A DNA stretch of 50,809 bases from Akkermansia muciniphila (GTDB lineage: Bacteria > Verrucomicrobiota > Verrucomicrobiia > Limisphaerales > UBA9464): NCBI GenBank assembly GCA_945898055.1, contig CAMDGV010000033.1, positions 1 through 50,809 on the forward strand. The letters are read 5' to 3'. The position numbers and the translations under genes were made by a program. Every line of letters begins with the position of its first letter. Within the stretch, counting starts at the first letter, position 1. Positions 1 through 50,809 of the stretch are shown here, one piece after another. Under the pieces are notes generated by a model. It worked only from the letters and a program-made list of their open reading frames with translations, was not told where the DNA came from and searched no databases.

Positions 1-264
1 TGGCCACTGTCGGCGGATTTTGGGCGGCAGTTGTTCCTCATCCAAGGTTCCCAAGGTCTTTCCGTTCGGCAGTCCAGACTCTTTGAGCAGGCGTTCCCGC
101 CGTCGTTCTTTGCGATCTGCTGCCTCGGCTTCGCACAGATCCAGCAGAAATCGGCGGCAGTCCCATCCCTGGGCTTGGGCACTGGCCAGCGTCTCCGGAT
201 AGCGCTTGGCCATGGTGGTCAGGTTGAAGGAACGCAGCAGCAGGCTCAGGGGATCAGCCGACAT
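1..264 (-). CDS. istB: IS21-family helper ATPase IstB, N-terminal 88 residues (runs off the window)
   Basis: IstB is the AAA+ helper protein that works with the IstA transposase of IS21 elements. The reading frame starts at an ATG at 264-262 after a good Shine-Dalgarno (GGAGG) and is open to the window edge. The visible part is the N-terminal helical domain typical of IstB: a leucine-rich start (PLSLLLRSFNLTTMAKRY), then FLLDLCEAEAADRKERRRER, then a LLKESGLPNGKTL stretch. The Walker motifs would lie beyond position 1 and cannot be checked. Family recognition is by motif memory. A short tail of istA overlaps its start, the normal IS21 order, but most of istA is missing, so the element is probably damaged. 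Confidence 0.85.
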   Translation of the reverse strand, partial: MSADPLSLLLRSFNLTTMAKRYPETLASAQAQGWDCRRFLLDLCEAEAADRKERRRERLLKESGLPNGKTLGTLDEEQLPPKIRRQWP

Positions 265-310
265 CGGGAACCTCCGATCCAAGCAAGACGTCGTAGCGTT
301 GGAGATCGGG
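254..310 (-). pseudogene. istA: C-terminal tail of an IS21 transposase IstA
   Basis: About 18 codons ending in PDLQRYDVLLGSEVPDVG and a stop at 254 overlap the istB start, as istA normally does. This ending resembles the usual IstA C-terminus (a LxxYDxLL motif). Upstream the frame only reads antisense through the small gene at 417-658, so the rest of istA appears deleted. The upper boundary is approximate. Identification rests on a short motif and on position. Confidence 0.45.
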
Positions 311-376
311 AGAATTGTTTTCACCTCCTGCCCTCGCTTTTGGCGAGTCTCCATTTCCTCTCTCCGCATCTTGGAA

Positions 377-409
377 GAGAGGGGATGGACCCTCTCGATT
401 CAAAGGAGA
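377..409 (+). promoter_or_regulatory. Leader hairpin and Shine-Dalgarno of the small gene at 417
   Basis: A perfect 7-bp stem (GAGAGGG at 377-383, CCCTCTC at 390-396, loop of 6) lies just before an AAAGGAGAA Shine-Dalgarno at 402-409, 7 nt before the ATG at 417. The strong ribosome site supports 417 as the true start of the downstream pseudogene. Any regulatory role of the hairpin is a guess. Confidence 0.35.
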
Positions 410-416
410 ACCCTTC

Positions 417-658
417 ATGAACAACAAGCCCATCCACGAAATCCGCCTCAGCTCGGTCAAAGCCGCGGTTTGGATGAACAGCTCTGCGACCGGCACAAGG
501 ACTTGGTCACGTTTGGCCGCCTCTACAAGAACGCTGACGAGTCATGGAAGACCACCGACAGCTTCGGTCGCGATGACCTGCCCCTCGTGGAGAAGATCGC
601 CGACCTCGTCCCCCGGTGGATTCACGCCAACGGACGACAAGAACCCGTCAACGAGTAG
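417..658 (+). pseudogene. Small conserved hypothetical protein, broken by a frameshift
   Basis: The frame starting at ATG 417 reads MNNKPIHEIRLSSVKAAVWM, then loses sense. From about 511 a second frame continues as FGRLYKNADESWKTTDSF and RDDLPLVEKIADLVPRWIH to a TAG at 656-658. Joined, the two halves match a small (about 80 aa) protein of unknown function that I recall from plasmid- and ICE-like regions of Planctomycetes, Verrucomicrobia and Proteobacteria. The break lies between about 490 and 511. It could be a real mutation or a sequencing error. The good Shine-Dalgarno upstream shows it was once expressed. It sits beside other mobile-element debris. Confidence 0.7.
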
Positions 659-709
659 CCTTGGCAGCCGCCCATTGCCCGGGCGGCTTTTGCATTTTCA
701 GGAGGACCG

Positions 710-814
710 GTGAAGCCCGAACCAACCAAAACTCAGATTTCCCTCGGACGAACCGTCATCACGGCCAATGCGATGGCCACGTTGGACCATGACAGCGTTC
801 AGGAAGCCCTTTGA
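710..814 (+). pseudogene. 5' fragment of a second small mobile-region gene, cut at codon 34
   Basis: A GTG start at 710, preceded by CAGGAGGA, opens a frame reading VKPEPTKTQISLGRTVITAN and ending in DHDSVQEAL with TGA at 812-814. This matches the first third of a small conserved protein (about 100 aa) that normally continues with a RHxxGDWG motif. Here the sequence leaves the family exactly where the hipA 3' end begins (hipA stop at 799-801, opposite strand). The gene was evidently truncated by a rearrangement whose joint lies at the hipBA module, so hipBA probably arrived there or was joined by deletion. Family recognition is from memory. Confidence 0.65.
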
Positions 815-2058
815 GCCAAACGCGCCATACGTTCGGCTCGTTCCAGTACGATAACTCTCGGAACCTGCGCCGCCGCTTTACCTTCGGGTGACCCATCGAA
901 CCGACGACAGGCTTCCGCAAGGCGATCAGCCATTTCCTTCAAGCGCTGACGCACCATGGGCCAACTCAGTCCGGCAATTTTGGCCAATTGCTGGAAATGC
1001 TCCGGCGATACCTCCGCCAGCGTTCCCGCGGTTCCGATCTTCATCGAGAGATGTTTCGAGAGCTCCGGCCAAGCGAGGGTGCAAACCTGATCGTAGAGCG
1101 GTGCCAGGCGGCGCTTTCTCGCCGAATACAAGAATGAAAAATTCTTGCTATGTGCATCGGCGTTGCCGGTCAGCGCGGCAAAGATTACCCCGTCCAGAAA
1201 GTCACGAATGTCGACCACCGGTACCGACGACCACTCACGGATCAGGCTAAAGCAGTCCTCCAGAGAGGGCCCTCCTTCCTGCTGATACTTGCGGGAGGCG
1301 GGAAACCCAAGTGCCTGACAAAAATCCTCCTGATGCAATCGCTGGACACCGCCATCTGGTCCCGCAGCCCGATCGTATCGTTTGACGATGAGGCACGAGG
1401 TCTTGCCGATGATCCGTCGGTGGCACTCAGCCACCCTAAGTCCGACCTCTCGCGCTAGGGCCATGCACCAGGCTTCGTTGGCCACCAATCCGGGAAAACG
1501 CGCTGGCTCCGGTTTGAGAATGTGCGTGCTCGGTGTTTCGTCCAACGGCAGCGCGATCCGCATTTCGGCTGGAGCGCCATCCTCCGCGAGGATAATTGGA
1601 AGTTTGACCTGTGCCCCCGCTAAAGAAAGTCGAAGTCCCGATTCACCCGCCATGAGAGGCTGCTGAGGGAGCCGCTCCACGATAGATGCCAGAGTTGGTT
1701 CATCCAGCCAACGAAGCGTCCCGGTTCGCGATGCAGCCATTGGCACGTCTTGCGGAAGGAGCGAAACGGCTCCGGCGCAGTCCCCGCCGATCCGCTCTAG
1801 GATCGCAAAGTCATTGCCGCTGCTGACTCCGAGGATCGAAGCAATGCGATCGCGCGGTTCCGCCTCGGGAAGAAGGCCCGAGAAATACGCGCGGACCGCG
1901 CGACCGGAAAAGGGTTCTTTCTTGAGGGGTAATTGTCGCGATAGCGGAAAGCCCTGGCCCTTTGCCAGCCAGTCGGCGTCGTAGGCAAATGCCGGCTCTT
2001 CGGCGTCGGAAAGGACGCCCACCCGCACGCCGTTGAGATAAACGACGAGGCGCTTCAT
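799..2058 (-). CDS. hipA: HipA-type serine/threonine kinase toxin
   Basis: HipA toxins are kinases that inactivate translation factors, in E. coli glutamyl-tRNA synthetase, and are neutralised by HipB. At 419 aa this is about full family length. The N-terminal couple-HipA region covers about residues 1-105. The regulatory loop SLAGAQVKL has Ser145, equivalent by position to the autophosphorylated serine of E. coli HipA. The catalytic GNADAHSKN motif is at about 299-306 and the metal-binding PLYD has Asp323. All key residues are present, so the toxin looks functional. The start overlaps the hipB stop by ATGA, implying coupled translation. The 3' end abuts a truncated gene on the other strand. 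Confidence 0.93.
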   Translation of the reverse strand: MKRLVVYLNGVRVGVLSDAEEPAFAYDADWLAKGQGFPLSRQLPLKKEPFSGRAVRAYFSGLLPEAEPRDRIASILGVSSGNDFAILERIGGDCAGAVSLLPQDVPMAASRTGTLRWLDEPTLASIVERLPQQPLMAGESGLRLSLAGAQVKLPIILAEDGAPAEMRIALPLDETPSTHILKPEPARFPGLVANEAWCMALAREVGLRVAECHRRIIGKTSCLIVKRYDRAAGPDGGVQRLHQEDFCQALGFPASRKYQQEGGPSLEDCFSLIREWSSVPVVDIRDFLDGVIFAALTGNADAHSKNFSFLYSARKRRLAPLYDQVCTLAWPELSKHLSMKIGTAGTLAEVSPEHFQQLAKIAGLSWPMVRQRLKEMADRLAEACRRFDGSPEGKAAAQVPRVIVLERAERMARLAQRAS

Positions 2059-2264
2059 GATTCGACCACTTTGAGGCGCAATCCGAGGGCCTGAAGAATT
2101 CCCAAGGCTTTGCCGAGGTGGCAGGTGGGTTTTCCCTTTTCCAACTCGATGATGAAACGCAGACCGGTGCCGGAAGCCAATGCGAGGTCCTTCTGGGTGA
2201 CCTTCAACCGCTTCCGGGCCAAACGGACCGCCTCACCGAGAGCTTTGGAGTCAACGATGTCCAT
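2055..2264 (-). CDS. hipB: HipB-type helix-turn-helix antitoxin
   Basis: HipB binds HipA and represses the hipBA promoter. From ATG 2264 the protein is 69 aa: a single Xre-type HTH (about residues 10-62, with VTQKDLALASGTGLRFIIEL as the core) and a short tail. A longer reading from 2306 would run back over the operator-like palindrome, so the inner start is preferred; it is preceded by GAAAGG. It overlaps hipA by 4 nt. Three palindromes of the same design lie at and upstream of the start, which fits autorepression. Confidence 0.88.
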   Translation of the reverse strand: MDIVDSKALGEAVRLARKRLKVTQKDLALASGTGLRFIIELEKGKPTCHLGKALGILQALGLRLKVVES

Positions 2265-2265
2265 G

Positions 2266-2279
2266 TTACCTTTCGGTAA
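2266..2279. promoter_or_regulatory. hipBA operator-like palindrome, site 1
   Basis: TTACCTTTCGGTAA: 5-bp arms TTACC/GGTAA around 4 nt. It lies directly against the hipB ATG and contains its ribosome-binding site on the minus strand. Its centre (2272.5) is 49 bp from site 2. Confidence 0.6.
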
Positions 2280-2314
2280 TTTATTCCGCGTTAGATGGGC
2301 TGGCAAGTGAAATG

Positions 2315-2328
2315 TTCCCGAACGGGAA
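2315..2328. promoter_or_regulatory. hipBA operator-like palindrome, site 2
   Basis: TTCCCGAACGGGAA: 6-bp arms around AA. It is identical to site 3 and shares the TT(A/C)CC-N4-GG(T/G)AA pattern with site 1. On the minus strand an AT-rich stretch containing TATAAAAT, a likely -10, lies just upstream of it. Its centre is 2321.5. Confidence 0.7.
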
Positions 2329-2363
2329 TTAATATTTTATAAACGTCCGAGCGCTCCGAGGAA

Positions 2364-2377
2364 TTCCCGAACGGGAA
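2364..2377. promoter_or_regulatory. hipBA operator-like palindrome, site 3
   Basis: TTCCCGAACGGGAA again, all 14 bases identical to site 2. Its centre (2370.5) is 49 bp from site 2. On the minus strand it falls roughly where the -35 region of a hipBA promoter would be expected. Confidence 0.7.
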
Positions 2378-2804
2378 CCTTTAAAGGGATTGCTAGATCG
2401 AATTCCTCACCGGAGATTTAGCCCAGCTTCTGCTCGCCTGCCATGATCAGTCCCCAGTCGGCAGTTTACCTGCAGTGGTTACTTCTGAGCCACCAGTGCC
2501 TTTTGCCTGAGGCCAACCGGTCTCAGCGCCGCTAGGCAAAATTCATTCCACCCAAGAAATTGGCCCACTTGGGAGTGGAACGATGGGGCCGAGGGCAGGG
2601 GGAATACCACTTTTGCGAGTCTCTCGTGTTCAACGACAATTATTCTTCCCCACCCACAACGTCCTTTTGGCCCTGATTCCCTCCGAGCAAGGCCAACCCT
2701 TGGCGCACTTCTTCGAACTATACCATCGCCAACCAAGCCGCGCCCTGCAACTGATCCTCAACTCCTACCCAATCCTATGGGTCTGCCAGTCAAACGCCCT
2801 GATG
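2378..2804. other. Gene-less stretch upstream of the IS66 remnant
   Basis: No gene is recognised here. A plus-strand open frame at 2583-2870 (95 codons) contains protein-like wording (EQGQPLAHFFELYHRQPSRA) but I cannot assign it, and its 3' part runs into the IS66 remnant. The stretch also contains a 25-bp copy of one arm of the hairpin element described at 48888. Confidence 0.4.
2627..2651 (+). repeat. Single-arm copy of the 51-bp hairpin element
   Basis: These 25 bases match one arm of the hairpin at 48888-48938 (read on its minus strand) at 24 positions; the only difference is TGTTCAACGAC for TGTACAACGAC. The second arm is not present downstream. It is either a truncated insertion or a pre-existing sequence that shares the arm. 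Confidence 0.55.
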
Positions 2805-2981
2805 AAAACCCAATCTCGCAGCAATCTCAGTCTTCGAAAGTCCCGTGCTTTTAAATTCAACGATCCGTAGTTGGATTTTAGCAAGACCACGACGCTTCCG
2901 AGACGGTACCATTGAGTTCATTTGCGCAGGCTACACCCAAGTAGGATGAATTGGGAACCATCAGGCTGGGCGTACGCTTAC
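2805..2981 (-). repeat. Decayed left end of an IS66-family element
   Basis: This stretch aligns over about 175 bp with the reverse complement of 48817-49050, the left end and tnpA start of the IS66 derivative described there. Landmarks in common are CCCAATCTCGCAGCAA, CGAGACGGTACCATTGAG and GGGAACCAT, ending in GGGCGTACGCTTAC at 2981. The 29-bp terminal repeat occupies 2953-2981. It lacks the 51-bp hairpin that interrupts the later copy; its ATTGAG at 2911-2916 is the unoccupied site. No intact reading frame remains. Confidence 0.75.
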
Positions 2982-2987
2982 GCTCGT

Positions 2988-3007
2988 GTAAGGTACGCCC
3001 AACCCCA
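2988..3007 (+). repeat. Second IS66 end, abutted to the first over 6 bp
   Basis: GTAAGGTACGCCCAACCCCA is an IS66 end in the opposite orientation to 2953-2981, one base shorter than the copy at 48817. The spacer is GCTCGT. The two ends together form a hairpin at 2967-3001 (TGGGCGTAC and CTTAC pairing with GTAAG and GTACGCCCA). It stops 6 nt before the permease ATG. Confidence 0.7.
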
Positions 3008-3013
3008 TTGATC

Positions 3014-4534
3014 ATGTCTACCAAGAACAAGTTCGACTCCAAGGCTGAAATCTCCGCGGATATGAAGCTGCTTGCGAGACTGGGTTATCAGCAGCAGCTC
3101 GAGCGCCGCATGAGCGGCTTTTCCAATTTCGCCATTTCGTTTTCGATCATCTGTATTCTGGCCGGCGGGATAACCTCACTTCAGTTGGGTACGAGCGCGG
3201 TCGGTGGAGTAGCAGCTGGCGTCGTATGGCCGATCGGAGTTTTGTTCGCATTGCTCGTCGCGGCAGCGATGGCCCAGGTCGCAAGCGCTTTTCCAACCGC
3301 AGGTGGGCTCTACCACTGGTCGTCGATCTTGGGCGGGAAAGGTTGGGGCTGGGCAACTGCTTGGTTCAATTTGCTCGGAGCCATCTTCATGACCGCAGCG
3401 GTTAATGTGGGAGCCTACACCCTGTTCATCAATCTGATCCTCCCGCTCTTCGGCTTAGATCCCGCGAAGCTGGGAATCCTCCACCAAGTCATCGGGGTCA
3501 CCCTCATGACCGGCAGCCATGCTCTCTTTAACCATCTCGGTATCAGAGTTACGAGCTGGCTTACCGATTTCAGCGGCTACCTCATCTTCGTCGTGTCCAT
3601 CGCGCTCACGATAACCATGCTGTCATTTGCTCCGTCTCGCGACTTAGGTCGGCTCTTCCACTTCACCAATTTTAGCGGTGCAGCCGGCGGCAACGTCTGG
3701 CCAGCAAACGACAACACCGGTTTCCTCCTGCTGCTGGCGCTTCTCTGGCCAATGTGGACGATCATCGGCTTCGACGCGTCCGCGCATACCTCCGAGGAAA
3801 CCATCGGGGCCGCGGTGAACGTACCCCGAGGGATTCTCCGATCCGTCTTCCTTTCCGGTATCTTCGGCTTCGTGATGGTTGCCTCCTTCGTCATCGCTCT
3901 GCCTAACGTCCCGGCGGGTGCCCAACAAGGCGCCAACATCTTCTTTTGGCTGATGGACGCCATCGTCCCCAGATGGATTAAAATCCCCCTCGAGATCGGC
4001 ATTGTTCTTTCCAATTATCTTTGTGGCCTCGCCTGCCTGACTTCCACCTCGAGGATGATCTTCGCCTTCGCCCGGGACGGAGGCCTCCCGAGACTTCTCC
4101 GCGGGGTCTCCTCACATCACAACGTACCTGTGGCCGCAATATGGGTTGGGGCCGGTGCGACCGTTGCCTCCACGTTGTATGCGCCAGCTTACACCACTCT
4201 GACCGCTGCCAGCATCATCCTCCTCTACATCTCCTATGTCATGCCTACGGCCGCGGGCATCCTTGTTCACGGCAAAAAATGGAACAAAATGGGTCCATTC
4301 GATCTTGGTGGGCGCAAATACAAAACGATTGGCGTCATCACCATTGTCGGCGTCATCGCTCTGGTCTACGCGGGGGTGCAACCGCCGAATCAGGCCGCAC
4401 TTCCAGTCACGCTCGGAACCGCCGTGTTGCTCTTCATCGCATGGCACGCGGGGGTGAAGAAGAGGTTTCCTGGTCCCCCATTGGCCCTTGCGGCTCAGGC
4501 GAGTGAGGTAAAGGAACCAAGAATCCAACAATAA
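3014..4534 (+). CDS. APC-superfamily amino acid permease
   Basis: This is an inner-membrane amino acid transporter of the APC superfamily, 506 aa from ATG 3014, with about 12 hydrophobic segments starting near residue 30 (GFSNFAISFSIICILAGGIT). The N-terminus (LARLGYQQQLERRMSGFSNF) and the AFPTAGGLYHW and GFDASAHTSEET motifs resemble the GABA/choline-type permeases related to yeast Uga4. The substrate cannot be told from sequence. A longer in-frame start at 2951 lies inside the IS66 end and is rejected. The IS66 end pair immediately upstream probably replaced or reshaped its original 5' region. The C-terminus ends in a charged cytoplasmic tail. Confidence 0.88.
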   Translation: MSTKNKFDSKAEISADMKLLARLGYQQQLERRMSGFSNFAISFSIICILAGGITSLQLGTSAVGGVAAGVVWPIGVLFALLVAAAMAQVASAFPTAGGLYHWSSILGGKGWGWATAWFNLLGAIFMTAAVNVGAYTLFINLILPLFGLDPAKLGILHQVIGVTLMTGSHALFNHLGIRVTSWLTDFSGYLIFVVSIALTITMLSFAPSRDLGRLFHFTNFSGAAGGNVWPANDNTGFLLLLALLWPMWTIIGFDASAHTSEETIGAAVNVPRGILRSVFLSGIFGFVMVASFVIALPNVPAGAQQGANIFFWLMDAIVPRWIKIPLEIGIVLSNYLCGLACLTSTSRMIFAFARDGGLPRLLRGVSSHHNVPVAAIWVGAGATVASTLYAPAYTTLTAASIILLYISYVMPTAAGILVHGKKWNKMGPFDLGGRKYKTIGVITIVGVIALVYAGVQPPNQAALPVTLGTAVLLFIAWHAGVKKRFPGPPLALAAQASEVKEPRIQQ

Positions 4535-4624
4535 TGAGCATTGGGGTCAGGTCACGATTTCTGAAAAAACCGCAGTCGTGAGGCGACCGGAACCCCGCAA
4601 GGCTTCTAATTCTGCACTCTGGCC

Positions 4625-4668
4625 TATGGGTACTGTTTTCGACCTGCACCACATTCGGTTCTGGCGAA
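4625..4668 (+). repeat. 44-bp direct repeat, upstream copy
   Basis: The 44 bases at 4625-4668 recur without change at 4805-4848, where they form the first 14 codons of the next gene. The unit starts TATGGGTACTGTTTTCGACC and ends TTCTGGCGAA. The spacer is 136 bp. The upstream copy opens a 42-codon frame (4626-4754) that resembles nothing I know. The repeat marks either a duplication of the gene's 5' end or a repeat into which the gene was joined. Confidence 0.9.
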
Positions 4669-4805
4669 GGATGCGGTGGTCAGCTTTGATGGCCTCGGGC
4701 AGCGATTATCACCTGAGCCAAGTTGCGAGTTGCTGGTGGATGGTCGGCTTATGAAATCTTGATTGGAGTTGCTTTTTGATCCTCTAGGGCTAATGAGGCC
4801 GTCTT

Positions 4806-7160
4806 ATGGGTACTGTTTTCGACCTGCACCACATTCGGTTCTGGCGAATCATCTTCTTAGGGGTCGCCTGCGCGTTTGTGTTGGCGTTGGGATGTGAGCG
4901 CCGTCCCAACGTGGACGCGGTGCCAACCCCAGCAACAACGAGCAGCCTCGACCCAAATCTCACGGAGGCGGTGGTTCAGCTAGAGGCTCAGGAGCAGCAG
5001 TTCAATCAAACGCTTTGGGCTAAGGAAATTCTCGCGCAGGAATGCGGTCGTCTCTTCGAGGATCTCTGGGATCAGATTCAATCCGCCACCAACAAATGGG
5101 CAGCGGTCGCCCAGTTTCCCGTGAAAGAACTGATCCTGGGTACCTGGGAGCCTCTGGCACAATGGCCGCATGGGATGTCTCAAAGAAGGTTCACAGAACC
5201 CAGCATCGCCCTGTCTTCAGCGGAGTGGGGGCAGGCATTGACCGAGCTTTCCCGAGGCGGTTGGTTTTTGAACCAAACAGAGTTTCGCCACGTGCGCTTT
5301 GAAACGACGCGAGGTGGGAAACCCAAGGAGAGCCATTTCAATTTTTCCGCTCATTTATCTCGATCGAGCCTGGCTCAACGGGCGATTTTGGAAGGTGATC
5401 TTGTCGTGCAGTGGGAATCAACCACCACCAACCAACCCGCCGCCGTCCAGCGCATCGACGCTCGTGGGCTTAAACTCAAAACACGATCGGGTGAGCCGCC
5501 ATTCCAGTTGGTTCTGAAGGAACCCATCGCGATGGGCAGTCAACCGTTTTCCAACGAACCCCTCTTGGTCTATGACTTGGACGATGATGGCATTTCCGAA
5601 ATAGTGCTTCCCATTCGGAATCGAGTGTATCGGCGGCAGGCCGATGGGACGTACATTTCTTCCAAGTTGTGTTTGTATCCTCAGGGTATTGTCGGAGCCG
5701 CGTTGCTTGCCGATTTCGATGGAGATGGCCAAGTGGACTTACTTTCGGTCACGGGCGAGGGATTGACGATTTGTCCTGGGAACGGCGGGCTCTACTTCGA
5801 ACAACCGGCGCAACTCGCTTGGAAATCAGAACTAGGCGTGTCAAGTGCCATGGTCCTGACCTGTGGTGACATCGATCACGATGGAGATCTCGATGTTTTT
5901 TTGGGCCAGTACAAGATGCCTTACCAGGGCGGTCAGATGCCCACTCCCTATTTCGATGCCAATGATGGAGATCCTGCCTATCTCCTCCGAAACGACGGTC
6001 TTCGGCGCTTCACCGACATCACTGCAGGCTCGGGCTTAGGTCCGAAGCGATACCGGCGTTCTTTGAGCGGATCCTTCGCCCATCTCGATGGCGACGGGCA
6101 TCTTGATCTCCTAGTGGTCAGCGATTTTGCGGGTCTCGATGTCTATCAGGGTGACGGAACCGGCCGGTTCATCGAAGCCACCTCCTCCTGGCTTCCGGAA
6201 TCGCACGCCTTTGGAATGGGGCACGTTCTGAGCGATCTGAATGCCGACGGTTTGATAGATCTGTTGGTGACCGGGATGCCTTCGCCGACCGCGGATCGGT
6301 TGGAACACTTGGGCTTGTGGCGGGAGACTCCGGTCACAGAGCGCAGTATCCGTTCAAAAATGACCTTTGGGAGCCGCCTTTTTCGAGGACTAGCCGCGGG
6401 CGGTTTCGAACGATTTCCCGATCATGAAAGTGTGGCGCGCTCGGGTTGGTCTTGGGGTTGCAATGCTTTGGATTTCGATAACGACGGATTCCCTGACCTT
6501 TACATCGCCAACGGGATGGAGAGTCGAGAATCGGTCCGAGACTATGAAGCTGAATTTTGGTTGCATGATACGCATGTCGCCAATTCCCGGGAGAGCTCAG
6601 TTGTCGATACATACTTTCGCAGTAAAGCGACACGACTGCGAGGTCGAGGTTCGTCCTATGGTGGTTATGAAAAGAACCGATTCTACTTGAATCTCCAAGG
6701 AACCTCGTTTGTCGAGGTGGCCCACTTGATGGGCGTCGCATTGGAGTTGGATTCGAGGAGTGTGGTGGCCGATGACATTGATGGTGACGGCCGCATGGAT
6801 CTGGTGGTCACTAGTTTTGAACCATGGCCGCAGTTGAATCGGTCGGTCAGGATTTATCGCAATACCTTTGAAAAGACTGGGCATTGGATTGGATTCCGAT
6901 TCCCAGAGTATCCGTCTTCCGTTTCACCCGTGGGCGCAACGGCAACGGTCTATGCGGCCGGACGCGTTATGGTGCGCCAACTGATCACCGGCGATTCGCA
7001 TCATGCCCAGTCTGCGAATACCCTGCACTTCGGCCTAGGTACGGCCTCCCGCGTAGAACGGGTCGAAGTTCAAAGCCCAACCGGCCGCCCCATCACCCTT
7101 CAGGATCCAGCAATCGACCGTTACCATACGCTTCGGCTAAACGCGGCGATCCGGCGTTAA
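4806..7160 (+). CDS. CRTAC1-family lipoprotein with FG-GAP repeats and ASPIC/UnbV domain
   Basis: This is a large exported beta-propeller protein, 784 aa. The N-terminus has a hydrophobic segment ending in a lipobox-like FVLALGC (Cys at about residue 30), so it is probably a lipoprotein. At least seven FG-GAP/VCBS calcium-binding loops follow, including DLDDDGISE, DFDGDGQVD, DIDHDGDLD, HLDGDGHLD, DLNADGLID, DFDNDGFPD and DIDGDGRMD. The C-terminal 80 residues (VGATATVYAAGRVMVRQL, then NTLHFGLGTASRVERVEV) form an ASPIC/UnbV domain. Its precise role is unknown; such proteins are usually cell-surface or secreted. The first 14 codons lie in a 44-bp sequence repeated 180 bp upstream, so the native start is uncertain. 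It converges with the pseudopilin gene downstream. Confidence 0.9.
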   Translation: MGTVFDLHHIRFWRIIFLGVACAFVLALGCERRPNVDAVPTPATTSSLDPNLTEAVVQLEAQEQQFNQTLWAKEILAQECGRLFEDLWDQIQSATNKWAAVAQFPVKELILGTWEPLAQWPHGMSQRRFTEPSIALSSAEWGQALTELSRGGWFLNQTEFRHVRFETTRGGKPKESHFNFSAHLSRSSLAQRAILEGDLVVQWESTTTNQPAAVQRIDARGLKLKTRSGEPPFQLVLKEPIAMGSQPFSNEPLLVYDLDDDGISEIVLPIRNRVYRRQADGTYISSKLCLYPQGIVGAALLADFDGDGQVDLLSVTGEGLTICPGNGGLYFEQPAQLAWKSELGVSSAMVLTCGDIDHDGDLDVFLGQYKMPYQGGQMPTPYFDANDGDPAYLLRNDGLRRFTDITAGSGLGPKRYRRSLSGSFAHLDGDGHLDLLVVSDFAGLDVYQGDGTGRFIEATSSWLPESHAFGMGHVLSDLNADGLIDLLVTGMPSPTADRLEHLGLWRETPVTERSIRSKMTFGSRLFRGLAAGGFERFPDHESVARSGWSWGCNALDFDNDGFPDLYIANGMESRESVRDYEAEFWLHDTHVANSRESSVVDTYFRSKATRLRGRGSSYGGYEKNRFYLNLQGTSFVEVAHLMGVALELDSRSVVADDIDGDGRMDLVVTSFEPWPQLNRSVRIYRNTFEKTGHWIGFRFPEYPSSVSPVGATATVYAAGRVMVRQLITGDSHHAQSANTLHFGLGTASRVERVEVQSPTGRPITLQDPAIDRYHTLRLNAAIRR

Positions 7161-7245
7161 CGGATCGACTAACTCTGCATGGAAACATCCTCAGGCGATC
7201 ATCGGGGTTTAAAAATGAGGACGGTTCACCCTGTGCTCAGCCCGT

Positions 7246-8142
7246 TCAATACTTCGTATAGCCCGTTCGTTCTTGGTACCATAGGAAGTCTTGCTTCCCA
7301 AGCGCATCGAAGGGCTTGGCTGAAATGCCTTGGGTTGTCACTGGGTACACCGAGGTGCTGCTAATCCACTTGCGAATTTCAGCGTGGCCATCGGCAAAGG
7401 AAAACCCACAGGCCCGGTTATGGTAGGAGGCGGGAAAATCTCCCCACTGAGTCGCCCCGTAACCCGCAACGAAAAACGCGTCGTTGATGCCGTCGGGATG
7501 TTCGTCCACCGTGAGCCAAGTATTAGAAGGGTTGGGCACTTGGGTCACTTTTAGGAACTGCCGCCACTGCGGATCAAGCCATGCGCGGCCACTGGCCGAC
7601 CCACCCGTGGGATCGGACAGTCCAAAGAGCGCGTTCATTGAGATGCTCCGGACCCGTTGTGACCAACCTTTCTTGCGCTGTTCCGAACTGACAAATCGGT
7701 CCGCTGGGCATTTGTAAACGCCAACGGCACCTCCAGTGTATTTTCCGAGGACCCCATTCTGAACCCACAGGAGATTGGTATTGCTGACATCGAAAACGCT
7801 GGAACTGCTCCCCCACGTCATAACGTTGTTGACCCAGTTGTCAAAGAGGCGGCGGTTGATTGCGTCTTCTGTCCCGGGAATGGTGTAATTGTTGGCGCAA
7901 GCGTCATTGAAATCCCCAGAATACAAGTGCCAAGCTAGTACTAACTGCTTGTTATTGCTGATACAGCCGATGCCTTGCGCCTTGGTCTTCGCTTTGGCAA
8001 GGGCAGGTAGAAGCATCCCCGCTAGGATGGCAATGATCGCGATCACGACGAGCAGTTCGATGAGCGTGAAGCCTTTTGATCGATGTGCACTTGGACCTGA
8101 CATGACGCTCGTACTAAACGACTTTTTTTGGATCAGAGGCAT
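7246..8142 (-). CDS. Type II secretion pseudopilin-like protein with H-X9-DG C-terminus
   Basis: 298 aa. The prepilin leader and hydrophobic helix are clear: [20 protein letters not shown] at about residues 22-41, with the G-F cleavage site and the Glu at +5. The C-terminal [19 protein letters not shown] carries the H-x9-DG motif of the family expanded in Planctomycetes and Verrucomicrobia. These proteins are processed by prepilin peptidase and sit in the periplasm or surface; most have no known individual role. Start choice is uncertain: ATG 8142 or ATG 8103 ([11 protein letters not shown]), neither with a clear Shine-Dalgarno. No other secretion genes are nearby, so it is a solitary member. 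Confidence 0.9.
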
Positions 8143-8439
8143 AAATTTAAAGGTCTTACGGATGGGTTAATTAAAAAATTATCGATGAGTTGAGAATCTG
8201 CAACACCATTTTTTCTGACACCATTTTTCTCCCTATCCGCGGGTGGGGATGGGTCATTAGGCTTCTAAGAGCACCTTCGTTCTTTTATGGGTAACAGGAG
8301 GATCGTCCACGTTGGAAGGCGGGGGGGATAACTCAGGGGTGTCCGACCCGATGAGGCTTTCGCCGGTTTCCATTTTCGACGCAGGAATTCGGCAAGGGCA
8401 GGTTCTTTGCACGTGGAATGCGCCACAAGAATTCCGTCA
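8143..8439. other. Upstream region of the pseudopilin gene, nothing recognised
   Basis: AT-rich near 8170-8240, where CACCATTTTT occurs twice (8201 and 8220), a plausible place for the pseudopilin promoter on the minus strand. No gene, tRNA or clear hairpin was seen between 8240 and 8440. Confidence 0.3.
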
Positions 8440-8566
8440 GCGATCCGTACTTAGATCTCGGCCAGGCCACGCCGCTTTCGAGAGATTACAATTGAGTTCA
8501 TCCGCGCAGGCTCTACCGGCGAATGAAGGATTGGGAACCATTGGATTGGGCGTCCGCTGACGCTTA
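8440..8566 (-). repeat. Strongly decayed IS66 left end
   Basis: It aligns with 2870-2981 and with the reverse complement of 48817-48990: CAGCGATCCGTA, CCACGCCGCTTTCGAGA, CAATTGAGTTCATCCGCGCA, GGATTGGGAACCATTGG, ending in TTGGGCGTCCGCTGACGCTT. Identity is clearly lower than between the other copies, so this is an older remnant. ATTGAG at 8491-8496 is again the unoccupied hairpin site. It ends 30 nt from the cysN stop codon. Confidence 0.65.
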
Positions 8567-8596
8567 AGAGACCTTCAGTGTCCGAGTTTGACTGAG

Positions 8597-9913
8597 TTAA
8601 ATAGCGAAGTCGTTGTACTCGGGTTTCACCGTTTCAATAGGAGGTTGAAGCATACCAGCGGCGACTGTGGCGTTGGTACCTTGTTCGATGAGAATGAAGG
8701 AACCAGTTAGGCGATGGGAGGCGTAGCCATCGAATATAAGAGGTTTGGCGGTTTTGATTCGAACCTCGCCGATGTCGTTCATGGCTAATTCATCCGGATT
8801 TGGTTCGGAATCAAAGGTTCGAATGTTGGTCCGACTCTCGAGCGAAGTAATGATCGCCTGAACCGTTTGAGTTGAATGTTTGAGGAAATACTTTCGCCCT
8901 TTTTGTAGAGGGCGAGAATTCATCCAACAGACTTTTGCTTGAAGATCGCTCGACATTCCGGGAAGGGCGTCGAGACCGACAATCATATCTCCACGACTGA
9001 CATCGATATCATCGCTGAGTTGAACGGTGACACTCTGCGGGCAGAAGGCTTCGTCGACAGGTCCATTGACCGTCCAGATTTGTTTAATCGTAGTTTTGAC
9101 TCCGCTGGGTAGAACCATGATTTTTTGACCGGCACGTAGAATGCCGCCCGCAATTTGCCCGCTGAGACCGCGGAAATCATGAAGGTCGGCATTGGTGGGA
9201 TCATTAGGGCGATTGACCCATTGAACCGGAAAACGGAGTCCATGAAGATTCCAGTCACTGGCGATGTGAATGGTTTCTAAGTGGCCAAGGAGAGTCGGGC
9301 CGACATACCACGGGGTGTGTTGCGATGGTTCGACAACATTGTCTCCGTTGAGGGCGCTAATCGGGATAAACTTAACATCCTTGATATCGAGTAAGGGAAG
9401 GAAGGTCTCAAATTCAGCCCGGATTTCGAGGAAACGCGCTTCAGACCAACCCACGAGATCCATTTTATTGATCGCGATGACCAAATGAGGAATCCGGAGA
9501 AGAGAGGCGATGTAGGTGTGGCGCCTGGATTGTTCGATCACCCCTAATCGAGCGTCAACGAGGACGATGGAAAGGTTAGCTGTGGAAGCGCCGGTGACCA
9601 TGTTGCGAGTGTACTGCACATGGCCGGGGGTATCGGCGACGATAAATTTTCTTCGAGGCGTGGCGAAATATCGGTAGGCGACATCAATGGTAATCCCTTG
9701 CTCGCGTTCGGCGCGTAAACCGTCGGTCAGATTGGCCAGATTGATCTGCCCTCCACCGGTAATATCGGCCGAACGTTCTAGCGCCTCCAATTGGTCTTCC
9801 ATGATCGATTTGGAGTCATAGAGAAGGCGCCCAATCAGGGTGGATTTACCGTCGTCGACGGAGCCGCAGGTGTTAAAGCGGAGGAGTTCGATCGGATGAG
9901 GAATGGGAGACAT
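8597..9913 (-). CDS. cysN: Sulfate adenylyltransferase subunit 1 (GTPase subunit)
   Basis: CysN is the GTPase partner of CysD in ATP sulfurylase, making adenosine 5'-phosphosulfate from sulfate and ATP in the cytoplasm. 438 aa, normal for CysN without a fused APS kinase. The translation-factor GTPase motifs are complete: GSVDDGKST (G1, residues about 17-25), EREQGITIDVAYRYF (G2), DTPGH (G3), NKMD (G4). Domains II and III follow. CysD, normally just upstream, is not adjacent; the gene upstream is a Minf_1886-family protein 69 nt away. Confidence 0.93.
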   Translation of the reverse strand: MSPIPHPIELLRFNTCGSVDDGKSTLIGRLLYDSKSIMEDQLEALERSADITGGGQINLANLTDGLRAEREQGITIDVAYRYFATPRRKFIVADTPGHVQYTRNMVTGASTANLSIVLVDARLGVIEQSRRHTYIASLLRIPHLVIAINKMDLVGWSEARFLEIRAEFETFLPLLDIKDVKFIPISALNGDNVVEPSQHTPWYVGPTLLGHLETIHIASDWNLHGLRFPVQWVNRPNDPTNADLHDFRGLSGQIAGGILRAGQKIMVLPSGVKTTIKQIWTVNGPVDEAFCPQSVTVQLSDDIDVSRGDMIVGLDALPGMSSDLQAKVCWMNSRPLQKGRKYFLKHSTQTVQAIITSLESRTNIRTFDSEPNPDELAMNDIGEVRIKTAKPLIFDGYASHRLTGSFILIEQGTNATVAAGMLQPPIETVKPEYNDFAI

Positions 9914-9982
9914 GAACGGAGTAGAAAAATAAAAGGAGAGAGGCGATGGGCGCGCACTTAAAAACGGGGGTGGCTCAGGGAG

Positions 9983-10381
9983 CTAATGCGAAGGTGAAGT
10001 GCTGAGAGGTTGGAAAGGCTTTTTGAAGGCGTCATTGAATTCGTAACCGCCCTTGAAATCTTCGCGCGAGTCGTTGGAGGTCTTTTTAAGGATTTGATAA
10101 TCAATCATATTAAAGACGATTTCCCCGAAATCTTCACAGCGATAAATGCCCCATTCTTGGAGGACGAGTTGGGTCATTGGGCCATATTGTTTTAGGGCAA
10201 ATTCGCGAATTCCATCGAGGAGTTCTTGTCCTGAGACATGGCGTGCGGCGTTGGGTGGGCGTTTAATCTGTCGTTGGGTAAATTCCAGTGCCTCGCGCAA
10301 GAACTCATAAGCGTCCCGAGTGTACCGAGAATCATTCACTAGCAGAGAGCTGAGCAGATCTTTTTTTGGGGTTTGGTCCAT
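9983..10381 (-). CDS. Minf_1886-family protein of unknown function
   Basis: 132 aa, all soluble. It matches the small family named after a Methylacidiphilum gene, found mainly in Planctomycetes and Verrucomicrobia: YTRDAYEFLREALEFTQ near the N-terminus, then GQELLDGIREFALKQYG and VLQEWGIYRCEDFGEIVFNM. No function is known. It lies in a minus-strand run after leuS and the small membrane ORF and before cysN. The recognition is a useful phylum marker and is from memory. Confidence 0.85.
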   Translation of the reverse strand: MDQTPKKDLLSSLLVNDSRYTRDAYEFLREALEFTQRQIKRPPNAARHVSGQELLDGIREFALKQYGPMTQLVLQEWGIYRCEDFGEIVFNMIDYQILKKTSNDSREDFKGGYEFNDAFKKPFQPLSTSPSH

Positions 10382-10411
10382 GCGTGTTAGCGTGACAGTC
10401 CGTGTTTAAAT

Positions 10412-10606
10412 TCAGTGGGTCACTCCGTTCGGGAGATTGGTAGAGAGATGCGGCAAAGGAGGCAAGGGATGGACTGGCTGGGTCTGAATCCAAAGGCGGC
10501 CAACAATCCCCAAAAGGAGAACGGCGGTGATCACCCAAAGGACTCGATGTTCGGTGGGGGTTAGGTATTTCACGGGTCGCGCGGCAGCAGGATCAAGCCA
10601 CCACAA
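10412..10606 (-). CDS. Small single-pass membrane protein, unrecognised
   Basis: A frame overlapping the end of leuS continues past it for about 60 codons and contains one convincing transmembrane segment ([20 protein letters not shown]) preceded by a charged KYLTPTE stretch, then a proline-rich tail. Starts could be TTG 10606 (overlapping leuS), GTG 10573 (just after its stop) or ATG 10660 further inside leuS. Small N-anchored proteins follow leuS in some relatives, sometimes with a helix-hairpin-helix DNA-binding domain, which is absent here. It could be a truncated form of such a protein. Confidence 0.5.
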
Positions 10607-13319
10607 TATTGACCATTTTACGGGGGACGACGATGAGTTTTCGAATTGTTTTTCCCTCAAGGAAAGGCAGTGCTTTTTCGGCGATCAAGGCGGCTTTTTC
10701 GATATCGGCTTGAGAAGCGTCGACAGAGATTCGTATAACATCGCGGAGTTTGCCATTCACTTGAACGGGTAGTTCCATTTCAGTTTCGATCAGTAAAGTT
10801 GGATCGAATTGAGGCCACGGAGCGTAGGACAGTGAGGTTGGAGGCGAAAATATCTCCAAGCGCCCCCAAAGTTCTTCGACGATATGCGGTGCAAAAGGAG
10901 CGAGAAGCTGCAGGAAAGTCTGGAGAACCGAGACGGGTTTTACCTCCCAAGTGATGGCTGAATTGACAAAGACCATCATGGCAGAGATGGCGGTATTAAA
11001 TTGAAGATGATCGAGGTCGTAAGTGACCTTGCGGATGCATTCATGCAGGGTCTTCAGTTGTGCTGGTGTGGCAGAAACTGCTTGAACAGCCTTGGAAAGG
11101 TGAAGTTTTTGAAGCAATTCCTCGCTTCGATCCTGCTGTGGCGCGAGAGCTTCGAGTTGTTCAAAAGCTGTTTCTGATGTTTCATCGATGAATAAGCGCC
11201 AAACACGTCCAAGGAAGCGATAGACACCCTCAACCCCTTTGGTATTCCAAGGCTTAGTATCTTGGAGCGGTCCCATAAACATCTCATAAAGTCGAAAGGC
11301 ATCGGCCCCGTACTCGACTAGGACGTCATCTGGGTTGACCACATTACCTCGAGACTTGGACATTTTTTGGCCGTCTTCACCTTGAATAAGGCCTTGATTG
11401 ACCAGTTTAAAGAACGGTTCAGAAGTGGACACATGTCCAAGATCGAAGAGAACTTTGTGCCAAAATCGCGCGTAAAGTAGATGGAGAACGGCGTGTTCTG
11501 TCCCGCCGACATAGAGGTCAACACCTGGGGTCGCTGGGGAGTTTTGAGCCGTGCCCATCCAGTAAGATTCCGCAGGGTGCCCGACGAACCCAGTGTTATT
11601 GTTGTTGTCGAGGTAGCGGAGGTAATACCAGCAGGAACCCGCCCATTGCGGCATGGTATTGGTTTCGCGAAGCGATCCGTCCGGTAGCGTTAACCAGTCG
11701 ATGGCGCGAGCCAGAGGCGGTTGGCCGTCGGCAGTGGGCTTGTAGTCATCCAGTTGGGGCGGGAGCAGTGGCAATTGGTGAAGTTCCAAAGCCTCGTGGT
11801 AAAGGGTTCCGTCGTCGTCTTTTTTCCAAACAAGAGGGAAAGGTTCACCCCAATAGCGTTGGCGACTGAAGAGCCAATCGCGCAGTTTATAATTAATGGT
11901 TCGAGCACCGCGCCCTGAGGATTCGAGCCAGTCGGTAATCTTCTGTTTGGCTGCACGCGTTAGAAGTCCGTCGAGATGAATCTCGGCACTGTTCGAATGG
12001 ATGGCCGTCCCTTCATCGCAGAACCCTTGCCATTGGGTTTTAGAATCCGGAGGTTGAACGACTTGAATGATCGGAAGATCAAATTTTTGCGCAAATTCTA
12101 AGTCCCGTTCGTCGTGCGCAGGAACCGCCATAATGGCCCCGGTACCATAAGTTGCTAGGACGTAGTCGGCGATCCAGACCGGGATTTCTGCGTTGTTTAC
12201 TGGATTAAGGGCGTAGGCACCCGTCCAGACCCCGGACTTTTCCTTGGCCAACTCAGTCCGTTCGAGATCTGATTTGCGCGTGACCTCGGTTTGATAGGCT
12301 TGGACAGCGGCGCGTTGAGCGGCCGTGGTGATCTGTTCAACCAATCGATGTTCTGGGGCCAGCACCATGTAGGTAGCGCCGAAGAGAGTGTCGGGGCGAG
12401 TTGTGAAAACACGGACTTTTTCTGAATGACCGACGAGTCGGAAATCGACTTCGGCACCTTCACTTCGGCCGATCCAATTTCTCTGCATTTCTTTGAGAGA
12501 ATCGGACCATTCGATGGTGTTTAGATCTTCGAGAAGACGTTCGGCAAAGGCAGTAATGCGGAGTTTCCATTGTCGCATGGGTTTGCGAATGACGGGATGA
12601 CCACCGACTTCACTTTTACCATCAATCACCTCCTCGTTGGAGAGGACAGTGCCGAGTTCTGGGCACCAGTTAACCGGCGCTTCTGAAATGAAGGCGAGCC
12701 GCTGAGAGTCACAATAAGCCCGACGTTGGGCTTTGGATGCCACGCCCTGGGGATAGGTGATCGATGAGATTGGTTCCGCGCGACGGGTGGCGGGGTTGAA
12801 CCAAGAATTATAGATTTGAAGGAAGATCCATTGGGTCCAACGAAAATAGTCTGGATCGGTGGTATTAACCTCGCGAGACCAGTCGTAACTAAAGCCCAAT
12901 GACTGAATCTGACGGGTGAAATTAGCGATGTTTTGTTCGGTAGTAATTCGAGGGTGCTGACCTGTACGGACCGCATATTGTTCTGCCGGCAAGCCAAAAG
13001 CATCCCAACCCATCGGGTGAAGCACATTGAAACCTAAAGAGCGCCGGTAGCGAGCAAGGATGTCGGTTGCCGTGTAACCCTCTGGATGGCCCACATGCAA
13101 CCCCGCACCAGACGGGTAGGGGAACATATCGAGGATATAGTACTTGGGCGGTAACGACTCAGCAGTCGGGGATTGTCCTCCGAGCCTGTGGCGAATTCCG
13201 AAGGGATGAGACTCCGGAATGGAATCGCCTGGATTCCATGCGCGATAGGTTTGCTGTGCCGCCCATTGGCGCTGCCACTTAGGTTCAATCCGGTGGAACG
13301 GATATTGCCGCCTCGACAT
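10593..13319 (-). CDS. leuS: Leucyl-tRNA synthetase
   Basis: A class I aminoacyl-tRNA synthetase charging tRNA-Leu, 908 aa. The HIGH motif is HVGH at residues 75-78 within [17 protein letters not shown]. The editing (CP1) domain follows, with [14 protein letters not shown] and [23 protein letters not shown] is in the second half, followed by the anticodon-binding helices and a C-terminal domain. Compared with typical bacterial LeuRS there is an extra stretch of about 30 residues between the first helix (YRAWNP) and [13 protein letters not shown], so HVGH lies later than usual. It is first in the minus-strand run and overlaps the small membrane ORF. Confidence 0.97.
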
Positions 13320-13457
13320 AAAGTGGCCGGATCATAGAGAGAGATTGTCGTCGGCGCAATCGGGGAGGCGATCCGTCGCTGGGTTTGTGTTGGTGAGCAG
13401 CGAACAGGAATTCGATTCAGCTTTTAGTCAAATTGATGTCCTCTAATCAAAAGAAGG

Positions 13458-14546
13458 TCAGAGCACTCCGACGCAGCGAAGAAGTGTTTCTTGGACGATA
13501 TGTTCGGTTGCCAAAGAAACGGCGAGAGGATTTCCAGAGCGGATGCTGTGCGCTAGTTCATTGAATTCGCCGAGATAACGCTGAAATCGAGGAAGAGCTA
13601 CGGTCGATCGTCCCTTGGGGAGATCGATCATCGGGGCCGCTAGATCAATGCTCAATTGAGGCGGTTCGATCGGTTGAAGAAGTGCATTGCCTCGAGTTCC
13701 ACAGAATTCGAACGAGCGGTTTTCGTTGGCATTATGGCGTTGAGCAGTACTCGTGATGACCACTGTTGTGCGAGGGAATTCCAGTATCGCGACCGTCGTA
13801 TCGGCCAGTTTATCCGCCTTTGAAGAGGAGGAGGTTCGGAGAAAGGGAGTCACGCGGTCGGGGCGTCCGAGAAGTCGGACCACGACATCAATCACATGGG
13901 AGCCTAATTCGAAAAGGACGCCACCAGGAAACTTTGCCCATTCGGTTCGTCGGGTCGCATCCAGTTGATTATCGATGCTGATCCGAATTAGGAAAACCTC
14001 TCCGAGCGCCCCTTGTTGGATGAGATTAAAAGCGTGGATGAGGCCGGGATGATGTCGCCACATGTAGCCTACCTGCAGCAGGCAGTTCCGCTCATCAGCG
14101 AGACGAATGAGGGTCTCCATTTCACCTGGATTGAGTGCTGGGGGTTTTTCCAAATGAAGGTGACGCCCGGCATCCAGAACTTTTCGGGCGAGACTCGCGT
14201 GTTGAGAGACTTCGGATTCGACCAAGATGACTTCTGCCCGTTCAAGAACCTCTGCTTGAGTGAGGATGGAGACTCCCTTGGCCCTGTACTCATCCGCGAG
14301 AGTGGCTGTTTCGGCCCAAGCCCCGAGAAGTTGGTAATCTGCAGACTCGCGCAGGAGGCGGCATTTTTCTGCTGCATGAGAATAGGCGAGTCCAAGAACA
14401 CCGGCTCGAATCTTGCGAGTTAAATCCCTTTGGGGCGACTGTGGAAGATCCGCAGTTCCACCGGCCGAGGTCATCACCAAGCCGGCGGTCGTCGTGGCGA
14501 GGAATTGCCGGCGGTCGAGCGGTCGGTTCGCGGTTTGGAGATTCAT
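13458..14546 (-). CDS. Gfo/Idh/MocA-family oxidoreductase with Tat-type signal
   Basis: An NAD(P)-dependent oxidoreductase-like protein of the Gfo/Idh/MocA family, 362 aa. The N-terminus has a twin-arginine-like motif (DRRQFLATTTAGLVMTSAGG), so it is probably exported, as is common in Verrucomicrobia. The Rossmann start is IRAGVLGLAYSHA, a looser glycine pattern than the usual GxGxxG. HLHLEKPPAL corresponds to the conserved EKP motif, and a dehydrogenase C-terminal domain follows. The substrate is unknown, presumably a sugar derivative. Confidence 0.88.
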   Translation of the reverse strand: MNLQTANRPLDRRQFLATTTAGLVMTSAGGTADLPQSPQRDLTRKIRAGVLGLAYSHAAEKCRLLRESADYQLLGAWAETATLADEYRAKGVSILTQAEVLERAEVILVESEVSQHASLARKVLDAGRHLHLEKPPALNPGEMETLIRLADERNCLLQVGYMWRHHPGLIHAFNLIQQGALGEVFLIRISIDNQLDATRRTEWAKFPGGVLFELGSHVIDVVVRLLGRPDRVTPFLRTSSSSKADKLADTTVAILEFPRTTVVITSTAQRHNANENRSFEFCGTRGNALLQPIEPPQLSIDLAAPMIDLPKGRSTVALPRFQRYLGEFNELAHSIRSGNPLAVSLATEHIVQETLLRCVGVL

Positions 14547-14663
14547 AGACTGAACGAATGCGATTGAAATCCAAACAAGCGATTCCTACTGCGACAAGGA
14601 TCCTCGAGGAAATCCAAGAATTTCCTGATTTAGAATCGATGGAGTGTCGGCTTGAAAGAAAGG

Positions 14664-15041
14664 TTACTCAGGTTTATGGAGGCTGTGGCACGCCTTGCAA
14701 TTGACAGCAGATTTAAAGTCAACCACGGCTCCCGCTTTACCTTTGACGAGGTCGATAGCAGCGAGGTTGAGCGCTGTCGTTTTTTCGGTCCAGCTCTTGA
14801 GATCGCCCCGTGGGGCGTGGTTCAATTTTAGTTGAGCAGTCAGGTTAGCCATCAAGGCGAAGTCGGCATCGTTGCCTTGTCCTTTAGAAATGCGGGAGGC
14901 AAGAGATTCTTTACCCTTAAAACCCTCTTCCATAATTTCCTCAATGCTCTTGAGCTTAGCGGCGGAGTGAGTGGCGCAACCCGCTGCGACCAAAGTGACG
15001 ACTGCGGTTGAGAGAAGGAATGATGGAAGGGACAGTTTCAT
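14664..15041 (-). CDS. Small c-type cytochrome lipoprotein
   Basis: 125 aa. The N-terminus is a lipoprotein signal (STAVVTLVAAGC, Cys at about 22). A single haem-binding CKACH sits at the very C-terminus, in the position seen in cytochrome c' and b562-like four-helix proteins; the body is helical (LMANLTAQLKLNHAPRGDLKSW). This suggests a periplasmic four-helix cytochrome. Function is unknown. It stands alone, pointing away from the ftsB-like gene. Confidence 0.8.
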   Translation of the reverse strand: MKLSLPSFLLSTAVVTLVAAGCATHSAAKLKSIEEIMEEGFKGKESLASRISKGQGNDADFALMANLTAQLKLNHAPRGDLKSWTEKTTALNLAAIDLVKGKAGAVVDFKSAVNCKACHSLHKPE

Positions 15042-15282
15042 TAGGCGTTTAGTTTCAGCGAATCAGTTCACCAACGTATTAAAATGATTTGAAGCTGAGG
15101 AAAGCTGCTTTTGCAAGAAAGTATGAGTTTGAGCCTTGAGTTGATTGCCATTGGCTAAAAATTTGTCTTAATTCCTCTCAATTGTGGTTTGCAGCGCCTT
15201 TTACCTTCAGTGTTTGGCAAAAGTAGCAGAGGCGGCCCCTTTGATGAGGAAGGTGGCTGCCCCATTAGAAACGGACTTTTAA

Positions 15283-15654
15283 ATGAAACGACAACGTTCT
15301 TCAGCTTCTGTGGATTACGGGTGGATGGGTGTCATCAATCGAGGTCTCGGTTGGTGCCTATTTATCGGAATCCTAGGGTTCATTTTAGCGCAGTACGTCC
15401 CTTTGATTGAAACCAATCGCCTTTTGAGGAAGACCTTAGCGGATTGGAGAGAGACGGAGTCTCAGAATACTCAGATGCACGCGACTCATTTGCGACGGAT
15501 CGATGGGCTGCGGAATGATCCACGCACGGTTGAGCGGACCGCACGAGAGTTGCTGCAATTAGCGCGTCCTGATGAGACCGTCCTTTTCTTTGTGAACTCA
15601 GCCGATTCGAAGCGAGCGCCGGCGGGTCGCTCGTTTATCCCGACACCTCGTTAA
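15283..15654 (+). CDS. FtsB/DivIC-type septum formation initiator
   Basis: 123 aa with the FtsB/DivIC layout: a short cytoplasmic N-terminus, one transmembrane helix (LGWCLFIGILGFILAQYVPL, about residues 23-42), a helical coiled-coil-like stretch (about 43-75), and a conserved end (RNDPRTVERTARELLQLARP, then ETVLFF). The family takes part in the divisome with FtsL. It is the first gene of a plus-strand run that includes dUTPase, hpt, moaD and moaE. The start is the ATG just after GGACTTTTAA, with no clear Shine-Dalgarno. Confidence 0.8.
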   Translation: MKRQRSSASVDYGWMGVINRGLGWCLFIGILGFILAQYVPLIETNRLLRKTLADWRETESQNTQMHATHLRRIDGLRNDPRTVERTARELLQLARPDETVLFFVNSADSKRAPAGRSFIPTPR

Positions 15655-15734
15655 GAGGTTTTGATCGGATCTTGGGACGGTTTCTGGTGTTCACGGCTTC
15701 CCCAGAGGAGAAGATCCAGTCACCCTTTTGACCT

Positions 15735-16115
15735 ATGACCGAACCAGACCAATTGCGTGAACTCTTCCGGATGCAGAAATCATTGAATGAAAGGATCGGT
15801 GTTTTTACCGATGCGATGTCTGAGGCTGATAAAACCAAGTGGGTGTTAAATTACACTCGAGCGATGAGCCAAGAGTTAGCTGAACTGACCGATAGTGTGC
15901 CTTGGAAATGGTGGGCGAAATACCAGACGTTTGATGAGCAAAATGCGCGGGTGGAGGTAGTGGATCTCTTGCACTTTGTGATTAGCTTAGCGCAGGTATT
16001 GGGGATGGATGCAGATACCGTTTTTGCGGCTTACCTCAAAAAGAATGAGGTAAATTTGAAGCGTCAGGATACGGGTTATGTGACCAAGGATGCGGAAGAC
16101 TCAAAGCACATTTGA
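15735..16115 (+). CDS. Dimeric (all-alpha) dUTP diphosphatase
   Basis: 126 aa of the dUTPase-2 family in the MazG-like all-alpha NTP pyrophosphatase superfamily, unrelated to trimeric Dut. It hydrolyses dUTP (and dUDP) to dUMP, keeping uracil out of DNA and feeding dTMP synthesis. Metal-binding acidic helices are visible: SQELAELTDSVPWKWW and ARVEVVDLLHFVISLAQVLG. The KKNEVNLKRQDTGY end is typical. It lies 80 nt after the ftsB-like gene and about 140 nt before hpt. Confidence 0.88.
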   Translation: MTEPDQLRELFRMQKSLNERIGVFTDAMSEADKTKWVLNYTRAMSQELAELTDSVPWKWWAKYQTFDEQNARVEVVDLLHFVISLAQVLGMDADTVFAAYLKKNEVNLKRQDTGYVTKDAEDSKHI

Positions 16116-16256
16116 TCGAAGTCTTGCCTTGGATTGATCCATTGCATCATCGCTTAAACAGGTGAAGTTCCGGTGCTGACGTTGCGGGTTAGACTTGGAA
16201 TCGATCCAAAGAAAAAGAGATCCTCCTTCGTGGTGAACCAATTAGAAAAGGGCTTT

Positions 16257-16934
16257 ATGCGCCTCAGTAAGCCTCGTTTGACCGAGCGACTTAGTCGCCG
16301 AATTCCGCCCCATTATCGGGCGGATCTTGCGGGTATTTTGATTTCGGAGTCCGTTATTCAAAAACGTATTGCGGCCCTAGGACGGGCTATCACGAGGGAT
16401 TTTGCCGGCCAAGAGGTGATTGTTATTTCACTTTTGAGCGGCACGGTCCTTTTTCTAGCGGATCTCCTTCGGCAATTGCCTTTTCCATTGAGGGTCGATT
16501 TTATGGGGGTTTCTAGTTATCGATCTGGTACTGAATCTGGACAACTTGTCTACACCAAGGAAATCAAACTGGACCTGCGAAAGAGCCATATTTTGTTGGT
16601 TGACGACATTTTGGATACTGGGAAGACCTTAAGGACAGTTTTTGCCAAGTTGCGAACTCTGGGTCCACAATCGATTCGTACCTGTGTTTTGCTCGATAAG
16701 CAGTCGCGTCGAACGGAACCTTTTGATGCTGACTATGTCGGCTTCATTTTGCCGAACTTATTTGTGGTCGGATATGGGCTTGATTATGCGGAAAGGTACC
16801 GCAATTTACCTTTTCTCGGCGTCCTTAAACCGGAAATCTACGAGGTGACACACTCGCTGCTGAACCCGGACAAATCAGCGAAAAAGTCTGGATCGGCACC
16901 CAAGACAAGCTCTCGGGCGAATCTGGATATTTAA
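16257..16934 (+). CDS. hpt: Hypoxanthine phosphoribosyltransferase
   Basis: This enzyme salvages hypoxanthine or guanine with PRPP to IMP or GMP. The PRPP-binding signature ILLVDDILDTGKTL is complete; LLSGTVLFLADLLRQL is the N-terminal loop and FVVGYGLDYAERYRNLP the usual C-terminal motif. From ATG 16257 (preceded by AAAGGG) the protein is 225 aa. An upstream in-frame start at 16173 would add 28 residues that match nothing. A C-terminal tail of about 25 residues rich in Lys and Ser extends past the family's usual end. Confidence 0.93.
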   Translation: MRLSKPRLTERLSRRIPPHYRADLAGILISESVIQKRIAALGRAITRDFAGQEVIVISLLSGTVLFLADLLRQLPFPLRVDFMGVSSYRSGTESGQLVYTKEIKLDLRKSHILLVDDILDTGKTLRTVFAKLRTLGPQSIRTCVLLDKQSRRTEPFDADYVGFILPNLFVVGYGLDYAERYRNLPFLGVLKPEIYEVTHSLLNPDKSAKKSGSAPKTSSRANLDI

Positions 16935-16945
16935 CATCTGAGTCC

Positions 16946-17191
16946 ATGACCTTACATTTTATTTTTTGGTCCTATTTTGCTGAGGTTGCTGGGATGAAAG
17001 AGACTGAGATTGAGGTTCCAGAAGGAGCCACGCTCGATGAGGCTTTAGAGGTTTTCTACACTCATTTTCCTCCATTTAGAGCCCTTAAAAATTCAACGCT
17101 GGTGGCTGTGGGGGTGGAGTATTCTTTGCCCACCCAACTCTTACGGCCTAAAGATAGCGTTTCCCTTTTCCCTCCTGTTTCAGGTGGATGA
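16946..17191 (+). CDS. moaD: Molybdopterin synthase sulfur-carrier subunit MoaD
   Basis: 81 aa, ubiquitin fold, ending in the diagnostic Gly-Gly (FPPVSGG) that is thiocarboxylated before sulfur transfer to precursor Z. The beta-grasp start (LHFIFWSYFAEVAGMKETEIEV) is typical. It starts 11 nt after hpt and is followed by moaE, so the two subunits of molybdopterin synthase are encoded together. No other molybdenum-cofactor gene lies in the window. Confidence 0.93.
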   Translation: MTLHFIFWSYFAEVAGMKETEIEVPEGATLDEALEVFYTHFPPFRALKNSTLVAVGVEYSLPTQLLRPKDSVSLFPPVSGG

Positions 17192-17224
17192 GGTTGGTTC
17201 GTTAATCGGTTGGTAAACTTTTTG

Positions 17225-17644
17225 ATGATGCACCGAGAACTCGTTTTATCCGAAAGGGTTATTTTGGAGGGGAACCCTGCTGGATTCCGACGCCCCGAGG
17301 ATCCTGTTGGTGCGGTGATTACCTTCTTAGGTGTGGTCCGAGGCACCGAGTTGCGTCAGCCGATAGCGGGCCTTGAGTATTCGGCTTTTGTGCCGATGGC
17401 TGAGGCCGAATTTCACAAACTCTTCGACGAAGCGGATCAACGATGGCCTTTGCACTCCGTTCGGTTGGTGCATCGATTAGGCCCCGTGGGTGTGGGAGAA
17501 ATCTCGTTATGGATTGAAGTGGAAGCAGCTCATCGAGCGGAGGCTTTTGCGGCATGCCAGTGGTTAATCGACGAGATGAAACGGGTTGTGCCGATTTGGA
17601 AGAAGGTGATTCCGATACTGGAGGTGTCTCGAAAGAGTGATTAG
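17225..17644 (+). CDS. moaE: Molybdopterin synthase catalytic subunit MoaE
   Basis: The large subunit of molybdopterin synthase, converting cyclic pyranopterin monophosphate to molybdopterin with MoaD thiocarboxylate. Visible family motifs are DPVGAVITFLGVVRG near residue 27, LEYSAFVPMAEAEF, VRLVHRLGPVGVGEISLWIE, and the catalytic lysine region DEMKRVVPIWKKV. About 139 aa from ATG 17225; a TTG a few codons upstream is also possible. It ends in TAG, which shows amber is used as a normal stop here. Confidence 0.93.
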   Translation: MMHRELVLSERVILEGNPAGFRRPEDPVGAVITFLGVVRGTELRQPIAGLEYSAFVPMAEAEFHKLFDEADQRWPLHSVRLVHRLGPVGVGEISLWIEVEAAHRAEAFAACQWLIDEMKRVVPIWKKVIPILEVSRKSD

Positions 17645-17757
17645 TCGAAAAGGGATTAGGAGGGGATGGGTTGACCGCCAGCCGCGGTTGATTTTCAAGC
17701 GAGATTTTGCCTTGGACTGAGCCCTTCGGCAGTTATCGTCTCGTTGACCCTCCATTA

Positions 17758-19293
17758 TTAAGCGAGAATTCCCTTTACCACCGTTCCGTGCAAGTCGGTC
17801 AGGCGGAAGTCGCGGCCTTGAAAACGGTAGGTTAACCGTTGATGATCCAATCCGAGGCAATGGAGGAGAGTCGCATTTAGATCATGGATATGAACCGGAT
17901 TTTCGACGATATTGTAGCAGTAATCGTCGGTCTTGCCATAAGTCGTTCCCGGCTTGATACCGCCACCGGCCATCCAAAGTGAAAAGCAACGACCGTGATG
18001 ATCTCGGCCATGATTGTCCTTTGAAAGTTGTCCCTGAGAATAGACGGTACGACCAAATTCACCGCCCCAAATCACCAGAGTCTCGTCTAATAGTCCTCGT
18101 TGTTTTAAATCTTTAACCAGAGCGGCACTCGCTTTGTCTACGTCCTTTGTCTGACCACGAATTTGCCCGGGCAAGTCACTGTGCTGATCCCAACCACGGT
18201 GCATTAGTTGCACAAATCGAACCCCTTTTTCGATCATTCGACGTGCCAAAAGACAGTTCCGTGCAAAACCGCCATCGGTCGGATTATCAACAATCCCATA
18301 CAAGTCTCGGGTCGACTGTGGTTCTGTGGAAATATCACTGACTTCGGGTACAGCCATCTGCATCTGATAAGCCATTTCGTACTGGGCAATTCGTGTATTG
18401 ATCTCGGGATCACCAAAGGATTCGGCGGCCATTTCATTTAAGGATTTCAATCCATTTAACATGGCCCGCCGCCCGCTCTGATCAATCCCCGCTGGATTAC
18501 TCAAATAAAGGACCGGATCCTTACTGCTACGAAAGCGAACCCCTTGATGTTGGCTTGGCAAAAATCCAGGGCCCCATAAACGGGAAAAGAGCGGTTGATC
18601 CGTCTTATTACCGCTTCCTTGCGAGACCATCACAATAAAGGAGGGCATCTGCTTGGACTCGCTACCGATACCATAACTCAACCACGCCCCGAGACTTGGT
18701 CGACCCGGTTGTTGGCTACCGGTCTGGATAAAAGTAAATGCTGGGTCGTGATTGATAGCCTCAGTATGCATGGATTTGACCACACAGATGTCATCGGCTA
18801 CTGAACCGATATTCGAAAGCAACTCACTAAGCCAAAGTCCTGATTTACCATGCTGCCGCCAATCAAACATCGAAGCAACACAGGGAAAAGATTTCTGACC
18901 GGAAGTCATACCGGTAATGCGTTGCCCCATCCGAACGGAACCAGGTAATTCCTCACCATGATGCTTCTTGAGATCTGGTTTGTAATCGTAGAGATCAATG
19001 TGAGAGGGACCGCCTGACATGGTCAGAAAAATCACCCGCTTTGCCTTCGGAGCAAAATGGAGCGAAGGCAAGACTCCCAAGGATTTCAGATTTGAGTCAG
19101 TCGGTTTGGCTGCAAACAAATCGGGGTTCAACACTGAAGCCAGACCGACCGCACCGATCCCAGCCGCGCCGCGACCAAAGAAGGCTCTTCGGTTGAGTAA
19201 GCTGGCAAATTCCTGACGTAGTTGAGGAGTCATGCGTGGGTCTAAAGAGGTTTCAGTCGGACGAAAGGCATCGGCATTTTCTGGTGTTTTCAT
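17758..19293 (-). CDS. DUF1501-family exported protein (sulfatase-like fold)
   Basis: 511 aa. A Tat signal is clear ([20 protein letters not shown], starting near residue 33). The DUF1501 core follows: [65 protein letters not shown] and [20 protein letters not shown]. The family is related to alkaline phosphatase/sulfatase enzymes and is hugely expanded in Planctomycetes and Verrucomicrobia, nearly always next to a PSD1 cytochrome gene as here (19 nt apart). It is thought to act on complex polysaccharides, but the reaction is unproven. Confidence 0.93.
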
Positions 19294-19312
19294 GGTTAGG
19301 CCTTTGGATTAC

Positions 19313-21934
19313 TCAGCCTTTGGTCACTGTTTCATCGAGGTTTAAAACGGTACTGGCCACCAAGGTCCAAGCGGCAAGTTCCGCAGGAGTCCACCGGGTG
19401 CTGTACGCTGAATCACCTGCCTTGAGCAAGGCTACTGCCGCGGGTTCACTGGCTTTATACCGAGCTAATTGATCGATAAATACTGCTTGCAAGATAGACA
19501 GTTCCTTCTTCTCCGCCTTTCGACCGGTTGCCATCCGAAAAATTAAGGCAAGGCGTTCATCTTCTTTTTGGACTGCTCCCAAAACTCGCTCTGCCAAATG
19601 ACGGGCGGCTTCGAGATAGGTAGGGTCGTTTAAAAGAACAAGAGCTTGCAGGGGGGTATTTGTTCGCGGACGCCTGACGGTGCACACTTCGCGGTCCGGC
19701 GCGTCAAAAGTCGACATTTGCGGAGGAGGCGAGGTTCGTTTCCAAAAGGTATACATTGATCGTCGATAAAGATCGCTTCCCGTACTTTGCACAAAGAATT
19801 GGGCGGAAAAATTGGCGCTATCGGCTCGTTGAGAAAGTTCGCGCCACAAATCACCGGGTTGATACGGTCGGACGCTACGGCCTCCAATTGTTTCCCCTAA
19901 TAAACCACCTACTGCTAAGGCTTGATCGCGGACAAATTCCGCTTTAAGCCGGAATCGGGGGCCTCGTGCCAGCAGACGATTCTCCGGATCTCGCTCATGG
20001 GTCTTGGAGCTCATGCGGGACGACTGCCGATAGGTCGCGCTCATCACGATTTTTTTATTCAACGCTTTTACGTTCCAACCGCTTTGCATGAATTCAGTCG
20101 CTAACCAGTCGAGCAACTCTGGGTGACTGGATTGTTCACCTTGCGAACCAAAATCTTCCGCTGACTTCACAAAGCCAGTGCCGAAGTATTGTTGCCAAAA
20201 TCGATTCACCGCGACACGCGCAGTCAACGGTTGATCGGGCGACACCAACCACTCTGCTAAGTTCAATCGATCGGCCCGTCCCTGAGTCTTGATCGACGGT
20301 AGACTTGCTGGCACTCCGGGTGACACCTTCTCACCTAATTGATCGTACAGTCCTCGTAAATGCATCGGCGTGTCTCGCGGTGTTGCCAACTCACCCATCA
20401 CCATCGTGGTCTGGATCGCTTTATTGAGTCCGTCACGCTCTTTGCGAAGGTCGCTTAAGGCCTTAGATAGGGTCCGGAAACTCTCCGGTGCTGCGGTCTC
20501 GCGAAAGAAGGTACTCAACTGTTTTCGTTGTGCTTCGTTCAGCGACTCAGAAGGTTTGGTGAGAAGTTCCAGAATGGGCTTTTCTCTGTCGGTGGGAGTG
20601 GCAGGAGATTTCTCGCGCCAGGCTTTTTCCCAAAGACTCTGCAAGGGAGGTAACGCGGCTTCGGCTTCATTAAACGCCGTCTGGGTTTGCCTCAGACCTT
20701 CATCGATCTGGTTTAATCGTTTTGATTCCGCCGCCGTAGGAAGCTGCAGAAACGGTTTAGCATTCCCGCTATACCCGTCTAATCCCGATTCTGGGACATT
20801 GTTAAAGAAAGCATAAAACTGATAGTACTCTTTTTGGGTGATCGGATCGTATTTGTGATCATGACATTGGGCGCAGGCAAAGGTGAGCCCCAGCCAGACT
20901 GTCGACGTCGTATTGACTCGATCGACGAGGTAAGCATGCTGATATTCTTCGGCGATGGCTCCTCCCTCATAGTTGATCATGTGGTTGCGATTAAACCCTG
21001 AAGCAACACGCATCTTAGTCTTCTTGGATTCCAGCTCCGCAACCGTCAATCCGCCGGCTTCTTTCCGTCCAGTTTCGGCAGTCAGTCGTTCAGCCAAAAT
21101 ATCTCCAGCCAATTGTTCGATGGTAAAGGCGTCAAAGGGTTGGTTGTTGTTAAATGATTCAATAACCCAATCACGCCATGCGGTCAGGTCGCGCCCCGAG
21201 TCCAAGTGGTATCCATGGGTGTCAGCAAAACGTGCGGCATCTAACCAATCCACTGCCATACGCTCGCCATACCGAGGTGACTTCAGCAATCGATCCACTA
21301 AATGCTCATAGGCATTGGCACCTCGATCGGCTAAGAACGCTTCGATTTCAGCCAAAGTCGGGGGTAAACCGGTCAAGTCGAGGGATAGCCGTCGAATTAA
21401 GGTCTCCTTGTTTGCCTCAGGTAGAGGCCGAAGTTTGTCCTTCTCCAAGCGCGCCAAAATAAAACGATCGATTTCGTTACGAGACCAATTCGCTCGCTTT
21501 ACTTCAGGTAATTCAGGTCGACTCGGCGGAACAAAAGACCAATGGGCTTGGTACTCGGCACCTTCGGTGATCCATTGTTTCACCGTCTTGATTTGGGCGG
21601 CGGTCAACTTCTTGCCGCTCTTGACTGGGGGCATTTGGTCATCGGCATCTTGGGTGATCAAGCGCTTGAATAACTCACTTCCATCGGGTTTACCCGGCAC
21701 AATGGCTTGAGCTCCTGACTTTGAAGGCTTGATTGCCTCAGCACGGAGATCGAGTCGGAGTCCGGACTTTCGCTCCTTCTCATCAAACCCATGGCACTTG
21801 AAACAATTTTCAGAAAGTAACGGGCGAATTTCACGATTGAAATCCACTTTTGCCTGCAGCAAGACGACTGAAAACCCGGCCCCCAGCAACAGCAGCCGGA
21901 AGAGTCGTCGAACGGGGTGAGGTGAAATAGGCAT
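19313..21934 (-). CDS. PSD1 and planctomycete cytochrome C domain protein (DUF1549/DUF1553)
   Basis: 873 aa with an N-terminal signal ([18 protein letters not shown]). A cytochrome-like haem site CFKCH lies at residues 44-48 ([20 protein letters not shown]). The DUF1549 region follows ([74 protein letters not shown] with a second CxxCH), then DUF1553 at the end ([54 protein letters not shown]). It is probably an exported redox protein partnering the DUF1501 protein. The function is not established. Confidence 0.94.
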
Positions 21935-22048
21935 GACTAACCAGAGTAGTACCTACTTTTCCGGTCGCGATCAAATCCTTGCTCAGACTTTTCAGTAAAT
22001 GTTTTAGCCCCATTTTATCGCAGACCAGTCCACCGCGACTCAGTGCCA

Positions 22049-22882
22049 TCACTTCGATGCCGCGGCTTTTGTCGCTTTCTTGGCATCGTCTGCGGCTTGG
22101 CGAGCCATCGCCCAAGCTTGCTCCGCTTTTTTGAGCTGAGAACCGTTTAATCCCATTGCTTGCAAAACTCCTCTTGCCATCAGTTTATCGCCTTCGAAGG
22201 CCATATGAACGCCGTCATTGGTCAGCACCATTTGATCCGGTTTATTCTCGGCTTGAAGACGTTGCTGAAAGAGTGCGTTCAGATCGGCCATTCGTAGTTT
22301 CTTCTCCTGAGCCAAGGTTCGCAGGGTGTCATTGTAGAGCGCTAATTTGGCGTTTTCAGGATTGCTCAGCTTTTCATGAATCACGGTCGAGGTTAACATC
22401 ACGATCTCGATTCCTTTGCCTCTCGCCTGATCGACAATAGCGGCCATATTCTTTTGATACGTCCCGCGCGCCGCTGCTTCCGGCCCATAGATTCCACCCG
22501 TCAAGGCAGCCTCATTCAGTGCAACGCCGTTTTTGCCGTGCCAGACATCATTCACCCCACAGCTAAGGGTCATCCATTGAGGGTTTTTCGAGAGGACATC
22601 ACGCTGCAAACGCGCGAGCATATCGTTGGATTTATGACCGCTTATTCCGGCAGGAACCGCTTCAGCCTTCACCTGATTCGCTTCTAATCCAGACAGGACC
22701 AACCGCACGTACCCGAATGGATTACCCCAACCTGCCTCAGTAATGGAGTCACCAAGAAAAGCGATTTTATCCCCACTCTTAATGGCGATGGCCGCGGTCG
22801 CAGTTTGAACCAAGAAAAAAGCAAGGAGAGCGCCAACCGCCCAACGTTGGGGAGCGAGTTGAAGAGAAAGTGGATTGTTCAC
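22049..22882 (-). CDS. Exported SGNH/GDSL-family hydrolase
   Basis: An esterase-type hydrolase, about 277 aa from the GTG at 22882, which is preceded by GAGGACA and gives a clean signal peptide (ALLAFFLVQTATAAIA). A start at 22969 would bury the signal. Block I is FLGDSITEAG with Ser46 as nucleophile, block III GVND, and block V DGVHM with the catalytic Asp and His. The C-terminus is an alanine/lysine-rich helix. It leads the minus-strand SGNH-PSD1-DUF1501 run, so it is probably expressed with them; deacylation of a polysaccharide is a reasonable guess. Confidence 0.88.
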   Translation of the reverse strand: MNNPLSLQLAPQRWAVGALLAFFLVQTATAAIAIKSGDKIAFLGDSITEAGWGNPFGYVRLVLSGLEANQVKAEAVPAGISGHKSNDMLARLQRDVLSKNPQWMTLSCGVNDVWHGKNGVALNEAALTGGIYGPEAAARGTYQKNMAAIVDQARGKGIEIVMLTSTVIHEKLSNPENAKLALYNDTLRTLAQEKKLRMADLNALFQQRLQAENKPDQMVLTNDGVHMAFEGDKLMARGVLQAMGLNGSQLKKAEQAWAMARQAADDAKKATKAAASK

Positions 22883-23438
22883 AAACTCACTTGTCCTCAA
22901 ATCGAAGCAAACTGAGCAAGCCAAAATTTGGCCAACCTCTTTTGACAGAGTGCTAGACTTGGGGGGCACTTGTGTCGAGCAGACTTCAAAACTAGCGGTT
23001 TTAACTCCAGTCTTAATTCTGAGAGAGGAAGCCGTCCTTGCCGCTCTTTCCGGGCTAGCAAGAGCAGATCGCAGTAATTAAATTTGAGTTGATTCTGACT
23101 GGCTCAATTAATTTTCCGTGGATTGTAGAACGGGTCATTGCGCAGTTTTCATGACCAAAACAGACCTCCCACGGCGCGCGAGGTACTCAGTTTTCTGCCT
23201 CCCTTCGGGGTAGTTTATTTGAGTTGTCAGACTCTCTTTTGGAACTGTTAAAAGACATAAGATCATTCCTTTATTGCATCGTCTGGGATATCTCGCTGAA
23301 GGTTTTCTTTTCCATGCAACCATTCCTGTTCCTTAATAGCGCTCCAATTCAACGAGAGCCTTTGGTTCTTGATTGAAAACAGGTCGAGCCCATTTCTTTG
23401 AACAGCACCACTTTCTTAATTGTACTTTCTGACCTCGT
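22883..23438. other. Divergent intergenic region, nothing recognised
   Basis: About 550 bp between the SGNH hydrolase and the NanA-like gene, which point away from each other, so promoters for both should lie here. I saw no convincing sigma-70 pair, hairpin, RNA gene or conserved short ORF. Confidence 0.4.
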
Positions 23439-24353
23439 ATGATCGCCACCCCCTTCTTTAGTCCGTCAATCCCCTTAATCGCCGCTCCGCCTACACCACT
23501 GACCGCCGATGGTTCCCTGAATCTCGCTGCTGTGGAAAAGCAAGCCACTCAACTTGCTGCCGACGGGGTTAGCGGTGTTTTTATCGGAGGCACTACCGGC
23601 GAGTCGGCTTCACTGACTCTTGAAGAACGACAACAGCTGGCGGCCCGTTGGTGTGAAGTGCTTCATCGAAGTTCATTGAGACGAATTATCCATGTGGGAT
23701 CCAACTGTCTTGCGGATGCCTGTCGACTGGCTGATCAAGCGAGGAAACTACAGGCTGACGGAATTGCCGCCGTCGCTCCGTGCTATTTTCGACCAACTGA
23801 TACACGTCTATTGGTCGATTGCTGCGCCCAAATTGCCGCTGCGGCGCCAGAGCTTCCCTTCTATTACTACGAGATCCCGAGTATCACAGGGATTCATTTG
23901 CCAACCGACCGATTCCTTTCGGAGGCGATGGAGAGAATTCCCTCGTTTGGTGGGTTGAAATATAGCAATTCCGACCTGCCTTTACTTCAACGCTGCGTCG
24001 CGATTGCTGCGGGTCGGCTCGAGCTCTTTTTTGGTTCTGACGAAATCCTGCTCGCCGCCCTCGGGTTTGGAGCGACGGGTGCGGTGGGGTCCACCTACAA
24101 TATTGCCGCACCGCTCTATCGACGAATGCTGGCGGCAGCAGCCAATGGGGATTTTGAAACGGCGCGGGCGGCCCAACTTCAGTCGGTCGGCTTGGTCGAT
24201 GTCCTGTCACGCCACGGCTACCTTCCGTCCCTTAAAGCGGTGCTTACTTATCGGGGAATCCCGATGGGCCCGGTTCGACTGCCGCTGCGGAATCTGGGGG
24301 CAGAGCAGGTGACCGTTTTACTCAAGGAAATCGAGGCGATAGGCGCATGGTAA
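23439..24353 (+). CDS. N-acetylneuraminate lyase / dihydrodipicolinate synthase family aldolase
   Basis: A class I pyruvate aldolase with a TIM barrel, 304 aa. Conserved elements are GGTTGESASL (49-58, carboxylate binding of pyruvate), the active-site tyrosine in YYYEIPS (Tyr144) and the Schiff-base lysine in GGLKYSNSD (Lys174). The GLKYSN and YYYEIP wording suits N-acetylneuraminate lyases better than DapA, so cleavage of a sialic acid or related 2-keto acid is likely, but the substrate is not proven. No other sialic acid genes are adjacent. Confidence 0.88.
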   Translation: MIATPFFSPSIPLIAAPPTPLTADGSLNLAAVEKQATQLAADGVSGVFIGGTTGESASLTLEERQQLAARWCEVLHRSSLRRIIHVGSNCLADACRLADQARKLQADGIAAVAPCYFRPTDTRLLVDCCAQIAAAAPELPFYYYEIPSITGIHLPTDRFLSEAMERIPSFGGLKYSNSDLPLLQRCVAIAAGRLELFFGSDEILLAALGFGATGAVGSTYNIAAPLYRRMLAAAANGDFETARAAQLQSVGLVDVLSRHGYLPSLKAVLTYRGIPMGPVRLPLRNLGAEQVTVLLKEIEAIGAW

Positions 24354-24830
24354 AGGGGGCCTTTACAGCGATGGTCATTAAAAAGGGGCTGATCAAGTTC
24401 AGATTTACCGCCAAAGTGGGGTGCTGAAATGATTAGACTCTCGGCGGTGAACCCACCCCTTCCTTCAGCGGTGGGTTAAATTCAGGGCAAGGAAGAGGAC
24501 GCTTTTGTTCTTGATTGAAGGATGAGGGAGTTTGCGATGGCTCCAACTTGTTTTGCCAAGGGTCATTGCCGAAGGATTCGCCCAAAGATTCGGAGATTGC
24601 CGGCGTTGAGGGTGTGCCGGAAGAACGAGTCGGTGGATGACCCCATGGGGGGGCGGGCTTCTTATTTTCTAAACAAGAGCCCTCAATTGTGAGTCAAAAG
24701 TCGACTCGAAGAATCTCTCTTAACAAGATTCTGCCGCAGATGAATGAGTTGGGGTAATCTGCCCCAATCAATCCCTAAGCTGGACTTGAGGGCTCGATTA
24801 CTGCTTGGATTTTGTCCTCGTTTTATTTCT
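24354..24830. other. Intergenic region between the NanA-like gene and moxR
   Basis: It contains one good hairpin (listed separately). The rest, 24480-24830, shows no recognisable gene; it should carry the moxR promoter. Confidence 0.35.
24450..24477 (+). terminator. Possible terminator after the NanA-like gene
   Basis: Perfect 8-bp stem AACCCACC / GGTGGGTT with a 12-nt loop, about 97 nt after the stop codon. It is followed by AAATT rather than a T-run, so intrinsic termination is only possible. Confidence 0.4.
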
Positions 24831-25832
24831 ATGATCGATTCCTCTCTAGTTCCCCTTATGGATTCACTTAAGACCGCCAGTGAGCACCTTGTGCGGGTCC
24901 GTTCCGAAATGGGGAAAGTGATTGTAGGGCAGCATGAGTTAATCCATCGGTTGCTAGTGGGAATGGTGGCCGGGGGACATATTTTGCTGGAGGGATTGCC
25001 GGGTTTAGCCAAGACGGCCAGTGTGAGCACTTTGGCTCGGGCGACCCATTGTAAATTTTCGCGGATTCAATTCACCCCTGACCTCTTACCCGGCGATATT
25101 ACTGGCACACTTATTTATGATCCGTTGCAAGGGACTTACTCGACTCGGCAGGGACCGATTTTTGCTAATTTAATTTTGGCCGATGAGATTAATCGTGCAC
25201 CCAGTAAAGTTCAATCGGCGCTCTTGGAAGCGATGCAGGAACGTCAAGTCACGATTGGTGATAAGACTTGGGCCTTACCGGAACCCTTTTTGGTTTTAGC
25301 CACTCAGAATCCGATTGAACAGGAAGGGACTTATCCTTTGCCTGAAGCTCAGATGGATCGGTTTATGTTGAAGGTAGTGGTGGGGTATCCGACCGCAGCT
25401 GAGGAGTTAATTATTCTGGACCGCATGGCAACGACGCGTCCGGAGGTCATCGTCAATTCTGTGGTGTCGCCCAAGGAAATTATGGCTTATCAAGCCCTTT
25501 TGAATGGCATTCGCGTCGACCCGTTGGTCCGTGATTATATTGTGAGGTTAGTGGTGGCAACCCGAGAGGCTGCTGCCGGTACCGGTGTCGCGCCAGAATT
25601 GAAACGATTTGTACGGATCGGGGCGAGTCCACGGGCGACGATAAATCTGACCCTTGCGGCGCGGGCTTGTGCCTTAATCGAGGGGCGGAATCACGTGACA
25701 CCGGAGGATGTGAAATTGATTGCCACCGATGTCTTGCGTCACCGCATCCTCCTGACCTATGAGGCCGAGGCGGATGAGGTGAGCACTGAGAGCTTGGTGA
25801 AGATTTTGTTGGCCAAAGTAAAGGTGCCTTAA
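24831..25832 (+). CDS. MoxR-family AAA+ ATPase
   Basis: About 333 aa from ATG 24831 (ATG 24858 is also possible; no Shine-Dalgarno at either). Walker A is GLPGLAKTA within ILLEGLPGLAKTASVSTLAR, Walker B is LILADEINRAP followed by KVQSALLEAMQE, and sensor ATQNPIEQEGTYPLPEAQMDRF is complete. MoxR proteins act as chaperones that assemble metal-containing or membrane complexes, usually with a DUF58 and VWA partner downstream. Here the next gene is metG on the opposite strand, so the partners are elsewhere. Confidence 0.93.
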   Translation: MIDSSLVPLMDSLKTASEHLVRVRSEMGKVIVGQHELIHRLLVGMVAGGHILLEGLPGLAKTASVSTLARATHCKFSRIQFTPDLLPGDITGTLIYDPLQGTYSTRQGPIFANLILADEINRAPSKVQSALLEAMQERQVTIGDKTWALPEPFLVLATQNPIEQEGTYPLPEAQMDRFMLKVVVGYPTAAEELIILDRMATTRPEVIVNSVVSPKEIMAYQALLNGIRVDPLVRDYIVRLVVATREAAAGTGVAPELKRFVRIGASPRATINLTLAARACALIEGRNHVTPEDVKLIATDVLRHRILLTYEAEADEVSTESLVKILLAKVKVP

Positions 25833-25916
25833 AGCAAGGAAAGTCTCCTTGGCCCAGTTCAAGTTGATCCTTCAGTGGGGATACCTTTGACGTGGGGCAG
25901 AGCGGTCAATCGGCGG

Positions 25917-27485
25917 CTATTTTTTTGGAGGTAAATCCTTTCGAGGAAATAGCGGCACTGGCTCACCGATCTGATGCCCTTCGGTCAACTTGCCCCAAGC
26001 ACTATTTTGCCAATTTGAGGGTTCCCCAGAGGCTTTGAGTTGGTCGTAGATCTTCCCTGCAATCGTCGGCATCACCGGCCAGATGAGGACGGCAAGAATT
26101 CGGCAGGCCTCGATTAAATTATAGAGGACATCGTTTAGTTCAGACGCCTTGGAGGGATCTTTGGCAAGGGTGAAGGGGCGAGTTTGTTCGACGAACAGAT
26201 TAGCACGATTGACCAAGGTCCAAGTGGCGATCAAGGCTTCTTGTGGATCATGGCGAACGTAGGCCAGTCGAGTGGATTCAACGGCCGCCTGAACATCAGG
26301 CGCGAGTGTTGGGGTGGGAGGTGGAACGATTCCTGCGCGGTATTTATTGAGCATATTAACCGCGCGGTTCAGCAGGTTACCCAGCCCATTGGCTAACTCG
26401 GAGTTATAGCGCGCTTTAAAGCCGTCGTCGGTCCAGTTGCCGTCGGGACCAATTCCGAGCTCTCGGGTCATGTAGTAACGGAAAGCGTCGACCCCCCATT
26501 CGTCGATTACGCTGAGTGGGTCGACGACATTGCCGGTACTTTTGCTTAGTTTTTGGCCGTCTTTTTGCCACCAACCGTGGACTAAAATAGTCTTGGGAAG
26601 GGCAGCCCCAAGGGTGTGGAGCATAATTGGCCAGTAGACAGCGTGAAATTTTAGGATGTCTTTACCGACAAAATGAAGGTCAGCGGGCCAAACTTCGAGT
26701 GAGGCTGGCCGGCCCGGATAGCGTGCACCGAGTGGGTTGGTCGCCTGGGGATCTCCGAGTGAGGCGGGTACCGAGAAATAATTTACCAAGGCATCAAACC
26801 AGACGTAGGTGACGAAGCTAGGGTCGAAGGGGAGCGGAATGCCCCAAGAAAGGCGCGATTCAGGGCGGCTGATACAGAGGTCACCGAGGACCTGAGATCG
26901 GAGGAAGCCGAGGACTTCGTTGCGTCGATAATCCGGTTGAATGAATTCGGGGTGAGCCTCGATATGTTGCAGGAGCCACTGCTGATGTACCCCCATCCGA
27001 AAGTACCAGTTTTCTTCGATCAATTCATTGACCTGACCCCATCGAGTATCCCAGGTGCCATCGGGATTACGGTCTTTTTCGGTCAGAAAAGTCTCTTCTT
27101 TAACCGAATAAAAACCGGCGTAGGCCGCTTTGTAAAAATGGCCGGCGTCATTGAGTTGGTGAAGCAGGGCTTGGACCACGCTGGAATGCCGCAGTTGAGT
27201 GGTGCGAACGAAGTCGTCGTGGCTCAGATTGAGACGATCGACAAAGGCTAACCATTGATCGGCGAGGGTGTCGCAGTAGAGCTGAGGTGACTGGCCTTCC
27301 TGCTGCGCGGCGAGTTGAACCTTTTGACCGTGTTCGTCCAAGCCAGTCAGGAAGAAAACGGAATCACCGATACTACGGTGAAATCGTGCGATCACATCGG
27401 CGACGACTTTTTCGTAGGCGTGACCGAGATGAGGTGCGCCGTTGACATAGTCGATCGCGGTGGTGAGATAGAACCGCTTGCTCAT
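25917..27485 (-). CDS. metG: Methionyl-tRNA synthetase
   Basis: A class I synthetase charging initiator and elongator tRNA-Met, 522 aa. HIGH is HLGH in AIDYVNGAPHLGHAYEKV (about residues 10-27). KMSKS is KLSKS in WQKDGQKLSKSTGN. The WFDALVNYFSVP motif and helical anticodon-binding domain follow. Length and end indicate the short form without the C-terminal tRNA-binding (Trbp111-like) domain. It lies 128 nt after xylA in the same direction. Confidence 0.96.
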   Translation of the reverse strand: MSKRFYLTTAIDYVNGAPHLGHAYEKVVADVIARFHRSIGDSVFFLTGLDEHGQKVQLAAQQEGQSPQLYCDTLADQWLAFVDRLNLSHDDFVRTTQLRHSSVVQALLHQLNDAGHFYKAAYAGFYSVKEETFLTEKDRNPDGTWDTRWGQVNELIEENWYFRMGVHQQWLLQHIEAHPEFIQPDYRRNEVLGFLRSQVLGDLCISRPESRLSWGIPLPFDPSFVTYVWFDALVNYFSVPASLGDPQATNPLGARYPGRPASLEVWPADLHFVGKDILKFHAVYWPIMLHTLGAALPKTILVHGWWQKDGQKLSKSTGNVVDPLSVIDEWGVDAFRYYMTRELGIGPDGNWTDDGFKARYNSELANGLGNLLNRAVNMLNKYRAGIVPPPTPTLAPDVQAAVESTRLAYVRHDPQEALIATWTLVNRANLFVEQTRPFTLAKDPSKASELNDVLYNLIEACRILAVLIWPVMPTIAGKIYDQLKASGEPSNWQNSAWGKLTEGHQIGEPVPLFPRKDLPPKK

Positions 27486-27613
27486 AGGGTGGGTAGTGAA
27501 GCTGAATTGAGATCAAAACCGAAATCGAAAGGGGACAGAAATAAAAAGGGCGCGGTGGAGAGTGTCCGTCGCGCCGTAAGCCGGTGGCCTTGTCGAAGCC
27601 GTTGGCGATAGAA

Positions 27614-28930
27614 TCAGATGAAGTCGTTAAGGATAGCCTCGAGTAATTCCTGCCGACCGGACTCCAAGCCGGTGACATTACCGAGTGCAAGCGCGTGTTT
27701 TTCGCAGTCAGAGAAAGAGGCTTTACCCGATTCGATTTTGGCACCGATGCCGGTATCCCAAGTGCGGTAACGATTCTGGACGAAGGTGCCGATCCGTCCA
27801 TCTTTGCGGATGGCAGCCGCGATTTTTAGGCCGCGAGCAAAGGCATCCATGCCCGCGATATGAGCCATAAATAAATCGTCGAGTTGGAAACTTTCGCGAC
27901 GAACCTTGGCGTCGAAATTGACTCCACCGGTGGTGAGGCCGCCATACTTCAAGATGCTGAGCATGGTTTTGGCAGTTAAGTAGAGGTCGGTGGGAAATTG
28001 GTCGGTATCCCAACCGAGAAAATAATCCCCCATATTGGCGTCGATAGAGCCGAGAGCGCCAGCGGCACCAGCGACCTCGAGTTCGTGTTCCATCGTCTTA
28101 CCAGCGAGCCAAGCGTGATTGACTTCTAGATTGAGTTTAAAGTGTTCGAGAAGACCGTATTCCCGGAGGAAGTTGAGGCACGATGCAGCGTCGCTATCGT
28201 ATTGGTGTTTGGTCGGTTCTTTCGGTTTGGGTTCAATGTAGAAGGGGCTCGTCAGGCCAATCTTCTTTTTGTAATCGACGGCCATATGCATAAAGCGCCC
28301 GAGGTGATCGAGTTCTCGCTTCATATCGGTATTAAGGAGGGTGGAATACCCTTCGCGACCACCCCAGAATACGTAACCTTCACCCTTGAGTTCGTGGGTC
28401 CATTCCATCGCTTTTTTGACCTGCGCGGCAGCGAAGCAAAAAGCATCGGCGTTGGGACTGGTGGCCGCACCGTGCATGTAGCGAGGATGAACGAAATTTT
28501 GAGCAGTACCCCAGAGGAGTCGAAGCCCAGTGTCGGATTGTAGCTTTTTTAGTTCGCGACCCACCGTATCAAATTGAGCATTGGCCTCTTTTAGATTTCG
28601 TCCGTGAGAGGCGAGGTCCCGATCATGCCAGCAATAGTAAGGAACGCCTAGTTTTGTGGCAAATTCGAAGAAAGCGCGCGCTCGACTGATGGCCTCTTTG
28701 GCGGTGCATTCTCCTGCATTCCAAGGTCGCTCGGCGGTTCCCCAGCCGAACATATCGCCGCCAGTACCACGCATTGTATGCCAATAAACCGCGGCGAAGC
28801 GGAGATGATCCTTCATTGGTTTCCCCTCCACTAACTCAGCGGCGTCATAGTGTTTGAACGCCAGAGGATTCTTGGAATCCGGACCTTCGAAGGCGATACG
28901 GCTAATCTTTGGGAAGAACTGCTTGCTCAT
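27614..28930 (-). CDS. xylA: Xylose isomerase
   Basis: Converts D-xylose to D-xylulose (and glucose to fructose), metal-dependent TIM barrel, 438 aa, the class II length. Catalytic regions are visible: [13 protein letters not shown] (active-site His), [42 protein letters not shown] and [20 protein letters not shown]. Upstream is the divergent rpsP gene about 300 bp away; metG is downstream. No other xylose gene is present. Confidence 0.96.
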
Positions 28931-29234
28931 GGGTTTCTCTTAAAGTTGAAGTGTAACGAGTTGGATCTCCGGTTGGAAGCCGTTAAAATAGAAGGGTGCA
29001 GGGTCGTGGATATTGGTTGCCTCGACAGTTCGAATGAACTCATTCGGAGAGGTTGGGTCATGGGGATGATCGACCACGGAAACCCGACGGAAAGGAGCCT
29101 TGGGTCAGGGGCTCAAATGAGTCTACTTCAAGTCTAATGAAATCATATCTTGCTTTCCTGACACGCTAGTGAGTAAGGTTCTCGCTCCCATAAGGGACCG
29201 TTCCGGATAGGCTGGAGCTTAAAAGCATTTTTCT
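28931..29234. other. Divergent promoter region of xylA and rpsP
   Basis: About 300 bp with no gene recognised. It must hold the promoters of xylA (minus) and of the rpsP cluster (plus). I could not pick a convincing -35/-10 pair and saw no XylR-type palindrome. Confidence 0.35.
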
Positions 29235-29495
29235 ATGGTTCGCATTCGATTGAAGCGTGGTGGTAATAAAAACAACCCAGTGTATCGCATTGTGGTTGCA
29301 AACGGCCGTAGTCCGCGTGACGGCAAATTTATTGAGGAGTTGGGTACCTACCAACCTCAGAAGTTAGGCACCAATTACACGTTGAAGCTGGACCGAGCTC
29401 AATACTGGATTGGCGTCGGTGCTCAACCCACTGATACCGTGTCCTCCTTTATTAAGAAGTCCGTCAAGATTGCCGCTGCCGCGGTCGTCGCCTAA
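29235..29495 (+). CDS. rpsP: 30S ribosomal protein S16
   Basis: 86 aa with the standard S16 sequence: MVRIRLKRGGNKNNPVYRIV, then GRSPRDGKFIEELGTYQPQ and LDRAQYWIGVGAQPTDTV. It is the first gene of the rpsP-khpA-trmD-rplS run. The short leader ends in an A/T-rich stretch without a clear Shine-Dalgarno. Confidence 0.97.
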   Translation: MVRIRLKRGGNKNNPVYRIVVANGRSPRDGKFIEELGTYQPQKLGTNYTLKLDRAQYWIGVGAQPTDTVSSFIKKSVKIAAAAVVA

Positions 29496-29507
29496 TTCAA
29501 AGGAAAT

Positions 29508-29741
29508 ATGCAGGCGTTCCTTGAATTTGTCGTGGGCTCGCTTGTAGATGAACCTCTGGAAGTGTCAGTTAAACCCATCGAACGGAGGGGAGTGACCGTT
29601 TACGAAGTGCGGGTGTCTCCTGAAGATGCGGGTAAGGTCATTGGACGTCGAGGCAGCACTATTCAAGCGATCCGATCTTTGTTGCAAATTGGAGCAACTA
29701 AATCGGGGCAACGTTGTACGGTGGATCTGGTTGAAGATTGA
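29508..29741 (+). CDS. khpA: KH-domain RNA-binding protein KhpA
   Basis: 77 aa. The KH fold is clear, with the GxxG loop in GKVIGRRGSTIQAIRSLLQ. KhpA (YlqC) binds RNA and works with KhpB/Jag in cell elongation and division in Gram-positives; its role here is not known. It starts 12 nt after rpsP. An 88-bp gap separates it from trmD, where rimM often sits in other bacteria. Confidence 0.92.
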   Translation: MQAFLEFVVGSLVDEPLEVSVKPIERRGVTVYEVRVSPEDAGKVIGRRGSTIQAIRSLLQIGATKSGQRCTVDLVED

Positions 29742-29829
29742 TTTCGAGTTGAATCGATCAGCCTCACCATTAGTTTTGGTGGAGTATTTGGGACATAGAT
29801 GACGGGAGAGAGCGGGAGAGGGCGGGGCC

Positions 29830-30525
29830 ATGAAAATTGATATATTGACTCTGTTCCCAGCGATGTTCGTGGGGCCACTTGAGGGCAGTATTGTTGGGCG
29901 GGCCCGAACCTCAGGAATTTTGGAGTTAGGAATTCATGATTTGAGATCATGGACTCATGACCGGCACAAGACAGTGGACGACCGTCCGTTTGGCGGTGGT
30001 CCGGGGATGGTCTTGAAACCGGAACCGATCTTTGAAGCAGTAGAAGCCTTGAAAAAAGGGGAGACACGGGTGATTTTAACTTCACCGAGTGGACGACCTT
30101 TTTCTCAAGCGATTGCGTCTGAATTGGCGCAGTTATCGCATGTGCTGCTCGTTTGTGGCAGTTATGAGGGCTTTGATGAACGAATACGCGAGCATCTAGC
30201 GGATGACGAACTCAGTATCGGCGATTATGTGCTAACCAACGGGGCTTTGCCTGCGATGGTGATTGTCGATGCAGTGACTCGGTTGTTGCTTGGAGCATTG
30301 GGCGATGAGGCGAGTGCCACTGAGGAGTCATTTAGCGACGGGCTAATCGAGTATCCGCAGTATACACGGCCGGCTGAGTTTCGTGGATGGGCTGTTCCGG
30401 AGGCGTTGATGACAGGGAATCACGCTGAAATCGCTCGTTGGCGATACCGGCAGTCAATGCGACGGACTTCGGTACGGCGACCAGATCTTTGGGAAAAATA
30501 TCGATGGCGTAAGCCATCCAGTTAA
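29830..30525 (+). CDS. trmD: tRNA (guanine37-N1)-methyltransferase
   Basis: Methylates G37 of tRNAs reading CNN codons, preventing frameshifts. 231 aa with the SPOUT knot: [67 protein letters not shown] and [20 protein letters not shown]. It precedes rplS by 30 nt. Confidence 0.97.
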
Positions 30526-30555
30526 GAATTCAGTAACATTTTAGGAAAGATTGCC

Positions 30556-30927
30556 ATGAACAAGGCTGCATTGTTTGATAAGATTGAGGGCGAGCAATTC
30601 CGTAAGGAAGCCGCAAAATTTAACGTGGGCGATAGCGTCCGGGTCCATACCAAAGTCGTCGAAGGCGATAAGGAACGTATCCAGATTTTTGCCGGCGTGA
30701 TCATTGGTATTCGTGGTCGTGGATTGAATCAGACTTTTACCGTTCGCCGTATTAGTTATGGCGAGGGTATTGAGCGTATCTTTCCCACCCATTCACCCCG
30801 AGTCGATAAGATTGAGGTGGAACGTCAGGGCTCCGTCCGTCGTGCGAAATTGACTTATCTTCGGCACCGCATCGGCAAAGGTGCTATGGCGGTCAAGGAT
30901 AAAGAAGAGTTCGGTAGCAGCCACTAA
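30556..30927 (+). CDS. rplS: 50S ribosomal protein L19
   Basis: 123 aa, canonical L19: [20 protein letters not shown], then [20 protein letters not shown] and [20 protein letters not shown]. The C-terminus has a short extension after the usual RHRIGK. It is the last gene of the run, followed by a strong terminator. Confidence 0.97.
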
Positions 30928-30948
30928 TTTACGGTTGATCCGATCACT

Positions 30949-30981
30949 AAAACCCTTCGGCCTTAAAAACCGAAGGGTTTT
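30949..30981 (+). terminator. Intrinsic terminator after rplS
   Basis: Stem AAAACCCTTCGG / CCGAAGGGTTTT, 12 bp perfect with a 9-nt loop, ending in a T-run (GGGTTTTGT). It starts 22 nt after the rplS stop. The A-run on the 5' side would also let it work on the minus strand. Confidence 0.9.
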
Positions 30982-31413
30982 GTCGCGTCTCGATTGGTTA
31001 CTGTCAGTTCACTGCTTCAAATGACAGTTTAGCCATTGTTTACCAGAGATACCTTGTTCGATGCCAATTCGGCACTGTTCATGCAGATGAGTCGGGTTCC
31101 CATTGATTTCATACTTTCAACTCGATCTCGGAAAAAGCGCGATTAGAGGCTGTCTCTGACGGGTATCGGTAGTTTTATCGATAGACTGTTGAACCCTTTC
31201 ATCGTCTGCGAGAATCTGATCGACCTTTAGATTTTGGGAGGTAGAAAACGGCATCACAGCGAGAGACCGCTTCTTAGCGGTTCGGTGGGGTGTTAGACGT
31301 TTTTCTTTTGGGTTTATAGGTTAAAGACAAAGCTCAAGAAGAACACGGCGTCGCGACCGAGTTTTCGCCGTTGACGATTCAGATCGAAAAGAACCGTCTC
31401 GTTTAAGTTCGCA
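30982..31413. other. Gene-less stretch after the rplS terminator
   Basis: About 430 bp with no ORF, RNA or repeat that I recognise. It should contain the promoter of the methyltransferase gene at 31414. Confidence 0.35.
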
Positions 31414-32262
31414 ATGATTCCTCAGACCCATTTTAAAGGTTGGGCAAAACCGGGCGCTATTCCGCCGGGCGCGCGGGGCGAAGGGCCTGAAATCGCCGTC
31501 GATGAAACCCTTGATTCGATCAGCGGACACTTCCGACTTTTTCAATTGGCTGAGGGTCATCGGTTTTCCACCGACGACGTTTTGACGGCGTGGTATGGCA
31601 CGACCTGGTGTCCGTCGGCTTCCCATGTTTTGGAGTTGGGAAGTGGCTTGGGAACGGTGGGAATGATTGCTGCTTGGCGGTTACCGGGTACTCGATTTGT
31701 GACGGTTGAAGCGCAAGCTCGGAGTGTTGAACTGGCCCAGAAGTCGGCCCTTTGGAACGGCATTTCCGATCGGTTTGATCAGCGATTAGGTGATTTTCGT
31801 GATCCGGCTCTCCTAGGCTCGGAGGAACGTTTTGACTTAGTTTTGGGGAGCCCGCCCTATTTCCCGTCTGGCAGCGGTGTGGAAAGTGTTCACCCTCAAA
31901 AGGCGGCCTGCCGTTTTGAGCTGCGGGGAACGGTAGCCGACTACTGCCTTACCGCGTCTCGCCATCTGAATCTCGGTGGCATTTTTGCCTGCATCTTTCC
32001 AGTTCAACCGGCTGAGCAGCATACCCGGATCCTGGCGGGAGCATTAGCGGCTGGGTTGGTAGTATTGCGGATGCGGCCGGTTATTTTTAGGGAGGGTGAA
32101 GCCCCTTTATTAGGACTTTTTGCCCTGAGCCGATTAGAAGATTTGCCGGAACGGATCCGTCATCAAACTTGGACGGAGCCTCCGTTAATCATTCGGAGAA
32201 AAGATGGGACGGTGCATCCAGAATACGCGGCGGTGAAGTTGTCCTTTGGGTTTCCTCCTTGA
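31414..32262 (+). CDS. N6-adenine-type methyltransferase (TrmN6/YfiC-like)
   Basis: 282 aa, an S-adenosylmethionine-dependent methyltransferase. Motif I is VLELGSGLGTVGMIAAWRLP (about residues 71-90); the catalytic NPPY-type motif reads SPPY in LVLGSPPYFPSGSG, a Ser replacing Asn. The start FRLFQLAEGHRFSTDDVLTA resembles the tRNA1(Val) A37 methyltransferase family. Ser for Asn at the first motif position is seen in some active relatives. The target is unproven. The first 30 residues match nothing I know. Confidence 0.8.
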   Translation: MIPQTHFKGWAKPGAIPPGARGEGPEIAVDETLDSISGHFRLFQLAEGHRFSTDDVLTAWYGTTWCPSASHVLELGSGLGTVGMIAAWRLPGTRFVTVEAQARSVELAQKSALWNGISDRFDQRLGDFRDPALLGSEERFDLVLGSPPYFPSGSGVESVHPQKAACRFELRGTVADYCLTASRHLNLGGIFACIFPVQPAEQHTRILAGALAAGLVVLRMRPVIFREGEAPLLGLFALSRLEDLPERIRHQTWTEPPLIIRRKDGTVHPEYAAVKLSFGFPP

Positions 32263-32331
32263 GCGATGGAGGCTTTCGTTGAGGAAGAAAATTCTACCTT
32301 TAATGTTGTGGTTGGAGTTCAATTATAGGGA

Positions 32332-33216
32332 GTGGCACTTCAAAAAGTTACTCTAGGAAGTAGGGTCTGGCTCACTGTTTCAATGGGGGCAGCGACGGTC
32401 CTTTTCGCGGACGACACGGCACAGGGGCCTTTCTTCTTTCATTTGTTGAATCCCGTGCCGACTGATCAAATGCGCGAACTGAGCACCGATCGCCCTGACC
32501 AGACAGAAAGTCCGTACACCGTAGATGCCGGTCATTTTCAGATTGAGTCGGATATTTTTTCCTTCAGTCGAGACCGAGATCGAGGAAGCCCAGATAGAGG
32601 AGTCATTGAAGAGGCGTGTTCTTTTGCGGCCTTGAACCTGAAGGCTGGCCTTTTTCGGAATCTCGATTTGCAAGTGCTGCTGGATCCCTATTTGCGAAGT
32701 AGAACCTTCAATCCTAGCAAAGGGAATTGGGAGCAGGCGGACGGATTTGGGGAGGTCACTGTTCGAATAAAACTAAATCTATGGGGCAACGATGGGGTGG
32801 GAACCGCCTTCGCCTTGATGCCTTATGTAAAGGCTCCTACGGCGAGTCGTGGTTTCGGGAATGGAGCGGTCGAAGGGGGTGTAATCCTGCCCTTTGCTCT
32901 AACCCTCCCCTCAAATTTTTCTTTAGGCCTGCAAACTCAAGGTGACATTGTGCGAAACGATGAACTCTCTGGCATCCACCTAGACTGGTGTAATTCGGTG
33001 ACCATCGGGCATAGTTTAGTGGGAGATCTGGCCGGCTATGCCGAGGTATTTACTGTGACTCACTTGGAATCTGCGGGGTTTTTTGAGGCGTACTTTGACC
33101 TCGGTTTAACCTACGGATTAACCGGTAATATCCAGTTAGACGCCGGCTGTAACTTTGGCATTACCGAGTCAGCTAAAGACTATAATCCCTTTGTGGGTGT
33201 GACCTTCCGTTTCTGA
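32332..33216 (+). CDS. Outer-membrane transporter-like protein (phenol MetA-degradation type)
   Basis: 294 aa from a GTG start. A short hydrophobic leader (VWLTVSMGAATVLFA) is followed by the family signature LSTDRPDQTESPYTVDAGHF and FQIESDIFSF, then alternating beta strands to a C-terminal aromatic FNPFVGVTFRF-like end (YNPFVGVTFRF), typical of an outer-membrane barrel. The family is annotated only as putative transporter. Start choice is weak, with no Shine-Dalgarno. Confidence 0.75.
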   Translation: MALQKVTLGSRVWLTVSMGAATVLFADDTAQGPFFFHLLNPVPTDQMRELSTDRPDQTESPYTVDAGHFQIESDIFSFSRDRDRGSPDRGVIEEACSFAALNLKAGLFRNLDLQVLLDPYLRSRTFNPSKGNWEQADGFGEVTVRIKLNLWGNDGVGTAFALMPYVKAPTASRGFGNGAVEGGVILPFALTLPSNFSLGLQTQGDIVRNDELSGIHLDWCNSVTIGHSLVGDLAGYAEVFTVTHLESAGFFEAYFDLGLTYGLTGNIQLDAGCNFGITESAKDYNPFVGVTFRF

Positions 33217-33238
33217 TGATTTGGGACAACCGCTTAAA

Positions 33239-34099
33239 TCATGTGGCGGGAATGAAACGCTGTCCGACAAGAGAAAGAACAAATAGGCCAATGAAAACGA
33301 GGGCAAGGCTGGGTTCTGGGGCTAGGGCGAGAAGGTCAGTGAGACAAATGGCGGCGAGTAGTCCGGCGACGGTGCGACCGATAGCGCGTTGCTGAGATCG
33401 AAAGCTGTATCGCAGACACCAAAATGCCCAAAAAGCGAGGAGTCCCGAATAGACCAGAGCACGCCACTGCCCCGGTCCATCATTGAGGAGAATCGCTAAA
33501 ATCCAAGGGAAGGCGAGAGGTGCGATCGGCCACCACGCTATGGCTCCGCGTCGACTTTCACGACGGGCGATATAGCTGAGTCCGATAATCCATCCGGCCA
33601 GAGCGAGGCCCGACCAAACAACGGTACCGGTGATCCCTTTAGAACTGGTGCTGGCTGCGCCAAGAAAAAGGAAGAACCGACAGAGGGACATCAGCACTGG
33701 CGAAAAGGTCACGTGTTTGTGAGCCCAATTGTAGAGCAGAATAGAACCACCGAGGAGGAGTGCGAGCAGGGCAGAACTCCAACCGCAAGCAGCAATGAAG
33801 GCTGCACCTAAAGCCATCATTCCCCAACCAGCACGCCAGACAAAGATCTCGGTCACTGCCCCCGAAGGGATTGGGCGTTCTCGGCGAAATTCTCGGTCGA
33901 AGCCAGCATCGAAGGCGTCATTGAGATACATCCCACCCGTATACATCAGCGACGCTCCAGTAAGGAAAAGGAGAAGGAAGCCAGAGGTACCGCCATCGCC
34001 AAGTAACCATCCGGCGAGCACATTCGACCAGACGGTTGGGATATTGGAGGCGCGACCCAGAACCAGTAGAGTTCGAAGCTTTGGTCGAAAAAAAATCAC
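33239..34099 (-). CDS. UbiA-family prenyltransferase
   Basis: 286 aa, about eight hydrophobic helices. The first prenyl-diphosphate motif is NDAFDAGFDREFRRERP near residue 62, with the Asp residues that bind magnesium. The second acidic motif, usually DxxxD, is not obvious; the corresponding loop reads SYIARRESRRG, as in a subfamily common in Planctomycetes. The acceptor substrate is unknown. It converges with the transporter-like gene (22 nt apart). Confidence 0.85.
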   Translation of the reverse strand: MIFFRPKLRTLLVLGRASNIPTVWSNVLAGWLLGDGGTSGFLLLFLTGASLMYTGGMYLNDAFDAGFDREFRRERPIPSGAVTEIFVWRAGWGMMALGAAFIAACGWSSALLALLLGGSILLYNWAHKHVTFSPVLMSLCRFFLFLGAASTSSKGITGTVVWSGLALAGWIIGLSYIARRESRRGAIAWWPIAPLAFPWILAILLNDGPGQWRALVYSGLLAFWAFWCLRYSFRSQQRAIGRTVAGLLAAICLTDLLALAPEPSLALVFIGLFVLSLVGQRFIPAT

Positions 34100-34302
34100 G
34101 AGGCTAAATCACGAGGCTGTTTGCACCTTAGTTAAAATGAGGCATTGAAAAACGGACTTCACCGCCATCGCTCTACTCGACTCGGATCTAGGGTTCGCTC
34201 TGTTAAAAGACGGCACCGAGCCTCGATCCGAGGTCGGAGAGTACATCTGCTGATGGAGTGTGTTCAAGAGTGAGGATGTTTGAATTCCACTGGGTATTTG
34301 AG

Positions 34303-35757
34303 TTAGTTCTGGGCTCCAGAAAGGAACCCCTTTTTAAGGCCCCTTATAACCGGTGCGGCGTGGGGTAAATTGGTGGGGGTTACTCGAACGGGAGTGGTTA
34401 GTTTGAGCGGCATAGGACCACCGACATCAAAGCTCAGTTCCACCATGTAAGCTGTCCATCCATCACTCGGCTTACTGACCGTCCCAGTGAAGTCCCCGCT
34501 GTCATTCGGGCGGAGATCGGTTGAAGTCCAGACTGGGCCGAGTGTTTCTAAGCGGAAGTCGCGCGTTTTTGGATTGGTGGCTTTCCAGAGTTTTACCGTC
34601 TTTGGGGTGTCCTTCACCGTCACTCGAATGGATTCAGAATTATCCCAAGTCCAAGAGAAACGGGGTAGAGGCGTCTTATTGATCAGGGCATGATGCCAGA
34701 CTGCAAGGGTTTGGTAGGCATCGGAGTTCCGCATTGAGTGATCGGTATTGGGGACGTATCGGAGGAACTTCGGCCCGTTCAGGCGATCAAAATAAAACTG
34801 GGAGGAATCAGGCAGGAAGAATTGGTCGCCACAGGCATTGAGCATTAGTTTGGGGAGAGTAAGCCGATCTCGGTACTCGAAGGGTTCTTCGATTTTCATT
34901 AAGGCTCGGTACTCGGGGGTTCCTTGCCAGTCCATAATCCCCTGTTCGACGTAGTTACCGACGGCGGGTGCGTAGAAGCCGTAGGCGGAGAAATGATGAC
35001 GGAATGAGTCCTCGATATTGAGCAGATCAATGACGATGGGGCAAATGCCGATCACCCGCTTATCCACAGCGGCGGTCGTCCAAGTAGTCCATCCTCGTTT
35101 GGAACCACCGGCCACCACGAAAGTAGTTATCGCGTTTCCACCGCCTTGGGGCGATGCCGTGTAGGCGGTGACGGTGTCCATCGCCCGAACTGCCGACTTG
35201 GTCATGGGAAGCCGCGCAGGCCAACGTTCGTCACCCGTTCGGAGAAATTTGTCCCAAGTGTAAGCAATTAAGTCGTCTTCGACTCGTTCTTTGCCGTCAT
35301 TGCCAAAAATCAATGGCTGATTGGGAACCATTTTGAGTTCGACAACGACCGATTTGCTCGCGAGAGCTACTTGGATGAGTTCATTGCTAGGTTTGGGTGG
35401 TTTAGTGTCAGTGTTACCGCCGCCAGAAATAAATAAGAGGGCGGTCGAAGAAGTGGCCTCCTTCGGGTGAAACACCGTTAACCAATGCCGCCAATGGGTT
35501 CGATTCACCTCATTGGTGGTCAACCACGTCTGCGAGGTCATGTCGATGAGCGTAATCCGCGTGTCACCAATCGAGGTGGAGTTCACTGTTTTCCACGTGT
35601 AAGAGGCGTCTGGAGTCGCAACATAACGATCTAAAGCAGTTGGAGGACTGCGGAAGGTTCTGTCGGCGGAGGGGTTGGAAATTTCTCTCTCGCCCCGACA
35701 TCCAACGGCGAAAAGATACCCAACAATAAAAATGCGATTCAATGATCTTATAGCCAC
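34303..35757 (-). CDS. PqaA-family (PhoPQ-activated pathogenicity-related) exported protein
   Basis: 484 aa from GTG 35757. The N-terminus (IFIVGYLFAVGC, Cys at about 19) suggests a lipoprotein. The body is the PqaA alpha/beta-hydrolase-like domain: TALLFISGGGNTD, NQPLIFGNDGKERVEDDLIA, MDTVTAYTA, FVVAGGSKRGWTTWTTAA (the nucleophile-like GxSKRG) and NACGDQFFLPDSSQFYFD. In Salmonella the family is linked to antimicrobial-peptide resistance, in Dictyostelium to autocrine signalling; here the function is unknown. An ORF upstream overlaps its start by 10 nt. Confidence 0.87.
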   Translation of the reverse strand: MAIRSLNRIFIVGYLFAVGCRGEREISNPSADRTFRSPPTALDRYVATPDASYTWKTVNSTSIGDTRITLIDMTSQTWLTTNEVNRTHWRHWLTVFHPKEATSSTALLFISGGGNTDTKPPKPSNELIQVALASKSVVVELKMVPNQPLIFGNDGKERVEDDLIAYTWDKFLRTGDERWPARLPMTKSAVRAMDTVTAYTASPQGGGNAITTFVVAGGSKRGWTTWTTAAVDKRVIGICPIVIDLLNIEDSFRHHFSAYGFYAPAVGNYVEQGIMDWQGTPEYRALMKIEEPFEYRDRLTLPKLMLNACGDQFFLPDSSQFYFDRLNGPKFLRYVPNTDHSMRNSDAYQTLAVWHHALINKTPLPRFSWTWDNSESIRVTVKDTPKTVKLWKATNPKTRDFRLETLGPVWTSTDLRPNDSGDFTGTVSKPSDGWTAYMVELSFDVGGPMPLKLTTPVRVTPTNLPHAAPVIRGLKKGFLSGAQN

Positions 35758-36038
35758 AGTTGGTAGGCTATTTGAATGTATCGAAGGAGTAAATTCTTCC
35801 GTTCAACAGAGTGCGGGCGGTGCCCCTCAAAAAATGGATCCAAGCCCCCTGAAAGTGCATCAAAGTCGTCCCTAAAGGCCGACAGGAAACTTAATGTGCC
35901 GTCAAAACTTCTGACTTGAACTAAAATCGCCCTCGTTTTGAGAATGCTCTGAAGGAAACCGGCTAAGCGAATCAAGGTTTGAAGCTGGGGCCACCGAAAA
36001 AGTACTAAGGCTGCTGGGCGACGCTGGGTATCGCTCAT
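35748..36038 (-). CDS. Short unrecognised ORF overlapping the PqaA-like start
   Basis: 96 codons from ATG 36038, ending TAA inside the first codons of the PqaA-like gene (GTGGCTATAA overlap), which would allow translational coupling. The protein (MSDTQRRPAALVLFRWPQLQ at the start, rich in Leu, Arg, Phe) matches nothing I know and has no signal or helix pattern I trust. It may be chance. Confidence 0.3.
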   Translation of the reverse strand: MSDTQRRPAALVLFRWPQLQTLIRLAGFLQSILKTRAILVQVRSFDGTLSFLSAFRDDFDALSGGLDPFFEGHRPHSVERKNLLLRYIQIAYQLWL

Positions 36039-36134
36039 TTTCCACTGAGGCCTAACCTCTTTCGATCACTAATTTCTTGGTGATGTGGAGTTAACTGGGT
36101 GAGTTTGACCCTGCGCACTCTTACGACAGAAAGA

Positions 36135-37013
36135 TTAGTAGAGCCATTTGGCGATGGAATTTTGTGAGTTGAGTTCGATTCCTTGACGGCGAAAGGCCCA
36201 GCACATGTAGCTGATGCTCACAAAGAAGGAGGCGGGCACACGGTTGGCTGAGGTAATCTTGACGCCAAGAAGGGTGGTGCGTCCTCCAAAACCCATCGGG
36301 CCAATGCCCAGTTCATTTGCGGTCTTGAGTACGTCTTGCTCGAGTGTATCGAGGACAGCGTCGGGATTGCGGTCATCGAGTCTTCGTAGAAATTGGGTTT
36401 TGCTGCGCTCGTAACCGGTGGCGCGGTCGCCGCCGATACAGATTCCCAGAATTCCTGGGCCACACCCTTTGCCTTGCGCTTGCAGGACAGCATCGAGGAT
36501 GACCTTACGGCAACCGTCGAGATCACGGTTGGCGTGTAGTTTTTCATTCGGCAACGAGTACTGGGCGCCCACATTTTCGCACCCACCCCCCTTGAGCACT
36601 AGGCGGACTTGGGTATCAGAAGAGCGATGCTGATGGAAATGGAGGGCTGGGGAACCCGGTCCCACATTGGTGCCGTCGTTTTTGCCGGTGATTGAGTCGA
36701 CCGAGTTTTGGCGGAGATAGCCGAGGCGCGTGGCTTGTTTGACCGCTTCGGAGGCTGTTTCGGCAAAGGTGATCTGGTCGAAACCCACCGGGCCATCAAC
36801 GTAGAACAAGATACTGCCAGTGTCTTGGCAAATGGGCTGGGACTTCCGTTTAGCGAGTTCGATATTTCGTTCAATAATCTTAAAGGCATTGGCGGCGATT
36901 GTTCCCACTTTTTCTGATTCAAGAGAACGGACCAATGCCGCATTTACATCATCGGGAATTTCAGCTGAGGCGCGACGGATCAATTCAATAAGGGACTCAA
37001 GCAAACCTGACAT
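36135..37013 (-). CDS. Class I fumarate hydratase, alpha-type chain
   Basis: 292 aa of the iron-sulfur fumarase N-terminal (alpha) domain. Three cysteines suited to a 4Fe-4S cluster are Cys62 (ICQDTG), Cys145 (GGGCENVGAQYSLPN) and Cys184 (GKGCGPGILGICIGGDRATG). It catalyses fumarate to malate hydration, or tartrate dehydration in the Ttd branch, together with a beta chain. The beta domain is neither fused nor adjacent: on one side is a short ORF, on the other the divergent LptF-like gene. Confidence 0.88.
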   Translation of the reverse strand: MSGLLESLIELIRRASAEIPDDVNAALVRSLESEKVGTIAANAFKIIERNIELAKRKSQPICQDTGSILFYVDGPVGFDQITFAETASEAVKQATRLGYLRQNSVDSITGKNDGTNVGPGSPALHFHQHRSSDTQVRLVLKGGGCENVGAQYSLPNEKLHANRDLDGCRKVILDAVLQAQGKGCGPGILGICIGGDRATGYERSKTQFLRRLDDRNPDAVLDTLEQDVLKTANELGIGPMGFGGRTTLLGVKITSANRVPASFFVSISYMCWAFRRQGIELNSQNSIAKWLY

Positions 37014-37095
37014 GGGAGGATATTACGAAGTGAGAGCGACCGCGTCAACGCGCCCTTCCCCCCGTCGTTTAGTTCAGCTAACTTTGGGGCCTTCG

Positions 37096-38532
37096 ATGCG
37101 ACTGCTCGATCGTTATTTACTTAGAGAATTGTTGGTACCACTGCTGGTGTGCCTGTGTGGCTTCGTGGTTTTTTGGGTCGCTTTTGATTTACTCCGTGCC
37201 CTTGAACAATTCCGAAGTTCAAAGATGGGGGTATCAGCTGTCGTCCAGTATTATCTTATCGGCCTCCCTTCACTGCTGAATACCCTGCTGCCGATCGCAT
37301 TGTTATTGGCCCTTTTATACGCCATTACTGGGCATACTCGTCATCAGGAAATTACCGCGATGCGAGCGGCTGGGATTGGGCTTTGGCGAATCATTGTGCC
37401 CTATTTGGCGGTGGGGTTGATGGCTAGTCTGGGGCTGTATGGATTGACCGAGCATCTAATGCCCGATTCTGCCGAACGGCAAGAGCGTCTCTTGGAGGGA
37501 ACCGTGACCAGCGTCTCGGGTGCACCGGATTGGCGAGGGCCCTTGAATTTTGATAATCAACCGGCCAAACGCTCATGGAGCCTCGGGGGGGTAGAAATGC
37601 GCTCGGGATCCCTTCGAGCGGTTCGATTGCTCTTGCCAGTGGGCGAGGGTGCTCGGAGGGAAGTGACCATCGACTCGGCCCTTTGGACCAATGGAGATTG
37701 GAGGTTGAGCGGTGTCATCGAACGGCTCTGGCGCCGAGCGGATGATATAAATCCGGCGTGGCAGGAAACCACCTTTGCTCCAATCCCACAAATGCCAGTA
37801 ACCAATGCTCTTCAGGGGTGGGAAGGGGGATCCATTCTTGTGTCGAATGCGGTGGTTCGAACCAATATTGCTTTTTCTGATCAAGCGCAGCGATTGGATT
37901 GGACGGCGGTTTCCTATGACCCACGCACAGCACAACTGTTGGGAATTGTGGTCCGTGAACCTTTGGGTGTCGGAGCGCAACGCCAGTTTATTGCCGCGGG
38001 GGCTTCGTGGGATGATTCCGGTTGGCGGTTCACTAATGGCACAGAATATATTTTTCGAAACCCGCGCGATCGCGAGCCATTTGTTGTGCCCCGAATGGAG
38101 AGGGTCCCTGAATTGGATGAGTCACCAGATATTCTGCGCAGTGAATTTCGTGTCGCCGGCTTTAATCGAGTCAAAGCGCTGGCCCGACCCCAACTCACGG
38201 TGCGGCAGGTACTCGATTATCGGCGTTTGCATCCTGATATGAGGCCCGATATGCGTGCTTGGTTGGAGACTCAACTTCACGCCCGAATTGCAGCTCCATG
38301 GACCTGCTTGGTGGTGGTCCTCATTGCTGTTCCTTTTGCCGTACCGTCGGGGCGTCAGAATTTATTTTATGGAGTCGCTGGCAGCATCGCTATTGCTTTT
38401 GTTTTCTTTGTTTTGCAACGGGTTGGCTTTGCCCTGGGCCAGAATGGTCGGATGGTTCCATGGTTGGCCGCTTGGCTGCCTAATTTATTTTTTGCCCTCA
38501 CTGGCTTGATCCTCACCGCGCGTGCGCGCTGA
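37096..38532 (+). CDS. LptF/LptG-family LPS export permease
   Basis: 478 aa. Start ATG 37096 (MRLLDRYLLRELLVPLLVCL) gives the usual LptF/G opening; a longer reading from 36820 would run antisense to the fumarase. Three helices near the N-terminus (to about residue 110), a large periplasmic beta-jellyroll region, and three helices at the end form the family layout. TRHQEITAMRAAGIGLWRI is the conserved coupling-helix region contacting the LptB ATPase. Whether it is LptF or LptG is not decidable. The histidine kinase gene begins 9 nt downstream. Confidence 0.9.
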   Translation: MRLLDRYLLRELLVPLLVCLCGFVVFWVAFDLLRALEQFRSSKMGVSAVVQYYLIGLPSLLNTLLPIALLLALLYAITGHTRHQEITAMRAAGIGLWRIIVPYLAVGLMASLGLYGLTEHLMPDSAERQERLLEGTVTSVSGAPDWRGPLNFDNQPAKRSWSLGGVEMRSGSLRAVRLLLPVGEGARREVTIDSALWTNGDWRLSGVIERLWRRADDINPAWQETTFAPIPQMPVTNALQGWEGGSILVSNAVVRTNIAFSDQAQRLDWTAVSYDPRTAQLLGIVVREPLGVGAQRQFIAAGASWDDSGWRFTNGTEYIFRNPRDREPFVVPRMERVPELDESPDILRSEFRVAGFNRVKALARPQLTVRQVLDYRRLHPDMRPDMRAWLETQLHARIAAPWTCLVVVLIAVPFAVPSGRQNLFYGVAGSIAIAFVFFVLQRVGFALGQNGRMVPWLAAWLPNLFFALTGLILTARAR

Positions 38533-38541
38533 ACACGCCTG

Positions 38542-40272
38542 ATGAAGAACGAAATAGAACAACTCCGTGCGCGACTCCAACGGATTGAGGCCTTGAATGA
38601 GGCCTCGCGACGGGTTCATTCGACTCTGGAATTAAAGGACTCGTTGCAGATTGTCTTGGATGAAGCCATTCATTTCACGCGAGCCACTTCGGGAACGGTC
38701 TGTCTCATTAATCCAACCACGGGATTTCTGGAAATTGAGGTCGCTCGCGGGTTACCGGAAGCGGTCTGGAATTTACGATTAAAAGTGGGTGAAGGTCTGA
38801 CCGGCCACGTGGCGTATACTGGGAAAGCGGTTCGATCGGGTGACGTCAGTAAAGAGAGACGCTACGTCCCGCTCCAAGAGACGATTTGCTCGGAACTAGC
38901 GGTTCCCCTCCGAGTGGGAGGAGAATTGCGTGGGGTGATCAATGTGGACTCAGATCGAATCGACGCTTTTTCCGAGGAAGACGAGATTCTTTTAGGTCAA
39001 TTGGCTGAAATTGTGGCGCCGGCGATTCAGAACACTTGGATCTATGAATCGGCCCGTCAACGAGCGAAGTTGCTGGATTCATTGGTTAAAGTGGGGCAGT
39101 TGATTAATTCTACTTTATCCGTGGGCGATGCCCTCTTGGTAATAACCCGAGAAGCCCGTTCCTTAATGCGAGCCAAGATGTGTTCTTTGATGATGGTGGA
39201 TGCGGCGGGAGATGGGTTGGAATTGCGGGCTCACGATGGTGCCGGCGAGGGTTATATCTCCAAACCTCGTGTAAGTTTGGAGGAGAGTCTGGTGGGAATA
39301 GTGGTTCGCAGACTAAAGCCCTTGCAGATAGAGAATATTCAGATTTCGGGGCGTTATATGAACGTAGGGATCGCTCGCAGCGAGGGGTTAGTTTCCCTTC
39401 TGAGTGTTCCCCTTCTTTTCAAGGGTAAAGCAATCGGGGTTCTGAACATCTACACAGGTGAACCTTATTTATTTTCTGATGAAGAAGTCCGCACTTTGGC
39501 TGCTTATGCTGAACTTTCCGCCTTGGCCCTCGAAAAAGCCCGCATGTATGATCGAATTACCTTTGTGGAAGAGGAATTACGGCAGAGCGAACGTTTGAGT
39601 GCCTTGGGTCTTTTGGCCGCGGAAATTGCTCACGAGATCCGAAATCCATTGACCGTGATGAAAATGCTGCATCATTCACTTAATCTGCATTTTACTGAAG
39701 GTGACCCTCGTCAAACCGACGTTCGGATCATGGGCGAGAAGATGGATCATCTAAATCGGATTGTAGACCGAGTTTTAGATTTTGCTCGCAGTTCCGAACC
39801 GGAATTGACCCAAGTAAACGTGAATTATCTCTTGGATGATCTGGTCCTGTTGACCCGAGCCAAGTTGCGATCTGCGGGGGTGGAGTTGGTTCGGCAATTG
39901 GATGTGCAGTTGCCTCTGCTGTCGGGGGATGCGACCCAACTGGAACAAGCCTTCCTCAATCTGACTCTCAATGCGGTCGAGGCCATGCCAAAAGGGGGGG
40001 TTTTGGCACTGCGCACTCGGACCTTGCCCATGGGACGGCAGCACCGAGCGACCCATGTCTTGATTCGATTCAAAGACACCGGAGTCGGGATGACTCCAGA
40101 GCAATCCGAGCGAGCCTTTTCATCGTTGCTGCAGACTTCGAAACCGCGCGGTAACGGACTAGGAATGGCCATTGTTTCGAGGGTGGTGGAGATTCATCAA
40201 GGCCGAGTTCGGATTCGCTCACGCCCCGGCGTGGGGACGGTTATTAGTATGCTTCTGCCGATAGCGAGGTGA
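38542..40272 (+). CDS. Soluble GAF-domain sensor histidine kinase
   Basis: 576 aa with no transmembrane segment. Two GAF domains in tandem (about 25-165 and 190-330), then a HisKA domain with H-box AAEIAHEIRNPLTVMKML, and a HATPase domain with N-box NLTLNAVEAM, G1 KDTGVGM and G2 GNGLGMAI. A coiled-coil start (EQLRARLQRIEAL) may form the dimer. It lies directly after the LptF-like gene and so is probably co-transcribed. No response regulator is nearby, so the partner is unknown. Confidence 0.93.
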   Translation: MKNEIEQLRARLQRIEALNEASRRVHSTLELKDSLQIVLDEAIHFTRATSGTVCLINPTTGFLEIEVARGLPEAVWNLRLKVGEGLTGHVAYTGKAVRSGDVSKERRYVPLQETICSELAVPLRVGGELRGVINVDSDRIDAFSEEDEILLGQLAEIVAPAIQNTWIYESARQRAKLLDSLVKVGQLINSTLSVGDALLVITREARSLMRAKMCSLMMVDAAGDGLELRAHDGAGEGYISKPRVSLEESLVGIVVRRLKPLQIENIQISGRYMNVGIARSEGLVSLLSVPLLFKGKAIGVLNIYTGEPYLFSDEEVRTLAAYAELSALALEKARMYDRITFVEEELRQSERLSALGLLAAEIAHEIRNPLTVMKMLHHSLNLHFTEGDPRQTDVRIMGEKMDHLNRIVDRVLDFARSSEPELTQVNVNYLLDDLVLLTRAKLRSAGVELVRQLDVQLPLLSGDATQLEQAFLNLTLNAVEAMPKGGVLALRTRTLPMGRQHRATHVLIRFKDTGVGMTPEQSERAFSSLLQTSKPRGNGLGMAIVSRVVEIHQGRVRIRSRPGVGTVISMLLPIAR

Positions 40273-40633
40273 CCGTTTTTGCTAGAGGAAGTGAAGGGAC
40301 TTCTTCCGCCTCGCAATTTCATGGATGGCGCTTCTTTTCGACAGGCCCCTTGAGTTGCCACCCCGATCGTAGTCCGCAGAGGGCTAGTCCTTTTATGGGA
40401 CAAAGTAGCCAGAGGGCTTTCGGTCTAAAACCAATTTCATGCTGAGAACAGCCACTAAATAAGCCGTCGAAAGAGTCGAATCACTTTTGTTTTATGTTCC
40501 GCCCGCTTCGCGGTCGCAGGGGGTTGACTTGGCCTGTGGTGATCTTCCTTGTCGTCTGTTTCAAATGAGTGTGACGGTATCTTTCGGCTGCGCGATTGAT
40601 GTTCGGAACAACTCACTCTAAAGTGTTGGGAAC
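40273..40633. other. Intergenic region before sppA, nothing recognised
   Basis: About 360 bp with no gene, repeat or clear terminator. A TTGACT at 40524 has no good -10 partner at the right distance. Confidence 0.35.
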
Positions 40634-41842
40634 ATGGACTCGAACGATCCGATTTCGGTAACCTCGGGACACTCGCATGGCTCTGAGGCAACTCCCCCGC
40701 CGTTGCTTGCCGTGCCCCCACCCTTGGCGTTTCCTCAGGCAAGAACCTCGGTAACAACGCCGCCGCCGATGGCTCCGCTTCGGAAGCAGGGCAGGGGATG
40801 GAAATGGATTGGGCTCCTGCTCCTCTTGCTTTCGGTGATATCAATTGCGGTGCTTGTCGCCGTGGTCAGATCGAAGCCAAGTCGACCTAGCCTCCACGGA
40901 AGTGTGATGAGTCGGGCTGCGGCTGAGTTAGAGGAGATTGTATTAAAAGATGCGGAGACTCAGAATCAAATTGCTGTGGTCGGCATAGAAGGGGTGATTT
41001 CTGGGAGCTTCAATCCATCCATCAATCGGACTCAGGTAGACTTTTTACGTGACCAACTGGAAAGAGCTGCCGCGGAGGGGGTCAAAGCGGTCATTCTTAA
41101 AGTAGATTCACCCGGCGGCGAGGTCTTGGCGAGCGACGAGATGTATTTGATACTGCAAGCATTTCAGAAGGTTCATTCGATTCCGGTGATTGCCTCCATG
41201 GGATCTTTGGCGGCTTCGGGTGGATACTATGTGAGTGCCCCGTGTCGTTGGATTGTGGCCAATGAACTGACCATAACCGGTAGTATAGGGGTGATTTTTC
41301 ACAGCTATAATTATCGAGGATTGATGGATAAAGTGGGCATTCGACCGGAGATCACCAAGAGTGGTCGATTGAAGGATATGATGAGCGGGGAGAAATTACC
41401 TGAGGACGAATTGCCAGAAGAACGCCGGATTATGCAGGGATTGATCAACGAAAGTTATGCGAAATTTAAGTCGGTGATTCGAGAGGGCCGACGTCGTGCG
41501 GCCGAACTCAACAAAAAAGAGAAGAGTGAGGGTGGCAAGAATTTATCTGTCAACTGGCAAGACTTTGCTGACGGTCGGATTCTTTCTGGAAATCAAGCTT
41601 TGGAAATTGGGTTGGTGGATGAGCTCGGAAATTTTGAGGTTGCGGTGGATCGCGCGCTGGATTTGGCCGGAATTGAGGAAGCGAAATTGGTAGAGTATCA
41701 AGCGTCCCCTCGATTTGGCGGTTTGCTTTCCTTGCTCAGTCAAGCCCGCGCTCCGTCTGTAAAGTTGGATCTTGGTTTACCCTTGCAGTCAGCACTCCCG
41801 CAAGGGCGACTTTATTTTATGTCGCCGGTTCATTTGCACTAA
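40634..41842 (+). CDS. sppA: Signal peptide peptidase SppA (short form)
   Basis: 402 aa, a membrane-bound serine peptidase that cleaves leftover signal peptides. A proline-rich cytoplasmic segment (residues 1-50) is followed by one transmembrane helix (WIGLLLLLLSVISIAVLVAV, about 58-77). The catalytic Ser is in SLAASGGYYV (Ser195), with Lys247 in KSGRLKDMMS as general base. VDSPGGEV and ITGSIGVI are also conserved. The single-repeat length matches the Bacillus-type SppA. The proline-rich N-terminal extension is unusual. Confidence 0.93.
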   Translation: MDSNDPISVTSGHSHGSEATPPPLLAVPPPLAFPQARTSVTTPPPMAPLRKQGRGWKWIGLLLLLLSVISIAVLVAVVRSKPSRPSLHGSVMSRAAAELEEIVLKDAETQNQIAVVGIEGVISGSFNPSINRTQVDFLRDQLERAAAEGVKAVILKVDSPGGEVLASDEMYLILQAFQKVHSIPVIASMGSLAASGGYYVSAPCRWIVANELTITGSIGVIFHSYNYRGLMDKVGIRPEITKSGRLKDMMSGEKLPEDELPEERRIMQGLINESYAKFKSVIREGRRRAAELNKKEKSEGGKNLSVNWQDFADGRILSGNQALEIGLVDELGNFEVAVDRALDLAGIEEAKLVEYQASPRFGGLLSLLSQARAPSVKLDLGLPLQSALPQGRLYFMSPVHLH

Positions 41843-42194
41843 GTTTTCTTCACTATTGGCGGATTTTGTGGAATCGATCCTCTATTGATGGATCAGGTTC
41901 TGACCACTCGTTTTACCGATTTTCGAGGTAACCACCGCGATGAGCGGACCTCTCGCCCGTCGTCGTCGCACTGGCTCCGACACTCCACTGATCCTTAAAA
42001 TCCGTACCCCATGGTTTTTCAAAGAGAGGACTCATCAACCCTTCTTTATTTGAGACGCCAGACTTGCGGGGGCCAGCAACGCTTTCGGGAGGGTGCCCAC
42101 GGCGATAGCGGACAGCGGGTTGCTTCGGTCGAGGTAAACCAGCTTCGGGATTTGGTTCGGAGAGTTGGTCCCTGAGATAATTTCCCCCGCCCCG
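41843..42194. other. Gene-less stretch before the IS66 fragment
   Basis: No gene is recognised. On the minus strand a frame at 42035-42170 has protein-like wording (LVYLDRSNPLSAIAVGTLPK) but I cannot place it. Confidence 0.3.
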
Positions 42195-42333
42195 TTCTGG
42201 CGCGTTCGTCGATCAAGCACCGATGCCTCCGCAGGTGATTGAAAAAGGACTCTGCGGCCCCGGCCTTTTGACTCACGTGGTTCTCGCAAAACACCTCGAG
42301 CACCGTCCGCTGTATCGAGTGCAGCAAGAATGA
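42195..42333 (+). pseudogene. Fragment of an IS66 transposase TnpC
   Basis: A plus-strand frame reads FVDQAPMPPQVIEKGLCGPG then LLTHVVLAKHLEHRPLYRVQ and a stop at 42333. It corresponds to the stretch just after the zinc-binding domain of IS66 transposases, where PPQVIEKGLxGPGLLAHVV and H-PLYRQ are conserved. Only about 45 codons remain; both ends are lost. It has the same orientation as the IS66 right end at 42485-42513, so both probably come from one deleted element. Confidence 0.7.
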
Positions 42334-42466
42334 GCGCGCAGCGTTCGGAACTCGACCTCAAAGTCCGGATTGGAACCTGAGCAATCCTCAGCAAAATTAC
42401 CCGGAATTAAGGGGTTTGAAGTCTCACCTGATTTTGGGGATTTACCCCAAATTTTCTGAGGTCTGA

Positions 42467-42513
42467 TTCTACTTTCGGCAACGAGAGAACCATGGGGTTG
42501 GGCGTACACTTTC
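42467..42513 (+). repeat. IS66 right-end remnant
   Basis: It shares TTCTACTTTCGGCAAC and the AACCATGGGGTT-GGCGTAC core with the right end at 49683-49729. The outermost bases are degraded (ACTTTC where the other copy has GCTTAC). A TTTGGGG/CCCCAAA hairpin lies just upstream at 42434-42451. Confidence 0.7.
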
Positions 42514-42642
42514 AACCAAGTCACGCTGCGTGAGCGAGTTGCGAGTCGATTTTATATTTATACACAAATAAACTGTTGACCGCTCTCCTAGCAGGAAATC
42601 GGTTTTTTGACGCTCTGCGGAAAATGATTGATCGCCAGATTC

Positions 42643-45495
42643 TCAATGCGGTAAACGCTGCACCGTGTACCACGCTTGGTTATGTTTGAGTTCTTCTCCA
42701 CCTTCACCCAGGAGTTCGTCAGCGCGCATTTCATAGACCATGCCAATGGGATAAGTTTCTACCGGCAACTTCAGGGTAATACGTCGGCGATCGGCCGATA
42801 GCTCTGCAGCGGTCACCGGCACTTTTTGGATATCCGCCTCCGGTGAGCCGTAGTTGCCGGTATATAAATAGTGGTACCGGCGGAAACGGAATTGCTCCGG
42901 GTTGAGCTTCGTGCCCATGGCTAAGGGTCGGGTAAGCTGCAGAATAAACCCTTCACCGCGGGCCCGAATGTGCATCGACTGAATGGCTAGAGGTCCGGTG
43001 CCGGTAAAGCGGACCCGCGTGAGGCCGGTGGTCAGTGAGGCAAGATAGAGTTGGTTATCGGGGCCGAATTTCATCCGCTCGCAACCGTAGGGTTGGTTGT
43101 CGATAAAACGGAAGCAAGCTCCCTGCCACTCGCCATCCACCCGTTCGAGCGCCACCCGCATGATGCCGGGATTGGCGCCGTAACCGACATCGCCGACGAA
43201 CATTTGATTAGCGAACGGGCCAAACTTCCCCTCCGTGTTGTCATGCACCGGGCCGCTGGAACTACGACTAAGATTGTACGGCAGCCAGACTGCGCTCGGG
43301 CCAGTGGGAGAGCGATCCTTGGTTAGCGCGTCGGCCTTATACTCCGGATGGCCATAAAATCGGCCGGGTACTACGTGAGCCAGTTTGCAGCTTTGAATCC
43401 AGTCCCCCTGATTGTCGGTGAAGAAGATGCCACCGTCCGGCCCACTGGCGATCCCGTTAGGCACGCGACACCCTTTGGCGACTTCCACGAGCCGTTCAGT
43501 GCCGTGGTCGATGCGGAGAATACTCCCCCGGTATCGGCCCGGGTTGACATAGCCGGGATTGGTCCAAAAAAAGCCAGTATTCAGCCCAAACCACAAATTG
43601 TGTTCTCGGTCCACGGCCAGGCCAAAAGTGTATTCGTGCCAGCCTTGCGATAATCCCCATCCGCTGGCGACAGTGCGAAAATGATCAGCGACTCCGTCGC
43701 CGTCGCGATCGAGCAGTTCCGTAATTTCCGGTTTCTGGGCAACATAGATGTGTCCGTTAACAATCTGTAGGCCCAGTGGATGATTGAGTCCGCTGGCGAA
43801 TTTCTGCCACCGAACTTGGTCTGAATGCGCTTCCGGCGGCGTCCGGGTCCGCCACACTTCGCCTTCCGTAATGGCGAGCACGTACATGACTCCGTCCGCG
43901 TCGAACGCGACATCCGACGGGCGGCACCCCGGAAAGGGTGCTGGAATGGCCTGCATCGTATATCCGGGCGAGGCGGCCGGCAGGATTGTAACGGCATTCC
44001 TAAATGGCTCGCGATCCTTTGAGCTGGCAGCCGTGCTCCAATTCAGGCCATCCGAGGAAACCTCCACGGTATAATCGACCGCCAATCGATCTTTGCACAC
44101 CCCGGTGCGATCCCGGGCCCAAACCACCTTGGCAACCTCCACGGGTTCCACCCATTCGATCTGAACCCAAGCGGTCGCAGCGCCCGCCACCCAACTGTGT
44201 TCGTTGCCCAACCGGCCATCGTTGAGGTGCGCCACTTGGTGAATTGGGTATCCCGAAACAACCGAAGACGCGCTCGCGGTTCCCCGAAGCGCCAGATTTT
44301 CCGACGCGGCTGGACCGTAAATCTCGATTTCATCAATGCCGGCTGGTTTGTTTTCCGTGGCCGCAATGGAAAGCCGCACGCGCCGCGTTTTCACCGCCGC
44401 GAAGGTTTCGATATTCTCTTGGTGATTTACGGCGGCACGTGTCGGGGATACTTTCTCTTCGGTCGCGACCAGTTTCTCTCCGGCGACCGGGATGTAACCG
44501 GGAACTGGCGAGGGCGGTTTCGGCGGAAGATCGAAGGCGTCGATCAATTTGGGCGCATGTTGCACGAACGCGGCCAGTGTCTCCACCGTCGGTGCCCCCG
44601 TGGGGTCGCGGTCACGTTGGCGCCAGCTATCCACTCGCAGCAGGAGTGGAGCTCCCTTTTGAGCCGGGGCAGAAATCAGCCGCCGGGCTGTCGCCATCGA
44701 TTCCCACTGTGCGCCGGCCCCACCGCTGGCCACGAAGAGCAGTATCCGCTCGTCCGTTCGAAATCCGGAAACGGGAGTTTCCGCTACGTCGGCTCCCAAA
44801 GTGACAGGCAGGCCGTTTGGCCCGAAATAACCCAAATCGCCGGTCGTGGGAAATTCCCACGCGACCCGTGCACCGGGCGGGAGCGCCTGAAAAGTCCATG
44901 ACCGCACCACTCCCTCCCAAGGACCGCGCGTCTCCAACAAAACGTCTTCGGTTACTTTCACATGTACGTCTCCCCAAGCGAGGCGATAGTTCAGGCGAAT
45001 GCTGGATTTCCCAATTTGATAACCCTTGAAACACGACCCTGCATTGACCTCGCTTTCGAGGGGCCGCTCAAAATCCGACCACGTCTCCCCGCCGGCGAGT
45101 TTTAGCTGGATTGGCAGGATCGGGAACCATGTCCGATCGGCTTCCCTAGGTCCCGCGGGATGCCAATACAAACCGAAATAAGGCTGCTCGGTACTGCGCA
45201 CGAACCCGCCGAACCAAGCCGCCACCGGTTGCAATTGATCGGCATCAAAGAGCAACGTGCCATCGACAAATCCCAAGGATATGCCCCGCGTTGGCCGCGT
45301 TACATTGCTCACCGTGGTATCGCCCCGCTGGACCAACAGTTGAGTTGGCAGTGGTGTCAACGGCGGGCGGCCCGATCCACCGGCGACTGGACTAAATCCG
45401 GTAAGAAACAGGTAGAACCCGAGGCTGGTCAGGGCGACAAACGGCCGGTTCAACGTCCTGAAACGCCGATGGACGGTACCGAGGATTGGGTTCAA
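42643..45495 (-). CDS. Large secreted protein with discoidin and beta-propeller domains
   Basis: 950 aa, TTG start at 45495 (TTG 45453 also possible), signal peptide FVALTSLGFYLFLTGFSPVA. Residues about 50-330 form a domain like that called DUF6797 in Verrucomicrobia proteins. A F5/8-type C (discoidin) domain at about 365-515 includes ENLALRGTASASSVVSGYP and VQIEWVEPVEVAKVVWARD. A six-bladed propeller related to PVC-type membrane-bound dehydrogenases covers about 525-840 (PSDVAFDADGVMYVLAITEG, LLDRDGDGVADHFRTV, RVPNGIASGPDGGIFFTDNQ). No CxxCH follows, although related proteins often have one. A role in binding and oxidising carbohydrate is a guess. Codon use looks more GC-rich than its neighbours. 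Confidence 0.85.
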   Translation of the reverse strand: MNPILGTVHRRFRTLNRPFVALTSLGFYLFLTGFSPVAGGSGRPPLTPLPTQLLVQRGDTTVSNVTRPTRGISLGFVDGTLLFDADQLQPVAAWFGGFVRSTEQPYFGLYWHPAGPREADRTWFPILPIQLKLAGGETWSDFERPLESEVNAGSCFKGYQIGKSSIRLNYRLAWGDVHVKVTEDVLLETRGPWEGVVRSWTFQALPPGARVAWEFPTTGDLGYFGPNGLPVTLGADVAETPVSGFRTDERILLFVASGGAGAQWESMATARRLISAPAQKGAPLLLRVDSWRQRDRDPTGAPTVETLAAFVQHAPKLIDAFDLPPKPPSPVPGYIPVAGEKLVATEEKVSPTRAAVNHQENIETFAAVKTRRVRLSIAATENKPAGIDEIEIYGPAASENLALRGTASASSVVSGYPIHQVAHLNDGRLGNEHSWVAGAATAWVQIEWVEPVEVAKVVWARDRTGVCKDRLAVDYTVEVSSDGLNWSTAASSKDREPFRNAVTILPAASPGYTMQAIPAPFPGCRPSDVAFDADGVMYVLAITEGEVWRTRTPPEAHSDQVRWQKFASGLNHPLGLQIVNGHIYVAQKPEITELLDRDGDGVADHFRTVASGWGLSQGWHEYTFGLAVDREHNLWFGLNTGFFWTNPGYVNPGRYRGSILRIDHGTERLVEVAKGCRVPNGIASGPDGGIFFTDNQGDWIQSCKLAHVVPGRFYGHPEYKADALTKDRSPTGPSAVWLPYNLSRSSSGPVHDNTEGKFGPFANQMFVGDVGYGANPGIMRVALERVDGEWQGACFRFIDNQPYGCERMKFGPDNQLYLASLTTGLTRVRFTGTGPLAIQSMHIRARGEGFILQLTRPLAMGTKLNPEQFRFRRYHYLYTGNYGSPEADIQKVPVTAAELSADRRRITLKLPVETYPIGMVYEMRADELLGEGGEELKHNQAWYTVQRLPH

Positions 45496-45561
45496 GATTT
45501 AGTTGTACAGACGGGGCTTTGGCGTTGGCAAGAATTAATAGAACTAATGTCGGCGGGAGTT

Positions 45562-46826
45562 CAAAAGGGGACAGATTTTAGAGTGAGTAGTTTCCAAGGA
45601 TTTCGGGCCAGATGTTGAGGGGCGGGCTTGGGGGTTGAGTGACGGCCCAGAACTGTCTGAGTGGGTGATGGATAAGTGTGATTGAGGCACGTTTGGTGGG
45701 AGCGATGGGCCAGCTTTGGCCAAGAAAGGGGATCTAGTTGTCGGCGTTGACGCGGCGTTTGAGTTGGCGGGCCAGATGGAGGTCAAGCAGGGTTGCGGGC
45801 GGACAGAGATGCCTGACGGCGCGCTTTTCTGCCAAGGCTTTCTCCCAAGCCGCATTCGGGCTGAGGCTGGTGGTGCGGCAAACGGTGGCGTTCTGGCGTT
45901 GCACCTCGCGGTCGAGCACGATCTGGGCGGCGGCAGAGCTGCTGGCTTTTTCCTAGGCCAAGATGGCGACCAAGCATTTTTGCAGGGTGCCAAAGCGACG
46001 TTCGATCTTGCTTTTGGCCTGCGGGCTGGACGCGACCAGATGGGTTACGCCCAAAGCGTAGAAGGCGCGTTGAAACTCGGAATAAGGATCTCGGTCATCG
46101 GCCATGGAATCATGGCCAATGAGACTCAGTCCATCGGTGTAGACGACCAGCGGCAAGCCGTGCTGGAGAAAAAGGCGGCGAAAATGCTTGAAATGATTCC
46201 AAGTGGTGTCGATGGGGACAAAGACGGCGCCCAGGAGTTTGCGGGAATGATCATCGTCGGTGAGCAGCAGGGATTGCTTTTCATTGGCGGGCCACCACTG
46301 GTGGATGGAGGAATCGTAATGCCACAGTTCATCGATGCGTGAACGTTCCCAGCGGCGTCGGGCTTTGGGACGAGGTTCCGGCTGACAGATGAGTTCTGGA
46401 AAATGGGTTCTGGCCAAGGCGGCGACCGACTCGCGATGGCGCTTGCAACCGAGGCGGATTTGCAGTTCGTCGGCGACGAGCTGGAAGTTGGGTGGCTTTT
46501 GGAGGGGGATGAATTCCTTGAGGAGGGCGATGGCTTCCGGCGGCCAGTCGGGCCAATGGTCGACGCCTGAGAGCTTGGCGGTGAAGCGGGATCGTTCGCT
46601 GAGGAAGCGGGTGCGCAGCCGGTAAAGGTGGGTGCGGGCGATTTGTAGCTGGAAGGAGGCATCGGTGACGTCGATCAGCCCCTTATTGAACTGCTGGAGA
46701 ATTTGCTGGAGAGATAGGTTGGTGAGGCGTTTTGCGATTTGGTTTTTTAATAGCCCCTAGTCAAACCAACGGCTGGCCCCTTGATCGAGGGCCAGTTCCA
46801 ACCGCCATATCACCTGTCCCCTTTTG
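45562..46826 (-). mobile_element. 1,265-bp insertion sequence with rve-type transposase and 13-bp terminal repeats
   Basis: The ends are exact inverted repeats: CAAAAGGGGACAG at 45562-45574 and CTGTCCCCTTTTG at 46814-46826. Inside is one transposase frame on the minus strand, broken by two amber codons. A CTGGCCC/GGGCCAG hairpin at 46773-46795 lies between the transposase start and the right end, a position where such hairpins can block read-through from outside. No target duplication is evident. The flippase gene begins about 50 bp past the right end. Confidence 0.85.
45578..46756 (-). pseudogene. Integrase-core (rve, IS481/IS21-like) transposase with two in-frame TAG codons
   Basis: One frame runs from about 46756 to a TAA at 45578-45580. 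It begins with a helical DNA-binding part (LTNLSLQQILQQFNKGLIDV, TDASFQLQIARTHLYRLRTR). The catalytic core follows: SRIDELWHYDSSIHQWWP (first Asp), LLLTDDDHSRKLLGAVFVP, PLVVYTDGLSLIG (second Asp) and SSPQAKSKIERRFGTLQK (Glu). It continues through TAG at 45953-45955 (LVAILA*EKASS) and TAG at 45734-45736 (RVNADN*IPFLGQSWPIAPT) to the normal C-terminus. No ATG opens the frame; a TAG precedes it. All three DDE residues are present. It is most likely a recent pseudogene. Confidence 0.8.
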
Positions 46827-46876
46827 TTCCGGCCCCGACACATAAAATCACTTTATCGAAGAATACTGCTCTAAAG

Positions 46877-48313
46877 ATGGACGAATTATTGCGAGAGAAC
46901 TGCTTTTTTTGTAGAATTCCTATTTTAATGAAGTGTTCCCCTCCCCATCAAAAAAGCAATTTCCTTTCGGTAAAGTCCATCACCGACTATTTATCAATGA
47001 TCGGCTTTAATGGTTTGGTCGCGATTATCTCGTTCGGCACAACAAGTGTGCTGCTAAAACTATTGGGGAAAGAGTCTTACGGAGAGATTGTCAGCCTTAC
47101 CAGCACCAGCCTGTTTCTGGCCCTTTTGGGCACAGACTGGACCGTTCAGGCGTTGTTAAGGTATGGGACCGAAGAATTTCTGAATGTGGGCCAAATCAAC
47201 CAGTTCTTCTGGAACAGGCTATGGATCGCCTTCTCAGCGGTTCTACTGATCACTCTGACATCGCCCATTTGGGGACTGTTTCTCAAAAACTTCATTGGCC
47301 TGACTATTCAAGGCTTGATCTTTATCCTGTGTTACCTGCCCTCGCAGGTCTATTGGTCGCACCTGCAGCGCGTCATGCCCGCCATAAGTCACCATCGCCT
47401 GCTTTATCCACTGCTATCGCTTGAGCGATCAATAGTACTAGTTACAATCGGTGTTTTATATATCACTGGGCAGCTTAGCGTTATCTATGTCTTACCTGGA
47501 TATGTTTTGGGAAGTATCTCTGCCGCTTGTGTGGCGACTTGGTTGGTTCGTCACCAGATCGGTCGGCCTCGACGCCCGGATTGGCCCACATGCCAGAAAA
47601 TCCTGAAATTTTCGTGGCCAATGATACCCACAGTTGCCACCGGCCTTTTAAGCACAAATATGCTGGATTATCTGATTATTCAGAGATATGTCGGAAAGGC
47701 GGAACTTGGGCTTTATGCTTTGGCAGTGCAAATATCCGGCATGGTGCAGCAGATCCCTCAGGTGGCAGGCCAATTGGTGGGCCCACGCTATATCGCCATG
47801 CGAATCAGAAACGAGACGCCTAGCCTGACCCATTTCATCCAGAAAAAGGTCACACCAGCACTTTGGGTCTGGTCGATGTGCTGTCTTTTCGGATCAATTC
47901 TGTTATCGTGGCAGGGTCCAAACTGGCTCCCGAAAAATTACATGATGTTGACAGATCTGATCTGGCCACTGGCAGCAGTGACATCGATTGTACCCCTCTG
48001 GTACATAGTGTGGTCACCTTTACTTACAGCCTATGAGCAGCTACGCGTGGTGATGTGGTCATCAGTGGTGGCAGGGGTGGTGAACTTGTTGGCGAATTTA
48101 ATTCTGATACCTCAATTTGGGGTGGTCGGCTCGGCTTGGGCCACGGTTCTGGCGTTTTCATCGGCAATTCTGTGTACAGAAGTGATGATTCGATTCAAAG
48201 GCATCCGCACCCTCCCGGCGTTAGGCTGGCTTATATATCTGCCGATGCTTATCCTGAGTTTAATCAGTATCCTCATGACTTTCAGACATGGACCTCTGAC
48301 CTTGAACAGGTAG
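46877..48313 (+). CDS. Oligosaccharide flippase (Wzx / polysaccharide biosynthesis family)
   Basis: About 478 aa from ATG 46877, or 461 from ATG 46928; neither has a clear Shine-Dalgarno. A longer reading from 46781 would begin inside the insertion sequence and is rejected. About 12 to 14 transmembrane helices; the N-terminus (ITDYLSMIGFNGLVAIISFG) and WSFPMIPT-like KFSWPMIPTVATGLLSTNML motif are typical of MOP-superfamily flippases that move undecaprenyl-linked sugars across the inner membrane. It stands alone between mobile elements with no glycosyltransferase nearby, unlike normal surface-polysaccharide clusters, which suggests transfer or rearrangement. Confidence 0.88.
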   Translation: MDELLRENCFFCRIPILMKCSPPHQKSNFLSVKSITDYLSMIGFNGLVAIISFGTTSVLLKLLGKESYGEIVSLTSTSLFLALLGTDWTVQALLRYGTEEFLNVGQINQFFWNRLWIAFSAVLLITLTSPIWGLFLKNFIGLTIQGLIFILCYLPSQVYWSHLQRVMPAISHHRLLYPLLSLERSIVLVTIGVLYITGQLSVIYVLPGYVLGSISAACVATWLVRHQIGRPRRPDWPTCQKILKFSWPMIPTVATGLLSTNMLDYLIIQRYVGKAELGLYALAVQISGMVQQIPQVAGQLVGPRYIAMRIRNETPSLTHFIQKKVTPALWVWSMCCLFGSILLSWQGPNWLPKNYMMLTDLIWPLAAVTSIVPLWYIVWSPLLTAYEQLRVVMWSSVVAGVVNLLANLILIPQFGVVGSAWATVLAFSSAILCTEVMIRFKGIRTLPALGWLIYLPMLILSLISILMTFRHGPLTLNR

Positions 48314-48388
48314 TTCATCAACTGAAGTTGGGAACTTGCTGCAACTAACGGTGCATTCACGAGTTCTCGGTGAATGGGCTGAACTACC
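48309..48388. other. Branched inverted-repeat structure after the flippase gene
   Basis: Outer arms GGTAGTTCA (48309-48317) and TGAACTACC (48380-48388) are exact inverted repeats and enclose a CATTCAC/GTGAATG hairpin (48354-48376, 9-nt loop) and a small CAACT/AGTTG hairpin. The first arm overlaps the flippase stop codon. It could fold as a three-way structure in RNA or single-stranded DNA. There is no T-run, so it is not a standard terminator. Confidence 0.5.
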
Positions 48389-48415
48389 AAACCAAAAGAG
48401 TTCAGAAAGCAGGGG

Positions 48416-48820
48416 GTGTCTAAAGAACTGGTAGTGCAAGGGCGCCGGATGAAATCTGAGGAAGTGGAGTGGTTACGGGGATGGATTGAGGAGCATCCCG
48501 GGTGGAGCCTTCAGCGGATCGCAGATAAATTGTGCCAGCAGTGGGGACGGGTGGACGCTCAGGGACGGCTGAAGGATTTTGCGGCACGTAGTCTCCTGCT
48601 CAAACTCGGAGGGCTGGGACGGATCTGTTTGCCGCCCCTGCAACTCCATCAACGGCGTAAACGGTCTGCGGCACCGACATGAGCGGACTGGGTGGAACTC
48701 GCGGCGTGGACGGCGCGCCTAGAGGAGATTGAGCCGGTGCGTCTGGAGGCGGTGGAGGCGGTGGAGGCGGTGGAGGCAGGCCGGCGGGCCGGCGGCCAAG
48801 CGCTGGGGATTTTACTGTAA
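48416..48820 (+). pseudogene. N-terminal remnant of a DruA-like (DUF4338) protein
   Basis: The frame starts MSKELVVQGRRMKSEEVEWL (GTG 48416), then WSLQRIADKLCQQWG, GRLKDFAARSLLLKLGGLG and LPPLQLHQRR. A TGA at 48680-48682 interrupts it, and the same frame continues with LEEIEPVRLEAVEAVEAVEA to a TAA at 48818-48820 that lies in the IS66 end. This follows the order of DruA/DUF4338 proteins (winged-helix start, a linker, then PLxL-V, before the YHYLG core, which is lost). Such proteins occur as transposase-linked genes and in Druantia defence. Here it was cut off by the IS66 derivative. A 9-bp repeat (GGTGGAGGC, about four times, 48744-48778) expands the Val-Glu-Ala run. Confidence 0.55.
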
Positions 48821-48887
48821 GCGTGCGCCCAACCCCATGGTTCCCAATTCGTCCCGCTTGGGTGTCGCCTGCGCGAATGAACTCAAT

Positions 48888-48938
48888 TGTACAACGACGA
48901 TTATTATTCCCAGGGGGAAGAATAATTGTCGTTGTACA
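48888..48938. repeat. 51-bp hairpin mini-element with 6-bp flanking duplication
   Basis: Arms of 24 bp, TGTACAACGACG... at the left and ...GTCGTTGTACA at the right, pair with two mismatches around a 3-nt loop. CTCAAT stands on both sides (48882-48887 and 48939-48944). The same IS66 region at 2911-2916 and 8491-8496 has a single ATTGAG (the same site in reverse) and no insert. This is the pattern left by a transposition event. Confidence 0.8.
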
Positions 48939-49249
48939 CTCAATGGTACCGTCTCGGAAGCTTCGTGGTCTTTGCTGAAATCCAACTGCGGATCGCTGAA
49001 TCTAAAAGCTCGGGACTCTCGAAGGCTGAGTTTGCTGCGAGATTGGGTGTTGGTCCTCTCTCGATGGATCGCTGGCTACGGATCACTCAGCCAAGCCAGC
49101 CACCGTAGCCAACCCAGTCCATCGCCCCCCTAAACAGTCAGGCCTTCGTTCCCGTGCTCTGCACGCCGTCCGCCTCGGCGAGTTCCGCCGACTGGCCGGA
49201 AATTGTTGCCCCATCCGGTGGGGCCCTCAACATTGCCGTCCATTCTTGA
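48926..49249 (+). pseudogene. IS66 accessory protein TnpA, amber-interrupted
   Basis: The frame reads LRIAESKSSGLSKAEFAARL and VGPLSMDRWLRITQP, the helix-turn-helix of TnpA, then TAG at 49106-49108, and continues in the same frame with FVPVLCTPSASASSADWPEI and VAPSGGALNIAVHS to TGA at 49247. The second part matches the C-terminal FVPV...EIV.PSG pattern of IS66 TnpA. The 5' end has been altered by the hairpin insertion; the only start now is a TTG within the hairpin. Confidence 0.65.
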
Positions 49250-49261
49250 TATTCTTCCCAG

Positions 49262-49627
49262 ATGCTGAGCTTTCTCTCCAACACTCGGGTCGATCTCGCG
49301 GCCGGTCAGACCGATCTTCGCAAGTCCTTCGATCCGCTGGCCGAGGTTGTTCGCGGGTCGCTGCAAGTGGATCCTCTTTCGGGTCACCTTTTTGTCTTCA
49401 GCAAGCAGCGTCGTCATCGGGTTAAAATTCTTTTCTGGGATAAGTCGGGTGGGTGGCTTTGCGCTCAGCGCCTCGAATCAGGTACGCTGGGCTGGCCTAG
49501 CTCGGCGGATGAAGTTTTGAAGTTGCTGCGGATGGTCTCGGCGACACAGCCGCGCTCCGGCGGCGGGCGTTCGGAGCGCGACTGTGCTGAAAGCCAGTCG
49601 CACAATATTGAATCAGAGGAGGAGTGA
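49262..49627 (+). CDS. tnpB: IS66 accessory protein TnpB
   Basis: 121 aa. The family core is complete: VDLAAGQTDLRKSFDPLAEV, VDPLSGHLFVFSKQRRHRVK, ILFWDKSGGWLCAQRLESGT, then WPSSADEVLKLL. The C-terminus after residue about 88 departs from the family where a REP-like hairpin starts, so the tail is replaced. It starts 13 nt after tnpA. Without tnpC the element cannot move by itself; TnpB alone has no known activity. Confidence 0.85.
   Translation: MLSFLSNTRVDLAAGQTDLRKSFDPLAEVVRGSLQVDPLSGHLFVFSKQRRHRVKILFWDKSGGWLCAQRLESGTLGWPSSADEVLKLLRMVSATQPRSGGGRSERDCAESQSHNIESEEE
49545..49586. repeat. REP-like GC-rich hairpin in the 3' end of tnpB
   Basis: Arms CACAGCCGCGCTCCG (49545-49559) and CGGAGCGCGACTGTG (49572-49586) pair over 15 positions with one mismatch, loop of 12. 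It sits exactly where tnpB loses family similarity and where tnpC is missing, so its arrival may have accompanied the deletion. Its form resembles REP/RAYT-mobilised repeats. Confidence 0.6.
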
Positions 49628-49793
49628 GAAAAATCGACGGGACTTTGGTCGATCTTTCGCCCTCACCTTCGATCGTGGAATATTCTACTTTCGGCAACTA
49701 GGGAACCATGGGGTTTGGCGTACGCTTACTTTCCAAAAACTAGTTACGGATTCTTTGAGGATCGATTTTTGGATTTCTTAATTCGACAGGTTT

Positions 49794-50809
49794 TTAGGGT
49801 TTCAAGTTAGGTTCGGTTAACTTGAGAAGAGCATTTGAGGTAGGGGCGATCACACGCTGCCGTTCGCCACTGGGCCAGTAGACTTCAACAAAGTCGATTA
49901 CCTTGGAATCGCCCAACCCGAAATAAAGCGGAAGCGAGCTTTGGGCGAGGTAACCGGATTTACCGTCATGAAACTGAGTGAGTGTCCGGCCTTCGAATTG
50001 AACGAGAACCTTTGCGCCCAAGCCATCGCGGTTGGACCGAGTGCCTTGGAGTTGGACTTTTAAAAAATGGAGTTCTCGACGTTGGCTCAAGTTACTGATC
50101 AACACTTGAGGCGCATCATTAAATTCGCCGATGACCACGTCGAGATCGCCATCATTGTCCAAATCGAGAAAGACAGAGGATCGACGAGACAGACTCCCCG
50201 GAATAGCGATTACGCCGGATTTTCCTTGGCACAAGTTGTTGGTGCGATCGTTGCCAGAGCAGTCGAGCGTGAAAAATTCTTTCCCCAATCGCCCACCCGC
50301 ACGCGGTTCGATTCCAAGCATGAATTCGGCATCAAAGAACCGTTTGCCGGATTCATTAAGGAGAACTGAGTTAATGGCGTATCGGAACGGGTACCCCATT
50401 CCGGCAGTGATTAGGAGATCGTCGTAACCGTCTGCATTTAAATCCCCCGAACTGATTCCCCAAGGCCAATAGGTTTCGACTCCGATTTGATCGGAAATCT
50501 CTTTGAATTTCCCGTGACCTAAATTCTGGTAGAAAGCATTACCAAAAATGTTATTCGATGAGCCTTGCAGATAAGCCTCGGTCCATTGCATGGCACAGTA
50601 AGCTTGGCTCTTCTTTTTTTCTATGTCCGGTCGGAATCCTAGGGCTTCTTCGGTTTGTTGGCGGGTCATATCTGAGTGCATATCAGTCACGAACAAGTCG
50701 GCCAAACCATCTTGGTTAAAATCGAAGAATTTGACGCCAGTCGATCCCCAAGGTGTTTTGGGGAAGTAAGTGGCGGTTCGGTCTAGGAACCCTTTTCCAC
50801 CCTGATTTT
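49794..50809 (-). CDS. CRTAC1-family protein, C-terminal part (5' end outside the window)
   Basis: The frame is open from 49794 through the window edge, reading about 338 residues. FG-GAP/VCBS calcium-loop motifs are visible: FDFNQDGLADLFVTDMHSDM, GDLNADGYDDLLITAGMGY and DLDNDGDLDVVIGEF. The ASPIC/UnbV domain ends the protein (DGLGAKVLVQFEGRTLTQFH, LPLYFGLGDSKVIDFVEVYW). The layout is like the protein at 4806 but it is clearly a different paralog. A TTG at 50705 is not the start, because family sequence continues upstream (FLDRTATYFPKTPWGSTGVK). Probably exported. Confidence 0.9.
   Translation of the reverse strand, partial: NQGGKGFLDRTATYFPKTPWGSTGVKFFDFNQDGLADLFVTDMHSDMTRQQTEEALGFRPDIEKKKSQAYCAMQWTEAYLQGSSNNIFGNAFYQNLGHGKFKEISDQIGVETYWPWGISSGDLNADGYDDLLITAGMGYPFRYAINSVLLNESGKRFFDAEFMLGIEPRAGGRLGKEFFTLDCSGNDRTNNLCQGKSGVIAIPGSLSRRSSVFLDLDNDGDLDVVIGEFNDAPQVLISNLSQRRELHFLKVQLQGTRSNRDGLGAKVLVQFEGRTLTQFHDGKSGYLAQSSLPLYFGLGDSKVIDFVEVYWPSGERQRVIAPTSNALLKLTEPNLKP

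Follow-up and report, generated by a model that had tools for sequence, protein, structure and literature searches.

A multicopy 51-bp hairpin made of two outer IS21-family tips, a probable IS21-derived MITE, and its half elements in one bacterial genome

REP elements and REPINs are defined by the absence of a target-site duplication together with linkage to a RAYT gene, and REP elements are not known to leave exact target duplications. The very small mobile repeats of cyanobacteria span a few tens of bases each and are moved by an enzyme that is, to our knowledge, not known. For bacterial MITEs, a size of approximately 50-600 bp is quoted (PMC6382973); examples are MITEPsy1, of 100 nt and with transposition shown, and MITEAba12, of 111-114 bp. 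Within the IS21 family, it is reported for IS5376 that the outer repeat is bound by the catalytic subunits of IstA and the inner repeat by the structural ones; that integration in vitro required both repeats of each end, with two left or two right ends also usable; that insertions carry 5-bp duplications; and that the outer repeat alone is bound with similar affinity and little cooperativity (PMC10122671). A full-text search of open-licence literature found no IS21-derived MITE.

The window analysed here is the whole of contig C33 (50,809 nucleotides) of genome G000, an assembly of 4.63 Mb in 136 contigs that is 95% complete. A first-pass annotation had described a near-perfect 24+3+24 hairpin between two CTCAAT repeats, and two paralogous sites with a single ATTGAG and no insert. 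The coordinates (48882-48944) check out, and both empty sites were seen in an alignment in which the gap is clean and consists of the hairpin plus one copy of the 6-bp repeat. One arm compared with the other is identical at 22 of 24 positions, and folding as single-stranded DNA gave -20.4 kcal/mol (z = -10.6), a score equalled by none of 200 shuffles. The features of the window are as follows:

48882-48887, no strand: left 6-bp target duplication CTCAAT, from the sequence; found once in both empty paralogous sites
48888-48938: hairpin of 51 bp with arms of 24+24, a loop of 3 nt and 92% complementarity, from the sequence
48888-48913, plus strand: outer left end L1, 26 bp, an identical prefix of 26 bases relative to the IS21 element of contig C36
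48914-48938, minus strand: outer right end R1, 25 bp, an identical prefix of 25 bases relative to the IS21 copy of contig C21
48939-48944, no strand: right 6-bp target duplication CTCAAT, from the sequence
2911-2916, no strand: empty site with a single ATTGAG, in a paralogous region without the insert
8491-8496, no strand: empty site with a single ATTGAG, in a second such region
2627-2651, plus strand: solo right-end arm of 25 bp that has no partner arm and belongs to the 22 half elements of the genome

The hairpin resembles the IS21 family in its tips, in the identity of L1 and R1 to ends in the same genome, in a duplication within the range of its relatives, and in an AT-rich middle between conserved blocks, as described in passages on IS21 repeats (PMC10122671). 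Unlike IS21 and IS5376 it has no genes, no L2 or R2, a total length of 51 bp and a duplication of 6 rather than 5 bp, so that relative to IS5376 it retains only the sites of the catalytic IstA pair. With MITEPsy1 and MITEAba12, as far as the passages on them go, it shares non-coding sequence, terminal inverted repeats, a target duplication and the ends of a known IS; it differs from them in being about half the size, in having nothing between the end repeats, and in its IS21 parent. Its length had initially been placed far below the MITE range; it is very small, but lies at the low edge of the range in the passages quoted and not wholly outside it (PMC6382973). In the sources consulted REP elements and REPINs, like the present copies, are short dispersed hairpins, whereas the hairpin has IS21 ends and target duplications, the latter at 11 of 23 copies. 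Unlike the cyanobacterial repeats, it has a parent element that is identified here.

A genome-wide search for the arm, as the first-pass annotation had proposed, returned many copies: TGTACAACGAC occurs 42 times, versus 2 for its reversed control, and the two 24-nt arms (up to 3 mismatches) gave overlapping lists of 62 and 69 matches, versus 0 for reversed controls. Reading these matches in context identified 23 complete elements of 49-55 bp, comprising 18 of 51 bp, two of 52 bp and one each of 49, 50 and 55 bp. The window hairpin sequence is found unchanged in seven of the 23, as expected for recent spread. A 6-bp target duplication is exact at 11 of the complete copies, carries one mismatch at two, and is absent at ten, and no other duplication length from 3 to 10 gave an exact match; in a cross-copy control of 506 mismatched pairs of 6-mers, none matched exactly and two did so with one mismatch. 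Each of the 11 exact duplications is a different 6-mer in different flanks. The annotation had staked its reading of a very small, non-coding mobile element on further copies and on matching 6-mers beside them, and both were found; mobility of the hairpin is strongly supported.

Several copies are changed at the two arm-mismatch positions, 12 and 19, such that the arms pair, including those at C83:14020, C132:2978, C29:45119, C75:21726 and C128:930; the C83 and C132 copies are perfect 24-bp palindromes. Such changes could reflect correction inside an extruded hairpin, or exchange between ends. The 39-nt hairpin core had no exact match among the viral contigs searched.

The hairpin can be read base for base as two IS21-family ends of the same genome, with 26 of 26 bases identical to the left end in C36 and 25 of 25 to the right end in C21 (26 + 25 = 51). 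In C36 the left arm (1711-1734) is followed by a second direct repeat (L2), beyond which lies istA, an open frame of 520 aa. This IstA scored 183 bits against the NCBIfam IS21 transposase family NF033546 (cut-off 160; scan of the first 487 aa), and also matches Pfam Mu-transpos_C_2 and the solved structures of the IS5376 transposase (8q4d, 8b4h). A genome search for istA returned one full frame and one weak match. In C21 the other arm (259-282), with its own second repeat, follows an apparent istB C-terminus read by eye. IS21 elements characteristically carry at least two direct repeats at each end, spaced by about 23 bp, and second repeats follow L1 in C36 and R1 in C21, as in their relatives. 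For istB, inspection by eye recognised only pieces, in the terminal parts of C36 and C21, where the contigs break inside the gene, and the 39-aa C21 piece as framed had no family match. The outer flanks of the two ends, AGCCTG and AGCTGC, form no exact duplication. The C36 and C21 ends may or may not belong to one element. The assignment of the parent to the IS21 family is firm by sequence. The IS21 copies in C21 (about 280-640) and C36 sit in or beside a repeat array containing AGGAATAGGTAGCCTGCCCCATAGTTC, and C21 holds a second, similar right end at 665-688.

A complete relative was identified in genome G116 (C7:2116-4663); it carries both istA and istB, its ends have double repeats, and GCGGCG flanks it on either side. 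Its IstA is 53% identical to that of C36 in one search and 52% over 501 aa in another, and its istB, the only whole one found, matches NF038214. Among ten IS21 relatives inspected, with end positions picked by eye, the duplication is an exact one of 6 bp in five (L138, L143, L154, L155, L156), is 5, 7 or 8 bp in three (L141, L149 and L139, respectively), and is missing from L136 and L142. The left end of one of them, L143, is built of four direct repeats spaced by 23 bp (3345-3431). In G004, a left and a right IS21 end on separate contigs are both flanked by TCCATG in the correct sense. The earlier claim that the mover must be an unknown enzyme is thus not supported, given the identity of the hairpin to both outer IS21-family tips in a genome that also holds istA, and the exact 6-bp duplications of half the relatives inspected.

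Arm matches were found in 13 of 145 genomes (G000 included), and in seven of 18 of the same genus. Complete 51-bp forms occur in G008 and G005, with similar flanks and no duplication, and a 54-bp form in G006 has AGCGTC on both sides. A 52-bp form in G089, of another family, is accompanied by a 7-bp repeat (GCCGAAA) and differs in the type of its tips, so that it probably arose independently. Also identified was a longer form with an interior, of 80, 83 and 86 bp in G001, G010 and G014, duplicated only in G014 (GCCAAG). By eye, the interior of this form (L096, L102 and L100, respectively) resembles a stretch within the right end of L141 and L142, GCGTTGCCTCACG...GTTACC. Within the order, a strict gapped hairpin pattern, which misses the G008 and G006 forms, matched G000 and G089 among 320 genomes. 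Of two scans of genome contigs, one returned 32 loci and the other confirmed no relative. An IstA query at E <= 1e-30 matched 12 of 140 genomes, with no match at that threshold in G004, G005, G006, G008, G010 or G014; G001 is the only one of the seven arm-bearing genomes of the genus with a match, a fragment of 73 aa. As draft assemblies often break in such repeats, and as G001 and G004 have IS21-type left ends with L2 near contig ends, collapsed assembly may hide some istA genes. The hairpins or arms in G005, G006, G008, G010 and G014 may now be stranded without a mover.

Given the base-for-base identity with both ends, the istA beside the left end, the duplications and the empty sites, we consider it highly probable that the hairpin is a MITE that arose by internal deletion of an IS21-family element and that is most likely moved in trans by IstA and IstB. 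At 51 bp it has no coding capacity, has terminal inverted repeats, is multicopy with duplications, and its ends match IS21, although the istB of the putative parent is split between contigs. Having one repeat per end, compared with the two on which IstA of IS5376 depends in vitro, it is filed as an IS21-derived MITE and not as an IS21 element. The deletion would have fused L1 (26 bp) and R1 (25 bp) head to head, and the DDE transposase IstA and its AAA+ helper IstB, which we infer to be the mover from sequence comparison, would cleave the DNA at its TG...CA tips and insert these into a target opened with a 6-bp stagger. One repeat per end would then suffice, reflecting a less demanding IstA, an inverted second arm that takes the place of the inner repeat, or pairing of copies; synapsis of tips 51 bp apart might involve a sharp bend, an extruded hairpin, or tips from two copies. 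Against this reading stand the two-repeat need and 5-bp duplications of IS5376, the lack of a whole istB in the G000 assembly, the failure to find IstA in most arm-bearing genomes of the genus, and the 10 of 23 copies without a duplication.

Some of the same observations would fit spread by another transposase with a coincidental specificity for these tips, since IstA was not found in six of the seven arm-bearing genomes of the genus, with only a fragment in G001, and since IstA of IS5376 depends on two repeats. We regard this as unlikely: the arms match two distinct IS21 ends, one a left end and one a right end, that can be told apart by diagnostic bases, and no other transposase with these tips was found among the loci read. 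Copies that are short, dispersed and hairpin-forming also recall REP or REPIN palindromes spread by a Y1 (RAYT) transposase, an origin made very improbable by the 11 copies, out of 23, that have an exact 6-bp duplication and by the complete match of the hairpin to IS21 ends. An explanation without any transposition, in which recombination or segmental duplication copied the hairpins, could draw on the ten complete copies and the solo arms that have no duplication, and yet seems barely credible given 11 exact duplications with different 6-mers and flanks and two empty sites in the window. As the origin of the 11 duplicated copies recombination is contradicted, whereas recombination or deletion is likely in the later fate of other copies.

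Besides complete copies, G000 holds 22 solo arms, of which twelve are left and ten right arms. They retain their outer tips, with A for the first T at C13:67790 and one inner change each at C4:29135 and C88:388. All but one stop at the hairpin centre or no more than a few bases from it; the exception (C87:16455) includes the greater part of the interior found in the 80-86-bp form. A search with a 12-nt tip pattern returned 68 matches, seven of them outside the listed arms (that in C61 extends over 14 bases), whereas the reversed control returned 12, so that truncation inside the arm is no more frequent than chance allows. The outer 6-mer CTGGCG is common to the solo arms C11:84012 and C37:3706 and recurs, as CGCCAG, as the duplication of the C31:9631 copy; it is possibly a preferred target.

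At C2:59748, the only solo arm followed in detail, an integrase gene directly adjoins the outer tip, with no base between them, and a second gene, presumably DUF1553-like, starts 7 bases past the centre side. Both genes are truncated there, whereas intact versions exist for the first in C35 and G013 and for the second in C36 and G008, such that this arm looks like a rearrangement scar. Among the matches listed, the inner flanks at C11:84012, C13:67790, C124:3211 and window position 2627 match repeats elsewhere from approximately the inner edge of the arm, and the outer flanks have no match at those places. One right arm recurs with its outer flank unchanged in G001, G005 and G010, indicating that at least that arm is no assembly artefact. 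Lacking a partner or duplication, the solo arms look like rearrangement junctions, which would be consistent with breakage at the hairpin tip and subsequent joining, or with a deletion that has its end point there. Large deletions on insertion are reported for ISPve1, of the IS21 family, in passages that make no statement of ends inside the element (PMC3281130).

Other origins of the solo arms were considered and rejected. For a large element with distant ends, none of the 22 arms had a downstream partner with fewer than nine mismatches, in downstream sequence that at some arms spans only a few hundred bases. Among the 1035 pairs formed by 46 unpaired outer 6-mers (20 from the ends of the ten unduplicated copies, 22 from solo arms, three from IS21 ends and one, offset by one base, from the C61 arm), none was exact and four had one mismatch. 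As 25-bp insertions with their own duplication, all 22 had a best fit of 2-4 mismatches. Cutting of the hairpin tip by SbcCD was set aside because a family search of G000 matched neither SbcD nor Ku; for SbcD this is weak evidence, as only sub-cut-off matches were obtained, in 14 of 39 genomes. The lack of Ku and SbcD matches is possibly relevant to the tolerance of palindromes.

A broader proposal, which we put forward tentatively and hold to be rather doubtful, is that a single 24-26-bp IstA site per end is enough in vivo, so that synapsis can occur between tips separated by only 51 bp, perhaps through hairpin extrusion or the pairing of two copies, and that the hairpin centre is a recurrent break point leaving scars of 25-26 bp at rearrangements. 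The unexpected features of this system are its single-repeat ends and its half elements. With two outermost IS21 tips alone, in about two dozen copies in one genome, it represents an extreme case of a MITE and a natural minimal IS21 substrate, one that seems at odds with the published need for two repeats and is so short that its ends could scarcely be bent towards each other. Whether tiny mobile palindromes steer genome rearrangements becomes a testable question with the 22 solo arms.
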